A DNA stretch of 64,000 nt from Zygnema cylindricum (Eukaryota > Streptophyta > Zygnematophyceae > Zygnematales > Zygnemataceae). Below the pieces are notes generated by a model. The model did not search any database. It had not been told where the DNA came from and saw nothing but the letters and a program-made list of their open reading frames with translations. The position numbers and the translations under genes were made by a program. The DNA is taken from assembly GCA_037447655.1 (NCBI GenBank), contig JBBHKE010000277.1, forward strand, positions 58,831 through 122,830, given 5' to 3'. Shown piece by piece: positions 1 to 64,000 of the stretch (positions are counted from its first letter, which is position 1; each line of letters opens with the position of its first letter).

Positions 1-548
1 TTGGACAACTTCTTAACTTTTTATTTTAATTTTAAAAGTTCAATGTAAGTTACTCAGTGGAATGCCCTTTTTTTTTGATTGTCCACTAGTAAAAATCAAA
101 TAATATCTGTTATTTGTCAGTATTTTTTTTTTTTAAATTGCCAAAAACCGGTGACTATGTTTTTAATAGATTCCTTTTTTATCTGTCACATCGTGTAAAC
201 TAGTATTTTATTTAGAGGAAAGGGACGAATCAAAAATGATCACCTGTTAGTTTTTTTTTCCCGTAAGGTGACTCATTGAATGTAACTTGAAAATTTTAAT
301 TTTATTTTTCAATTCTTCAACAGGTTCACCTGTTTCTTTTTTCTCATTATTAGCACTTCATCTATTAAATAGATGGAAGTCCGGTATTGCGGTTTAAAGT
401 CTTGTTAAGCTTTTCAAAACACCCAAAACTATTAATTGAACAAGTCCTCTCTCTCCGCTGTTGTTTCTAAAACCAAAAATTCATTTAAACACCCAAAAAA
501 GCCGGTGTAACTTTAGTTTTCCAACCTAACTTTTTTCCCTTTTTCCAG
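1..548 (+). other. Intron of the TBL gene and AT-rich sequence
   Basis: This AT-rich stretch has long T runs and no supportable coding exon on either strand. It ends in a pyrimidine-rich tract and an AG at 547-548, which I read as the 3' splice site of the TBL exon that follows. Earlier TBL exons must lie to the left of the window, because no other piece of that domain is visible here. Confidence 0.55.
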
Positions 549-871
549 GCCATGCACATTGTACGTCATACGATGGACCGATCAAAGTCCCCCAAGATCC
601 CTCCATCCTCGATATCCTCCCTTCCTATCTCCATTGGGCAGATTTTAGACGTCAAAATGATATTGCCAAAAAATATGTTGAAGAAGTTGGAGGGATATAT
701 ATGGATATAGAACATTCCACATCCCTTAGACCCGATGGACATCAGGGTTTTAAAGGCGCCGGACATTATGGACGTTATGGTTTTAAGTACGATTGTCTTC
801 ATTATTGTCAACCGGGGATTCCCGATACATGGACACAATTGATGTTCAATTTTTTCAAGGAGCTTGTGTAA
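549..871 (+). CDS. Last exon of a trichome-birefringence-like PC-esterase (polysaccharide O-acetyltransferase family)
   Basis: The + strand reads 107 codons to a TAA at 869-871, entered with a split codon after the splice AG. The peptide contains LRPDGHQG, then DCLHYCQPGIPDTW close to its end. This matches the C-terminal block of TBL/DUF231 proteins, where DCxHWCLPGxPDTW carries the DxxH motif that completes the GDS/DxxH catalytic set. Family members are Golgi type II membrane proteins that O-acetylate wall polysaccharides such as xylan, mannan or pectin. The GDS motif and membrane anchor would be in exons outside the window. Tyr replaces the usual Trp after the catalytic His (HYC rather than HWC). 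A GTAAGT overlaps the stop and could act as an alternative 5' splice site, but TBL proteins normally end here. The substrate cannot be inferred. Confidence 0.85.
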
Positions 872-2832
872 GTGAAATAGATTGTTTTTTTTTTTTTTTT
901 TGCTTTTGTTTACCATTTTGGAAAGGATCTAAAGCTGTGGGATGAGTTCCAAAGATTGGTTATGGAATGTGTGGTGTAGATCGTGGCATCGTTTTTGTCG
1001 AGAGTTTGAAATGGTTTTGAGAAGTAGAGAAACGAGTTAGGAATGAGAAATGTAGCGAAAAAATAAAGTTAGGAAAATAAGGATTTAAATGTAGAGGAAT
1101 TGATTGGGTCATTGGAAAGGATTTGCAATTCCACATTTTCAAAATTTGCTTTTCATTGTGGTGAAGTATACACAAGTTGATCGATTAGGATGTTGATTTA
1201 AAATAAAGATTTAAAGGTCGCGTCGCATTTTGCATTTAGGATGCAAGAAATAATCAGTTTGTGAAGGAGCCCTTATTAACAGATATCTGTTAATAGTAAT
1301 CTGGAGCACGCATACATGGCAGATTGTAGTCCACTCCCTTAGACAGTTATGTTCAACACTATTTTATGATTTTTGGTAGAAAATTGTCACGGCAGAATCA
1401 GGGTTATTAATTTTAAAGTCGTTGGGCGCTGTAGCGATGACCCGCCACCCTAGCTGTCTCATATAGCTACTGTAGCTATACAGGTGTTTGACGGCATTTT
1501 TAATGGTTGAAGAACAAAAACCGACCACCAAAAAAGTTGTAACAAAAGACAAAAATAAGAAGCAAGAATAATTTGTCATCCAACAAAAACACACTTTCTT
1601 TTTGATGTGGTTGTGGTATTGGGAATTTTGGTATAATCATGTCATTGTTTTATAGTTCTATGTAAACATTGTTGAAATCCCTATTATTATTGCTTGAAGC
1701 TGTAGCTTTGATGTTACGATGTACCTTACTCCACATGCTTATACTTGCAATTTTAGTTATTTATGTGAATAGCCTCGTGTCTTTGAGGAAAAAAGTATCT
1801 CAGCACTTCAATAAATGATGTTGAATGTCCAAAATCTGTTCTAAAGTGGCAAATTTTCTTTAAAGGGCATAAAATCTTGCATTTAGTTGATTATAAATTT
1901 CAAACTAGATGAATTTACGAACTCTTACATTGTTGTTCAAAGTACACAAACCCTTCTCATTTGAAATGCATTTAGAACTTGTTTTTAACACCCATGACAT
2001 TGTTGGGTTCCATTTATTTGTAATATGCGTATTTCTCCAGAGAGTCTAAAACTTCATAATGCGAAATTTCAGTTGGTTGAAAACTAAAAAGTATGGTTAT
2101 TAGCCGAGCAATCTCTATAAGAATCTCGAGATACCTTATGTTTTGCAGTTTGGAGCTCGGTATTCCTTTGAAATTGTCGTAAAAGTACAACGTGTATCGA
2201 TATTTGTGTAAATGTTTTTTGCCAATTAAAAGACCTTTTCTAAGTGCACATTTGTTAGTGTGAGAGTGGTCGATTGTGCATCGTTGTTAGCTTGTTGAAA
2301 ATTGTAGAGCATAAAAAATCCTATTTATAATGATTTAGATTGTTAGATTTAAATAAGTATAAACAGGGTTATCTGTTGAAATACAATTTCAGTTGTGTAA
2401 TTAGTGAATTGTACTTCAACAAATGTACTTTTGTGCATATTCTATTTTCAATATAGTAATGCCGTTTCACGTCCCTTTAGGTCGGTTTATGTACTTTTAT
2501 TGTTGATGTACCGATACCTTTAGTACTATCCATTTGCAACTTGTATTCGTTGTATTTATTTGTCGCGTTGTTAAGCGAAGCGTCACTTAGCCGTTGCGTC
2601 GTTTCTCAAACTACAAATGACGAAGTGTACGTTCGCCACATTAATTGTCTATTAAATGAATCTTTCATCCTAGATTCCTTGTACTAAATATTCCTTTTGT
2701 CCTTAACTTTGCTGTCCACCGACTTTGTCTTTGTCCGTCACTAGATATACCTTTTTGTCCTTTGAAGCTTCGATTCTTTTGTAAACGTCGTGTACCTAAT
2801 CCACTCTACATCTACAGTTACTGCTTTGCAAG
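872..2832. other. Non-coding interval after the TBL gene
   Basis: AT-rich sequence with no ORF resembling a protein family. The first few hundred bases presumably hold the TBL 3' UTR. No transposon structure was recognised until the LINE 3' end near 2833. Confidence 0.5.
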
Positions 2833-2835
2833 ATA

Positions 2836-3062
2836 AATTAAAAAGCACGATGGTAAACCATCTGAGTCTTGGGGTACAAAAGGGGTGGCATAACCAACAC
2901 TGAAAAACAACAATAAAAAACAAAAAGAGCGACAAGAACACACCCTAAAAAAAGGAAGCAACAACAAGGAAAAAATAAACACCCTAACTCAAAATGAAAA
3001 GCACGGCAACTCACAAAAACAAAAATACAAACCCCAACCCCAACCCTAACTCAATTAAATAT
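2836..3062 (-). repeat. LINE 3' UTR with terminal hairpin
   Basis: The segment after the LINE stop contains the self-complementary gatggtaaaccatc at 2849-2862 and A-rich runs. The same hairpin and spacing recur at 7081-7094, and a degraded form lies near 33345. RT of LINEs without long poly(A) tails often recognises a 3' stem-loop, so this may be the template recognition site. Confidence 0.6.
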
Positions 3063-4790
3063 CTACAAAAAACAACCCAGTAAGTCCCCCCAGCCCGAGG
3101 GGGCACGTTGAGGGAGTTTCGGAGCACGGCGACGATCCATAACCGCAACAGTCAATCGGAGGAGAATAGAAGCCTGCACTCGTTGTAGAGCCACAGATAA
3201 GCGTTGACGGTAAAAAGAAGTAAGGACCGAAGGAGGAGGGCTCCCAGGTCCTCGACGCTCGAAAGCACGTCGAGCACAAGTACGGAGAAACTCGTCCAGT
3301 GCAACACCCAAACAACCAAAGATCTCGAACGCCATCGGAATAAAGTCATCCATAGGGTCCCGGTGGGCATAATCACGCTCCTTCGCCTTAGCAGCATCAC
3401 GAGCTGCCACCCCAAGATGTCGAGCCGCCTGACCAACAACTGTAGCTGAAGTAGGGTTAGTAGGGTTCGCCAGAACAATATCACCGAAAATGCGACGGGC
3501 ACCATCAAGCAAAACAACATCGATCTGACGCGAGGGAATAATATGAGAAACTTCTCGACGCACAGAAAAGCCCCCTTCTGAAGCAATAGTGGCAACGGTG
3601 TCCCGAATAGTGTCGTGCGCCTGGATCAAATCTCCCCCATGGGAGCAACAAAGCAAATGGACACCATCGGGCCCCAAGACACGACCACATGCACAAACAA
3701 GAGAGCCAAGTAAAAGAGGATGGGGGAGGCCGAGGCGAAACCGAAGGGCAGTGGTGAACTGAGCTTGTGAGAATCGGAGAGTGGACAAAATAGGTGTGGC
3801 AAAAAGCCAAGACCTAGAACCAGGTCCACCATAAGAGAGAAGACGGGCACGAGAAGAATCGGAAGGAAGCGCCGTGAGAAGCTCGGATTTAATGGTGGCG
3901 ACAACCCGGTCGGAAATCGATTCCTAGACACGCTCAACAGATTTTGTAACAAGGGTCGAGAAAATCGGCACATCCAGAACGGAATGTGGAGGAAGAGAAC
4001 GTGACGCGTCCAATAGAGATCGTTGGAAGGCGAACTCACCGTCTGAAACCCGGGGGATAACACTAGCTAGAACAGGGGTGTCCCCAACCAAGAAACGGGA
4101 AACAGAAGTAGAGGCAATAAGACACCAACTTCCCAAATAGGCAGCTGGAGCAACACGAGCGGTCGATAATAGACCCAACCCCCTAGTAGAGACAGGGAGG
4201 GATGCCTGAATGCGGGCTGATGGCCCAGACTCGCGATCAAATGCCCCGCGACCTAACAAAGAGTGGAGGACTTCCATGAGGCGATCCTCAAAAGCCGAGA
4301 GAGAGGAGAGAAATGTCGAGGTGGGAGGGGAAGTACGAGTGAGGTAAGAAGGGCGGTGGGGAAAACACCTGGTTAACATAGCAAAAGCAACTTGGGGATC
4401 GGGAAGGTGAGGAAGGTCGTCCACTTGGGCTAGATCTGTCTGTAAAGCATCATGAAGGAATTGGGTCACGAAAGTATCTAAACCAAGGGGGTAACAAAGC
4501 ACACAAATGCCATCGGAGGGAGAAGGGGTTTGAAAACCAAGAGGGGTAGTAAACGAAAGTGGAATATCCTGAGGAGACCAAATAACACACTTCGACAGCT
4601 GAACTGAAAGGTTGAGTTCGGCTAAACGTTCCCTGACAAAATCATATGCCAACACGACTTGTTCTCTCGGCCCAATAATGTGCGTATCATCTGCGACCGA
4701 AGCAAAAAGGCAAGAAGGGAAGGGGGCTGCGGAGGCACGAAGGGCCCGGTAATGGGCAAGGGCGAACAAAGGTCCGCCAAGGGGTCACCT
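3063..4790 (-). pseudogene. LINE RT motif C, thumb, zinc knuckle and restriction-like endonuclease
   Basis: This frame starts with FALAHYRAL and the motif C block FASVADDTHI, where the usual FxDD/YADD reads VADD. A thumb-like region follows, with KCVIWSP after motif C. An in-frame TAG near 3922 splits the frame, and homology resumes directly. The C-terminal part has CACG, HLLCCSHGGD and HDTIRD, then RREV and RQIDVVL, which I read as the Cys/His knuckle and the PD-(D/E)xK nuclease core that nicks the target for target-primed reverse transcription. The last 40 residues are repeated in another frame in the truncated copy at 33.3-33.8 kb, which confirms this is the natural C-terminus. Confidence 0.8.
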
Positions 4791-5460
4791 TGGCGAGTGC
4801 CAGTAGCAGAGGAGAGAGGAATAATATCACCATCGGCCGAGAAGGAAAGGCTGCTTGTCAAAGAATAGAAAGCCCTCACAAAGCAGAACAATTGGACAAT
4901 CGGAGATGGAGCCGCCATAAGCTCTAAAAAAATCACGTTCTGATCCACCGTATTAAATGCATTGGAAATGTCGACTTGAAGAACCAACCAATCCGGATGT
5001 ACATCCAACAAAGCCCGAATCCCATGGACCACGGCCTCACAACCCCCTCTCGTGGCCACTCCAAACTGATGAGGAGAGAAATAATCATGGAAAGCTAGTT
5101 GGAGCTGGAGACATATCGCACGAGCCACCAATCTATATAAAACCTCTCCCACGGCAATAGGGCGGATCCCACCATTAGGTTTGGAGATTGCCACAAGGCG
5201 CGACGCCGTGAGAAGATCACAAATCCGAGGGGGAACATCCCCACTAGCTATAAGGGAACATACTCGAAAAAACACATCGAACCCCCGGGCACCTGATTCA
5301 GGGGGCAAAACATCGCGAAACAACTCATATACTGTGCCCAAGGGGCCCCCCGCTGTAAGGTGAGGAGAAGAGCTAAAAGCCTTAATGAAAACCTCCCGAT
5401 CGAAAGTAAAACTCTCAGAAGGCTCAAAGGTGTGGATGGAAAGGGGTAAAGGGGAAGGGG
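4622..5460 (-). pseudogene. LINE reverse transcriptase, fingers and palm (frame 2)
   Basis: RT motifs are clear: AISKPNGGIRPIAVGE (motifs 1-2), VLQVDISNAFNTV (motif A with the catalytic Asp) and GTRQGDPLAD (motif B). The protein frame opens near 5460, upstream of the Met at 5341, so the LINE sequence continues from the preceding ORF by a +1 shift. A second frameshift near 4785, just after motif B, moves the catalytic ADD box into the next frame. Everything from there to 4622 in this frame is shadow. Confidence 0.85.
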
Positions 5461-6183
5461 CAGGGGGTGGAGAGCTCGAAGGACCTCAATAGTGGAAGAA
5501 GATCCAGGGGCAGGGGTGAATGGCTGTAGGGCCCAAACCGCTCGAGAAAGCTCACCAACTCGGCCTAAGTGAATTGCTCGACGATAAGAGGTCGGGACAT
5601 CCGATGGCTTAGGTGGCCGACGTGGTATGAAAGAGGAGCTCGATACCCGATCCTCATGCTCGGCGTGGAGGGACTTCCAGTCACCATGAAGGAATCGGCG
5701 ACAACGCGCCATAGTTTCTCTAGCCCCACTGCCCCCTCCACGACTTGGAAGGACTAGCACCCAGAGAGAGAACATAAGAATTAGGTGCCAAGGAGCAATG
5801 TCCGCCGGGTTTGAAGAAATGTGGGACAAAAGGAGGTGGAGGGCATCTTGTACTATTGTCCTGACAACCATAGGAATACGGGTGTACGATCGCGGGCGGG
5901 GGGCTCCCAAATCATAAGCTCCCAAAACATCTAACTCACGTACGAAATTCCAATCCTCATATGTGGGGACGGACGGGAGTGTGGTCGACAATGATTGAGG
6001 AGAGGTGATAAACAAAGGACCACCCAAGGTTATACAATGTCGACAACTCCATGTATGAAGGGAAATGCCGGCCCCAGCGGCAAAAAGGTTGTGACACCCA
6101 AGACATTTCAAACGCCTCGAAGGTTTACGAGGTTTGGGCGGAGGTGGGGTAGGGAGAAGGGAATAAGAAGGGCTTCCGGACAT
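5248..6183 (-). pseudogene. LINE ORF, N-terminal part with zinc finger
   Basis: Open for 311 codons from a Met at 6183. Residues about 20-50 are basic and then show CLGCHNLF, HTWSC and RHC, a Cys/His pattern placed as in R2-like LINEs, where N-terminal fingers bind target DNA. The reading frame carries the LINE protein only to about 5450. A frameshift in a pyrimidine-rich stretch there moves the RT coding into the next frame, and the last 60 or so codons of this ORF are out-of-frame translation. Confidence 0.7.
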
Positions 6184-7063
6184 GGTTGATAAGTCAAAGA
6201 CGACATGGGAATTGGGAGGGTGAGAGGAAGAGAAAGCGTGGGAGAGGAAAATGAACCATGTGGGATGGATGGGGAAATTGGTAGGAACCAGAATGTAACG
6301 TAAAGTTTGATGCCGGAAAAGAAAGGGGCGGGGGGAGTGGGGGGGGGGGGGGGGGGGGGGGGGAGGGGGAGTGTGGGAAAGAGAGGGTTCAAGAATCGGT
6401 TTTGGGTGTGTAAGTGGTATAGATGAGGGGGTGGGGGGGGGAGGGGGGGGGGGGGAGAGGGTAAAGAAATGTTTGTTTTTTTTTTTTTTTTTTTTATATA
6501 TATTAATAATTTTTTTTATTTTTTTTTTGTTTTTTTTTTTCGAGTGATTGTGTATGTGTTTTTGTGTGCACGTTTGTGCGTATGATTTTTGGATCTAACT
6601 ATTTGGGGGGGTGGAGAATCAAGCGATTCACGGGTAGAGCAGGGGAGCTAGTGATGACATAGGGGGGTCACACCTGTGGTTTCGCCAATGTGCGTGCAGT
6701 TGACAGCCGCCGCAAGCTAGATCCGGAGGTACATGGTTATCGGGAAGATATTCTGTTGCATAATGTAGGAGGAAAAGACGAAATAGGCTAAATAGTACTT
6801 AGCTTGTTGATTTCTATACATTCAAATTTAACCGATTATATTGAGAAGACTTTTTCTCCCCTGTGCTTCTCCTTTTGTATTTTCTTGTTTCTTTTTGTCT
6901 TATCTTTTGCTTCCGTATTTTCCTTTGCCATGGTTTCTCTCTCTTTCATCGTGAATATCTTTCTCCAATATCTCTCTCTTTCGCCCACCATGCCCTTTCC
7001 TTCTACATTATCATGATTCAAAGTAGGTTTCTAAATAAGTCCCATTTTATAAGAACGAGGCTG
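6184..7063. other. Homopolymer-rich non-coding sequence
   Basis: Contains G runs at 6329-6363 and 6427-6456, T-rich tracts at 6475-6540 and a C/T-rich stretch at 6850-7010. It may include the 5' UTR of the LINE on its left. No gene is supported. Confidence 0.5.
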
Positions 7064-7165
7064 ACTTTATTAAAAAGCGCGATGGTAAACCATCTTAGTC
7101 CATGGGAACAAAAAGGGGCAGCAATGCTAAAACTGAAAAACCTCATGTGGAAGGAATAAAACAAA
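7064..7165 (-). mobile_element. 5'-truncated LINE 3' tail
   Basis: About 100 bases match the 3' UTR of the LINE at 2.8 kb, including the gatggtaaaccatc hairpin (7081-7094) and the A-rich stretch after it. On the - strand the copy ends in TTTTTAATAAA, so a polyadenylation signal sits at the very 3' end. Only the tail is present, the usual outcome of incomplete target-primed reverse transcription. Confidence 0.65.
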
Positions 7166-7378
7166 AAGGATAAGGATTTGGTCATTATGGTATGGAATAA
7201 CTTTTGGGATTTAGTTCGCTCCCGATTCTCTGTACGGGTTTGGGATGGTCCAAAATTCTTGCATCGTTATCGTTTTAATGGATTGGCTAAAGAACTCTTG
7301 TCTATCCTCAATCCACATTGGTTGGATTTAACAGAGGATGGTGATTGGAGTAAGGGTCCTCCTTTTAAGAATTTATAG
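7163..7378 (+). CDS. Unrecognised exon-like reading frame
   Basis: The frame is open from a TAA at 7157 to TAG at 7376-7378, about 70 codons. Its peptide has protein-like composition, with short segments FSVRVWDGPKFLHRYRF, NPHWLDL and GDWSKGPPF. I do not recognise the family. It directly abuts the LINE tail, so it could be an exon or gene fragment interrupted by that insertion, or part of an unknown element. Lack of a partner exon and of splice evidence keeps confidence low. Confidence 0.25.
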   Translation, partial: KKDKDLVIMVWNNFWDLVRSRFSVRVWDGPKFLHRYRFNGLAKELLSILNPHWLDLTEDGDWSKGPPFKNL

Positions 7379-8174
7379 TGCGATATAGTTCGGAAATGCA
7401 TAATCCAGAACTTTGTTTTTGAAGTTTTGTTTCCAATGCAAGGATTTAAACTCATCAAAACACGCCCAAATGTAGTCAAAAGGTTTCTTTTTAAAAGCTC
7501 TTTCATTTCAAACCAGTATCGTTGTATTTCATTCCATCAAGTGTGAGGTGATAGCGGGAGTGTGAGGAGGAGAGGGGGAGGCGACGACGACATAAACTTC
7601 CAACAAGGACCCATGAATGAATGTGGAGGATCGAGATCCCTGTAAATTCTTTTCCGTACATGCGCGTGACGGGCAAGGAAAAAAATAGCTAGTACTCTCC
7701 CTCCTGCTAATTTTTTTTCACTCGTGTGGCGCGTGCGTAGAACGTTTTTCATCCGTTTTTTGATTGATACTAACTAAAATCACCTCGCGAGGTGATTTGT
7801 GATAAAGTTTTATGTTAAGCTGGATCGCATGGCCGGGGGTCAAAAAGAGCAAACGATAAAATGACTACATTAGACTACAAACACGGAATACTTTCAAAGT
7901 ACCGAACTGATGTTCAATGTACTGTTGTAAAAGTATTTTTTTCCTATGGCAAAAGGTTTTCTAGTTGGGGACTGACTTTAGGGGGATGACGACAGGAAAA
8001 GTCGACACTTAAACACATTGGGACACCCCTTTGAGGATCTTTCTGCACCGAAACCTTGAACTCATCGCATATACATGTGAACCGCCTCATCCATTGGTAC
8101 ATGAGTCGAACTTATTGAGTATTGGCAAAAATCTAATTCTTATCCTAGTTTTGATTCTAGGGGAGATCACAGGA
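7379..8174. other. Non-coding interval
   Basis: No coding or transposon proteins seen. It contains a perfect 22-bp palindrome (listed separately), followed by sequence weakly resembling the 1.47-kb dispersed repeat at 28.2 and 31.6 kb (an aaagttt stretch soon after the palindrome). Confidence 0.45.
7777..7798. repeat. 22-bp perfect palindrome with core cctcgcgagg
   Basis: The half-site aaatcacctcg is followed immediately by its exact reverse complement. The same palindrome, extended to 26 bp, occurs at 28617 and 31989, and a related 16-bp palindrome with the same ten-base core lies at 35612. Confidence 0.7.
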
Positions 8175-8330
8175 TAGTATGCACCAGAGAGAGTAAAGAA
8201 GCCATGGCTGCTTGGTAGCCAGAGCTAGGGGAGAGAGAGTAGTAGTCGTTACCAAAAGGAGGTGGGAGAGAAAGAATTAGTCTTTACCAAAAGGAGGTGG
8301 ACAGGCCAAGATTTGACCCTAACCCTACAG
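8175..8330 (-). mobile_element. tRNA-derived SINE candidate, copy 1
   Basis: Read on the - strand, GGGTCAAATC resembles a pol III B box. It is followed by TTGGCC, a body containing ccaccttcctttt-like blocks, and a distal agccatggct stretch. The same order of blocks occurs at 9680-9840 and 45450-45625. A 31-base segment with accaaaaggaggtgg is duplicated in this copy. The A box is degraded. SINE identity is inferred from shared structure among three copies. Confidence 0.45.
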
Positions 8331-8456
8331 AGTCCTTGCCAGCCGTCCGAGCCGTTGTTCATATGGCCCTATGAAGTCCTTGCCATCCGTCCGAGCCGTT
8401 GTTCATATGGCCCTATGAAGTCCTTGCCATCCATCCGAGCCGCCGTTCGTATCCAG
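8331..8456. repeat. 44-bp minisatellite, three copies
   Basis: Units start at 8331, 8375 and 8419, each opening with agtccttgcc and containing tccgagccg. The third unit is more diverged. It adjoins the tRNA-like end of the SINE candidate and may have grown from it. Confidence 0.75.
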
Positions 8457-8789
8457 TTGGTATTGAAGATGTCGATACACACATGGGGTGTTATGCGGTA
8501 GTAAACGCTTTTATACCCAAAGCATTTATTCAATGGAATAAGTTAAATTGAGGTACATGGAGAGGAAGAAAACATAAGGTGCACGAAATCTTTGGCGCGC
8601 CGCATCAAACAGCCATCAATTGTAGGGATTTATAATCGGACAGTCTGTATGAGCGTCGAGAGCCCGAAATGGTTCTTTTGACGGCTTACACCAAAAGAGC
8701 CACAAATTGGCACGTGTCATTACGTAAGTGGACACTTGGGGAGAAAGGAACAAATCCACGTTGTCAATTATGAAAGGTACATATTTTTT
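8457..8789. other. Non-coding interval
   Basis: Nothing recognisable on either strand. Confidence 0.4.
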
Positions 8790-9260
8790 ATTGGTACCGT
8801 ACACAAAACGTACAGTTTATATGGCGGCTAGTGTACTTCAGGTTTTATACAGAATGTATTTTACGGTCCTCTTGTAGGTTGTTAGCTTAGTAGATAGGGG
8901 TTGTGAGTAGGGCTTTAGTACTTCGGAAGTTTTTGGGTCACTCTCTCCTAGAGATAGTCTGTACATATTGGTTGACTTTCAAAAACCATAATTTACTATT
9001 CAGGTGAGCAAACTTTGAAATTATTTTTGCGTCTAACTCAAGGGAGTCCGGCTTTCAGAGGGGTGAAGTCAGCTTTGCTAACTGCTTGCGAGGGTGGCAA
9101 TGCATTAGTCATATTCTTTGTGACCGGTGGGTTATCCAAAGGGTTACTTTGTAGCTGCATAATTTTGTGGGCAATGGAGTCCACAAGATTTCAAGTTACG
9201 AGCCCATCTGAAATGGTACCCACATTTGACAGTACATCGTTTGTTACTGGAAAGTACTGA
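8790..9260 (+). mobile_element. Fragment of a copia-family LTR
   Basis: Block order matches the 3' half of the element A LTR read in the opposite direction: ctctctcct/agaga, ggttgactttc, ccataattta, gagcaaact, actcaagggagtc, aggggtgaagtc and gcgagggtggca. Similar blocks flank element F (46.1-46.4 and 52.5-52.7 kb). No internal region follows that can be identified, so this is a solo or truncated LTR. Confidence 0.6.
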
Positions 9261-9679
9261 TGGAGGGAACACTATTTGAGAAACACCATAGGGGTGTAGT
9301 GTCTGGTGTTATTCCATGTCCTCCCCAACTAGCTCCAGGGTTTGGTGGAGCTCAATTTTTTTGGGCACCACAATCCTCACTTAGAATTGTGGATCTAACG
9401 GAGTAGGAAGAGGAGACAGTCACTTCATGGGTAGAGGGGGCTACGAAAGGAAAAGAGTCGGCAAAGGCATCTCGTGCATCTAAAGCCTCCTATGAGTTGA
9501 AAACTAAGGAGAATGACCCTCAGGTGTGGAAGTACAAAATCAAGTGGCCAAGTACTTCATCCTTCGAAGTATGATCAAGGCGATTGCATTTTCATTCCTC
9601 TAGGAGGACTTCGTTGAAAAAGATAATTTGTATATTTTCTCTCTCTCTACTTCTTAAGCAGTTGTAGAATTTTAGAAGG
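9261..9679. other. Possible remnant of retroelement internal sequence
   Basis: A broken frame on the + strand near 9380-9572 reads like charged, lysine-rich coding sequence (for example KGKESAKASRAS) with one stop. It lies just downstream of the LTR fragment and could be an eroded gag. No domain is identifiable. Confidence 0.25.
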
Positions 9680-9840
9680 ATAACTAGAGAAGGCCATGGC
9701 TGCCCGTTAGGAAGATAGGCTCAGACAAAAAGAGAATACGACTGTGACAAAAAGGTGGTATTGGCCAGGATTTTATCTTGGCCCTACACAATGCCGTGCT
9801 AGCCTGCCTAGTAGTCGTCCATAACGAGTTAATGTAGAAG
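9680..9840 (-). mobile_element. tRNA-derived SINE candidate, copy 2
   Basis: On the - strand the segment has TGTAGGGCC before the B-box position and TCCTGGCC after it, aligned with copy 1, then a block with caaaaaggtgg (+ strand) and agaaggccatggctgc at its far end. The B box is mutated. Membership in the same family as copies at 8.2 and 45.5 kb is inferred from block order. Confidence 0.4.
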
Positions 9841-11327
9841 AGCCGATACATGTTGTTCTTTGGTCTAAAATAGACCGCAGAAGCGACCCAAACTATCATG
9901 CAAGAAGCTAAGCAAAAATAGGTCGACGAACAATCATATGAAATGCATCCTCCATATGCGTACACAGACGCAACAAACAACATTTAGGGTTTCATGGAAT
10001 AATCAACATAAATAAACCCTATGACAACATCTAAGGTTTGATGGAATAATCGACATAAACAAACCCTAGGACAAATGCATAAACAATGCATATCAAACAT
10101 ATATAAAACAACATAAATAAATAATAACAAAAGAGTGCAATCTCACATAAACATTAGATAAACAAAAGTATATCAATAAACATATTACTCAAATGCATGA
10201 CCTAATCGGCAACCCTAAAAGTTTACATCTTCGGTCCCCACTTTACTAACCAGCATTGATGATTTTTCTAATGAAGCTCAAATCTATATATACACTTGTG
10301 AGCTGTTAACAAATCACTAAGTGTCAAAATAACCAACGTAAATTACGTAACTGTCATTAAATCAAACTAATCGTAAGCGTACACCTGAAAGTCAAGCAAT
10401 CGTAAGCGTACACTTGTCTGCAAATACGACACATAAATTAAAGTGTCGATATCCTCATTAATCACGTAAAATATAACTATTTTAATCAACACTAAATCAT
10501 TAATTCAAATAAGACAAAACATTGATGCTTCAAATATTTACACCGACGCATCCAAAAATCCGCGTCATAAGTGACAACTTGCTTAGTCACTTGTCGATAA
10601 GTCCACGTAGTGAACCGACATCGCATATGTACGGTCCACTAGATAATGTGTCATAAAAACAATGTGGTCCCTTAAAAATATCGGCGGACGTCGTCCGCCC
10701 TCCACGTGTACCTCGAACAACTTGCCGAAATCAAGTCGTACGATCCAAATCCTGTTCGTACCGAAATCACGTACTTCGTCATAAATGCGCCTTGTCGCAT
10801 TTAAGGTACACGTCATTTTCGATAAATGCATGTCGCAATAAGCGACAACTTAAAGTACACCTGTCAAATACGACGCTCCGTACCGGCGGCGTCCCATGTA
10901 ATAAATTTCATCTGTCGCATTATGTTTCGTACGTGCGACGTACCATTTTACGATTTTACATACTTCGAATATCATACATCGGATCGTTTCGCGATCCGCC
11001 GTCCATTTCACTTTTGTATTCCGTATTATTCGTACGCTTCTTCGCGTCACTCAATTTTGTAATTTACGTCACTTTAAATTCATTCGTACAATTACCCCCC
11101 AATCCATAAATCCTTTCGAACCGCCACAGTATATCACGTAGATGTATACGCACGAAACGTCGCGTGCGCACCAAATTTCATGTACGCACGAAACTAAATC
11201 TTCAAAAACAACAATACACACATACTTAGACCTCCCACCCACAAATATTTCTCTCACTAAGTCCCACATGAAATGCTATTGAATTCGAATATGATTCATT
11301 AATTTTTTTAAGTACAAAAATTCAGAT
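9841..11327. other. Non-coding interval with a 47-bp duplication
   Basis: A 47-bp unit beginning acaacat is tandemly duplicated at 9977-10070 with some divergence. Around 10975-11005 lies a 30-base stretch (ggatcgtttcgcgatccgcc core) that recurs in inverted orientation near 23391. No protein-coding gene is supported. Confidence 0.45.
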
Positions 11328-11561
11328 TCATGCCATAAACTCACGTTCTCCGGAAAAACTCTCATATAACCAAACAAAATCCAACTCCCCAATATTTTTT
11401 TTCACCCAAATAATAGCCTTAACCGCATGACAAGTTGCCAAATACTCGACTTCCCAAGAGCTGTAAGGCCACATTTTGCTAGAATTTAGAACTCCACGAG
11501 ATCGTTGCTCCACCGAAAACGAATGAATACCAGTTGTCGATTTTCTAGATCTCGTCCTCAA
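11328..11561 (-). pseudogene. Ty1/copia RNase H fragment
   Basis: The 77-codon frame contains RSRKSTTGIHSFS and then EVEYLATCHAVKAIIWVKK, which aligns with the copia RNase H block (KSTTGYVF ... SSxEAEYMA ... KExxW). It is an isolated, diverged remnant with no RT or LTR next to it, and the Ser-rich strand before the EAEY motif is altered. Confidence 0.7.
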
Positions 11562-13351
11562 TGCGCACCTTCAACACCCAAAACAATCGAAATTTCCCCT
11601 TACGACATTAACTTGACACTCAAAACCTAGACCAAATATTGAAAGATCCGCTTCAAAGCCTCCCAGAGGCTTTTTTCAATGCTTGGCAATACTTGTCATG
11701 CCGTATCACGTCGTCGCATATTAACCGCATTTAAATTGCATATAAACGGTCTGTAAAATTTACGCCACACTAATTTGTATTTTGGTATGTTTCGATGGCG
11801 ACAAGACCGTACAAATTGTCGTTGACGCCATGAAACCCGCTGCAGTTTCAGTTTCTGTCCGCGAAGTCGTCTGTCTGGGAATTTTGGCGAACCGACATAC
11901 TTCGTCGGCCGGAATTTCCGCGACTAGTTTGGATCGATGTAAGGACGATCGCGAACTGAAACATCAACTCCAAGTGATGTCGACGTCAGCGTGGATTCGA
12001 ACGCGAATCTACGGCCACGAAGGATGCAGAGGAATGGACGGTCCAGATGCGAACTGCACGCAGGACCATTTTAAGTCGTGGACCCTTGGAGGTCGCACGC
12101 ATTCACATGTAGCGTAGGAAGGGTTTTTATCCGTAGGCTGTAGATTTTGTAACGTAAGGCACACGATTCTGGTCGCCTATTGGCCAAATCCAAACTAAGC
12201 GCAAACAACTACATAGAACGCATGTAGGCGTAATAAGGTAGACTCTTAGGTGTAGACTTTGTACGTAGCGAATGTTAGGTGAATTATGTGCTCACAATTT
12301 CAAGAGCTCAGGAATTCTCATTTTGGAAGATTTGACCTAAAATTTGAGTATTTTTCTTGTGAAATTGTCAGGATAGTTTTAGTGACTACTTTTCTGGTCA
12401 TTGAGCGTTCTGCTGCTTAGCTCTTACTTTCTTTCTCTGTAAACCTGCCCTACAAATTAATCTACGCGGCTCACGCCGAAGCCTAAACGGTTTCCCTTCA
12501 CTTCTTCTCGCGTCCTATCAAGTGGATTGCTGCTCGGTCTTCTTTCTCAGGCTGTCGCTGAACCCTGGATTGTGATTGGACAGTTTTGGGTTTGCTTGTG
12601 TGGTTTACTGCGTGATAGTGGATTAGAATTGGCTTTCCTTGTATGTTTCGTGTGTGACTAAATATGGTTATCTCAGATTTGCTCGCAGTTTGCTACAGTT
12701 TCAGTTTGTGTGTTGTGATATTGAGTTAAATCTTTATTTATTGAACTCCTGTAAGCAATATAAACTGACCAAGGAGCCTAGTGGCTATCCGTTGGCTTAA
12801 TGAATAAACTGAGCCTCCAAGCTTCCTCTCTCACTCTACCTTTATTTTTCTTATGATATGTTTATTTGCTGCTTGCTGCTTGTACATAATTATTCTCACT
12901 CATTTTCTGAGATTTTCATGAGTTTCTCGCTTATTTGTTTATTATTTATTTTGCAGTTGATTGTGTTGCATGTTTACCATCCATTTTGTCACATGCACGA
13001 CAAGCCTGACTGCGCCGCCATCCGGAAAATCTCTCCAATTTTTCAGCAGGGATTTTGTGAAAGTCTCGCTTTGTTTACCACCGCCATGGATTGCATGTCA
13101 CCCATGTCATCGCTTTCTTGCCATCTGCTTACATTCATAGGGTGTTTACTTTATTAGGGTTTTGTTGTTCGAAATGGCAAAAAATTTGCTACCAGGTAAC
13201 TCCACCATTGATGACGAGGCAATATCTTACTCTCTTACTGTGGTTGAATGTGATCTATCAGAAGTAACAACCAAAAACATAAGGGAAGATAAAGAAGGAA
13301 AACTAAAAAAAATTCATAATAAAAAATTGGAAAATAAAACTTAAAAGACAA
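11562..13351. other. Non-coding or unrecognised sequence
   Basis: A GC-richer patch (11780-12120) is open for 111 codons on + but its translation resembles no family I know. Around 12960-13140 another open stretch preceded by a pyrimidine tract and CAG could be an exon or retroelement leader. A short frame starting ATGGCAAAAAATTTG at 13174 runs to 13344. None of these is convincing as a gene. Confidence 0.3.
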
Positions 13352-13700
13352 AGCAGAGTTATCTGTCTAATTATCTGGGTAATTATTTGTCTATATAACC
13401 TGTCTAATTCTCTATCTAATCTAATTCACTAACTAATTTAATTATCTTTCTAATCTAATTATCTATCTAAGTTAATTATTAGTCTAATTATCTGTCTAAT
13501 TATTTATCTACTTAACTGTCAAATTATCTATCAAAATATCTAATCTAATTATCTATCAATTTAGGTTTTTGATTATCTGTCTAATCTAATTATCTATCAA
13601 ATCTAATTATTTATTTAATCAAATTGTTTATCTAAGTTAATTATCTATCTAATTTAATTATCCATGTAATCTATTATTCCATCTAATCTAATTATGTATC
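13352..13700. repeat. Tandem (ctaattatctat)-type satellite
   Basis: Imperfect repetition of taattatctgtctaat and atctaatctaatt blocks for about 350 bases. It is non-coding. Confidence 0.85.
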
Positions 13701-14622
13701 TACACTCAGAAAACTTAGCAAACTTAAAAAAAACAAAAAAAAAACACCCTTAAGATATATATAAATATATATATTAGGTTGCACGAATTATCACATAAAA
13801 TTACCATTGCTTTATAGACAGGCAGAGCGTGGCATAGTGCTGATACGCGTGCCCTAACAAGCTATTAACTAAGTTGGTAATTGAGCTGTGGTGTCTACTC
13901 GACAATTTAGACTGGAGATAGTGGAGCTGATTCGTTTTTGAGAGCTTTGCAAAACTCCGGTTGGAGCGAACAACCGCTGTTCACCCTTGGCAATCGCCAG
14001 ATCGCTAACAGTGGTTTGTAAGTTCACGATGCCTTGTGGGTGCAGGCGCGTGTCAGGATACTTGTTGATCGTTTAGAGGGTACGTGAGTGGATTGGGTTC
14101 ACTTAGACCTAATTGTATTGAGCACTTGCATTGTCCACGCTTTCTATGCTTGCCATCTGGCCGTGAGTGGCCTTGTGTTTTTCTTGTTGTCTGTTTGGCG
14201 TGGAATTTTATTGTTAGATCGGGCCGTTGGTGGCCTTGGATAGAACTATTTTCTGCCTGTGGAGCTTTAGATCTGCACCTCCGGGTGCTTATTTAGCAAG
14301 TTTCTCTCTTTATAGATCTGGCCCTTTGTCCTTGCCCACTCGTTTGCAAGGTAGAGGTTTCGGTAAAAGCGGCCTCTTGACTAGATCTGGCCATCGTGGC
14401 CTTGTTAGAGACTGTTTGAGATTGTTGCCTACGTATGTGGTATGGTTTAGCATTTGTTGCACCTCGTATTGGGCGTATCCATTAGCGGATTAGTTTGTTA
14501 TCTCAGTCACTTTTATGCCCACCGATTAGGAGAATCTTGACCACTCATACGGATCTACACGTAGTGGTGGAACTTTCGGTTCATCAAATTTCGATCAATC
14601 AAATTTATCAAATTCAGTTCCT
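13701..14622 (+). other. Putative leader of a retroelement with repeated ctggcc motif
   Basis: The block agatctggcc...gtggccttg recurs near 14153, 14216, 14315 and 14383 with variation. The segment leads directly into the gag-like frame at 14623 and may be its LTR or 5' UTR. I could not define LTR ends. Confidence 0.35.
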
Positions 14623-15060
14623 TTGACGTTAAGTCCTTTAATCGACTCTAGAACGTCTTCTACTAGTTCGAATTTAACCACTCTCTCATCTTTGTCATCC
14701 ATTCTTTCCACGCTATCTGTGGAAGAGGTTGATAACGAAAGGGAACCCGTTTCAGATTTTCTTTCTTTTTGGTCTCCGTTAGCACCGATTCAAGCTTTGA
14801 ATTTGACTAACTCGTCTCTTTTGATGGCCTCCACTTCGGAGGGTACTCCTGGTAAACTTCAATTCTGCTTTTCCGGAATGAAGGATACCATGAGTTTATC
14901 TCATTTTCGAATGCTATTTAACACTGAAATGCGAGATCTAGCTTTCCGTTATCAAGATAGATTTAACATGCGTGTGGCTTTCTCCCTTCTCGGGCGTTAC
15001 CTTCGCGGGTCCGCCCTTATCATATATTCTCGCAAGTATGATGGCATACTTGTGAAACTG
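14623..15060 (+). pseudogene. Truncated gag-like frame
   Basis: The 146-codon frame is Ser/Thr-rich for 75 residues and then reads as a structured segment with SLSHFRMLF, EMRDLAFRYQDRF and LLGRYLRGSALI, resembling the N-terminal half of an LTR-element Gag. Homology stops exactly where the element A LTR starts (15061), so the rest was cut away or replaced. Assignment to Gag is inference from composition, the helical pattern and context. Confidence 0.4.
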
Positions 15061-16121
15061 TGAGACCTTCATAAGTCCTCAGAGTGGACAGCTTCCAAGA
15101 AGCCTCTAGGATAACCTTGACCCCTTTGTGTTTCAGCAAGAACAACTGCCACCCTCGCAGACAAAAACTCTGACCAACTTCACCCCTGTGAAGGCAAGAC
15201 TCCCCTAAGTCAATAGCAAAAAAAATCTCTGAATTTGCTCCCCTGAGCAGTAAGTTATGGAGGGTCAAAGTTGACCTTTTGTATAGAAGCTCTCTGGGAG
15301 AGAGGGTCCTATCTCCTAATTTTTCTAAGTCCTATCTCTCTCACAGACTCTATCTACTGATGTACGGAGCCAATCAGATTACTCCACCGTACACAAAAGT
15401 ACAGCTGTGTGTGTTCTTTATGTACGAATACTGTACGACATGGCCTAAATGTCGACACGCGGTATCTCTGGATTCGCTCCCTTAATCCTCGGAGATGCCG
15501 CGATCCAATGTCATTCCGCCAGGTGTCATCCGATGTGGCGATGATAAAAAACCGCTGAAATTCTCTTTTGCGATCTTGGCGTTTAATTTCGGCCGTCCGA
15601 TTAAATTTACATTTAATCGTAGCTGAAATAAATACATGTGCGATATTCGTTTCAGTGAAGAAATAAATGCGCGGTATTACTTTCGTATACGTATCGTAAT
15701 CCGTACTTTTACAATACTGGATCTATGTCTCTCGTAAAACTATTTTAGTTAAATGAACTGTTTTACGTGTCAATGTTTAATTAATTATCAATCCGCAGAG
15801 TATGTATCATTATCTCTAGAGTTAACAGTTAGAGCTACTGGCTATCGGATGATCATCGGCCGGCAGGTTCTAGGAACAATTCCTAGAGGCGGCACATATA
15901 TTTTAGTAAATATATTCTAAATTATAAATAAACTAATATTTATATCCCGTAAACCTCTCGATAGCCTAGGTAGCCATGGCTCAAGCTTCCTCTCCAATTT
16001 CTTAGTAGTTGCGACAAGTTTGAGAGTTGGAGAGAGAAGTTAGAGGTAGACTGCCTCGACTTCTTTCTATATTTCTATTCAGACCTAGAAAATACTTAAA
16101 AAAATACCATTAATTTCTACA
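15061..16121 (-). repeat. 3' LTR of element A, 1,061 bp
   Basis: The - strand reads aaaataaggggag as polypurine tract, then TGTAGAAATT... and ends ...GGTCTCA, giving TG...CA ends. The last 344 bases (15061-15405) are repeated at 20479-20822, the position of the 5' LTR, with a 1-base indel and scattered substitutions. Confidence 0.75.
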
Positions 16122-16134
16122 CTCCCCTTATTTT

Positions 16135-16812
16135 CTAGTCAATCTTTAATTTCAGACCACACTTTTCCCTGCAGAAAATTAGCTTAGGGGAAGGCACAGG
16201 TTTGGTCATCATAACTGCTACCATCTCACTATCTGGTCGGTACTCTAAGCTGATTATTTTGTTTTCTACTTTCTCTCTAACAAAGTTTAGCCTAATGTCC
16301 ATGTGTTTAGCTTTAAAATGATGTTTAGGATTGGCAGAAATAGCGATTGCTGCCTGATTATCACAAAATATTTTTTGCAAACCACTCTTAAGGTGACCAA
16401 GCTCACCAAGCAAAGACTTGACCCACATCAATTCTTTTACAGCAGAGCAAGAGGCCATATACTCAGCCTCCATGGTGGACTGAGCAATAACTTTTTGTTG
16501 TTTGCTACTCCAACAGCAAGCCCCATCACCTACATATAATACATATCTAGAAGTGCATCTCTTCATCGGAGCATCACCATAACTGGCATCACTCCAAGTA
16601 GTGATGTCAGTATTCTCCCCACCCAAATGCAACCATAGATCCCTAGTTCCTATCAAATATCTAAGGACTCTTTTAGCTTCCTCCCAATCCCTCTTAGTGG
16701 GAGCATTTAGACTTCTACTCAGCACTCCTACAGCTGCAGCTAAATCCGGCCGCGTACAATTCATAAAATAGATTAGACTTCCCACTACTTGCGTGTAAGG
16801 AATAGTCTGCAT
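16135..16812 (-). pseudogene. Element A RNase H
   Basis: The frame starts in the RT/RH connection with VVGSLIYFMNCTRPDLAAAV, then shows WSDASYGDAP (RNase H first Asp), QSTMEAEYMA (Glu) and FCDNQAAIAI (Asp), and ends MTKPVPSPKL before a TAG at 16135. The usual ADxLTK is VMMTK. This is the C-terminus of Pol and degrades the RNA strand during cDNA synthesis. It is complete as a domain but separated from RT by a stop near 16880. Confidence 0.9.
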
Positions 16813-16881
16813 GAACTTCTGTTCATCAGGAGATAATTCCTCGTCTAAGAATATGACTCCTTCTTCCTCACTCCCCTCACT

Positions 16882-17697
16882 TCACTTCTTCAACTCCATT
16901 GGAGTTGTACAACTATTAGCTTTATCCATTTGAAATTTTTCAAGCATGTTCCCTATTCTTTCTTTTTGAGTCAATCTTATAATTTTTCTTTTTCGGTCTC
17001 TTTCTACTTGAATTCCCAAAATATATTTTGCTTCCCCCATATCCTTCATTTCAAATCTCCCCTTAAGATCGGTTTTCAGTTTATTATTTTTTTCCATTGA
17101 TTTACTTAAAACAAGCAAATCATCAACATAAATTGCAAGAAATATAAAACCTTCCTCATCTTCGAAAATATAGATTGAGTGATCTGAGCTGATCCGGATA
17201 TATCCCAGACCGGTAAGAAACTCATCAAGCTTCTTATTCCATTGTCGAGGCGCCTGTTTCAAACCATAAAGAGATTTAATCAGCCAGCATACCTTACTCT
17301 CCTCTCCTTCCTCCACAAACCCTTTGGGATCTCGCATAAAGATCTCCTTTTCCAATTCTCCATGCAAAAAGGCTATCTTGATGTCCATTTGGTGCACTTC
17401 CATGTCTTCCCCTGCTGCCAATCTGAGAAGTATGCGGACGGAGGGAAATCTGACGACCGTGGCAAAGGTTTCCTCGTAGTCAATTCCCTCATTTTGTGTA
17501 AATCCTTTTACCACTAATCTGGCCTTGTAGCGCTCGATTGTGTTATCTGGGTTTTGTTTTAATTTGAAAACCCACTTACAACCGATTGGTTTTCGATAAG
17601 GTGGACAATCCACCAGCTCCCAAGTATCGGCTGCCATAATTAAGGCCATCTCCTCATTGATAGCTGTCTTCCACCAGTTTCTTTCTGGACACGTCAT
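16882..17697 (-). pseudogene. Element A reverse transcriptase
   Basis: The copia RT domain is well preserved: GCKWVFKLK, YKARLVVKGF, VHQMDIKIAFLHG (motif A), SLYGLKQAPRQW (motif B) and AIYVDDLLVL (motif C, catalytic DD). It ends in MKDMGEAKYILGIQVERD. All catalytic Asp residues are present. The frame continues from an upstream degraded linker and is closed by a stop just before the RNase H frame. Confidence 0.92.
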
Positions 17698-17741
17698 CGC
17701 CTCTCCATAAGTCCGAGGTTCATCTTAATGAGATAGTTTTG

Positions 17742-18140
17742 TTACCTTGTTATTAACCTGTTTTTCTTGCAATCTTTGCTACTTCTCCTCCCCCTTTTAA
17801 AATCTGAGGCAATAATAGATGGTTCTCGTGGATTCTTTCGAACAGTCTCGGCTTCTCCCCTATCCCTTGATTCCGAATCAATTTCCACCACGTTTTCCGC
17901 TTCGGGTAGAGTTTTCACTGAAGTTTCCACAGTCGAGTCCTTTTCGGTCTGATTTGTACATGCAAGAATGTCATCTTCTCTAAAACGTGGATAGTTAGGA
18001 AGCTCAAAGTCATCGGAATTTTTTGACTCAAGTCTGATTTTTACTGACTTTGTATATTTGAAGGGATCCACAGACTTTCCTTCATCTATAAGTGCTAGAT
18101 GTTTTACTAAGATTATATTTTCCCTTTTTAGATCATACAC
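17742..18140 (-). pseudogene. Element A integrase C-terminal and linker region
   Basis: This is a Lys/Glu/Ser-rich frame between integrase and RT. The start (YDLKRENIILVKHLALIDEG) corresponds to the post-core region of copia integrase, and the remainder is low-conservation linker. It is in a different frame from the integrase core, so a shift lies near 18140-18170. Confidence 0.6.
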
Positions 18141-18169
18141 TCTATATCCTTTAACATCCTCATCATATC

Positions 18170-18894
18170 CTAATAAGTATCTCGGTTTCCTTTAGGATCT
18201 AGCTTCGAATTAGACCGATATGTATCTAGACTGAATACTTGACTGCCGAAAACCTTTAAGTGAGATATGTCTGGTTTCCGGCCTGTCCATCTCTCATAAT
18301 GTGTTTGATCTTTTATAGCTGAAGGAAGAATTCTATTTTTGAGGTAATTAGCACAGTTCATTGCTTCTGCCCAAAACCTTTTTCCTATCTTCGTATCTGA
18401 CAACATACTTCTAGCACTATCACTTAGTGTTCTATTTAACCTTTCAGCTACCCCATTCTCTTCAGGGTTTTGTGGAACTGTCTTTTGGTGTTGGACCCCA
18501 TCTTCCCTCAGAAAATCCTCAAACTGGTTAGAAGTATACTCTCCACCATTGTCACTCCTTATTCTCTTGATTGGAGTTTCATGGAGTTTTTCGCTCCATG
18601 CTTTATATTGTCTAAAACAATCATGAGCGTCGGACTTGTTTTCAAAAAATACACCCGGGAATACCGAGACCAATCATCAGTGATAGTCATCCTAAATCTC
18701 TTCCCCCCCGGTGAGGGCACTTTAACTGGTCCCCAAATATCTGTGTGTACTAGATCTAGAATTTTTTTTCCCTTATAGGTGGCTGTTTTAGAAAAGGGTA
18801 ATCTGTGTGCTTTACCTTGAGCACATCCACTACAATCACTTATATTATCACTCTCACTGAACTGAATCCTTTCCACCACTCCCATCTTTTTCAT
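18170..18894 (-). pseudogene. Element A integrase core (two frames)
   Basis: The first frame (18894-18559) holds the zinc-binding CSGCAQGKAHRLPF, then HTDIWGP with the first catalytic Asp and TDDWSRY. The second (18673-18170) holds IRSDNGGEYTS (second Asp) and PEENGVAERLNRTL (Glu), so the D,D,E triad survives across a frameshift near 18600. The integrase would insert cDNA into the host chromosome. Confidence 0.88.
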
Positions 18895-18900
18895 CTCTCT

Positions 18901-19428
18901 TTACTTATCTAGATTCACATGCCCAAGCCTCTTATGCCACATCATAATATCATGAACACCAGCATAATAAAGTTTCTTCGTTTCATTACTTAAAATCAGT
19001 CTAAACATCCCATGGCTATCTTTCTCAGCAATGAAATAGACATCCTCCTCAAAACTAGCAGTAAAGACTCCTTCCCTAGTTCTAGTAAAAAAACCTTTAT
19101 CATCTAATACAGACGTGGAGATGAGGTTTTTGTTCAGCTCTGGAATAAACAATACATCGGAGAATGTTACTATGGATGTCTTTCCTTCTACTAACACTTT
19201 CAAATCTACCGATCCTACAAGAGTAGTGGTGACTATCCTCCCATCCCCGTACTCTATATCTACGGTGTGAATCTTTCTTATCTTAGTGAACAGGTGCCTA
19301 TCCTTACACATGTGCATGGAGGCACCTGAATCTACACTCCTGCCTGCTTCACCTTCCAATTCACCGTAAGCACATTTCTGCTTTCGTGGAATTTCGACCT
19401 CGTTTTTCGCCTCCAACTCCTCATCCAA
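18901..19428 (-). pseudogene. Element A protease and GAG-pre-integrase
   Basis: SVDSGASMHMC is the retropepsin active site (DSGA). It is followed by the FSDVLFIPELNKNLIS block and, at the end, WHKRLGHVNLDK, the start of the pre-integrase HHCC domain. A stop at 18901 separates it from the rest of the integrase. Confidence 0.88.
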
Positions 19429-19449
19429 AAAGAGCTTATTGTCCTCGTC

Positions 19450-19692
19450 CTAGGATTCCACCTCATGTACCTGTGTCACAAGGGCCTTTTTCTTTCCTCT
19501 CCAGGTACCACCGTTCTGCCCCTCCTTTAACTGAAGCCCGGTTAGCTTAGTGCACTCTGCCATATAGTGCCCCGGTTTCTTACAAAAATGATATAAACCT
19601 TTGGGAGCCATTTGTCTAAACTCGTATGCTTGATTTTTCTGCTCTCTTCCCCCATAGTTTGCGACCGGTTTGGGGAATCCTTGTTCCTCCAA
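19450..19692 (-). pseudogene. Element A Gag zinc knuckle region
   Basis: A basic Gag tail with one CCHC knuckle whose first Cys is lost: it reads YHFCKKPGHYMAEC, with Tyr where Cys is expected. The other three ligands are in register. This knuckle would bind genomic RNA in the particle; the change suggests decay. Confidence 0.75.
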
Positions 19693-19784
19693 TCGGTCGA
19701 AGTTGCCAAGGCTTGGCCACTCTTTCGTCCCCTTCGGATCTCAATCGTATTCTCCCGAACGATAATCATCCCTACCACTGAGTT

Positions 19785-20465
19785 TCATATCCCCCTTGAG
19801 TCCGGCAAGTCCTGCACATGGTTGACTATGTTCTCCAACTCATCGTGTAACTTCATCAGTAAACAGTTAACCTTTTCTTTTTCAATAAAATCTTTTCCCG
19901 CACTCTCTAGCTCCATGAAGAGTGTAGCAAGCTCATTGCAAAAATCCAACATTTTCCCCCCTTTGTATATATATCCCCTAACTTTCTGATCAGCCAACTG
20001 TTGTTGCTCAATCATACCACTTCAGTACATCTCTATAAGAGCCATCCACAGATCGGATGCCCTTTATACCTGCAAATGAGGACATTCAAGTCCTTGAGTA
20101 AGATGGCGTAGGATGAAGTGTTTTGCCGCCATATTGTTGAAATCCCAGGTTTGAGTATCATTCTCCTCGTTCCTCAGAATAGGGGACATGAATGCTGAAC
20201 CGGTTGCTATTAGTGTGGTCGTCTCCTTCTTCGCTCCTTTGTCCACCACCTCTCCCTCCTTTATCTCCTCCGTTGAAAATAAACCTGCTTTCTTTGTGAT
20301 TCTGCTTTCTTCAAACCGTGGAGGAATTCCAAGACTTGATGGATGCCCCAATCGTCCACTCACTATCCCCCAAAACCTTTTTTCGCATAGAGTTCTTATC
20401 ATCATACTTTCCCAGTATATGAAGCCAGTTCCATTAAAGATTGGTACCCTAGAGGGTGGGCCCAT
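19785..20465 (-). pseudogene. Element A Gag (UBN2-like)
   Basis: Gag starts near the 5' LTR with MGPPSRVPIFNGTGFIYWES, the PxFxGxxYxxW opening of copia Gag. It is split at 20064 by a stop and resumes at 20015 with YIYKGGKMLDFCNEL and MKLHDELENI. The VMGP...P.F.G start is shared with copia fragment B and with element C. Confidence 0.75.
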
Positions 20466-20478
20466 AACCTAAAACTCT

Positions 20479-20822
20479 GAGACCTCCATAAGTCCTCAGA
20501 GTGGACAGCTTCCAAGAAGCCTTTAGGATAACCTTGACCCCTTTGTGTTTCAGCAAGAACAACTGCCACCCTGGCAGACAAAAACTCTGACCAACTTCAC
20601 TACTGTGAAGGCAAGACTTCTTTGAGTCGATAGCAAAAAGAATCTGTGAATTTGCTCCCCTGAGTTGTAAGTTATGGAGGATCAAAGTTGACATTTTGTA
20701 CAAAAGCTCTCTAGGGGAGAGGGTCCTATCTCCTAATTTTTCTAAGTCCTGTCTCTCTCACAGACCCTATCTACTGATGTACGGAGCCAATCAAATTACT
20801 CCACCGTACACAAAAGTACAGC
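20479..20822 (-). repeat. Truncated 5' LTR of element A
   Basis: Matches the last 344 bases of the 3' LTR and stops abruptly at 20822, where integrase coding of fragment B begins in the same orientation. The missing 717 bases would contain the promoter, so the copy is probably transcriptionally silent from its own LTR. Confidence 0.8.
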
Positions 20823-21293
20823 CTCCTCGAGTAAAAAGGTTTCAAATTCCTTTGATGTATATTCACCACCATTGTCCGATCTGAGCTGCAAAATAGGTAA
20901 ATTATGAAGCTTTTCAACCCATGCTTTATAGTGTTTGAAGTGACCAAACACTTCACTCTTTTCTTTCATGAAGTAAACTTTTGTAAACCTGGAGAAATCA
21001 TCTGTAAATGTGACCATATATTTCATCCCCCCGGCAGAAGGAACCTTCGCAGGACCAAAAAAATCCGAATGAATTTGTTGAAAAAGTTTTTTTGACCGAT
21101 GCTCAAACTCCTTAGGAAATGGCAGTCTGTGGATTTTGCCTAAAGCGCAACCATCACATGTTTTGACCGGTTGATCTGTGATAGGTACACCCTCTATTTT
21201 GCCAGCAAGGACCATTTTTCTCAAACTATCATAGTTTAAATGCCCTAATCTTTTATTCCACAACTCATCTGAGTGCAAAACACCGGAGTACAA
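20823..21293 (-). pseudogene. Copia fragment B: pre-integrase and integrase core
   Basis: Contains LWNKRLGHLNYDSL (HHCC), CDGCALGKIHRLPF, QIHSDFFGP (first Asp), TDDFSRFTKV and LRSDNGGEYTSKEF (second Asp). It ends at FLLEE, where the element A LTR takes over, so the catalytic Glu is absent. Protease coding is missing on the 5' side as well. Confidence 0.85.
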
Positions 21294-21297
21294 AACA

Positions 21298-21810
21298 TCA
21301 TTCTCCTTCGTAATACCCCCTCATGAGCAAAGCTGCCTGTTGAAACGGATGAAACACCCCACCTGCACAAGCATGTGCATCTAAAAGGATGTGGAATTTG
21401 TTAGAATATTCAGCCATTGTACCGCTAGTGTACTTATAGTCCCAAATTTGTCCAACCAATAGAAGCTCTTCCTGGACATTTGCCTTTTCATAATCATTTT
21501 TAAGAGATTTCCAGATATCAATTGCTTTTTTCATTTTTATCCGAGACATAGCTAAGTACTGAGATATACAAAATTTCAAAATAGAACGAGCTTGCGTATT
21601 TTTCTTAGACCATGATGGATCAGATTCATCCAGCGAACCATCCAATATATCCAAAAGATTGACATTCTCAAAATGTATCTCCACCATATTTGCCTAGTAA
21701 ACATACTTTTCCTCCAAAAAGATAGGAGTTCTTGATGACAGGCCCATAACCTGTTGTTCTAGAACCACTGGTGCAGGTGGAGGAGCAGCAGTAGTAGTAG
21801 AAGTAGACAT
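21298..21810 (-). pseudogene. Copia fragment B: Gag N-terminal half
   Basis: The - strand start at 21810 reads MSTSTTTAAPPPAP, then VLEQQVMG. It then crosses a stop and continues as a UBN2-like Gag with IDIWKSLKNDYE and QIWDYKYTSGTMAEYSNKF. It is joined near 21298 directly to the pre-integrase, so Gag C-terminus and protease are deleted. Confidence 0.75.
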
Positions 21811-22132
21811 GATACAACTCTCAAAAGCTATCAAGAATCCTACCAAACAGCTGTTTACAAGTGCTCACCAAATATTATACACCCATCTAAACTTCACAAA
21901 GCTCTATCAAAGTATAGAGCACCATAAACACTGACAACTCGCAAAGTTTCAGCACAATTGATTTGACAACACTCAAGATATAATACTCAGAAGTTTCCCA
22001 AAAAACTGTCTGCAGTTTTACTACTTGGAAGTCTCGATACATCATTTGTTCTAAGTCCTAAGTCTTATACTAGTGTTATACCGGCAATACTTGTGTACGT
22101 GAGAGGTACGTCAAGCTGCCAAGCTAATACTA

Positions 22133-22226
22133 AGCTACCATTGAGCTACCAGTGAGCTACCATTGAGCTACCTGTGAGCTACCACTGAGCTACCACTAAG
22201 CTACCATTGAGCTACCACAGAGCTAC
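22133..22226. repeat. 11-bp minisatellite (gagctaccatt)
   Basis: About nine imperfect copies of gagctaccatt/gagctaccact follow each other. Confidence 0.85.
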
Positions 22227-22319
22227 CCACTAAGTTGAGGTCCATTGACTTGATTCGTATCAATCGAAGCTGCGTTGTCCGTACCGAATCATATCCAAAG
22301 TGAGCGCAGCTGCGTTGTC

Positions 22320-22401
22320 CTAGAGCAGCGCAGCAGCTGCATTGCTCTGCTGCTGCGCTGCTCTGCTGCTGCGCTGCTGTGCTGCTGCGCTGCTCTGTCT
22401 G
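22320..22401. repeat. CTG/CGCTG microsatellite
   Basis: Interrupted runs of gctgctgcgctgctct. Any reading frame across it gives Ala/Gln/Ser-rich translations that are artefacts. Confidence 0.85.
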
Positions 22402-22434
22402 CTGAGACTGAAATCTTTCCAAAAACAACAATGG

Positions 22435-23222
22435 CTAGGATTGAGGAAATCGTAGATAGAGATTTCCGGAACTGGTGGAATTAGAGAAGGAAAGAGGGAA
22501 AATTGAAATGTGGTCCCTTGGAGAGTCGGACAAAAAGATTTTCTTGTTGCATTCCCCCCCCCCAGCTGGTTGAGACGGATGTGCCTGAGAGTGGCGACCA
22601 GCTGCAAACCCAAGACCTAAAACAAAAGACAAAGATTGAGGGTCCATGACCCAACCTAATAAAGTGCATCTTTGGCGTTTTGTAAGACCAGAAGCGGTCG
22701 TAGTGCCAAGAATGAAATGCATGAGGTGTTCTCGTTCCTTAGAGGTAGGCTCTTCAAGCTCACCGGTATGAATGTTTCGGAGCATGCTAGGACCGTTATT
22801 AGGGAATGCCTGTGAATGTGGGTAAGAAACTAAGGTAGGAAGCACCTTGAGAGGTTGACCCAGGACATTGACACTCAAATTAGGGGGACAGTCCTTTTGA
22901 ATGCAAGGCTGCACCCTATGAAAAGGAACAAGGGCAGCCTAAATGTCTGTAAGAGGAGGATGAACTAACAAGTTGGCCTCACAGAGTCTACCAATATTGA
23001 TCAGGTTCGTCCATTTGGAGCGAACCCGTTGTGCTAGTGAACCATGGCGAGCCGCGTCAATAATAAGAGTCGAACCAATTAATTGTTCGATTCGTTGATA
23101 ATCAGCCAAGAATGTAGGTCTTGGGTCATTATAGGCTGCAAAATTTTCCAAGATATACCCCATTAGATGATCTAAAGTTTGGAGAAAATGCAGGATTCGA
23201 ACCAATTCAAAAAATAATTTGG
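22435..23222 (-). pseudogene. Cytosine-C5 DNA methyltransferase, 5'-truncated copy of the element C enzyme
   Basis: The - strand begins in TKLFFELVRILHF and then reads YILENFAAYNDPRPTF (motif VI, ENV changed to ENF), ARHGSLAQRVRSKWTNL (motif VIII), and further on KEREHLMHF and QRCTLLGWVMDPQSLS (motifs IX-X region). Each block has a close counterpart in element C at 26.8-27.4 kb. Homology stops just downstream of where the catalytic WEC motif would be, so the copy lacks motifs I-IV. One in-frame stop lies near 22937. Its tail runs past the methyltransferase into the linker before RT, in the same order as element C, so it is a piece of the same retrotransposon family in opposite orientation and not a host gene. 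Confidence 0.85.
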
Positions 23223-24281
23223 TGTTGTTTTGAAAAGTCAGTTTCGTACGAACGTGACAGTTTGTGAGTAATTGCTAATTGCATTTAATATGGAGGTTTG
23301 AATTGATTCATGGGTTGGGGGAGCGAACGTATGGATATACCTACATTGAATTAAGGGACTTATTGAGTGGTTGAACAAATATTGAGAAATGGACGGCGGA
23401 TTGCGAAGCGATTCGATGTACAATAATCAAAAAATTTAAATAGGCGCCGCCGGTACGGCGTAGCTGCGATGCAGACAGGATAACGCACTTGCGGTTACTT
23501 TGGATAAATATGTGCCGCCGGTACAGAGTAGCTGCGGCGCAGATAAGACAATGCAGCTGCCGATAATATGACTAGTATAGATTCTAAGTAATGATGATTC
23601 TACGCTAATGGTTTCTTAGTGGTAGCTGAGTGGTAGCTTGTTTTGTTTGACGTTCGAAGGTTGCAAATATGTCGGTGTAAATATTATGTTCAACAGAGGT
23701 TTGTCTTTATGCTAATTAGTTTATTAGTGTAGATTTGCTTAGTCTGACATACCTCGAATTATTCGAGTATACTCACAATAGTTTAGGTAGATGGTAGACA
23801 CCATACGGCTGGTATGCCTCTGTACATTCATTAGTGAACTCTCTGAGTATAACTTGTAGGACTTAGAATATTTTGATTATCACAGTCAAGTTTATCAAAG
23901 CAATGGCAAATTGTTTTCGACATCTTTGACCTGTTGGTGTGATCACCCTCTTTGGTGTTTTCATGTGAAACTTTGTGAAGTTATTTTATGATATAGAATC
24001 TATATGTGTGTGCAGTTTCATTCTATTATGTTATTTCTGTAAGATTCTGTGAGAGGTCTAAGTGGTTAGGTTGTGAAGCTGTCAGTTGTTTTTGTGAAAC
24101 TCTGGAACTTATATCTTCTAGATTCCTTGGTCAAATTGGCTGTAACTTTGGGAGGTTACAGTGTCTATAATATACTGCCTATTGGTGCAGTTTGAGGGGA
24201 TTTTTTTTATTGTGAAGTAATCTGTGCTGTCTCAAACACAACTGTTTGAGGGGTAGTCTGTGGTGCTTCCGAGAGTAGTCC
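23223..24281 (+). other. Non-coding; probable LTR/5' leader of element C
   Basis: The left part contains ggacggcggattgcg, an inverted match to sequence near 10985, and two related gccgccggtac...agctgcg blocks (23446 and 23512). The right part, 23.6-24.28 kb, precedes the Gag start of element C and is presumably its LTR and leader, but I could not find a second LTR copy to define ends. Confidence 0.4.
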
Positions 24282-25218
24282 ATGGCTAAAATAGGCTATA
24301 GACAACAGGTTATGGGCCCACACCCATGGCTACCCATATTTGATGGATCAAAATATCACTACTGGAAGGATGCACTCGAGAGCTACTTCGAGATGATGGA
24401 GCTAATGGATGTGGTGGACGGTACCTTGGCCAAAACATCAAATGGATAGAAAAGGAAAAATCATGAGTGTCTAAGGGTTATCAAGAACTCCTTGACTGAG
24501 GATTTGGTAATGTCGTATCTAAGTTTTACAAATGCATCTAATTATGGAAGTGCTTAGAATGCGTATGCAAAGACTTCTTTATATCATTGGCTTAGCAGTG
24601 TTACCAAAATAGTTGAACACAAGTATGTAGGAGGTAGTATGGAGAAACACTGTATTGACTTACAAGTATTATTTGCAAAAAAATGATTTGGCACAAGGAA
24701 ACTTCAAAGATGCCCAACAAGCTACATTGTTAATGAGAAGTCTACCTAAAGAATATAAGAGTGCATTCGATCAATTAACTTTAATTGATAAAAGGGATTG
24801 GAGCTTAACTGTAGCAAGACGTGTTGTTCTAGATGATGAGGCTAATAGAAAGGTTTTATCAAGTCAAACGAATATAAAGGAATATAAGTCTCAGTTTCAG
24901 AAAATTAAAAAAAATAGCGAGTTTGGAGATCGGCCAAAGAATTGTTTTTATTGTAATGATTTGGGACATACCTTCAGGGTATGTCCGTCGTATAAAAGTG
25001 CATGTGTTACAAGGAATTTCACAGATGGATGGGTTAACAACCTAGTTCTATCTGCGACCTGTACACACTGCAAATAGACTGGCCACTTTGGGTATCGTTG
25101 TCACATCAAAAACCCTGAATTTTCATATCAAAATCAGATTCGAAATGGTGGCATACCGGCTAGATCTGCTAAAGTAGTCCAACCAGATAAAGAGTCAGAA
25201 AAAAACTCTTCACCTAAA
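24282..25218 (+). pseudogene. Element C Gag with two CCHC knuckles
   Basis: ATG at 24282 opens a frame with QQVMGP, then WLPIFDGSKYHYWKDALE and MELMDVVDGT, the copia UBN2-type Gag start. Two stops interrupt it, and a run of seven A near 24676 marks a +1 shift into the frame used for the rest of the element. That frame has ATLLMRSLPKEYKSAFDQL, a first knuckle CFYCNDLGHTFRVC and a second knuckle CTHC...TGHFGYRC that contains a TAG at 25075. Gag would form the particle and package RNA. The copy cannot produce an intact protein. Confidence 0.75.
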
Positions 25219-26292
25219 GTGTCTCGGAGAGAAAAAGAGAGAGAGGAAATGCAAACTCAAATGGCCGCTATGATCAAAGACCAGTTTGCAGGCCTTATGG
25301 CTCAAATGAAACCGCCCACTCACCTAACTGGTAAGGCTCGTACAGTTGTCCACCTGCCCATGCTAGCAGGTCAAGTTTTACGAGATTCAACCATTCAAAA
25401 GAGGGCAACCACGTTTGACAAGGGGACAGTTGATCACAATCGCGAGGGTAAACAGAGTAGCACACGTCTACCATTATCATTTTCCAAAGAAACCACAACC
25501 AATTTACCCGAAACAGCTTCCACCATCACGGCGGAAGCACTCACTATTCTTCACCGCTCCATTCAGGACAGCCATATAGTTAAGGAAAGATTATGCATTT
25601 TGTCTAATATGATTTCCGATTCACCCAACCTAAAATCTACGGTGACATCCATCCCATTTGCAGCATTACAGGCTTTACAAATGAACCGTAATCTTTACGC
25701 TCTTAGGCCTATCTCTACCGAGGAGCGTAGTTCACTTGACCCACACATCACTTTTCTAGATAATGGGAAGGGTGCATTTTCAGTCAATGGTGTCGTAGCG
25801 TCATTACCACTTATGGACACCGGTGCAAAACAAATCATTTTGGGGTCATCTTTTGCACTAAAACTAGGTCTGACAGCTGATAAACTTCAGTCCACTTCCA
25901 CACGTTTACTCACCTCAACGGGAACAACCGAACCAGTTTTGGGCATTACGAAGGATCCACTCTGTTTTAGGTTTCAAAATGGTACAGAATCTGATTTTGC
26001 GAAAGTTCGTGCACACGCATTGGTCACCAAATGTAGTGATTACGAGTGTTTAGTAGGGCAAGATGTGATTTTCAGAGTAGGAGGCGGCGTTGATATGTAC
26101 GATCAGACTTTTTCCTACCGTCCTACCAATTATCCGGAAAAGAAAATTTGTCTCCCTCTAATTTCAGCACGCCAATCCATGCCCATTATGGCTCACGTAG
26201 CCCAATTTGTCCCTGCTTATTCCGGAAATTCGGTGGGATTTGAAATTTTTCATTCTCTTTCCGCATAGGAAATTCTTCCCGATAGTCCTTCT
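25219..26292 (+). pseudogene. Element C protease region
   Basis: After a linker with EEMQTQMAAMIKDQFAGL, the frame reaches LPLMDTGAKQIILGSSFA with the retropepsin active site DTGA at 25816-25827, followed by hydrophobic strands as in Ty3/gypsy aspartic proteases, where a hydrophobic-hydrophobic-Gly near the end would be LVGQD. A TAG at 26266-26268 interrupts the same frame, which then leads directly into the methyltransferase. Confidence 0.8.
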
Positions 26293-27567
26293 TTGCCTGA
26301 ATTTTTCGATAATCCAAGTTTTATTATCGATTCTCACGAGTTCGATCACATCTACAAACACACACTTCAGATTCCTTTATCGCGGGTTCCACCTCTGCCT
26401 CTTATTTCTGTAGATCCTTCCGGATTTCTTCCCATTAATAGGAAACCAATTAGGGTAAAACCTCATCAAGATGGTCTAGTCATTTTAGACTTGTTCGCAG
26501 GCATAGGTACCTCTCTACTCTCATGCTTTCGCAACGGATTAGTTATCAAGCACTACTACTTAGTTGACACTGACCCTTTAGCTCGGAAAGCCCAAACGCA
26601 TCACTGTAATCTTTTACACGGACAACATCCACATCTTTTCCCTAAATCTGCTTTTGCTCATATGCATACATCATTACCTCAAGATATTCGTTTGATAGGA
26701 AACCAACACCTTCTCGATGTAGGACGAATTGATCTTCTTTTTGCCGGTTGGGAGTGTTAAGGAATGTCACGAGCAGGCAAAGGTCTCGGCTTAGCTGATC
26801 CCCGCACCAAATTATTCTTTGAATGACTTCGTATCATGCATTTTTTGCAATCTTTCGATCGCCCATTGGGATATATTATAGAAAACGTGGCAGCCTATAA
26901 CGATCCTCGACCTACAGTGTTAGCTGATTACAAGCAGATAGAGGCATTAATCAGTCCTCCTCTTATCATTGATGTCGCTCGTCACGGGTCGTTAGCTCAT
27001 CGGGTTCAATCTAATTGGACCAACTTGATTGATATTGGACGGCTTAGCGAAGGAAATCTTTCTGTCAAACCTCTTTTTACAGATATTCGGACTGCACTTC
27101 TTCCTTTTCACAAAGTCCAAACCTGTTCGCAGCTTGATCACCCACCGAATTACAACATTAACGTCTCAGGCCAACCACTCAAAGTTCTCCCCACTCTAGT
27201 GTCTTATCCACACTGTCACGCCTTCTTTGGTGATGGGCTCGGCGTGCTCAAAAATATTCACATAGGCGGCCTAGATGAACCTACAGCCACAAAACGAGAA
27301 CACCTTATGCATTTCCTTCCCAACACTACGGCAGCCTATGTTATCACAGATTGACAGCGCTGCATCCTTTTAGGTCGTGTCATGGACCCTCAATCCCTCT
27401 CATTTGTCTTAGGCCTCCGGTTTGCAGCAGGTCGTTACGCACAAACCCATCCGTCTCAACCAGCTGGGGGGGGGAATGCACCACCAATTTCTAAACACAT
27501 CGTCACCCTTAGAGGGACACCTTCTCAATTTTTCCTTTTCCCATCCTTTATAAAAACCTTCTCCTGA
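26293..27567 (+). pseudogene. Element C cytosine-C5 DNA methyltransferase domain
   Basis: All main C5-methyltransferase motifs are in order. Motif I is ILDLFAGIGTSLL (26488-26508, AdoMet binding). Motif IV is LFAGWEC followed by GMSRAGKGLGLADPR, with Cys at 26755-26757 where most enzymes have PCQ. Motif VI is YIIENVAAYNDPRP (ENV at 26881). Motif VIII is ARHGSLAHRVQSNWTNL. The terminal block is KREHLMHF and RCILLGRVMDPQSL. The enzyme would methylate cytosine at C5 in DNA. Stops at 26758 (at the position after the catalytic Cys), 26824 and 27352 inactivate it. Size, about 330 residues, fits a bare catalytic domain without PWWP, CXXC or chromatin-reader modules. The WEC form and HR...WTNL recall retrotransposon-borne enzymes more than host DNMT1/CMT. 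Target specificity is unknown. Confidence 0.88.
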
Positions 27568-27586
27568 TGTCACAATCTACGATTTC

Positions 27587-28205
27587 TTGAACCCTAGACA
27601 CATGTCATGGTCCATTCCGGCATATACTGCTGCCCAATCTGCTCCCTCTAGTCATATGTCAACACCTCCTCACTGGACTGCAGCCTTTTCTACTCGCAGC
27701 TGGCACCATTGGACAAACTGCTTACAAGAAACACCGGTTGTTTACTCATTAGGTCAGTCACTTATCGCAGATGAACAGCTAGCTTTTGCACAAGCCATGG
27801 AAGCAATGACGATTAAAGGTTCGAAAACTCCTAAATGGAAATTTGGCTCTAATCTCTCTCAATCTGAAAATGATCTACTAAACAAAGTGATCCTGCAAAA
27901 TATCGACGCTTTTGCTTTCTCTATGAATGATCTTGGTTGCCATACCACGTATAAAATGTCTATAGATCTCGAAGACGATCGCCCCATTTTCAAGCCAAAG
28001 CATGCCTTATCTGAAACGGAAAGGGAATTAGTGGACCAACGGTGCTCTGAATTGGAGGAAGCTGGCCTCATTTATCGGTCGGATTCTACTTTTGCAGCAC
28101 CCACTGTCATGCCTAGGAAAAAAGATGCCGAATGAAACTTTACCGATCGTCGGATGTGCGGCGATTACCGGGAACTCAATGCTAGAACGATACAAGATCG
28201 ACATC
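27587..28205 (+). pseudogene. Element C Ty3/gypsy reverse transcriptase, N-terminal part
   Basis: After a linker, the frame reads LNKVILQNIDAFAF, then PIFKPKHALSETERELVDQ, LEEAGLIYRSDSTFAAPTV and PRKKDAE, and beyond a TGA it continues with RRMCGDYRELNART and DRHPVP. This is the classic Ty3 RT fingers region. Homology ends at 28205 within HPVP, before catalytic motif A, at the junction with the 1.47-kb repeat. Confidence 0.85.
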
Positions 28206-29675
28206 CAGTCCCTGCTGGTGCAAGTGTGACGCCTAGTGGGAGTGGTGCACAGCCAAGTCAAAATGTCCATGACCTTCAACAAAAAAAACGCCCAAAGATA
28301 TTAAAAAAAAATGGTTTTTAGAGATCTTTCATTTGATATCATTATTGACGTTTTCCATTGCAAGATTCGTGAGATACAGGCGCTATTGGGAGAGGGAGAG
28401 AGAGAGGCGTTTTCATCGACTACGCTTTTCCAAAATGGCGTCCGTTGGTCGAGACCCCTCCACGGCCCTGTGCAAAAAAAAGCGGACAAAAAAAGTCACG
28501 AACGGGTTGGAAATGTGCAGTGGGTTTTTTTTTGGTTATGCGGGCACAAAAATTGTCAAAAACTTATAACGCGTGCGACGACATTTGCCTATTTGCTCGC
28601 CTCATTGAACTTTATTTAAAATCACCTCGCGAGGTGATTTTATATAAAGTTTGAAGATGGGCTGGAAGGACGCGAAATCGGGTCGAAACGCGCTAGAGGA
28701 CAAACTATACTACACATAAAGTTTTAACGTAATACAACTTGTACGGTGGTAATTTCATTTTTTTGGTACGGCTGCGGATTTTCTTGTTTTTTTATAAGTT
28801 ATGGAGGAAAATGACAGAAAATAACTGCAACTTTATCACATGCAAAAGTACCCTTAGGATGTACGAAAATTTGTCTTGTGTTTTTTCGACCCACTGTCAC
28901 GTCATCTTCAAACTTATCAGAAACCACATCGGCAATGTATTTAACCAAAGTAAAATTGTTTACATAAACAGGTAAACATATTCCCACGTGTGAAGGGTTT
29001 TCAAAAGTTTTTTACGACTGAAAAAAATACAGAGTTGTTCGTTTTGTCCGCACGCACGTTGTACAGTTTTTGTTTTTCTCCGCATGCACCTTGTACGGAT
29101 TTTTTTTGGCAAAGGGCCTCGAGGCCGCAGTGTCATTTCACGCAAAGTTGAAAAATCTGCGAAAAATGAAAAATTTGGGAAGTCATGGCGACCGGACAAG
29201 AGAGGTTTACAAAGTCATGTTGTACAACCACGACTGTTGTGCTGTATGTCTACGATGTCACGCAATGACATGTGACGTGCCGAATCGTTTCTAAAATTAC
29301 GATGTGTCTTGCGATGCTTCAAAAAGTTCTGAAAAAATGCGGTGCGGCAAAGACAAATTGTACACGATGATAAACGTCACGAGTATTGTTGACATATACA
29401 ATCGTCACAAACTTGAGTAACAATTTCGAGTTAACACATAAAGACACCTGAAATCCGGGTCAGTTCGATCCACAATATTATATAAAGTAAGTTCTCTAAG
29501 TTACAACTACATTGGGTCGTACCCTTAGGATAGGCCCCATGTGGCAAGTTCGGGTTTTTTTCTGTCGTTTTCCTTTCAAACTTAGCACCGTACTGTCAAA
29601 GTTGCGATCGTACAAAGAAATCGCAAATATATAGAGTACAATTAACGTCATTGTCAAACTTATGATGTATAAAAA
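28206..29675. repeat. 1.47-kb direct repeat, copy R1
   Basis: Nearly identical to 31578-33046 (offset 3,372, changing to 3,371 after a one-base difference in a T run near 29100). Its first 70 bases are the start of a copia Gag (VPAGASVTPSGSG). The rest is non-coding and contains the 26-bp palindrome and gtcacgtcatcttcaaac, a block also found at 33075 and 62980. The right end joins copia RT coding abruptly at 29676. Confidence 0.9.
28617..28642. repeat. 26-bp palindrome, copy in R1
   Basis: Perfect inverted repeat with half-site taaaatcacctcg. The core is shared with 7777-7798. Confidence 0.8.
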
Positions 29676-31013
29676 CCTGTTGTAAGGTTTCCATCTCTCT
29701 GCATCTTACTTACACTAGCTGCCATAGAGGATTTTGACATTCACCAAATGGATGTCAAAACTGCTTTTTTGAATGGTGATTTAGATGAGGTCATTTATAT
29801 GAAGCAGCTAGAGGGTTATGAGGAAGCAGGAAAAGAAAATTTGGTGTGCAGACTTTTAAAATCTTTGTATGGCTTGTAGCAAGCTCCGCGACAGTGGAAC
29901 AGAAAATTATATGAGTTCTTGACACGATTAGGATTTACTAGAATTAGTTCTGATCATTCAGTATATGTGATGTGTGGTGATAATCGTGATGAGATGATAT
30001 TCATTGCTGGGTATGTTGATGATCTACTACTAATTAGTAGGAACAAAGAAGGAATTGCTAAAGAAAACATGCTCATACTTCACAATTTCAAATGAAGGAT
30101 TTGGGTGAGGCAAAATATATCCTAGGAATACAAGTTGAAAGAGATAGAGAAAAGAAAATAATTAGGCTAACTCAAAAAGAAACGATAGGAAACATGTTGG
30201 AAAAATTTGGCTTGGATAATGCCAAAGGTTGTGCAACTCCTAAAGAATATAAGCAAAAACTTGAAGGAAAGGAGCATGAGTTTAAAGTAATAATAGATGA
30301 GGAACTTAGTGCAGAATAGCAAAAAATTATGTCTCAAGTACCTTACAGACAAGTAGACAAGTAGTAGGAAGTCTGATATACTTCATGAATTGTACTAGGC
30401 CTGATATAGCTGCAGCTGTTGGTGTATTGAGCAGAAGTTTGCAAAACCCACGAAAGAGAGACTGGGAGGCAGCAAAAAGGGTCTTAAGGTATCTTGTTGG
30501 GACTAGAAATCTTTGGCTTACTTTGGGAGGGGACAAAGTTAGCATTAATACTTGGAGTGATGCTAGCTATGGTGATGTGCCTAGTAAGAAGTCTACAACT
30601 GGGTATGTCATTCAGATTCAAAGTGGAACTTGTAGTTGGAGAAGTAAACTTCAAAAGGTCACGGCACAATCAACTATGGAAGCCGAATACATGGCTGCAA
30701 GCGCAGCTTTGAAAGAGTTGCAATGGATTAAGTAATTTCTTTAAGAATTGGGTTTTACGCAACACGGGACACAAATAATGTGGTGCGACAATCAGGCAAC
30801 CATTTCTGTGGCTACAAACCCAAGTCACCATATTAAGAGTAAACATATGGACATTCCGCTACATTTGGTACGATAGAAAGTATTTGCAAAAGTGGTCAAA
30901 CTTCGTTATTTGCTTGATGAGAAAATGGTTGCGGACATGCTCACAAAAGCCCTTTCTGCTCCTAAGTTGGAGTACAGCATAAAAGCATGTGGTCTAAGTG
31001 AGAAAGTCTTCTA
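29676..31013 (+). pseudogene. Copia RT C-terminal part and RNase H fragment
   Basis: Starts inside RT with VVRFPSLCILLTLAA, then IHQMDVKTAFLNGDLDE (motif A), SLYGL-stop-QAPRQW (motif B with a TAG) and AGYVDDLLLI (motif C). A frameshift near 30090 leads to MKDLGEAKYILGIQVERD. RNase H follows with NCTRPDIAAAVGVLSRSL, WSDASYGDVP, STMEAEYMAA and, after two stops, WCDNQATISV and ADMLTKALSAPKLEY. It is closely related to element A at the protein level. Gag-to-integrase coding is absent, replaced by repeat R1. Confidence 0.9.
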
Positions 31014-31512
31014 AAGCTTAAGGGGAGTAATGAAAAGTAAGCTTTAGTAAGTCTTAGAAATTTGAGTCTATGACTTCAAATATTTTTTGAATACGAACTG
31101 TTCAATATTGACCAAATTTAGTGTGGATTTTTCTAGTATCTACGCGGATAGTTATCTTTAAGTAAATTAGTGTGTAGGGCGGCCAATGAATGTGGACGTG
31201 ATAAGAATCACCCGGATTATTAGGGTATAGATATTGTTAGTGGACAATTCTGGTCCATACACTTAGATTTTTGTCAAAAGACTGTCTAGTGAACCTTGTA
31301 CATACGTTTTAGATATTTTGAAGATCTTTAAAGTATTTAATTAAATTAGGAATGATCAATTTGATACAAAATGTACATTCTACACAGAGTTTAAGGAAAT
31401 GAGAGCACTAAGTGCACTTTAAGGTGTTTTCTGTTCTATTGTCGTTATTTTGGCTGTGGTATATGTTTGTCTGGTTGTAAGACCTCTCTCACTTAAAGCT
31501 ACATATCTTACA
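31014..31512 (+). mobile_element. Polypurine tract and putative LTR of the copia fragment
   Basis: Directly after the RNase H stop comes aagcttaaggggagtaa, a polypurine tract, then TGAAAAGTAAGC at 31031. A likely LTR end is ...ATCTTACA at 31512, followed 50 bases later by a Gag ATG. This means the LTR is shared by the fragment on its left and the Gag start on its right. The exact right end is not confirmed because no second LTR copy is visible. Confidence 0.5.
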
Positions 31513-31561
31513 ACATAGATCTAGTCAAATAGGTATTCTCTTTGGGTTTGTTTCTGCTGCC

Positions 31562-31654
31562 ATGTCTACTAATGGCTCAGTCCCTGCTGGTGCAAGTGTG
31601 ACGCCTAGTGGGAGTGGTGCACAGCCAAGTCAAAATGTCCATGACCTTCAACAA
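31562..31654 (+). pseudogene. Start of a copia Gag, interrupted
   Basis: ATG at 31562 opens MSTNGSVPAGASVTPSGSG and reaches VHDLQQ, then runs into an A-rich junction and stops. Fragment B starts similarly (MSTSTTT...) and then has QQVMG, so the break falls just before the conserved Gag domain. Codons from 31578 on are also present in R1. Confidence 0.6.
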
Positions 31655-33046
31655 AAAAAACGCCCAAAGATATTAAAAAAAAATGGTTTTTAGAGATCTT
31701 TCATTTGATATCATTATTGACGTTTTCCATTGCAAGATTCGTGAGATACAGGCGCTATTGGGAGAGGGAGAGAGAGAGGCGTTTTCATCGACTACGCTTT
31801 TCCAAAATGGCGTCCGTTGGTCGAGACCCCTCCACGGCCCTGTGCAAAAAAAAGCGGACAAAAAAAGTCACGAACGGGTTGGAAATGTGCAGTGGGTTTT
31901 TTTTTGGTTATGCGGGCACAAAAATTGTCAAAAACTTATAACGCGTGCGACGACATTTGCCTATTTGCTCGCCTCATTGAACTTTATTTAAAATCACCTC
32001 GCGAGGTGATTTTATATAAAGTTTGAAGATGGGCTGGAAGGACGCGAAATCGGGTCGAAACGCGCTAGAGGACAAACTATACTACACATAAAGTTTTAAC
32101 GTAATACAACTTGTACGGTGGTAATTTCATTTTTTTGGTACGGCTGCGGATTTTCTTGTTTTTTTATAAGTTATGGAGGAAAATGACAGAAAATAACTGC
32201 AACTTTATCACATGCAAAAGTACCCTTAGGATGTACGAAAATTTGTCTTGTGTTTTTTCGACCCACTGTCACGTCATCTTCAAACTTATCAGAAACCACA
32301 TCGGCAATGTATTTAACCAAAGTAAAATTGTTTACATAAACAGGTAAACATATTCCCACGTGTGAAGGGTTTTCAAAAGTTTTTTACGACTGAAAAAAAT
32401 ACAGAGTTGTTCGTTTTGTCCGCACGCACGTTGTACAGTTTTTGTTTTTCTCCGCATGCACCTTGTACGGATTTTTTTGGCAAAGGGCCTCGAGGCCGCA
32501 GTGTCATTTCACGCAAAGTTGAAAAATCTGCGAAAAATGAAAAATTTGGGAAGTCATGGCGACCGGACAAGAGAGGTTTACAAAGTCATGTTGTACAACC
32601 ACGACTGTTGTGCTGTATGTCTACGATGTCACGCAATGACATGTGACGTGCCGAATCGTTTCTAAAATTACGATGTGTCTTGCGATGCTTCAAAAAGTTC
32701 TGAAAAAATGCGGTGCGGCAAAGACAAATTGTACACGATGATAAACGTCACGAGTATTGTTGACATATACAATCGTCACAAACTTGAGTAACAATTTCGA
32801 GTTAACACATAAAGACACCTGAAATCCGGGTCAGTTCGATCCACAATATTATATAAAGTAAGTTCTCTAAGTTACAACTACATTGGGTCGTACCCTTAGG
32901 ATAGGCCCCATGTGGCAAGTTCGGGTTTTTTTCTGTCGTTTTCCTTTCAAACTTAGCACCGTACTGTCAAAGTTGCGATCGTACAAAGAAATCGCAAATA
33001 TATAGAGTACAATTAACGTCATTGTCAAACTTATGATGTATAAAAA
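31578..33046. repeat. 1.47-kb direct repeat, copy R2
   Basis: Near-identical partner of R1, lying 3.37 kb downstream, including its palindrome (31989-32014). At 33046 it passes directly into a diverged third member of the same repeat. Confidence 0.9.
31989..32014. repeat. 26-bp palindrome, copy in R2
   Basis: Same sequence as 28617-28642. Confidence 0.8.
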
Positions 33047-34120
33047 ATTGTCGTATTCTGTTTTTCCGACCTACTCTCACGTCATCTTCAAACTTATCAT
33101 AAATCACATCGGCAATATGCTTTAAGCAAAGAAAAACCATTTACACAAATAAAAAAACATATTCCCACGTGTGTGAAAAATTTTCAAAAGTTTTTGTCGG
33201 CTGAAAAAAGTACAGGGCTGTTAGTTTTTGTGCGCATGCACCTTCTACGGTATTTTTTCTGAAAGGGTCTCGATGGTGCAGCGTCAATTCACGTAAAGCT
33301 GAAAAAATTGCGAAGTGAGAAAGTCTTTATTGCAAAAATTGCAATGGCAAAACCATCTGAGTACAAAAAAAGTAAAACTGAAAAAAAACATTTGGAGACT
33401 ACAAGAGTCACAAAAAATTAATCTACGCCTAAAAACTGAAACGAAACAGAGCAATACTAACAAGAGGAAAGAACCAAAACATAACAACAACAGACTTAGA
33501 CCGCTGACAAAATGAAAAAACCTAGACTAGACTACCTCTAGACAAACTATGGTCCACAACCATGGAGATCATAGATGTGAACCAAGTCTTTTGGTGGAAC
33601 GTCTAGAAGACCTTGCTCGTCTTCAGCTATTGTGCTAAGTCAAAGGAGAGCCGAAGCTTGCGCCCGTTGAAGTGCAATTGAGACACGTTGTCGGTAGAAC
33701 GCAACCAAAAGACTCGGTGGAGGACTCCAAGACCCCGAGATTCAAGCCTTTTATGCGAAGGTGAAAAGTCTACGAAGTCATGGCGGCTGTACGGGAGGGG
33801 TTTACGCAAAGGCATGTCGTACACCTATGGCTGCAAGGTTGTTTGTCTATGGCGTCACGCAATGACATGCGACATGCCAAATCGTTTCAAAAATTACAAT
33901 GCGTCTTGCAGCGCTTCAAAAAGTTTCAAACAAATAAGGTGCGGCATGAGAGATTGTACACGGTGACAGCCGTCACAGATATTGTCGACGTATACAATCG
34001 TCACAAAGTTAAGTAACAATTTTGAGAAAACAAATAGAAACACCTGAAATCCGGGTCCGCCGGATCCGCGCAAAAATACGAAGTTAGTGCGCTAAGTTAC
34101 AACTACATGGGACTGTACCC
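33047..34120. repeat. Diverged third copy (R3) of the dispersed repeat
   Basis: Shares blocks with R1/R2 in the same order: ttgtcgtattctg, cacgtcatcttcaaactta, cacatcggcaat, gcaatgacatgcgac and gttacaactacat. It is interrupted by a 428-bp LINE fragment. Non-coding. Confidence 0.75.
33327..33754 (-). mobile_element. 5'-truncated LINE copy with target-site duplication
   Basis: Flanked by imperfect 17-bp repeats, gcgaagtgagaaagtct (33310-33326) and gcgaaggtgaaaagtct (33755-33771). Read leftwards it begins with coding for SPPPSLLVAFYRQRVSIALQ, matching the C-terminus of the LINE at 3 kb, then a 3' UTR with a degraded hairpin, and ends in CAATAAA. This is a textbook truncated target-primed insertion into repeat R3 and fixes the 3' end of the family. 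Confidence 0.8.
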
Positions 34121-34124
34121 TTAG

Positions 34125-34327
34125 TGTTAATGAATTTTTCTCCACTTAAAACATCTTTTATCCGTACACAATTGTTCGATTTTCAATTTGAGACCGCTAA
34201 TCAGAAGGTGAGAGGGTTACCTTTCAATCGCAACCGTCAGAACCTGAATTCGACATGTGTGTATGGATAAAATATGTTTTAAGTGGCGAAAAAATCATTA
34301 ATAATAATAATAGCGATTCATGGTGTA
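34125..34327. mobile_element. MITE family member 1
   Basis: Terminal inverted repeats built on cacttaaaacatcttttatc and its complement at the right end, with a right-hand outer block aatagcgattcatggtg followed by TA. The left outer block is lost where it meets R3. The interior has tttcaatcgcaaccgtcag, shared by the other copies. Confidence 0.7.
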
Positions 34328-34369
34328 AGATGTAGACAGGTGTATCGTATCGTCTTTAGTTTTATTGTT

Positions 34370-34440
34370 TTTTTCCGCCACTTAAAACATATTTGTTACG
34401 AGCACACATGCCCGATTTTTGACTTGAGACAACCGATTTT
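34370..34440. mobile_element. MITE family fragment
   Basis: Only the left inner repeat (cgccacttaaaacatatt) and a few following bases are recognisable. Confidence 0.5.
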
Positions 34441-35703
34441 TGACTCGAGACAACCAGCTGGGGTTAAAACTTTCGGTAGACCTGCATCCGCCGTGTTAGA
34501 AGGCACATAGCTTGTACGACGTGTAGGCTCGTCATCGCGTGTTCATCGTGGATATTTTTTTTTTCACGTGTACCAATTTTTAAGCATAGATGTCTCATTC
34601 GTACAGATCTTGACATTTTTACGAAATTTCGTTATTTTTTATAGATTTAGAACCTTTCGTAAAATGCGTATACTTTTCGTACGGACTAAATGTACGATAA
34701 TAATGTACGGACATATTCAAACAAAGGGTTGAACGTACACCGTGAATTGCCACTAAAGTTAAACTCTATTTTGGGTTAATGGCCTAACCCAACAAAAATT
34801 CAAAAACTAACGCTAATTCATACACACTTAACACTAATTTGGATGTAGCCGCGATAGTCTATGTTCACATTTCGACGCTTGAACATGTGAGAACAGGTTC
34901 TCGTGATTCTCCTTCCTCGTCTTCATAGCTGGGATTCAAATCCGAGTGCGCTTTTCTGTGGCGACGCACTCAATTTCCTGTGTCGACGCCTTTATCTGAG
35001 GCTTATTCTGTACGTCTGTACAAAATAATGAGCAGTTTTCATACGAACTGATTCACTTTTTACACCACTATTTAAATATTTAATAAAGTCAAAATTGGAG
35101 CAATTAACGCTAATTAAACAAAACCTATAGTCTGTGTTCACATATTCGACAGTTGAACATGTGCGAACAGGTTTTTGTGATTTTCCTTTGTCTTTATGGC
35201 TTGGATTAAAATCTGAGTACGCTTTTCAGTGGCGACGCACTCAATTTCCCTTGTCGACGCCGTTACTTTGACACTCATTTTGTACGTCTGTAAAAAATAA
35301 TGAAGAGTTTTAGTACGAACTGACAGAATTTGTACATTCCACTTTTTAAAAACAGTCGAAGTTAAAGTAGCTAACGCTAATTAAAAAGTATACGTATTAA
35401 CGTAAAACAGTATTTTTAATTAGATGTTTTAATATTTTATTATTTATTTATAAAGTCAAAGTCGGTCAACGCATTTTATAAATTTTCGAATTTTGTTTCA
35501 TGCGCATATTCGTTATTTTTTGGGCGTTTCATGCGTGCGTTTTATGCGTGTGAGACATCTATGTGTACAAGCCTACTATGTGACTAATGTCCACGTGTCT
35601 TCTGTGGTTAATGTCCTCGCGAGGACACGATTTTAAAAAGCGAAACATCCAACGGTCACGACTTACGCCCCATACACTTGGAGAATCCTTGAAGTTATCC
35701 AGT
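34441..35703. repeat. Non-coding interval with a diverged direct duplication
   Basis: Segments 34853-35085 and 35126-35360 align at an offset of about 273 bases: both contain tgttcacat, gaacatgtg, ggcgacgcactcaattt and a tacgaactga block. No coding potential. A 16-bp palindrome lies at 35612. Confidence 0.65.
35612..35627. repeat. 16-bp palindrome with cctcgcgagg core
   Basis: tgtcctcgcgaggaca is a perfect palindrome and shares its ten-base centre with the longer palindromes at 7777, 28617 and 31989. Confidence 0.65.
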
Positions 35704-35930
35704 ACAAAAACCGTGAATTGTAATTAGCGTTAATGTTTTTTTTTCTCTTCAAACATCGGTTCTCCGTACACACATGTCGGAGTGTGGATCTGACGGTTGC
35801 GATTGAAAGGAAATATTCTCAGCTTACGAATGGCGGTTTTAAATTGAAAAATTGGACAAGTGTGTACGGAGAAAAGATGTTTTCAGTGGCGAAAAAAATA
35901 TTGACGCTAATTACGATTCACGGTTTTGTA
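35704..35930. mobile_element. MITE family member 2
   Basis: Inverted termini tacaaaaaccgtgaatt and aattcacggttttgta type, with inner ttctccgtacacac and gtgtacggagaaaagatg. Interior orientation is reversed relative to members 1 and 4. About 220 bases. Confidence 0.75.
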
Positions 35931-36470
35931 AACATGCTTCGATTGACAAAAAAAAAAGGTACGAAATAATACGAAAACGTACGACGTGTATTAAACAACT
36001 TCACTTTTTCGCTAATGAAAGGTCCACCTTAAACCACCCTGGGCCCAACAAGCTCTAAACCTTTTTTCACATCCCAACCGTCAAAATGTTCGTTTGGCGG
36101 CTGAGATTGCAAAAGGTCTGTTACACTCATCCGTACGACTTGCAACGGTAATTTACGGAACTTCCTGGGCATTTCCCCCCTGCTGCTCTTCTGTCAGCTC
36201 TTCTGTCACCATGAGATCCTAAAGAGGTCATAAGGCGACGCGTGTCGATCTGTAAAACGCTCTAGTGACGGCCTGCCGCCCAGAAAGCACCACAACGTAT
36301 GGTTCCCTGAATATTCCTCCCAGTTACTAAGCACTAGCCGCCAAAAGAGTACAGTACTGTAGTCAGTCCTTGTGTAATTTCTAGGCCAGTTTCTCCTTCC
36401 TGTTGGGTGCCACGTCATCCTAGGTTCGTTGGTTCGTTTAAAATTCGCCACCAATCCACTGACAGTTTGG
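35931..36470. other. Non-coding interval
   Basis: No gene or repeat recognised. Confidence 0.4.
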
Positions 36471-36691
36471 TACACCGTGTGTCGCTATTAGGGTTAATAT
36501 TTTTTTAGCCACTTAAAACATCTTTTCTCCGTACACACTTGTCCGATTTTCAATTTGAGACCGCCAATCGGAAGCTAAGAATCTTACCTTTCAATCGCAA
36601 CCGTTAGATCCAAAATCCGACATATATGTACGGAGAAAAGATGTTTTAAGTGGCTTAAAAATCATAAACACTAATAGCGATACACGGTGTA
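36471..36691. mobile_element. MITE family member 3 (best preserved)
   Basis: About 65-bp terminal inverted repeats: TA then caccgtgtgtcgctattag on the left and ctaatagcgatacacggtg then TA on the right, with inner cacttaaaacatcttttctc and its complement. TA at both edges suggests a Tc1/mariner (Stowaway-like) target preference. No transposase is encoded. Confidence 0.8.
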
Positions 36692-37259
36692 CTGTACTGC
36701 TGACTCAGCAGGAATCAACTGCGTACATACATAGAAACTATATACGCAGAAACATCAATAATTCAATACGACTAAATACGTATTTTACAGTACGTTCGAA
36801 AGTTCAAAATTTCAAATGCGTGAATACGCTAAATATTAGGTTTTGTCTGGTCTGCGTTTGCTTGTCCTGTTCCCACGAACCGAGAGCAAAACGACAAATA
36901 GGACCAAATACGTAAAACCGTACAGTTATTGTACGGATGGTGTACGAAAGAGCCCAGCAGCTGCTAGGCGCAGGTTCAAAGAATCTAAAATTATCATTTT
37001 TCGGCATTCAAAAGGTCGCAGTTTCCCAAGTTTTTCTCTCTCTCCCTCTCTCTCTCCCTCTCTCTCTCCCTCTCTCTCTCCCTCTCTCTCCCTCTCCCTC
37101 TCTCTCTCACCTGTCTATTTTACTCTCTCTCTATTCGTTACTTTTTTTTTTTTTTCCTTCCCTTCTTTTCTGAAGCCTCGCGTTTTTACTTTTGAGTTTT
37201 TTGTTTACGATACAAAGGAGGATCTTTATTTTTCAGTACGCACTAAAAAAAAGTCAAAC
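36692..37259 (+). promoter_or_regulatory. Upstream region of the MDR gene with pyrimidine microsatellite
   Basis: Contains a (tctctccc) tract at 37033-37110 about 150 bases before the predicted ATG. CT-rich tracts are common in plant leaders and core promoters, but there is no transcript evidence here. No TATA box could be assigned. Confidence 0.35.
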
Positions 37260-40200
37260 ATGGTTCGGGCAGTGCAGGTGAAAGTTTGACTTTTAGGACT
37301 GACTTTTTCAATTTGAAGGGTTTTGTAATTTTGAAAAGATAACCTTAGGGGGGAGAGGGGGAGGGGGAGGAGGAAGGGGAGGGAGGGAGGGAGGGGGAGG
37401 GGGGGGGGGGGGGATGGAGGGGGGGGAGGATGGAGGGGGGGGGAGGAGGAGGGGAGGGAGGAGGAGGGAGGGAGGGAGGGAGGAGAGGAAAGGAGAGGAT
37501 CTGGATTTTAATAGTTGAGTGGATTTTTGGGTCCCGAGAAATACATCGAAGCGGCAAATTTTGTCGAAGATTTGCCGAAGCCGACTCCAAAATCTGGAGA
37601 AGTACTCGTTCGAGTCACGTGAGTTTTTTTTTTTTTTTTTTTTATTCCTACATTTACTTATTTTTACTGTTCTAGATTCTTCATATTGTCAGTCTCATGT
37701 TTTTTTTGAATAATTCTTATTCCTTGTACTCTCCTTCTTCGTATAATTACTGTAACATATTAATATATTAAAAATTTACTATAAGAAGAAAAAAATTACT
37801 GTTTAAAAAATTATATTAATTACTATTTAACATTGAAGCCATGAAAATAGCTTAAGAATAAAAATAAAGAAAAACTAAAGAAAAAGCCAAAATGGAGAAA
37901 ACTACAAAATCAAGGAAATAATCAAAGATTAGAGACAAAATAAATCAAGAGACAAGATAGAGAGAGAGAGAGAGCTTGTGGTTGTTTTTTCTTAGCTCAA
38001 ATAATTATGAAAAAGAAGAAAAGGTCTTTTTAGTAAAATACCTTTACTTTTGGATTTTTGATATCTGTAAATTTCAACTATCAATTTTAATTTTTCTTTA
38101 GATCATATGTTATTCGCAAGTTCCGTCCATGATCCATGTCGATTCCACATCGCTTTTCCGTCTGTTTTTCGATACATGGATTCCCGTCCCATCTGTATCC
38201 GTTTCCACCCCCTTCTCCTTCCCCCCTCCTTCCTTTTTCAACTGATCCGATTTGCGGTTTTCTGGTTTCAACCGCGGATGTTTTAATGTATCGGATTTGA
38301 CAAAGAAATTCTGATGAGCGATAAAAAATAAATTAATTTTAGAAATAAATTATTTTTTTATGTTTTTTCACTCCTATTAAAAACCCATTTAATGCCTCAA
38401 TTAATGCCTCTATTATATCCTCAATTATACCCTCAATTATATCCTCAATTTTATTTTATTTTTGTACCTCAATAATTGCATCAATTGTTATCAATTATTG
38501 TTTCAATTTATTCCTCAATTTCCCTTCTTAGAACAGCTAAAGAAATCAATAATTTTTGTTTTTTGGGCATTTCAAAAAATGGGAAATCGGAGATTATTTT
38601 ATAATAATGGAAAAAAAAATTAGAGCAGTTCATGAGAGTAAAAAAAGGATGAAAAAAAAAAAAAAAAGAGGAGAAAATATGCTATTTTTTTGTCGTTTTT
38701 ATCCCAAAAAAAAATTTTTTTTAAGAGTTTTTAAAATGGGGCCTCACATTTTTAAAAAAGGGGACTGTTCTGCCCAATTTTTATTTATTTTTGGCGAATT
38801 TCTAAAACCGCTACCAATCCACCATTTTTTTGTCTTTTAGTGAAAGCGTACCGAATTGTGCACCGAAATAGTACAATTCTGATTGTATTAATCGAAAATG
38901 CACTTTACGACAAAAAAAAATCTCAACGTCCCCTTAACATAATTTTATGTGGGTTTTTGTTGTTTTTTGAAATTGACTGGTCCAAATGTTACACATAATG
39001 TATTTTGTCATGTAATGTATTTTATCGTGTAGTGTATTTTGTCATGTACTGCATTTTGTCGTGTAATGCATTTTGTTACATAATGTATTTTGTTGCGTAT
39101 CGCAATTGTTTTGCAAGATTTTTAAAGATTTTGCTATAATACATTTTTAGGATAGAATCTTTTTTTTTTTTGTTTTTTTCGCCTCATTTTTTTTTTCCTC
39201 AAGTATGTCCAATGTTACGACGTCTAACATTACTTTCGTGTGAAAGTGATCCACGTCATCACATCGCGATTTTGCTGCGATCAACTGATTTTTTTTTAAA
39301 AGTCTGTAGCAACGGCAAAAAATACCAAAAATAATCTACTATCCTTCAAAATCTTTCAAAATTCTTCAAAAATCCTTCAAAATCCTTCAAAATTCCTTCA
39401 AAATTCCTTCAAAATTCTTCAAAAATCCTTCAAAGTCCTTCAAAATTCTTCATAAATCCTTCAAAATCCTTCAAAATCCTTCAAAAATCCTTCGAAATCT
39501 TCAATTTTTTTTCAAAATCCTTTCAAAAATCCTTCAAAATCCGTCGAAATCTTTCAACATCTTTCAAAATATTTCAAAAACCTTCAAAATCTTGCAAACT
39601 TCTGACAAGATTGGTTAACTTCGTGGCAAAATTTTTCAGTAACAATTCTAAAATCCATTAAGTGTCGTTAATCTTACAAAATGACAAACTATTAAATAGA
39701 TTCGTACTGGATGTTGGGATTTTGTTTGTACCTTAAAGGCATTTTCGATTAGTACAAAGTACTTTGTACTATTTGGTTGTACGTTTGTATTGTATACTTC
39801 CTCTCTTTCTCTCTTGCTACTTTTCTGTCTCCTATTTTTTGTCGTTTTCTTACCTTCACATGGCGATCTTTTTATACAATGATTGTTTTTCCCTTTCTCT
39901 TCCTTTGTCTTTCTATTTTCTCTCTTTCCTTCTCTCTCCTTTCTCTTTTTATTATCCGTTTTTCCAATTTTTTTACGCGACGATAATTTTTCCCTTTCTT
40001 TTCCTTTGTCTCTCTATCTTCTCTCTTTCTTTCTCTCGTTCTTTCTCTCTTTCTTTCTCTCTTCTTTCTCTTTTTTTTTTTTTCAATCCTTTTATGTGAT
40101 GATCGTTTTTCAGGTTGGTGAAGGCGTTTCAAAAGTCAAAGCCGGTCAACGTGTGATTCCGATCCTCGGAGAAACTGTGTCGGAAGGTCAGGGATCCTGG

Positions 40201-42992
40201 CAAGAATATGTAATCGTAAACGAACAATTTGCTGTACCGGTTCCCGATACCGTTTCCGACGAAGCCGCCGCCCAGTTTGTGGTTAATCCCATTACAGGTA
40301 CTTTTGTACTTTTTTTTATTTTTTGTGTTTTTTTTGGTTTTCTTGTTTTTTTGTGTTTTTTCTTTGTTTTTTTTTTTTTTTTTTTGTTTTTTTTTTTTTT
40401 TTTTGTTTTTTTTTTTTTTTTTTTTTTCGTATTTTTTTTGGTTTTTTTGTACTTTTTTTGGTTTCCGATTTTTTTTTTACAAGCAAACGTTAAATATTTA
40501 CAATTTGTAATTTGTATTCAATCTGTTCTTTTGTAGATTGAACGGCCAGGTGAAACATTAAAATTTTATAATTCTCCATCAGATCTTTGCCCTGTTTTGC
40601 CCAATAATGAACGCGATTTTTTTCGCTTTCTTTAAATATTTTTTTCTTTTTCTTCTATTTGTCTTTTTTTTCTTGTTTTTGTTGGGATCTCCGGTTCTAT
40701 TTTTGGAGTTTTTTAGTTGTAGGAATGTTGGAGGTGATAAATGCCCCAAAAGGAGAATATATTCTTCAAACCGCCGCCGGATCAGTTCTTGGTCGCATGT
40801 TAATTTCTGTCGCAAAACATCGCGGACTTAAGGTATTATATTATTATTATTTTTTTTGTTGGTGTTCTTTTCGGTATGTTTTTTTAAGTGTGTGTTTTTT
40901 TTTGTGTATTTTTTTTTTTAACTGAGTTTTATTTTTGTGTCTTTTGGTGTCTAATGTGTAATGTTCAGGTTCTGGTGTCGGAATTTTGATTATGTTCTTC
41001 CTTCTTTCTTTTTTGGGTTCGTATTTTAGTGAGTTGTGATATTTGATGTGTGATGTTTGATTTTGGGTATCGAATATTATTATTGTTTTCGTGGTTTTCG
41101 TTTATGTGAGTTTCTGTTGTTGTCCCATTTTTGTTTTTGGTTTTTCCTCTTGTTGTTTTTAGACCATAAACATTGTGAGGAGATCGGCTCAAAAAGAAGA
41201 ACTGAAAGCGATTGGCGCCGACGAAGTCATTTCTTCGACTGACGAAGATATTGTTTCTCGAGTAAAAGAAATTACCAACGGAAAAGGAGCGTATGGGGCC
41301 ATCGATTGCGTCGCGGGAGACATTATTGGGGTAATTATGATTAATGGTTAATGTTTACCCACAAATATTAAATTACAAAGGAGTTTAACCTCGCAACTTT
41401 CTCTGTAACTTACACTCACCCGGAATTGGATACCGAACTTCCATTCATCAAAACTAACGTAATTCTGTTGTACTACAATTGTATTTTAACACTTCCTCTC
41501 CCTCTCTCTATGGGAAGTGAGAGAGAATATGGTACCTTTTCAACATGTCAAAGGCGTACAATTTTTTTAAAATATTAAGGATTACAACTTAATGGAAATC
41601 AAACTTGAAATAAAACTTGAGTGGGAAATTGAAAGCAGTTATGAAAATGGTTGTTAGATTAAAAAATGAGGAAAACGAGCTGTGGAACTTGAAATTATTT
41701 CTAAATGCTGAAATTATGACGGAAATTGAAACTGTTTTATTGAATTTGAAACTCTTCTTTGAAAACTGAAGCCAATCATAGAGAACTCGTTGTAGGATGT
41801 CCTGAAATTAAGAAACACCAATTATGGACATTGAAACGATTTTTTGAAAACCATTTTCTGAAGATTGAAATCAGTTGTGGATATTAGAAACAAAAATTGA
41901 TTCAAATTATAAAAAGATGGTTGTGGGATTAACAGAAAGTAGCCTCTTCTGTAAGAGATGGAGGAGAGGTTCTTCTTTATGGAGCGATGGGAGGATTAAG
42001 TTTCCAGGCAAACGTTCCAGATGTTCTTTTTAGGTATATCTCTGATCCTTTTTTATTTCCCTGGTTTTTTTTCCCTGTTTTATAAAAAAATATCTATATT
42101 TTTGTACTTTTTTTTACAAGGAAATGATATAAACGGTGTGAATTTGTGTACAAACTGTACAATTGTGTACTTTTTTGCATGTACTTCTTTACAAAAGGTA
42201 CCATTGTGTACTTCTTTACAAAATGTACAAATATAATGTACCATGTTGTTTGTCATATGTCAAAAAACTTAATGTTTTAAACCTTTCCGTTGATGTAGTT
42301 AATTTATTCCCGTTCATATATTTTTCTTCTAATTCATTTTTTAATATCAATTTTTATAAAATTTATCATTTCTTTGCCTCAAAGCTCCTCCCTCAAAAAA
42401 AAAACCCCAAAAAGACCTGTTTAAATAAACATTTTTCTTTTTGCCTATTTTCCAGAGGAGTTGTGATAAAGGGATTTTGGCTCACTCTTTATCTTCGAGC
42501 TCTCTCGAGTGAAAAAATCGAAAAAGTATTTTCGGATGTGATGGGTCTTTTGGAAACAAAAGTTATCGAACCTTTTGTCGGTGAAAAAATGGATTTGTCG
42601 TTATTCAAAGAAGCTCTTCAAAAACAAGGGGTAATAACAAAAAAATCCCTTCCCTTCTCTTCCCGACCCTCCCTCTACCTTCTTTTTTTTATTTATTTAT
42701 TTGTTTTGTTTTTTTAATCCATGTTTTCCCTTTGTTTTTCCTTTGTTTTTCCATGTTTCTTTCTTTTTTTCTGCCTCTTTTTTTTTTTTGGCCATGTTTT
42801 CTTTACTTCTGCCTTTTTGTATTTATATCTGGAGTCTTTTCCTTCTATGAATTATTATTATTATTATTATTATTTTAACTCAATCTTCATGTGCATTTGC
42901 TGAATGCAAATTATAAAAAATGTGATTAAAATGAAAAAAATGTGATTGGACAGGTGGAGGGACGAGGTGGAAAGATTCTCCTGATTGGCTGA
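37260..42992 (+). CDS. Medium-chain dehydrogenase/reductase (quinone/enoyl reductase-like), intron-split, one exon not found
   Basis: Predicted exons are 37260-37277, 37515-37618, [missing], 40114-40297, 40723-40832, 41163-41330, 41936-42033, 42456-42630 and 42954-42992; all begin after AG, end before GT and keep phase. The product starts MVRAVQ, has LPKPTPKSGEVLVRV (GroES-like fold), GVSKVKAGQRVIP, GSWQEYVIVNE, then NPITGMLEV, AAGSVLGRMLISVAKHRG (dinucleotide-binding Gly motif), TINIVRR, IGADEVI, GGEVLLYGAMGG and a C-terminus GGKILLIG before TGA. This fits NAD(P)H quinone oxidoreductase or mitochondrial 2-enoyl thioester reductase-like MDR enzymes, which reduce C=C bonds with NADPH. Visible exons code for about 299 residues; the family has about 320-350, so an exon of roughly 100-150 bases with the INPSD...GxEGVG region should lie in 37619-40113, but I could not see it. 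The substrate is unknown. Confidence 0.85.
37345..37500. repeat. G/A-rich tract in intron 1
   Basis: gggagg-type repeats with a long G run near 37400. Pro/Gly-rich reading frames here are artefacts. Confidence 0.85.
37619..40113 (+). other. Long intron or unresolved interval of the MDR gene with tandem repeats
   Basis: Starts with GTGAGT and ends in a pyrimidine-rich tract plus CAG. It holds tandem arrays: cctcaattata-type (38393-38522), a 19-20-bp unit with tgtattttgtc (38995-39105) and ccttcaaaat (39338-39600), plus T- and C/T-rich runs. One MDR exon is expected inside but none of the frames I read matches. Confidence 0.6.
39338..39600. repeat. Minisatellite (ccttcaaaat)n
   Basis: About 25 imperfect 10-11-base units. 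Confidence 0.85.
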
Positions 42993-44454
42993 AACTTCAA
43001 ATTTTCGAAATAGAATATTGTGATACGTTCAAATGGCTCAAGATTGTAAAGTTAGGGTTGATATTGAACGCATTTCTAACAATATGGGTTATTTAAAATG
43101 CAGAAATTTGTGAAATCTGAAAATAAATGTTTTTTTGTATTTTTGTGAATAACATTAAAGTATAACTTTCACAACTTTTGATGGGTTTTTTTACCAAATC
43201 TTTTTTATTTTCTCCATGTTTTTGGCATCTGGAAACTTTGTTTGATAAAAGTAATTTTTACTTTTACTTTTTTTTCCTTCTTCCCTTTCTTCTCTTTTCT
43301 CTCTTCCTTTTTCTCCTTCTCCCCTTTAACGTCATCTTTTTATTTTAATTCTTTTTGTTCCTCCATATCATTAAAATACGAAAAATAGTTTAAATTAAAA
43401 AAATGGCAATAATAAATACAATCGTTATACCTCCCACATACAAATAGAGGGTGTCTCGTGTCCATAATTTATAATCATCAATTGAACAAAAGAGAAAGAA
43501 GAGAAAATGTTACACGATCAAAATAAAGCATGATGAGAAAACGAGGGCCAAGACCCCACAAAAAACTAACCTTACAAGTGAAATGCTTACTAGATGTCAT
43601 ACTGTTGTGTACCATTTCGTACCAAATTATTCTTTCTTTTTGGCAAACACCTTTTCGAGAGATATATCAGGTTTCTCGAAGCTTATGGGCGTAAAACTTC
43701 ACCGTCGGATTTTCTGTTTTTTAGAATCCTAGAAGCAATCGCTCAAACCATCAAGTGTGCGGGTAGTGTCTTTGCGAGGACACTAGCCACACACTCGACG
43801 TGTACAATTGATACACTTAGAAAAGCAAAAAAAAGATCCACGATGCACGCGCAATGATTACGTGTTGTATAGGCCATGTGCCTTCTGCTAGAGTGGGTGC
43901 GAACCATAAAAGGCCGAGAAAAATTCTTCGTCGAAATATTGTTTTTTGACGCTCCCTTTGGCATCCACTGATCTTCGCGGAAAGGATTTTGGGTTTCAAA
44001 AATGTACAACAAAGTTAATTCGATGGTATAATACACGTTCAAATATGACACATTCGTACACTTTTACAAATTTTAATTTTCGTCCACTCGTGCAGATATT
44101 CCATTCACACTTTGGGGCTTGAAGAATCTTTGATGATTTTTAACGTCTGAACACAAGGGTACGTGGTACCAATAAGAATAAAACACAGGTGAAAAGTTGT
44201 TTACAGGCACAACATAATGGAGGATTCTACAAGATATTACTACTAGTGAACCTGTCTGTACGTTTATTGGTACCGTCTAATGGATGTCCCATCTTAATTA
44301 CCAAAACTTGATAAAAACCAGTGTCGAGTCCGAATCGGTGCGCGCCCAAATAACGTGTATCGTGGGAAGGCTTCGCGACCGGGGCTAGATAACCTGTATA
44401 AGTGCTATTGTGAATCGGGCAAATATCTTATCGCGATAATTTTGATAACTGAAC
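42993..44454. other. Non-coding interval downstream of the MDR gene
   Basis: Begins with the MDR 3' UTR (AT-rich). No gene recognised. gtgtctttgcgaggacac near 43767 is an imperfect relative of the palindrome at 35612. Confidence 0.45.
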
Positions 44455-44980
44455 TATCAATTATCAAATGTCTAGGAGGCTTGATATATCGCTTCGGGAC
44501 CAACAAATTGTTATTGCCAATATGTCGTGGGCGGGGGGGGGGAGGGGTGGTGAGGGCACAAACCGCAGAGTGTTGGAAGGGGGTTGGGTTTTTCCACAGT
44601 CCAATTATTGCGATAACTCACATTATCGGTTATCAAACATGTAAGAGGCTCGTTAATTGCTCTAGGAGCAACAAGTTGTTATTGCCAATATGTCGTTGGG
44701 GGGAGTGGAGGGGGGGGGGGGGGGGGGGGGGGGGATGAGTGCACAAACCGTAGGGGTGGGGGAAGGGGGGGTGAGAGTTTCCGTAATCCAATCCGTATTT
44801 TATGGAATAGAAGTACGACACGATAATACAAACTCAGTATGGAGTTAACCCAAAAAAATACGTTTGTACACTATCGCAATAAATTCATTACCGATATATC
44901 GAAATTATAGATCCACTAATAGCAGGTAAAAAAAAGGTACATATCGGTTGACAGTCAAAGGTTACCGATACACAACACTA
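44455..44980. repeat. cgataa-type repeat element with an internal duplication
   Basis: Two direct copies of a roughly 165-base unit (start near 44455 and 44620), both with ttgttattgccaatatgtcg followed by a G run and gcacaaaccg. The right end is taccgatacacaacacta at 44963-44980, an inverted match to 45127-45144. Confidence 0.65.
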
Positions 44981-45126
44981 AGGGCACTTTCCCATGTAAC
45001 CAAAACTTAGTCTTTTTACTTTGTTTTTTAGCAAAGGTTTTTACGTACTACTTTCAAAGCGTTCCGCTATAACATAATAAAATCAATACTTTGAATTGTG
45101 ACAGATGTAGACGTGGGTGTAATTTG

Positions 45127-45260
45127 TAGTGTTGTGTATCGGTTAAAAATTTATCGCGATAACACCGATACCGATAATTATCGGTTATCGAACAGTCAAA
45201 GGTCCCGATATATCGATTAGAGAGCAACAAATTCCATATCGGCGATAACTTTAAAAAAAT
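45127..45260. repeat. cgataa-type repeat element starting tagtgttgtgtatcgg
   Basis: Begins with the exact inverted counterpart of the preceding element's end and continues with alternating cgataacaccgata and tatcggttatcga blocks. Related sequence lies at 53575-53774. Confidence 0.6.
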
Positions 45261-45449
45261 ATAGTATGTATACAATAGTATATTATAACATACTACATTA
45301 TATTATTTACTTTATATAGCGTGGTATGTGTTGAAATCGATGTAATTTCTAGGTCTGTATTGGAAAAATAAATAAAGTAAGTTAGCAAAGGCAGCCTGCT
45401 TCTCGCTCAAACTCTCCAGTCCCCATACTTGTTGCAATCACTGAAGACC

Positions 45450-45625
45450 GGAGAGAGAGCTAGAGCCATGGCTGTCTATAATGTCCAAGGAGATAGAGAA
45501 TAGGCTAATACTTAGTTTGTACCAAAAAGATACCGCCAGATTAACGATTTGATCCTGGTACCTACAAACCATTGAAAAACTTAGTAGCCGTTAGCTTTAG
45601 CCATTAGACCAAATCAACGTTGAGA
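45450..45625 (-). mobile_element. tRNA-derived SINE candidate, copy 3
   Basis: On the - strand GGTCTAATGGCTAAAGC (A-box-like, 45594-45610) is followed about 40 bases later by AGGATCAAATC (B-box-like), then a body with ttggtacaaac and the agccatggct block. Spacing fits an internal pol III promoter. Shares block order with copies at 8.2 and 9.7 kb. Confidence 0.55.
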
Positions 45626-45639
45626 TACATTGGGTACAA

Positions 45640-45790
45640 TAGGTATTTAAAAGTGTTCAGATAGAGAATTGCCAGACAAACTGACAAATAACTAAAAGCT
45701 GCTCTAGATCAGATTTGAACCTAAGTCTATCGAGATCTTTGGTAGTGATACGCCTTATCCACTAAGGCGTTATCGAAACGATACACGTGG
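45640..45790 (-). mobile_element. tRNA-like sequence, SINE head or tRNA pseudogene
   Basis: On the - strand CGCCTTAGTGGATAAGGCG (A-box position) and GGTTCAAATCT (a near-perfect B box) are separated as in a tRNA. The following sequence is not tRNA-like, suggesting a SINE head. No CCA or complete acceptor pairing was confirmed. Confidence 0.5.
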
Positions 45791-45839
45791 CGGGTTTCAA
45801 AGATTAATAACCATTAACGTGACAACTAATTAACACCAG

Positions 45840-46422
45840 ACTAACGAAGAGGAACAATTCATGCATCTACGCGAATCTGAACCGTGTAAAATATGTTTTG
45901 ATCGAACGGCCGGCATTGTAGTCGCCATGCGAAGTGAGCTTTTGGCGGCATTCGGAGATAGCATCACGCGGTGCCACGTGGCGTCACATTATTTGATACC
46001 AAAGAAGATGAGAGGAGGAACCATGGCTCCCGATTTGACAGGTGTCACCATGTAGACCTTGTCGTACAATGGCCGTACAATAAGTACATCTCTCATTGTA
46101 CCTTCTTGTACTATATAGTGTTCTTATTCGACTAGGGTTTAGTAGTAGGTAGTCGTGAGTAGGCAGACCAAGACTTAGTGATATTTAGGTACCTCTCTCT
46201 AAGAGAGCTTGTAATTATAAAGGTCATCTTTGACCAGCCATAACTTATTGATCGGGTCAGCAAATTCAGTGATTCTTTTTGCTACGGACTCAAGGGAGTG
46301 ATTCTTTTTGCTACGGACTCAGGGGAGTCTAAGCTACACAGAGGTGTAGTCGGTTAGAGTCTTTGCGTGCCAGGGTGGCACTTATTCAGTGGGAAAGTCA
46401 AAGTGGGGAATATTGTCCAAAA
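45840..46422 (+). mobile_element. Older copia-family LTR interrupted by element F
   Basis: From about 46140 it aligns with the element A LTR family: ctctctaagagagctt, ggtcatctttgacc, ccataactta, agcaaattcagtgatt, caggggagtc, aggtgtagtcgg and cagggtggca. A 29-base segment (gtgattctttttgctacgg) is tandemly duplicated. Sequence resumes at 52518 after element F, so F landed inside this older repeat. Confidence 0.65.
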
Positions 46423-47085
46423 TGCTGGGATATTGTCGTTTTCGCGACATTTCGGGAAGCGTCATTCCAACTTGAATTTGTTTGACGCGAATTGTTGCGT
46501 CATCATATAAAAGTACGACGTCGTTTCGCGACTTTACTTTTGATGTCCGCGAACGAAACATACTATTTCGTTTTGCTTCACTTGTTTATTTCGTGCGGAG
46601 GTGTTACATTTTGCGTGCAGGTGTGTTCGTGGAGCGACACGTGTTTAAGTCAACATTTTGGAGTTTGTTGTTTCAAAGGAAGAAGCGTGTGCGCCTTCCT
46701 TCGTGGAAATTTCATTGAAGAGTGCACAGTCAGCTAGGGACAGACTTCGTCGCTACGCTAAGTTCTGCTTGTCTTATCTTGTTGTCTCTTAGTGCAGAGT
46801 AGCGAGTATATATAGGCAACAGTGTACATGTGCAGTGTATCAATCTATCAATTGTATCTTAGATGATTGAATCATAGAGGATTTGATATTGGAGTAAGAG
46901 ATTATTTAAAGAGGATAGAGAAGAGAGAGAAGAGAGAAGAGAGATGATGTAAAGAGGCTTCGGCCAAGAACACTTATAAATCTTTTTGGCTGAATATTCC
47001 TCTTGTCTTTTATGAGCTTCTGCTGTGTAATGATTTATGTTTTGTGAATTATTTTAAGTGAAACTCTTTTGCTTTACATCCTTCA
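46423..47085 (+). repeat. 5' LTR of element F
   Basis: Starts TGCTGGGATATTG and ends CATCCTTCA. gagtatatataggc at about 46804 is a TATA-like box, with transcription expected shortly downstream. A gagagaagaga-rich stretch precedes the R/U5 portion. Confidence 0.9.
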
Positions 47086-47087
47086 AT

Positions 47088-47099
47088 TGGTATCGGAGC
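47088..47099 (+). other. Primer binding site of element F
   Basis: tggtatcggagc, two bases after the LTR, matches the usual initiator tRNA-Met complement (tggtatcagagc) with one change. Confidence 0.85.
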
Positions 47100-47129
47100 A
47101 AGTGTTTCGGAGTTAGCGAGAGAGAGCGC

Positions 47130-50100
47130 ATGGGGAGGAAGAAGAATAGAAATACTCCTTCCCCCATGTCGACTTCGGAGAGAGCAAGAGAGTTCAGTTT
47201 TTTCGGGTTCTCAATTTGAGGAGACCCGGAATACGGAGAGAAAATTTGAGGAGATGTTTGATACATTAATGAGATATGTAGATTCACGATTTCAAACTCA
47301 ATCTAGTGAGAAAAGAGAATTTGCTTCATTTCAGGCTGCCGATCCATTCAGTGGAGGAGCTAATGAGAGTGAGATAAAAGAGAGAATTAGGAAAGGTAAA
47401 GCAAAGATAGAGGAAGATTCAGATTTTGAAGAGGCATTGGATAATGAAGATGATTATAATATGTCGGGGAAATCTGTGGCCTTTAATGGCACCAATTATG
47501 CGGTAAGGGAGAAATTCATTTCAAATCAACTTATTCTTAAGAGGCTTTGTAGGATTGTCAATGGAGAGGAGAAGATGCCAACGGAGAGCAAGGCACGTGC
47601 TCAATGGAGGTTGAAAGATATTGCGGCAACGACCGGTTTGATGAAGAATTGCACGTCTTCCGTGCTCGATCATTTTCTCGCTCACGGCACGGCCCATGAG
47701 TGTTGGCAAGCACTTGAGGAGCAATATGAGAAAGGCGTTGAGAACAAAGGTCAATATGTTTATACGGATTTTATGAATTTTAAAATCAAGTCAAATGATT
47801 TGATGGATGATGCCGTGAAGCGCTTCAATATTATACTCGAGCAATTACTCAACAATGGCCGAGTAATTTTGGATGCGGATAAATTAAGCGTGTTTCTTAA
47901 CGCTTTGCCGGAGAAGCTTTCGCATCTTAAAGCTATTTTACGAGCGAAGGCGGATAATACTTTCGGATTCACCGTTAATTTTATCAAAATGTCGGAGGGA
48001 ACTCCATCGGCTTCTTCAAGTGGAGGAGGAGGAATTCTCAACTCTACTACTCCTGAAACCCCAGATCTTAACTTTGCCGGTGGTAGAGGAGGTGGTAGAG
48101 GAGGTGGCCCGAGAGGTGGTGGTGGCGGCCGAGGCAACAAGAGGGATCAAGGTCGTCCACCGAAGGTCCCTTCGGATCTTTCCAATGTGACATGCTACCG
48201 GTGTAACCGGCTTGGACATTTGTCTTCATCTTGTCCGGATAAGGATAAGCAATGCCATTTTTGCGGTAAGTGGGAGCATACGATCCCTCAATGTTATGCA
48301 AAGAGTGTAGATTCCGGAAGTGGAAGAGGAGGTAGAGGAGGTGATAGAGGCGCCCGAGGTGGCGACCGAGGAAGACGCCGCGGTGGTGGTCGTGGTTACG
48401 GTAATGCAAATTACTTTAACTATGGTAATGAAACCGGTGATGATTTTCCGGTTCTTAACCTTACCCTTGATTCGGTAAGTAGTGGAGGAAACTTGGAGAA
48501 AGAGTGGATCATCGATACGGGGGCATCTCACCATGTTTGCACGGATGCCACCTTGTTTGATGACATGAGGGAACTTACGGTTCCAAAGTTTATTACGGCT
48601 GCAAGCGGCCATGTCATTTCGGTTGGTACGGTTGGCACGGTTCGGCTTGATCTTATTTCATGGGATGATGATGGGCAAGAGAGATCAACGGAGTATCGTC
48701 TTCAAAATACTCTTTATATTCCGGACGGTTCGGTTAATTTGTTAAGCGTTCCACAAATCCAAAAGAGTGGTGGAAGCTTACTTGCGAGAGGTGATCAATC
48801 TATCGAGATTTGGAATGAGAAGGGGAATATAATTGGAGAAGGAGTTGTAACGGATGCGAATCATAGTCGGCTCTTATGGAGGAAGCTGAAATCCAAAGTT
48901 CCCACCGAGGGAATTTCACATCAAATTTCGGAGTTGAAAGGTGATCTTACCTTATGGCATCATCGAATGTGTCACACATCCGAGGTAAGTTTGAAGAAGA
49001 TGATTCGTCATTCTTCGGTGAGGGGTTTGGACCTCGCATCTGGTGAGAAGGTGAACGGATGCGGAGGATGTAGCAAAGGATGTCAAATTCGGAAATCCCA
49101 TCCGAATAAAGACATCAAGCATCGAGCTCAAAGTCCTTTGGAGGTTGTTCACATTGATCTTTGTGGACATATTAAACCCGAAACAATTGGAGGTAACAAG
49201 TATACTTTGGTGATTGTTGATGACTTCTCTCAGAAGTCATGGGTGTATTTATTGAAAAAGAAATCGGATGCATTTGAAAAATTTAAAGAATGGCATGTGA
49301 TGGCCGAAAGGCAAATTGATAAGAAGCTTAAGTCCATTCGTTCGGACAATGGAGGGGAGTTTGTTGTTTTTGAGGGGTATTGTAAGGAGTGGGGGATAAG
49401 GCATCAATTCACGGCGCTTTATTCTCCGGAGTCAAATGGAGTGGCCGAGAGGAAGAATCGTACCTTACAAGAAATGGTCCGTGCGATGGTTCATAGCTCC
49501 GGACGAGAGATGTTTTTGTGGGGAGATGCGATTCTTACGGCGAATTATATTTGTAACCGAAGACTCACTTCGGTTTCCGGAAGTAAAACACCGGAGGAGT
49601 TATGGAGTGAGAGAAAGCCCACGGTTCATCATTTGAGAATTTGGGGATGTCATGCTACGCTTTATGTGGAATCAATTAAGAGGAAGGGGAAATTTTCACC
49701 AAGGTGTTGGCCGGGAATTTTTGTTGGTTATAGTGCGAAGGGGAATTTGTACGGAGTGTATGATCTGGCTCGTCACACCGTGGAGGAATCTCGGAATGTT
49801 GATTTTCATGAGGATCTCAAATCCGCCATGAATTCCGTTGGGAAATTTAAGGAAAATTTGGATTTTTATGAGGAGAGTGAAATTGAGAGTTTTCCGTTCA
49901 TTGGGGATTCGGAATCCGATGTGGAACCGAATGAAAAAATTAAGAAAAGGAATTTGAAGAAATCGGTTGAAATTGAATTTGAAAGTAAGAGTAATGGATC
50001 TTTAGATTCCCGGGTGCTTTCGAACATTCCAAAATCTCAAAGTTCTAAATTGAGTTCTAAATCGAGTGAGAAGGAAATTGAAATTGAATCTGAGGAAGAG

Positions 50101-50256
50101 AAAGAGGAAAAAGAGGAGGAGCAAGTTATTAGGAGGAGCTCTCGGATTACAAAGGGGAAGAAACCGGAGAAACTTACTTACGATCGAAAAGGGGAAAATG
50201 CATCGAATTCGCATTATTTTCTTTCCGATGCAAAGGAGACGGAGTTTCTTTTGTAG
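47130..50256 (+). pseudogene. Element F Gag-protease-integrase (1,000-codon frame plus frameshifted start)
   Basis: The long frame opens at Met 47254, but a more natural Gag ATG at 47130 reads into a run of six T (47198-47203) where a one-base shift joins it. Domains by residue from 47254: UBN2-like Gag about 70-250; RGG-rich box 276-299; knuckles CYRCNRLGHLSSSC (about 313) and CHFCGKWEHTIPQC (about 333); second RGG box 353-383; protease IIDTGASHHVC (about 420); pre-integrase LWHHRMCH; integrase with HIDLCGH, RSDNGGEF and SPESNGVAER (Asp, Asp, Glu about 632, 696, 724). A Glu/Lys/Ser-rich linker ends at a TAG (50254-50256), then the same frame continues into RT. Catalytic residues are intact. 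Confidence 0.92.
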
Positions 50257-50274
50257 CAATCACTTACGGAGAAT

Positions 50275-51273
50275 ATGACCGGCGACCCTCAATATTATGT
50301 CGAGGCAAGGAGGTCGACCGATTGGGAGAGTAAGTGGAAACCGGCGTGGGAGAAAGAATTTAAGTCGGTGGTTGATAATCGAACTTTTGAGGAAGTGAAA
50401 TTACCGGAGGGGAAAAAGGCGATTGATGCAAAGTGGGTCTTTAAAACCAAAACTGGAGCGTCGGGTGAAATAATTAAGTACAAGGCGAGGCTTGTGTGTA
50501 AGGGGTTCCAACAACGTGAGGGAATCGATTTTAAGGAGACTTATGCTCCCGTGGTGAAGTTCGACTCACTACGGATTATTATTGCAATTGCAGCGATGGG
50601 GAAGAAGCACGTCCATCAAATAGATGTTGAAACCGCGTTTTTAAATGGTGAGTTGGAGGAAGAGGTATATATGAAGGTACCGGAAGGTGTCTCTCCTTTG
50701 CAGGAAGGAAATGTATGGCGTTTGCGAAAGTCATTATATGGTTTGAAACAAGCACCACGCACTTGGTATTTGAGACTTCATCAAGTACTATTGAAGTTTA
50801 GATTTGTACGGACTACGTCCGATTCTGGAGTTTACGTGAAAGGTGAAGGAGTTGACCAAATCATCTTTTCCGTTTATGTGGATGATTTCTTGATGGCATG
50901 CGACAAGTTGGAGCGCATTAATGAGTTGAAACGTTATCTTGGATTACATTTCAAAGTAGCAGATCTTGGAGAGGTACGATATATTTTGGGAATTGAAGTG
51001 ATACCTGACAAGGAGGGGAACATTAAATTGAGTCAAGCTCAATATTGTAAGGAGATTTTGGAGAGATTTGGTATGTCTGACGCGAAACCGCTTTCTACAC
51101 CGTTGGATGCAAACCTACACATTCGTAAGTTTGAAGAGGAGGATTCTATCGACGTACCATATCGAGAGGCGGTTGGTTCACTTATGTACCTTAACGTTGG
51201 TACTGGTCCAGATATTTCGGCCGCGGTTTCCATCGTCAGTCGTTATTGTCACGAGCTTAAGAAGACACACTAG
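50275..51273 (+). pseudogene. Element F reverse transcriptase
   Basis: Same frame as the upstream ORF after a single stop. It shows AIDAKWVFKTK, IKYKARLVCKGFQQ, HQIDVETAFLNGELEEE (motif A), SLYGLKQAPRTWYLRL (motif B) and SVYVDDFLMACD (motif C), then YLGLHFKVADLGEVRYILG. The frame ends at a TAG (51271-51273) where HWEAV would be usual, consistent with a TGG to TAG change. Confidence 0.92.
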
Positions 51274-51816
51274 GAGGCCGTACGACGTATCTTTCGATAC
51301 TTGGTTGGTACGATTGATCTTGGACTTTTGTTTACTTCTGACAAAAAATATTTGGAGTGTGTTGGGTATTGTGACTCGGATTGGGGCGGCGATTTTGATT
51401 TAAGTAAGTCCACGTAAGGATATGCATTTATTTTCGGAGGAGCTGCGATCTCGTTGAGTTCTAGGCTACAACCTACGGTTGCGTTAAGTTCCACAGAATC
51501 TGAGTATATGGCTGCGTGTCATGCATCTAAGGCATCGATTTGGATTAAGGAGATGTTATGTGAGTTAAGCATTCCTATTGGTTGTATGACGATTTATTCT
51601 GATAGCATGAGTTCTATGGCGTTGGCGAAAAATCTTGTGTTTCACAAGAGGAAGAAACACATCAGGATCCAATGGCATTTTGTAAGAGAGTTGGTTACGG
51701 CAAACGGGATTGTATTTTCGTACGTAACAACAAAAGAGGAGGTGGCTGATTTATTGACAAAGGCTGCCACACATGATGTGTTTGAGAGGGGGCGACCAAA
51801 ACTTGGATTATTTTGA
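51274..51816 (+). pseudogene. Element F RNase H
   Basis: The frame continues unchanged past the TAG and a TAA near 51416. It has GYCDSDWGGD (Asp), ALSSTESEYMAACHASK (Glu), TIYSDSMSSMALAKN (Asp) and ADLLTKA before a TGA at 51814. All RNase H acidic residues are present. Confidence 0.9.
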
Positions 51817-51849
51817 AGAGTTTGGCGAATCCGACAATTAGAGGGGGAT

Positions 51850-52512
51850 TGTTGGGATATTGTCGTTTTCGCCACATTTCGCGAAGCGTCATTCCAACTT
51901 GAATTTTTTTGACGCGAATTGTCGCGTCATCATATAAAAGTACGACGTCGTTTCGCGACTGTACTTTTGATGTCCGCGAACGAAACATACTATTTCGTTT
52001 CGCGTCACTTGTTTATTTCGTGCGGAGGTGTTACATTTTGCGTGCAGGTGTGTTTGTGGAGCGACACGTGTTTAAGTCAACATTTTGGAGTTTGTTGTTT
52101 CAAAGGAAGAAGCGTGTGCGCCTTCCTTCGTGGAAATTTCATTGAAGAGTGCACAGTCAGCTAGGGACAGACTTCGTCGCTACGCTAAGTTCTGCTTGTC
52201 TTATCTTGTTGTCTCTTAGTGCAGAGTAGCGAGTATATATAGGCAGCAATGTACATGTGCAGTGTATCAATCTTTCAATTGTATCTTACATGATTGAATC
52301 ATAGAGGATTTGATATTGGAGTAAGAGATTATTTAAAGAGGATAGAGAAGAGAGAGAAGAGAGAAGAGAGATGATGTAAAGAGGCTTCGGCCAAGAACAC
52401 TTATAAATCTTTTTGGCTGAATATTCCTCTTGTCTTTTATGAGCTTCCGCTGTGTAATGATTTATGTTTTGTGAATTATTTTAAGTGAAACTCTTTTGCT
52501 TTAGATCCTTCA
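51850..52512 (+). repeat. 3' LTR of element F
   Basis: Starts TGTTGGGATATTG directly after the polypurine tract and ends GATCCTTCA before the caaaa duplication. Same length as the 5' LTR. Confidence 0.9.
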
Positions 52513-52517
52513 CAAAA

Positions 52518-52740
52518 CACATATTCAAGCTTTGCATTCTGTGGTGGAACAGAGCACACATAAGGTCTTCTTTTCACAGGGGTGAAGGTGTATTGGGGTT
52601 CTGATTGTCAAGGGATCATTCATTTGGGTTTATATCAACTTGGAGTTGGCACTATCTAGATTAGCTTCTTTTGGATCTGCGAATTCTGTGGGCAATGGAG
52701 CATATAGAATTTCAGTATGCCGTATAATGTGTCTGTTAGG
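52518..52740 (+). mobile_element. Continuation of the older LTR after element F
   Basis: Contains tctgtgggcaatggagc, which matches ttttgtgggcaatggagt near 9165 in the LTR fragment there. With the left flank (46139-46422) it forms the pre-insertion repeat. Confidence 0.55.
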
Positions 52741-53574
52741 TATCTGTTAATCTAAAATCTATTACGTACAACGCAACACATATTAGTCAATAAATTTAAA
52801 ACAATACTTTATAGTTCTAAAACTATGGTATTGAAATGAACAAATTAAATTACGTTGTAAATTTTAAATCAAACTTTTTCGAACAAAAGATGTATAGACG
52901 AATAGATCAAACGAGCGACTTCCGCCATTTAATGCACCCTACTGCCACCATCTTTTGACTATTGTTAATTAATGTAAGTAATGTAGTGGTATTTTTTGTT
53001 TTTTTGGTACATTTTTAGAATGTACGGCTGAAATATTTTAGATTTTAGAGGCTAAAATTTTAAAAGGTAGGAATTTTTTAATTTATGATTTTGAATTGGG
53101 TGATTTTGGAATTTTATAACATTTACAATGTGGTAATTGGATTTTGAGAAATCTGGCATTTAATATTTCTGGAGATTGATAATTGATAGGTTAAGAATTT
53201 TATAATTATCAGATTTTGAATTTTGAATTGCTCATAATCGTCCAAATTTCAACTTATGTATTTATTTTGCTTGACCTTATTGCGGATCGTTTCTAAAATG
53301 GCCTGAAAATGCATTAAAAGAAAAAACCAATGTAGACAAACAATGGAAGTGCATTGAGGGAGTAACTAACCTTGCAAAAAAAAAATAGCAGTCAAAAGGA
53401 CATTCTGGATGGGAATGGGAGGGTGTAAAACCAAGTAAAACCCCCTTAAATTAGAACTAATGAAGGAAATATCGCGATTTTTTACCGAAATTGGGGGGAA
53501 CGGGGTCCGCAGAGCGTTAGGGGAATAACACGTTGAGTGTACTGGCCGTACATTTATCTGTACGGCTACATTTA
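52741..53574. other. Non-coding AT-rich interval
   Basis: Nothing recognised on either strand. Confidence 0.45.
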
Positions 53575-53774
53575 TCTCTACGGCCCGTACAGATATCTCC
53601 GATAGTTATCGATATCGGTGTTATCGCCGATAGTAACCGATACTAACGATAAATATCAGTTATTTATCGGCGATAACACCGATAACGATATATCGTACCA
53701 ATATATCGATTATCGGCTACCCGAAAAAAATGACCATATCGGTTATCGACAAATCCTTACCGATACACAACACA
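53575..53774. repeat. cgataa-type repeat element
   Basis: Dense alternation of cgataacaccgata and atatcggtta blocks, ending ttaccgatacacaacac as in the element at 44.98 kb. Capable of extensive self-pairing. Confidence 0.6.
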
Positions 53775-53840
53775 ACAACTAATTTGAGATCGTTGTAGAC
53801 AACTAAAAAACTTGCGACAATTGATAACGTTTAGAAAATA

Positions 53841-54032
53841 CATCGTGAATCGCTATTAGCGGCAATGTTTTTTTCGCCACTTAAAACATCTTATCTCCGT
53901 ACACACTAGTCCACCTTTCAATTTAAGACCGCCAATCGAAAGCTGAGAACCTTACCTTTCAATCGCAACCGTCAGATCCACAATCCGACATGTGTGTACG
54001 AAGAAAAAATGTTTTAATAGCAATTCACGGTG
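53841..54032. mobile_element. MITE family member 4
   Basis: TA then catcgtgaatcgctattag on the left, and aatagcaattcacggtg then TA on the right. Inner cacttaaaacatcttatctc is present, but the right inner repeat has a deletion. The interior shares tttcaatcgcaaccgtcag with the other members. Confidence 0.75.
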
Positions 54033-54228
54033 TAGTTTCTTGTGACATTGTAGATGTTTAGGGTTTGTGACATTTTGACGTCACGATTACTTATGATAGC
54101 GTCGACGTCACCAATTCCGAAACTTTCCGCCGTGAATTCCCGATTTTGTTTTTTCTTCCTTTCTCACTCTACTTCCCATCAAAGTACCCCAAAAGAAAGT
54201 CTAAAGTAATATTTTTTAGAGATCTTTT

Positions 54229-56660
54229 AATTGATTGGGGGAGGAAGAGGGAGAGGTAGAGGGAGAGGGAGAGAGAGAGAGGTAGAGAGAGAGGTAGATG
54301 GAGAGGGAGAGGGAGCCGGAGAGGGAGAGGGAGAGGGAGCCGGAGAGGGAGAGGGAGCCGGGGAGGGAGAATGGGGACTGGAAGGAGAGGGAGAGGGAGG
54401 AGGAGAAAAAGGGAGAGTGAGTGGTCGAGGGAGTGGGAACGGCAAGAGTGGGAAATGGAGAAGGAGAGGGAGAGGAAGATAAAAAGGGAAAGGGGGACGG
54501 ATATGGAGAGACAGCGAGAAGGTGAGGGAGAGGAAAAGGGAGAGGAGAAGGTGTGGGAGTGCGTGAGAGAGAGGAAAAGTGAGAGGTGAGGGAGAGGGAG
54601 AGGGAGAAGGAGAAGGAGAGGGAGAGGGAGAGGGAGAGGGAGTAGGAGAGGGAGAGAGAGAGGGAGAGGGCGAGGGCGAGGAAGAGGGAGAGCTTCAGAG
54701 TGGTAGAGGGGGAGGGAGATGGAGAGGGAAACGGAGAGAGGGAGAGGAAGAGGGTGAGGGGAAGGAAGAAGGGGAAGGGAAAGAGGGGTAGAGGGAGAGG
54801 GAGAGGGAGAAGAAGGAGAGGGAGAGAGAGAGAAAGAGAAAAACTTGAAGGAAGTGGAAGAGGGAGAGGAGATGGAGAGGGAGAGAGAGAGGGAGTGGGA
54901 GAGAGATGGGGAGAGAGAGAGGGAGTGGGAGAGAGATGGGGAGAGAGAGAGGGAGAGGGAGAGGGGAGAGAGGGAAGTAAAGGGAGAGGGAGAAAGAGTC
55001 GTAGAGGGAGAGGGAGAGGGTGAGGGAGAGAGAGAGAGGAGAGAAATAGGCGAAAAGAAAGGGAGAGGGAAAGAGAGAGGAGAAGTATAGGGAGAGGTAG
55101 AGGGAAAGGTAGAGGGAGTGGAAGATGGGGAGGGAGAGGGGGAGGGAGAGATGTTGTGAGAGAGGGAAAGGTAACGGGGAGTGAGAAAAAAAGGAAGAGG
55201 TAGAGGCATAGATAGGTAAAAGTAAAGGGATAGGGAGAGAAGGATTGGAAAAAAGAGGGATAAGTAGGAGAAGAGGGAGAGGATGCGTGAGAGTGAGAAG
55301 GAGAAAGAGAGGGAGAGGAAAAGCCGAGGAAGTGGGAGAGAAAAGAGGGATAGGGAAAAGAGAGGGAGAGGGAGAGGAAGAGGGAGAGGAAGAGGGAGAG
55401 GAAGAGGGAGAGGTAGAGGGAGAGTAAGTGGGATATGGAGATGGAGATGGAGAGGGAGGGTGAATAAGAGAGGGAGAGGGAGAGGGAGAGGGAAAAGGGA
55501 ACTATAGGGAGAGGGATAGGGCAAGTGAGAGGGAGAGGGAAAGGTAGAGGAAGAGGGAAAATGAAAGGGAGAGGGAGAAGGATAGGAATAGATAGAGTTA
55601 TTAGTAAGGGGAGAGGGAGAGGGAGAGGAATAGGGAGAGGGAGAGGGAAAGGGATAGGGTGAGGGAGAGTAGAAGGGAAAGGGAGAGTGGAAGGGAGAGA
55701 GTGGGAGAGGGTTACGCGAGAGAGAGGGAGGGGGGAGGGGAAGGAAGAAATGGGAGAGGGAGAGGGATGGAGAGATAGTGGGAGAGAGAGAGTGGAAGAG
55801 GGAGAGGGCCTAGGAGATAGAGAGAGGGAGGATAGGGAGAAGTAGGGGAAAGTGAAAGGTATAGGGAGAGGAAAGAAAGAGGGGGAGAGGAAAGAAAGAG
55901 GGTGAGAAAAAAGAAGACGGAGAGGGAGAGGAAGACGGAGGGAGAGGGGGAGCGGGAGAGGCAGAGAGAAAGGTATAAGTTAAGGATAAAGAGAGTGATA
56001 CTGGGAGGAAGAGGGAGAGGAAGAAGGATAGGGAGAGGGAGAGTGAGGGTGATAAGAAGGAGAGGGAGAGATAGAGGGAGAGGGAGAGGGATATGGAGAG
56101 GGAGAAGGAAAAAGAGAGGGAGAGTGAAAGGGAGAGAAAGAAAGGGAGAGGGAGAGGGAGAATGGGAAAAAAGAGAGGCAGAGGGAGAGGGGGAGGGAGA
56201 GGGAGAGGAAGAGGGAGAGGGAAAGGGAGATGGCGAGGGAGAGGAAAAGGGTGAGGGAGAGGGAGGGGGAGAGAGAGAGGGCGGGGGAGAGTGAGAGGGA
56301 GAGCAAGAGGAAGAGGGAGAGGGAGAGGGATAGGGAGTGGTAGAGAAAGCGGTCTAGTATAGGGATGAGGAATGGGGGGCGGTAGAAGATGGATAGGAAG
56401 GGAGGGAGAGGGAGACCTAGTGACAGAAGGGGAGATAGGTGGAGGGAGGAAAGGAGAGAAAAAAGAGAAATAGACGGAGAAGGAAAGGGAGAGTTAGGGG
56501 GAGAGGGGGAGGGAGAAGTAGAGAGAGCGGAAGAAGGACATGGAGATTGAGATGGAGAGAGAGATAGATAGAGAAGAAGAGGGAGAGGAAGAAATAGATG
56601 AAGAGGATGACTAAGAGGGTGGTGGAGACGTGGAGAGATATAGGGAGAGGGAGAGGGAGG
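54229..56660 (+). repeat. GA satellite (gggaga)n, about 2.4 kb
   Basis: The + strand is almost pure purine, built on gggaga/gagagg hexamers with many point changes. All long reading frames across it (Arg/Glu/Gly-rich on +, Pro/Ser/Leu-rich on -) are products of the repeat. Confidence 0.95.
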
Positions 56661-57395
56661 GACTTTGTTAGGTGTGGAGAGGTGAGGGGATTACAAATCT
56701 GACTAGAACATGGAGGCGGGGAGAGAAAGGGGTAGGAAGAGAATAAGGGAATTTCTGAGGAGAGTGAGGGATGAGGTATGAGGGGGAAAGCTAAGGGGGA
56801 GGGAGAGAGGAAGAGGAGGGGGGTTAAAAGAACAAGGGGTCTCGTAGGGAAAATGAGGCGGTACGGTTGGGGAAGAGATTTTCTTACTTGAGTAAAGAGG
56901 GAGGGGGAAGGAGGGTGATAGAAGCGGAGGTTGAAGGAAATGTGGAATGTCTTCAGGAGATGGAGGAAAGAAAAAGAGAGGGGAGTGAGGGGGAAAGGGG
57001 TGAAGATGGAATGTGGGATCTTGTAAAGAGACGGCAGGAGGTCGTTGATATTATTAAGACAAACAGGGGAGTGGGAGGGTAGCGATGGGGAAGGGAAAAA
57101 AGGGAATTTGGGGAAGTTTTTCTTGAAGGGATAGGGAAGGGATTACAAGAGTGCGAGGGGAGATGGGGAGGGAGAGGGATGGGGGGCAAGAGAAAAGATC
57201 TTTGGGAGAGGGAGGAGGTTCGAGGAGAAATCTTGTTAGGAGTGGGGAAAGAGTGGGAGGATAGGGAGAAGAAAATCGACACTAGAACTTGTTAGGAGAG
57301 GGAAGTTGGAAATAGAAAACAAGATGGCGGTGAGAATAAAATCATGCGGTCAAAAGTGGTATGGATGAAAGGGAAACTGTTGGGGAGAGAGTAAA
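56661..57395 (+). repeat. Degenerate purine-rich sequence
   Basis: Still G/A-dominated but with interspersed unique bases; probably old GA satellite. No gene. Confidence 0.7.
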
Positions 57396-58140
57396 TCAAG
57401 GATTATGTCAAGAGAGAGGGGGAAAGGAGGAGGTGAAAGGAGAGGGAAATGGGTTGGTGGGATGAAAAGAGACTGGAGAAGGACAGGTAGAGGGAGAGGG
57501 CGAGTGAGAGGGAGGGGGAGAGAGAGGGGGAGAGGGAGAGGGAGTGGGAGAGGGATAGGGAAAGGGAGAGAGAGAGCAAAAGGGAGAGAAAGAGGGAGAG
57601 GGCATGGGTGAGAGAGAGGAGGGGAGATGGGGAGGAAGAAAGGAAAGGAGGGGGAGTGGAGAGGGAGATGGATGGGGAGAAGGAATTGGAGAGAGAGAGA
57701 GGGAGGGGATAGCGAGAGGGAGGAGATTGAGAGAGGGAGAAGGAGAGGGAGAGAGAAGAGTTAGGGAGTGGAAATAGAGAAGGAGAGGGCGAGGGAGAGG
57801 GAGACGGAGAGGGTGAAGGAAATGAAGAGGGAGAGGGAGAGAAATAGTGAGAGGGATAAGGAGAGGGGGAGGGAGAGGGAGAGAGAGTTGGAGATGGGAA
57901 GGGAAAGGAAATGGGAGAGGGAGTAAGGGAGGAGAATAGTGAGGTAGTTGAAAAGGGAGAGGGAGAGGGAGAGGGAGAGGGAAAGAGAAGAGGCAATATG
58001 GAGGGAGAGGGAAAGAGAAGAGGCAATACGGAGGGAGAGGGGGAGGAAGAGGGATTGGGAGAGGGAGAGGGAGAGGGAAAGAAGAGAGTCAAGGGGGGGG
58101 GGGGGGGGTGGGGGGGGGGGGGGGGGGGGGGGGAGCGGGG
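57396..58140 (+). repeat. GA satellite ending in a long G run
   Basis: gggaga repeats as above, then G runs at about 58088-58135. Confidence 0.95.
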
Positions 58141-59449
58141 GAGGAGGTAAGGCCAGGATGTCATGTCCATTTTGGTTGAGGTGCTTGGAACAAGTATAGA
58201 TAACAGCTTTAATATGCCCACAAGGTCATTAGGGCTATTACTTTGGACCAAATTAGGGATTGGTTTCCAAGGACCACAAAATAGTTGGATTCTTCGTGGA
58301 ATTTTTGAGACTGACGCAACGACTCAGGGAATATGTCTCAAGGTATAATTTCAAGGAAAAGATCTTAACACAATCGAAAACCATTGCTGCCAAATATTGT
58401 CAGGTTGAGATTGGGTAGGCATCCTCATATTGACGCAATTGACTTAAGAGCTTAGAAAACCTACGAAAACACAGCTCAAACAAGGCTTCAAAGGTTTGTC
58501 TATCTTGTAAAGTTGAGCTAACAACGAATGATAGACTTCAGCCTCCATTTGTTCCCTTGTCTTTTGGATTTTTTTGATGCGTCTGTGCATTCAAATGGCA
58601 TCGTTGTGCATTGTTTGCTCGAAGGTGAGGGTTGGACGTGGACTAAAAGGAAGTGAATAGGGATAAGGCGTAAGAACTCAAGGAACAGGGATAGGCGTCA
58701 GAGCTAGGGAGAGAGTGAGTTACTTCCCTCGACTCTAGGTGCATTAGGTCTTGGTCCATTTAGGGATATGTCACAAAAAGATTGATTTAGATGGGACGCT
58801 AGCGAGTTTCCCAAAGCAGGTTGACCAAAGATTTCCTTAGAGAGAGGGAGTGGGTGGGTGGGCTTACCAAGGATATTACCGGCGAAGGCAAAGGGAGAAG
58901 AGGATGTTAGGACCAGACATTTCTCTCATTTAGTTCTCATTTTGCATCCTACTCGGTCACTCAATAACAATTCACATAAAAATTACAAACCTCTCTTCCC
59001 ATTGTTAAACAACCCATTTATTTTTATTTTTTTTGTTGAACAAAAACCGTTTTCTTCAAGTCTCTTTCATTCCCATTATCTACTTCCACTTGAAGCGTTT
59101 ATGTTTTATTATCATGAAATATTGTTAAATTTCACAAAATCGTTCACAAGAAAGGCGTAATCGTTAACTATTGAAGACGATACTTTCCACGCATAAATTA
59201 TTCTGAGAAATTATTAATTTATAAATTCTTTACCAAAATTTATGTCAACCTTTGAATAGGATTTAAATCTCCGATTCACAGCCACCTCTACTGTAACAAA
59301 TAATTTTCTCAATACACGGTTTGAAAAACTCAAGTACGTTAAACACTTACTTATTTTGATACTAAAAAATCAAAATCACATAAAAAAAACCAAAAAAGGA
59401 CTCCGTTGAATATAAAAAAAGTACGTTAGAAAGATTCTTTAGGAGGACT
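58141..59449 (-). other. Mostly non-coding; two unrecognised coding-like segments on the - strand
   Basis: On the - strand, about 58310-58160 reads through [12 protein letters not shown] and [13 protein letters not shown], and about 58600-58480 reads KIQKTREQMEAEVYHSLLAQ. These have protein-like composition but no family I recognise and different frames, so exons of an unknown gene or a decayed element are both possible. The rest to 59449 is AT-rich sequence after the kinase stop (its 3' UTR side). Confidence 0.25.
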
Positions 59450-61498
59450 CTACTTTTTTGGCGGATTTTCACCTCCTAACATTTTACGGATTTCAAGAAG
59501 TTTCCATGAAACTTGTTCCATATTTGGTCTTTGTTTTCCGGTCGGAAGGGTACAAAGTCGCGCCAAATCGGCAAACATTATTGCCGCGTCTCCATTGTAA
59601 TTTCCCAAATAAGGGTCCATACAAAAATCCAATTTTCGAGAAATGATATACGGTTCCATCTGAAGAAAAGAAAGGAAGGAAGGGAAGGAAGGGAAGGGAG
59701 GAATGGAAGGGAGAGGAAGGGAAGGGAGAGGAAGGGAAGGGAAGGAAGGAAGGGAAGGAAGGAAGGAAGGGAAGGAAAGGAAGGGAAGAAAGGGAAGGAA
59801 GGGAAGGGAAGGAAGGGAAGGGAAGGAAGGGAAGGACGGGAGGAAGGAAGGATTAAAAACATTTATACGATAGGTTTTTTTTTTTTTTTTATCGAAATGG
59901 TATCTAAATGATAGGCTATTAATACCATGACAAAAGTAGGTTTAAAAAAAGATAAAAAATCACGAGAATGTTCATTTACTAGATAGATGTTTATAAACAT
60001 ATTCGAATTAGGTTTAAAAACGTTTGTTTTTCTTAATGGAATGCTTAATCAAACAATTGATGTTTGCAAAAATGAAAAAAGCAGGTTAAACCATTTTTTG
60101 CTATTAGCAGACTGCTTATTTATTTATTTATATGATAGACGTTGATAAGCATTATTTAACTTTTTTTTTTTTTTTTTTTACATACCCATTCTACGAGTGC
60201 AATAGACTTTGAAGCTCCATGGCCATCCAAAACCGGAGGTCTTCCCGAAAGTAGTTCCATCATTACCACACCCAGACTGCAAAAAGAATACAAATTTGAG
60301 AGTGGTCATGAGAGCAAAATTTAACTTTAAAAAATTCTTAATGCCATTCCTTAAAAGGCCATGAAAAGCAATTAAAAAAATTGAAAACAAGACTCTCAAA
60401 AAGACCCCAAAAATCATTAATGGCTCTTAAAAAAGACTCGTCAATGGCTTTTATCAAAATCAAATTAGTCGTCAGCATCAACAAGGTCAACATCAAATGT
60501 CAAATGTCAATGTTAAATGTGAAATTAATATTGAATGTCACATGTAAAACGTCAAATGTCACTGTCAATGTCAATATCTATGTCACTGTCAATTTTCAAT
60601 GTAAAATTTCAAATCTCAAACGTAAAATGTAAAATGTAAAATGAAAAATGTAAAATGTCATATGTTAAATGTCAGATGTCAAATAATGTCAAATGTTTAA
60701 TGTCAAACGTAAAAAGTCAAATGTCAAACGTCAAAAATCGATGTCAAATATACATATCAATATACACATCCATGTCAACATCCATACCAATGTCTATGTC
60801 AATGTTCAATGTCAATGTCATTGTCAATGTAAATGTCTAGATTTAATGTTAATATCCATCTCAATGCATCCATGTTAATGTCCATATCAATGTCAAATGT
60901 AATGTCAATGCAATATCCATATCGATGTCAATGTTAGATTGGGACCAAAAGAAGAAGAAAAAACATATACACACCCGTATGCCTTGCATTTCGTGCGACT
61001 TCAAATCTTGCAATATATTTTGGATGAAAAAAAATATTTAACAACAATACTTGACTTAGTACACACGCATGCACACCATTTACGACAAACATAAAAATGA
61101 CAATAAATATGGAAAATCAATTCAAAATGAAACATGAGAATTTTATGAAAAGAATGTGTTTATTTTAAACATACCCCGACTTTAAAATTTGTGAAATACT
61201 CGAGGTCCGAATTTGAAAAAAAAACAAGAAAGTTTGACATTGTACACACTCGTAGACATAACTTTGTGAAAGATTGAAAAGTTCAAAAACTGATATAAAA
61301 ATGATACAAAAATGATAACAAAAACAATATTTTACTCTCTACTCACCCGAAAACATCACTTTTTGTCGTAACTTTAAAATTTGCAAAATATTCGGGATCC
61401 AAATATCCCTGAGTTCCCGCCACTTTTGTAAGAAATCCGTCAGCATCTCCGTCAGCATTCGGAATGTCTTTAAGTAATCCAAAATCTGCAATTTTGGC
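59450..61498 (-). CDS. Receptor-like protein kinase, C-terminal half of the kinase domain (three exons)
   Basis: Exons on the - strand are 61498-61347, 60276-60186 and 59659-59450; introns follow GT-AG and phases fit, giving 150 codons and a TAG. The peptide starts AKIADFGLLKD (DFG, Mg binding), then VAGTQGYLDPEYF (activation loop and P+1), TKSDVFGLGVVMMELLSG (subdomain IX; the usual SFG/SYG reads GLG), and near the end KQRPNMEQVSWKLLEI (subdomain XI Arg). AGTxGYLDPEY is characteristic of plant receptor-like and related cytoplasmic kinases. The ATP-binding lobe, HRD loop and any ectodomain must be upstream; they are not visible before the assembly gap at 61621-62396. No C-terminal extension. 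The signalling role cannot be deduced. Confidence 0.88.
59663..59850. repeat. (ggaag)n microsatellite in kinase intron
   Basis: Imperfect ggaaggga repeats just inside the last intron. Confidence 0.9.
60470..60935. repeat. (aatgtc)n satellite in kinase intron
   Basis: About 460 bases of tcaaatgtcaatgtcaa-type units with drift. Confidence 0.85.
60978..61026 (-). pseudogene. Degenerate copy of a kinase exon end (1)
   Basis: The - strand reads HPKYIARFEVARNA, aligned with LDPEYFANFKVTTKSD of the exon at 61347-61498. It lies in the intron between the first two visible exons. Confidence 0.45.
61169..61215 (-). pseudogene. Degenerate copy of a kinase exon end (2)
   Basis: The - strand reads NSDLEYFTNFKV and is followed by GTATGT, a splice-donor-like sequence. 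Its DNA (ctttaaaatttgtgaaatac) is close to the functional exon (ctttaaaatttgcaaaatat). Confidence 0.6.
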
Positions 61499-61555
61499 CT
61501 GTTTCAAAGAAAAATATTGAAAAATCAGACCCTTTGTTAAACATAAAAAGAAAGA

Positions 61556-61587
61556 GGTGCGAGGAAGAGAAGTAGAGAGGAATACCA

Positions 61588-61620
<33 letters not shown>

Positions 61621-62815
61621 NNNNNNNNNNNNNNNNNNNNNNNNNNNNNNNNNNNNNNNNNNNNNNNNNNNNNNNNNNNNNNNNNNNNNNNNNNNNNNNN
61701 NNNNNNNNNNNNNNNNNNNNNNNNNNNNNNNNNNNNNNNNNNNNNNNNNNNNNNNNNNNNNNNNNNNNNNNNNNNNNNNNNNNNNNNNNNNNNNNNNNNN
61801 NNNNNNNNNNNNNNNNNNNNNNNNNNNNNNNNNNNNNNNNNNNNNNNNNNNNNNNNNNNNNNNNNNNNNNNNNNNNNNNNNNNNNNNNNNNNNNNNNNNN
61901 NNNNNNNNNNNNNNNNNNNNNNNNNNNNNNNNNNNNNNNNNNNNNNNNNNNNNNNNNNNNNNNNNNNNNNNNNNNNNNNNNNNNNNNNNNNNNNNNNNNN
62001 NNNNNNNNNNNNNNNNNNNNNNNNNNNNNNNNNNNNNNNNNNNNNNNNNNNNNNNNNNNNNNNNNNNNNNNNNNNNNNNNNNNNNNNNNNNNNNNNNNNN
62101 NNNNNNNNNNNNNNNNNNNNNNNNNNNNNNNNNNNNNNNNNNNNNNNNNNNNNNNNNNNNNNNNNNNNNNNNNNNNNNNNNNNNNNNNNNNNNNNNNNNN
62201 NNNNNNNNNNNNNNNNNNNNNNNNNNNNNNNNNNNNNNNNNNNNNNNNNNNNNNNNNNNNNNNNNNNNNNNNNNNNNNNNNNNNNNNNNNNNNNNNNNNN
62301 NNNNNNNNNNNNNNNNNNNNNNNNNNNNNNNNNNNNNNNNNNNNNNNNNNNNNNNNNNNNNNNNNNNNNNNNNNNNNNNNNNNNNNNNNNNNNNNNAAAG
62401 GTAGAAGGAGAGGGAGAGGGGAAGGGAAAGGGAGAGCGATAGGGAGAGGGAGAGGGAGAGGGAGAGGGAGAGGGAGATGGAGAGGGAGAAAGACAGGGTG
62501 AGTGAGGGAGAGTGAGAGGGAGAGGGAGAGGTGAGTGGGACAGAAAGAGGGAGAGGTAGAGGGAGAGGGAGAGGGAGAGGGAGAGGGAGAGGGATAGCGA
62601 GAGGGAAAGGGAAGGGGAGAGGGAGAGGAAGATGGAAAGGGAGATGGAGAGGGAGAGGGAGAGGGAGAAGGAGAGGGAGAGGGAGAGGGAGAGGGAGATG
62701 GAGAGGGAGAGGGGGAGAGGAAATAGGAAGGAGAGGGAGAGAGGGAGGGATAGAGAAGGAAAGGGAGAGAGGGAGGGATAGAGAAGGAGAGGGAGAGGGG
62801 TAGAGAGAGGAATGA
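61556..62815 (+). repeat. GA satellite with a 776-base assembly gap
   Basis: gagaga/gggaga repeats flank unknown bases at 61621-62396. The gap probably reflects collapse of the array. Upstream kinase exons could be inside it. Confidence 0.9.
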
Positions 62816-63240
62816 GCTAGAGTACGGCCTAATGTCCTAAATTAATGGTTTATCTCAGTCGTTTTTCTCAAAAACTTAACGCCGTACTTCTAAAGTTACA
62901 ACCGTACGAAATATTGCAAAAATGTAGAGTACAATTTGCGTTAGAATGTACCACAAATTTTTGTCTTGTGTTTTTCGAGCCTTGTGCACGTCATCTTCAA
63001 ACATATCTTTAAATACATTGGCGATGTGTTTTAAAGTAAAGTAACACCGCTCCACAAATAGAAAAATAGATTCGCACGTCTAAATTTTTTTAGATTGTTT
63101 TTTACAATTTCAAACGACGAGAAAAATTACACGGTTGTTTCTTTTAGTCCCTTACATCCTGTACAGATTTTTTTTTCCAGGGATCTCAAGGTTTCAAAGC
63201 CATTTCACGGAAAGGTGAAAACTGTGTGAAGCCGCCACTT
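62816..63240. repeat. Dispersed repeat copy R4
   Basis: Shares blocks with R1-R3: cttaacgccgtactt, tagagtacaat, tttgtcttgtgttttt and cacgtcatcttcaaac. The order (end block then start block) matches the R2-R3 junction, suggesting the natural unit spans it. Confidence 0.65.
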
Positions 63241-64000
63241 TAGCTCTCGCCTCTCTCACCTTGCTCACTTTGCCTCTCCTTCACTCCACACTTCACTATT
63301 TCGTGGCACTGGTGGAGGTATGCAAAATGTTGAGCACGACTGCACGTGCGCGAACCAAGTCACGTTGGAAAGAATCCAACAAACACGCCCAAAAAAACAA
63401 ATATTGTTTTTTATTGGGAATTGATCATGGCAGTGACTATTTTGGTTGCGCACAGTCACTTATGTCACTTTGTCAAAGATTGTACATTTTAGGTACACGC
63501 TGGTACAATTTAAGTACAGATGACTTTAGATTTGACGGTCTATCAATTGAACTGCTTGGACTTTCAAAATGTAGTAACAACCGGTTAAACTTTTGCCGCG
63601 CTTGTGAACGTCGGCCGTCATAATAAAATCAATAATTCACACGGCCGGCGAAGGTTTACGCTAACAAAACTGCGGCAACCACATGTAAATAAAAGTGTTG
63701 CAGACAGTCACTTTTTGTCGTTTTTCACTTTACGCGAGCTCCACTCTGCGAGCTTATGTTGGCTTTTAACTTTGCCGCAAAATTGAAATTTAATCGTGAA
63801 GCGTTACATTGAACTTAGACGCAAATGAATGAACGACGCGAAATCTTGTACGGATAAATTAATTCGCACGAAACAAAATATACTTTGTACATTATAATAA
63901 AAATATAAAACGGACCTGCGTAAAAATATCAATTAAATTGAAATTTAATCGGAAATTGTAATGGTATTGTACAAAGTATATTTCGTTTCTTGCGAGTTAA
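63241..64000. other. Non-coding right edge
   Basis: No gene recognised; short frames of 60-120 codons do not resemble protein families. tgtacaaagtatat-type sequence recurs in inverted form near 63885 and 63970. Confidence 0.4.

Follow-up and report, generated by a model that had tools for sequence, protein, structure and literature searches.

A Ty3-type retrotransposon family of Zygnema cylindricum with a DNMT3-like methyltransferase between protease and reverse transcriptase: decayed fragments in one window and whole copies elsewhere in the genome

DNA methylation normally silences transposons, and a transposon that keeps a methyltransferase of its own under selection is therefore a puzzle. 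This puzzle is raised by a stretch of 64,000 nucleotides of the streptophyte alga Zygnema cylindricum (contig JBBHKE010000277.1, positions 58,831 to 122,830; hereafter the window), in which a first-pass annotation had described an LTR retrotransposon with one reading frame running from Gag zinc knuckles through a protease and a cytosine-C5 methyltransferase (MTase) into a Ty3-type reverse transcriptase (RT). Retrotransposon-borne methyltransferases are a known kind. The accessible text of de Mendoza et al. 2018 (PMC5890265), the one study found to deal with the subject at length, describes KnitGypsy-Dnmt3 of Klebsormidium nitens, an element whose Pol contains Dnmt3, whose repeats are DIRS-like and for which Ka/Ks < 0.2 is given, and reports de novo CG methylation by the DNMTs of other retrotransposons; a paper of 2025 (PMC12344493) mentions, in its available part, Copia and DIRS elements with DNMT3.

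The methyltransferase element in the window is real, and the window copy is a decayed fragment. In blastn, the match to whole methyltransferase elements elsewhere in the genome begins at 25050 and stops at about 28206-28207, and the plus-strand fragment 25050-28206, which reaches from a second zinc knuckle to the start of RT, is 94.6%, 94.2% and 91.8% identical to loci L028, L019 and L024, respectively, over exactly that span. Within it lie, all on the plus strand, the second CCHC knuckle of the element's own Gag (25060-25101, with a stop inside), which L028 has beside its own first knuckle, and a retropepsin-type protease (25726-26268, with the annotated DTGA motif at 25816-25827), which is colinear with a database protein, P0023, and matches PF13650 at E 4e-4, a value under that profile's curated cut-off. 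The protease is followed by a DNMT3-like C5-methyltransferase (26440-27354; alignments A1 and A2), in which motifs I, IV (GWEC), VI and VIII are found as annotated, and which has two internal stops and one at its end. Its translation, with X at the stops, matches PF00145 at 1.7e-9 and TIGR00675 at 5e-9, the latter under the model's cut-off, and its best match in the PDB is DNMT3A, at 1e-8. Phage methyltransferase profiles match too (PHROG 116, 6e-14), with E-values that are not comparable across libraries. After the methyltransferase comes a G-run (27466-27474), possibly a central polypurine tract, and all 14 loci read of the same family have a G-run of 6-9 in the equivalent position. The last component, the start of a Ty3-type RT (27554-28206), is recognized by the match of 27554-28135 to the RT of protein P0001 (E 4e-12 in a set of 11 proteins), while Pfam and PDB searches with this piece by itself gave no hit; the whole RT of another locus, L009, hits PF00078 at 1e-30. 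Only the first ~200 residues of the RT are present in the window, and from 28206 the direct repeat of a later insertion takes its place (28206-29675 and 31578-33046, 99.93% alike). Taken separately, the window pieces give weak hits or none against Pfam.

Thus, protease, methyltransferase and Ty3-type RT start do occur in the order first described, and it is the single frame and the Gag that did not survive. Five stops (25075, 26266, 26758, 26824, 27352) interrupt the copy, and the RT lies in a different frame from that of protease and methyltransferase. The knuckle at 25060-25101 belongs to the element, but the Gag upstream of it (24282-25049, plus strand) is a foreign, copia-type fragment that adjoins the element without being part of it. 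This piece matches PF14223 weakly and the copia Gag at 21298-21693 of the window with E 2e-11, and has at least 40 other matches, at 88-94%. When a query crossing the junction 25049/25050 was searched (40 of 793 candidates scored), none of the 39 other matches listed spanned it, all of them ending at query position 249-251 or beginning at 251. The Gag in this stretch is a mosaic, since homology to the element begins at 25050 and none of the matches listed spans the junction. The suggestion that the type of Gag helps to define a new lineage was accordingly rejected, as the copia-type Gag belongs to another repeat and, among the matches listed, its junction with the element is private to the window.

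Other pieces of the family are scattered through the window. A second methyltransferase fragment, comprising the C-terminal half plus linker, lies on the minus strand at 22431-23224; it is 69% identical to the plus-strand copy and 92-93% to L014, L015, L016 and L023, and belongs to another subfamily. On the plus strand, an end-repeat unit (11694-13002, TGTC...GACA, both ends read) consists of parts A and B that are 96% and 90% identical to those of L028, and a leader with the true Gag start (13703-15055, 95% to L028 1205-2549) is broken off by a minus-strand copia element. Kinase and dehydrogenase fragments are also present in the window.

Copies with the same architecture were searched for in the 352.8-Mb assembly (2689 contigs), a test that the first-pass annotation had set beforehand, and were found in numbers. 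PF00145 gave at least 123 scored matches in the genome, and the window methyltransferase gave at least 113 scored copies, itself included, out of 1752 candidates, at 60-100% identity; 25 of the 113 listed have no internal stop, some of the 25 being partial. In at least 54 of the 113, an RT hit follows on the same strand, 200-695 bp downstream (median 222), and among the RT hits listed none lies within 1.5 kb upstream of any of the 113, or on the opposite strand within 2.5 kb. Twenty stretches of 10 kb were then taken, chosen mainly for long open frames rather than at random. Fourteen of them belong to family 1, with the order protease-MTase-RT-RNase H-integrase (Gag hit in 13, PHD finger in 12), and five to family 2, with a divergent methyltransferase directly before RT (one without an integrase hit; in L013, a protease in the preceding frame); the remaining locus, L026, is nested and broken. 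In L009, a single frame of 2395 aa extends from Gag through PHD, with RVT_1 (1e-30), RT_RNaseH (1e-35), Integrase_H2C2 (1.5e-15) and rve (1.5e-12) in that order among its pieces, and this locus is 99.9% alike to L010 over 7.2 kb, yet the two have different 3' flanks. Unbroken, recently inserted copies are present in the same genome. The family is of Ty3 type; its whole copies encode Gag-protease-MTase-RT-RNase H-integrase-PHD, and what the window holds of it are decayed fragments. A chance chimera or an assembly error around a host methyltransferase could be suspected from the Gag/MTase junction, which is private to the window among the matches listed; since protease, MTase and RT follow one another in this order at 14 of 20 loci, which lie on different contigs, and at least 54 of 113 methyltransferase hits have RT downstream, such an origin was rejected as highly improbable.

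The enzyme itself is closest to DNMT3. DNMT3A and DNMT3B are the nearest solved structures both by sequence and by fold, the latter from a model of P0023, with ~20-24% identity in the structural matches, and they have the motif order and the AHR..W.NL form of motif VIII in common with the element enzyme. They differ in motif IV, where Glu-Cys takes the place of the Pro-Cys of DNMT3 in seven of the nine family-1 loci tried (the other two unread), and the L009 pieces gave no hit for a companion domain. In family 2, all six rows, which are five distinct copies, have Pro-Cys. The Glu before the catalytic Cys in family 1 could mean altered or lost activity. Pattern scans of viral contigs (36 and 30 matches) and of genome contigs (9) yielded no confirmed relative of the methyltransferase.

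The substitution pattern shows that this enzyme is constrained. Most differences between the two window copies fall on third codon positions (identity.76/.86/.47), and their dN/dS is 0.10, compared with 1.1 and 1.9 when the other frames are read; dS, at 1.92, approaches saturation. Further tests used loci with one whole match per domain only (8, 10, 12 and 6 rows). Between fetched copies, dN/dS of the methyltransferase ranges from 0.10 to 0.27 (5 usable of 28 pairs); in family 2 its median is 0.25 (12 of 15 pairs), and rows L006 and L013 are the same copy, so that these 15 pairs, with one copy counted twice, are not independent. The other domains gave similar values, the protease 0.27 in its one usable pair, and the RT a median of 0.16 over 9 pairs, with the pair L019-L024 at 0.73. 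By these ratios the methyltransferase is under purifying selection. CpG content gave no clear methylation footprint.

Relatives of the enzyme outside this genome were sought among 5.8 billion proteins, where the methyltransferase region returned 11 hits, of which 10 are strong and all carry domains of a Gypsy Pol. An RT motif precedes the methyltransferase in 8 of the 10, the other two being fragments without an RT motif, and Pfam, applied to 4 of the 10, places the integrase after the methyltransferase. These proteins (P0001, P0003-P0005, P0007-P0010 and kin; P0007 from a transcriptome-type set, EukProt) have a homologous methyltransferase, RT and integrase, and in most a PHD finger, but their order is RT-RNase H-MTase-integrase, with the enzyme after RNase H, whereas in the window family it stands before RT. 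A second search, with a profile of eight methyltransferases, gave 30 hits, and a third, with alignment A2, gave one weak protein and did not return P0023 of its own query. P0032, from Dunaliella salina, shares the RT-first order. P0023, one of the 30 hits of the second search, is an independent protein with the protease-MTase order, running from a protease end into a methyltransferase. It is colinear with the window, with which it shares 37% identity in the aligned part.

In the larger methyltransferase tree, 12 rows with the RT-first order and 17 unassigned rows stand on one side of a branch (96/99), and families 1 and 2, P0023 and the DNMT3 outgroup on the other, the outgroup covering only 35-40% of the columns. 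The smaller tree joins P0023 to the window copies with support of 99/99, a resolution that the larger tree does not give, and the unrooted RT tree keeps the same two sets apart (100/99). Of the 42 proteins found, P0036, P0038 and P0040-P0042 failed the domain cut; the smaller tree also lacks P0011 and P0039, and the larger one further lacks P0029, P0030, P0033, P0035 and P0037. From this split it follows that the place of the enzyme changed once, or that the enzyme was taken up twice.

The ends of the element are unusual. Six elements were examined there, and five of them show the arrangement A-coding-B-A-B, namely C1344, C829, C449, C1915 and, in part, C1407, which lacks its 5' end and has a different stretch before the second B piece (B2); the sixth, C783, gave no clear arrangement. 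The copy with the 2395-aa frame has identical A repeats of 931 bp, as read in C1344, where a B piece of ~240 bp stands both before and after the second A (A2), the two being 99.6% alike; the A repeats of C829 measure ~1.39 kb and have 5 differences. The elements begin with TGTC and finish with GACA, and 4-bp target duplications are exact in three of four, TTGG in C1344, AAGG in C829 and CCCT in C1915, the older copy C449 having TCAT/GCAT as its pair. Taking the end of A2 as the end of the element was tried and rejected, as it leaves CTTGG/GGGAA and no target duplication; the true end is B2. The description as an LTR retrotransposon thus needs a qualifier. Ty3-type RT, the RT-RNase H-integrase order and a DDE integrase are all present in the L009 pieces, as in Ty3/Gypsy elements, but in place of two plain LTRs at the ends there are split repeats of the DIRS kind. 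From DIRS elements the family is set apart by its DDE integrase and its 4-bp duplications, and a tyrosine recombinase gave no hit in the L009 pieces.

In the usual course of reverse transcription, the unit B-A would serve as the LTR, and we therefore infer that the integrated form is a two-LTR circle whose ends were joined and which was then opened at an internal site. The cDNA would be joined A to B into the circle, and the integrase would open it at GACA-GC-TGTC, leaving A-coding-B-A-B. This sequence is found at the B1-A2 junction in 5 of 5 elements where it was read. Alternatively, a truncated 5' repeat may be copied in each round, so that A and B are inherited as they stand, an idea helped by there being only six elements read at their ends, the same six on which the circle reading rests. 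We consider it rather unlikely, since B1 directly follows a G-run, the likely polypurine tract (12 of 14 family-1 loci), and the A2|B2 junctions vary among copies, C829 and C1915 differing although they belong to one subfamily; the window has a junction of its own at 12801/12802. B2 begins near the end of the G-run, retaining 0-3 of its G or lacking a few bases. To our knowledge, ordinary LTR elements are held not to integrate from circles.

Taken as a whole, the best explanation, to which we assign a probability of roughly two in three, is that a DNMT3-like methyltransferase is kept by selection and methylates the element's own cDNA, the circle being opened by the integrase. The element's protease would free the enzyme from the polyprotein, and the enzyme would methylate the double-stranded cDNA, probably in circular form, ahead of integration or in the course of it. 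New copies would then be methylated from the outset and, together with the PHD finger, be fit for silent chromatin. Judged from sequence, such elements may have the means to mark their own DNA in this way. Purifying selection is compatible with any role, and the enzyme might instead act in trans, its targets being the host's DNA or other copies and its effect a limit on copy number or a change in host chromatin, an idea raised in the discussion of PMC5890265; we regard this as unlikely, as the L009 enzyme lies in one frame with Gag and RT, which favours, if indirectly, packaging with the cDNA. Methylation of RNA, either the genome RNA or the primer tRNA, is very improbable: it was proposed in the same paper, in its accessible text, for a LINE-borne DNMT inactive on DNA, and the closest solved relatives here are DNMT3 DNA enzymes, DNMT2 scoring far lower. 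Returning to methylation of the element's own cDNA, its most detailed version, that two sister sets of PHD-bearing Ty3-like elements carry a DNMT3-like enzyme, mostly Glu-Cys, at different Pol places, and that the enzyme methylates a two-LTR circle which the DDE integrase opens at the internal GACA-GC-TGTC, is doubtful in all its parts together.

How much of this system has been described before depends mainly on KnitGypsy-Dnmt3. A Dnmt3-type enzyme in a Gypsy Pol, DIRS-like repeat order and purifying selection are all matched here, the comparison being by description only, and the host is likely of the same kind of group. It is quite possible, if somewhat short of an even chance, that the Zygnema family is of the same lineage and adds one more host; the accessible text of PMC5890265 gives neither domain order, with the place of the enzyme within Pol, nor PHD, protease or target duplication, features that were read here, and sequences named as K. 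nitens are absent among the protein search hits. SymbioDIRS-Dnmt3 and SymbioLINE-Dnmt likewise carry a DNMT, but are described in that text with a tyrosine recombinase or LINE machinery rather than a DDE integrase and Ty3 RT. A Ty3/Gypsy element of orchids, in the available text of PMC9289625, has also captured a nucleic-acid modifying domain, in that case an m6A RNA demethylase. In the open-licence literature, as far as its accessible texts go and with subscription literature outside the scope, neither the protease-MTase-RT order nor the Glu-Cys motif nor integration from a circle was found described. What is apparently new is thus this order, the sister order RT-RNase H-MTase-integrase elsewhere, the Glu before the catalytic Cys and the inferred mode of integration.

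With more than 100 scored copies, two families, young inserts and the sister order in other data, the role of the enzyme is open to test by comparing young with old copies. Split repeats with target duplications also make it possible to test, from sequence alone, whether a DDE integrase can use a cDNA circle. If the proposed reading is true, these elements would represent a self-methylating retroelement that integrates from circles.

Window positions 28206-33046 are occupied by a young copia-type insertion, which truncates the RT of the methyltransferase-element fragment. Its 1.9-kb middle, which includes a copia RT/RNase H piece, lies between direct repeats that are each about 1470 bp long and match each other at 99.93%. 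Elsewhere in the window, long, purine-rich tandem repeats of the GGGAGA type extend over 54237-58141.

Other methyltransferase types are also present in this genome. In the second retrotransposon family (L012, L013, L018, L021 and L022), a divergent methyltransferase is located just before the RT, and its identity to that of P0001, a Gypsy Pol protein of the RT-RH-MTase-IN type, is 36–39% at best, with one member at 34%; CpG content in this family is low (0.62–0.63 in L012 and L013). A third type, at positions 1252-2302 of locus L003, is 59% identical to family 2. In P0011, another Gypsy Pol protein from the protein searches, motif IV has disappeared from the methyltransferase region (residues 429-651), while the integrase and PHD are kept.

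Split direct repeats were read at the ends of the Gag-protease-methyltransferase-RT elements of family 1, at 15-945 and 9238-10000 of L009, at 1-655 of L029, and at further element ends. These repeats, composed of pieces A and B, contain an internal GACA-GC-TGTC junction; the elements that bear them encode a DDE integrase and show target duplications of 4 bp. At window positions 11694-13702, an A-B unit is followed directly by a tandem-repeat stretch and the family-1 leader and Gag start, with no target duplication visible at this arrangement. Judging from the repeat layout, duplications and junction, the source of family-1 integration looks like an opened two-LTR circle.
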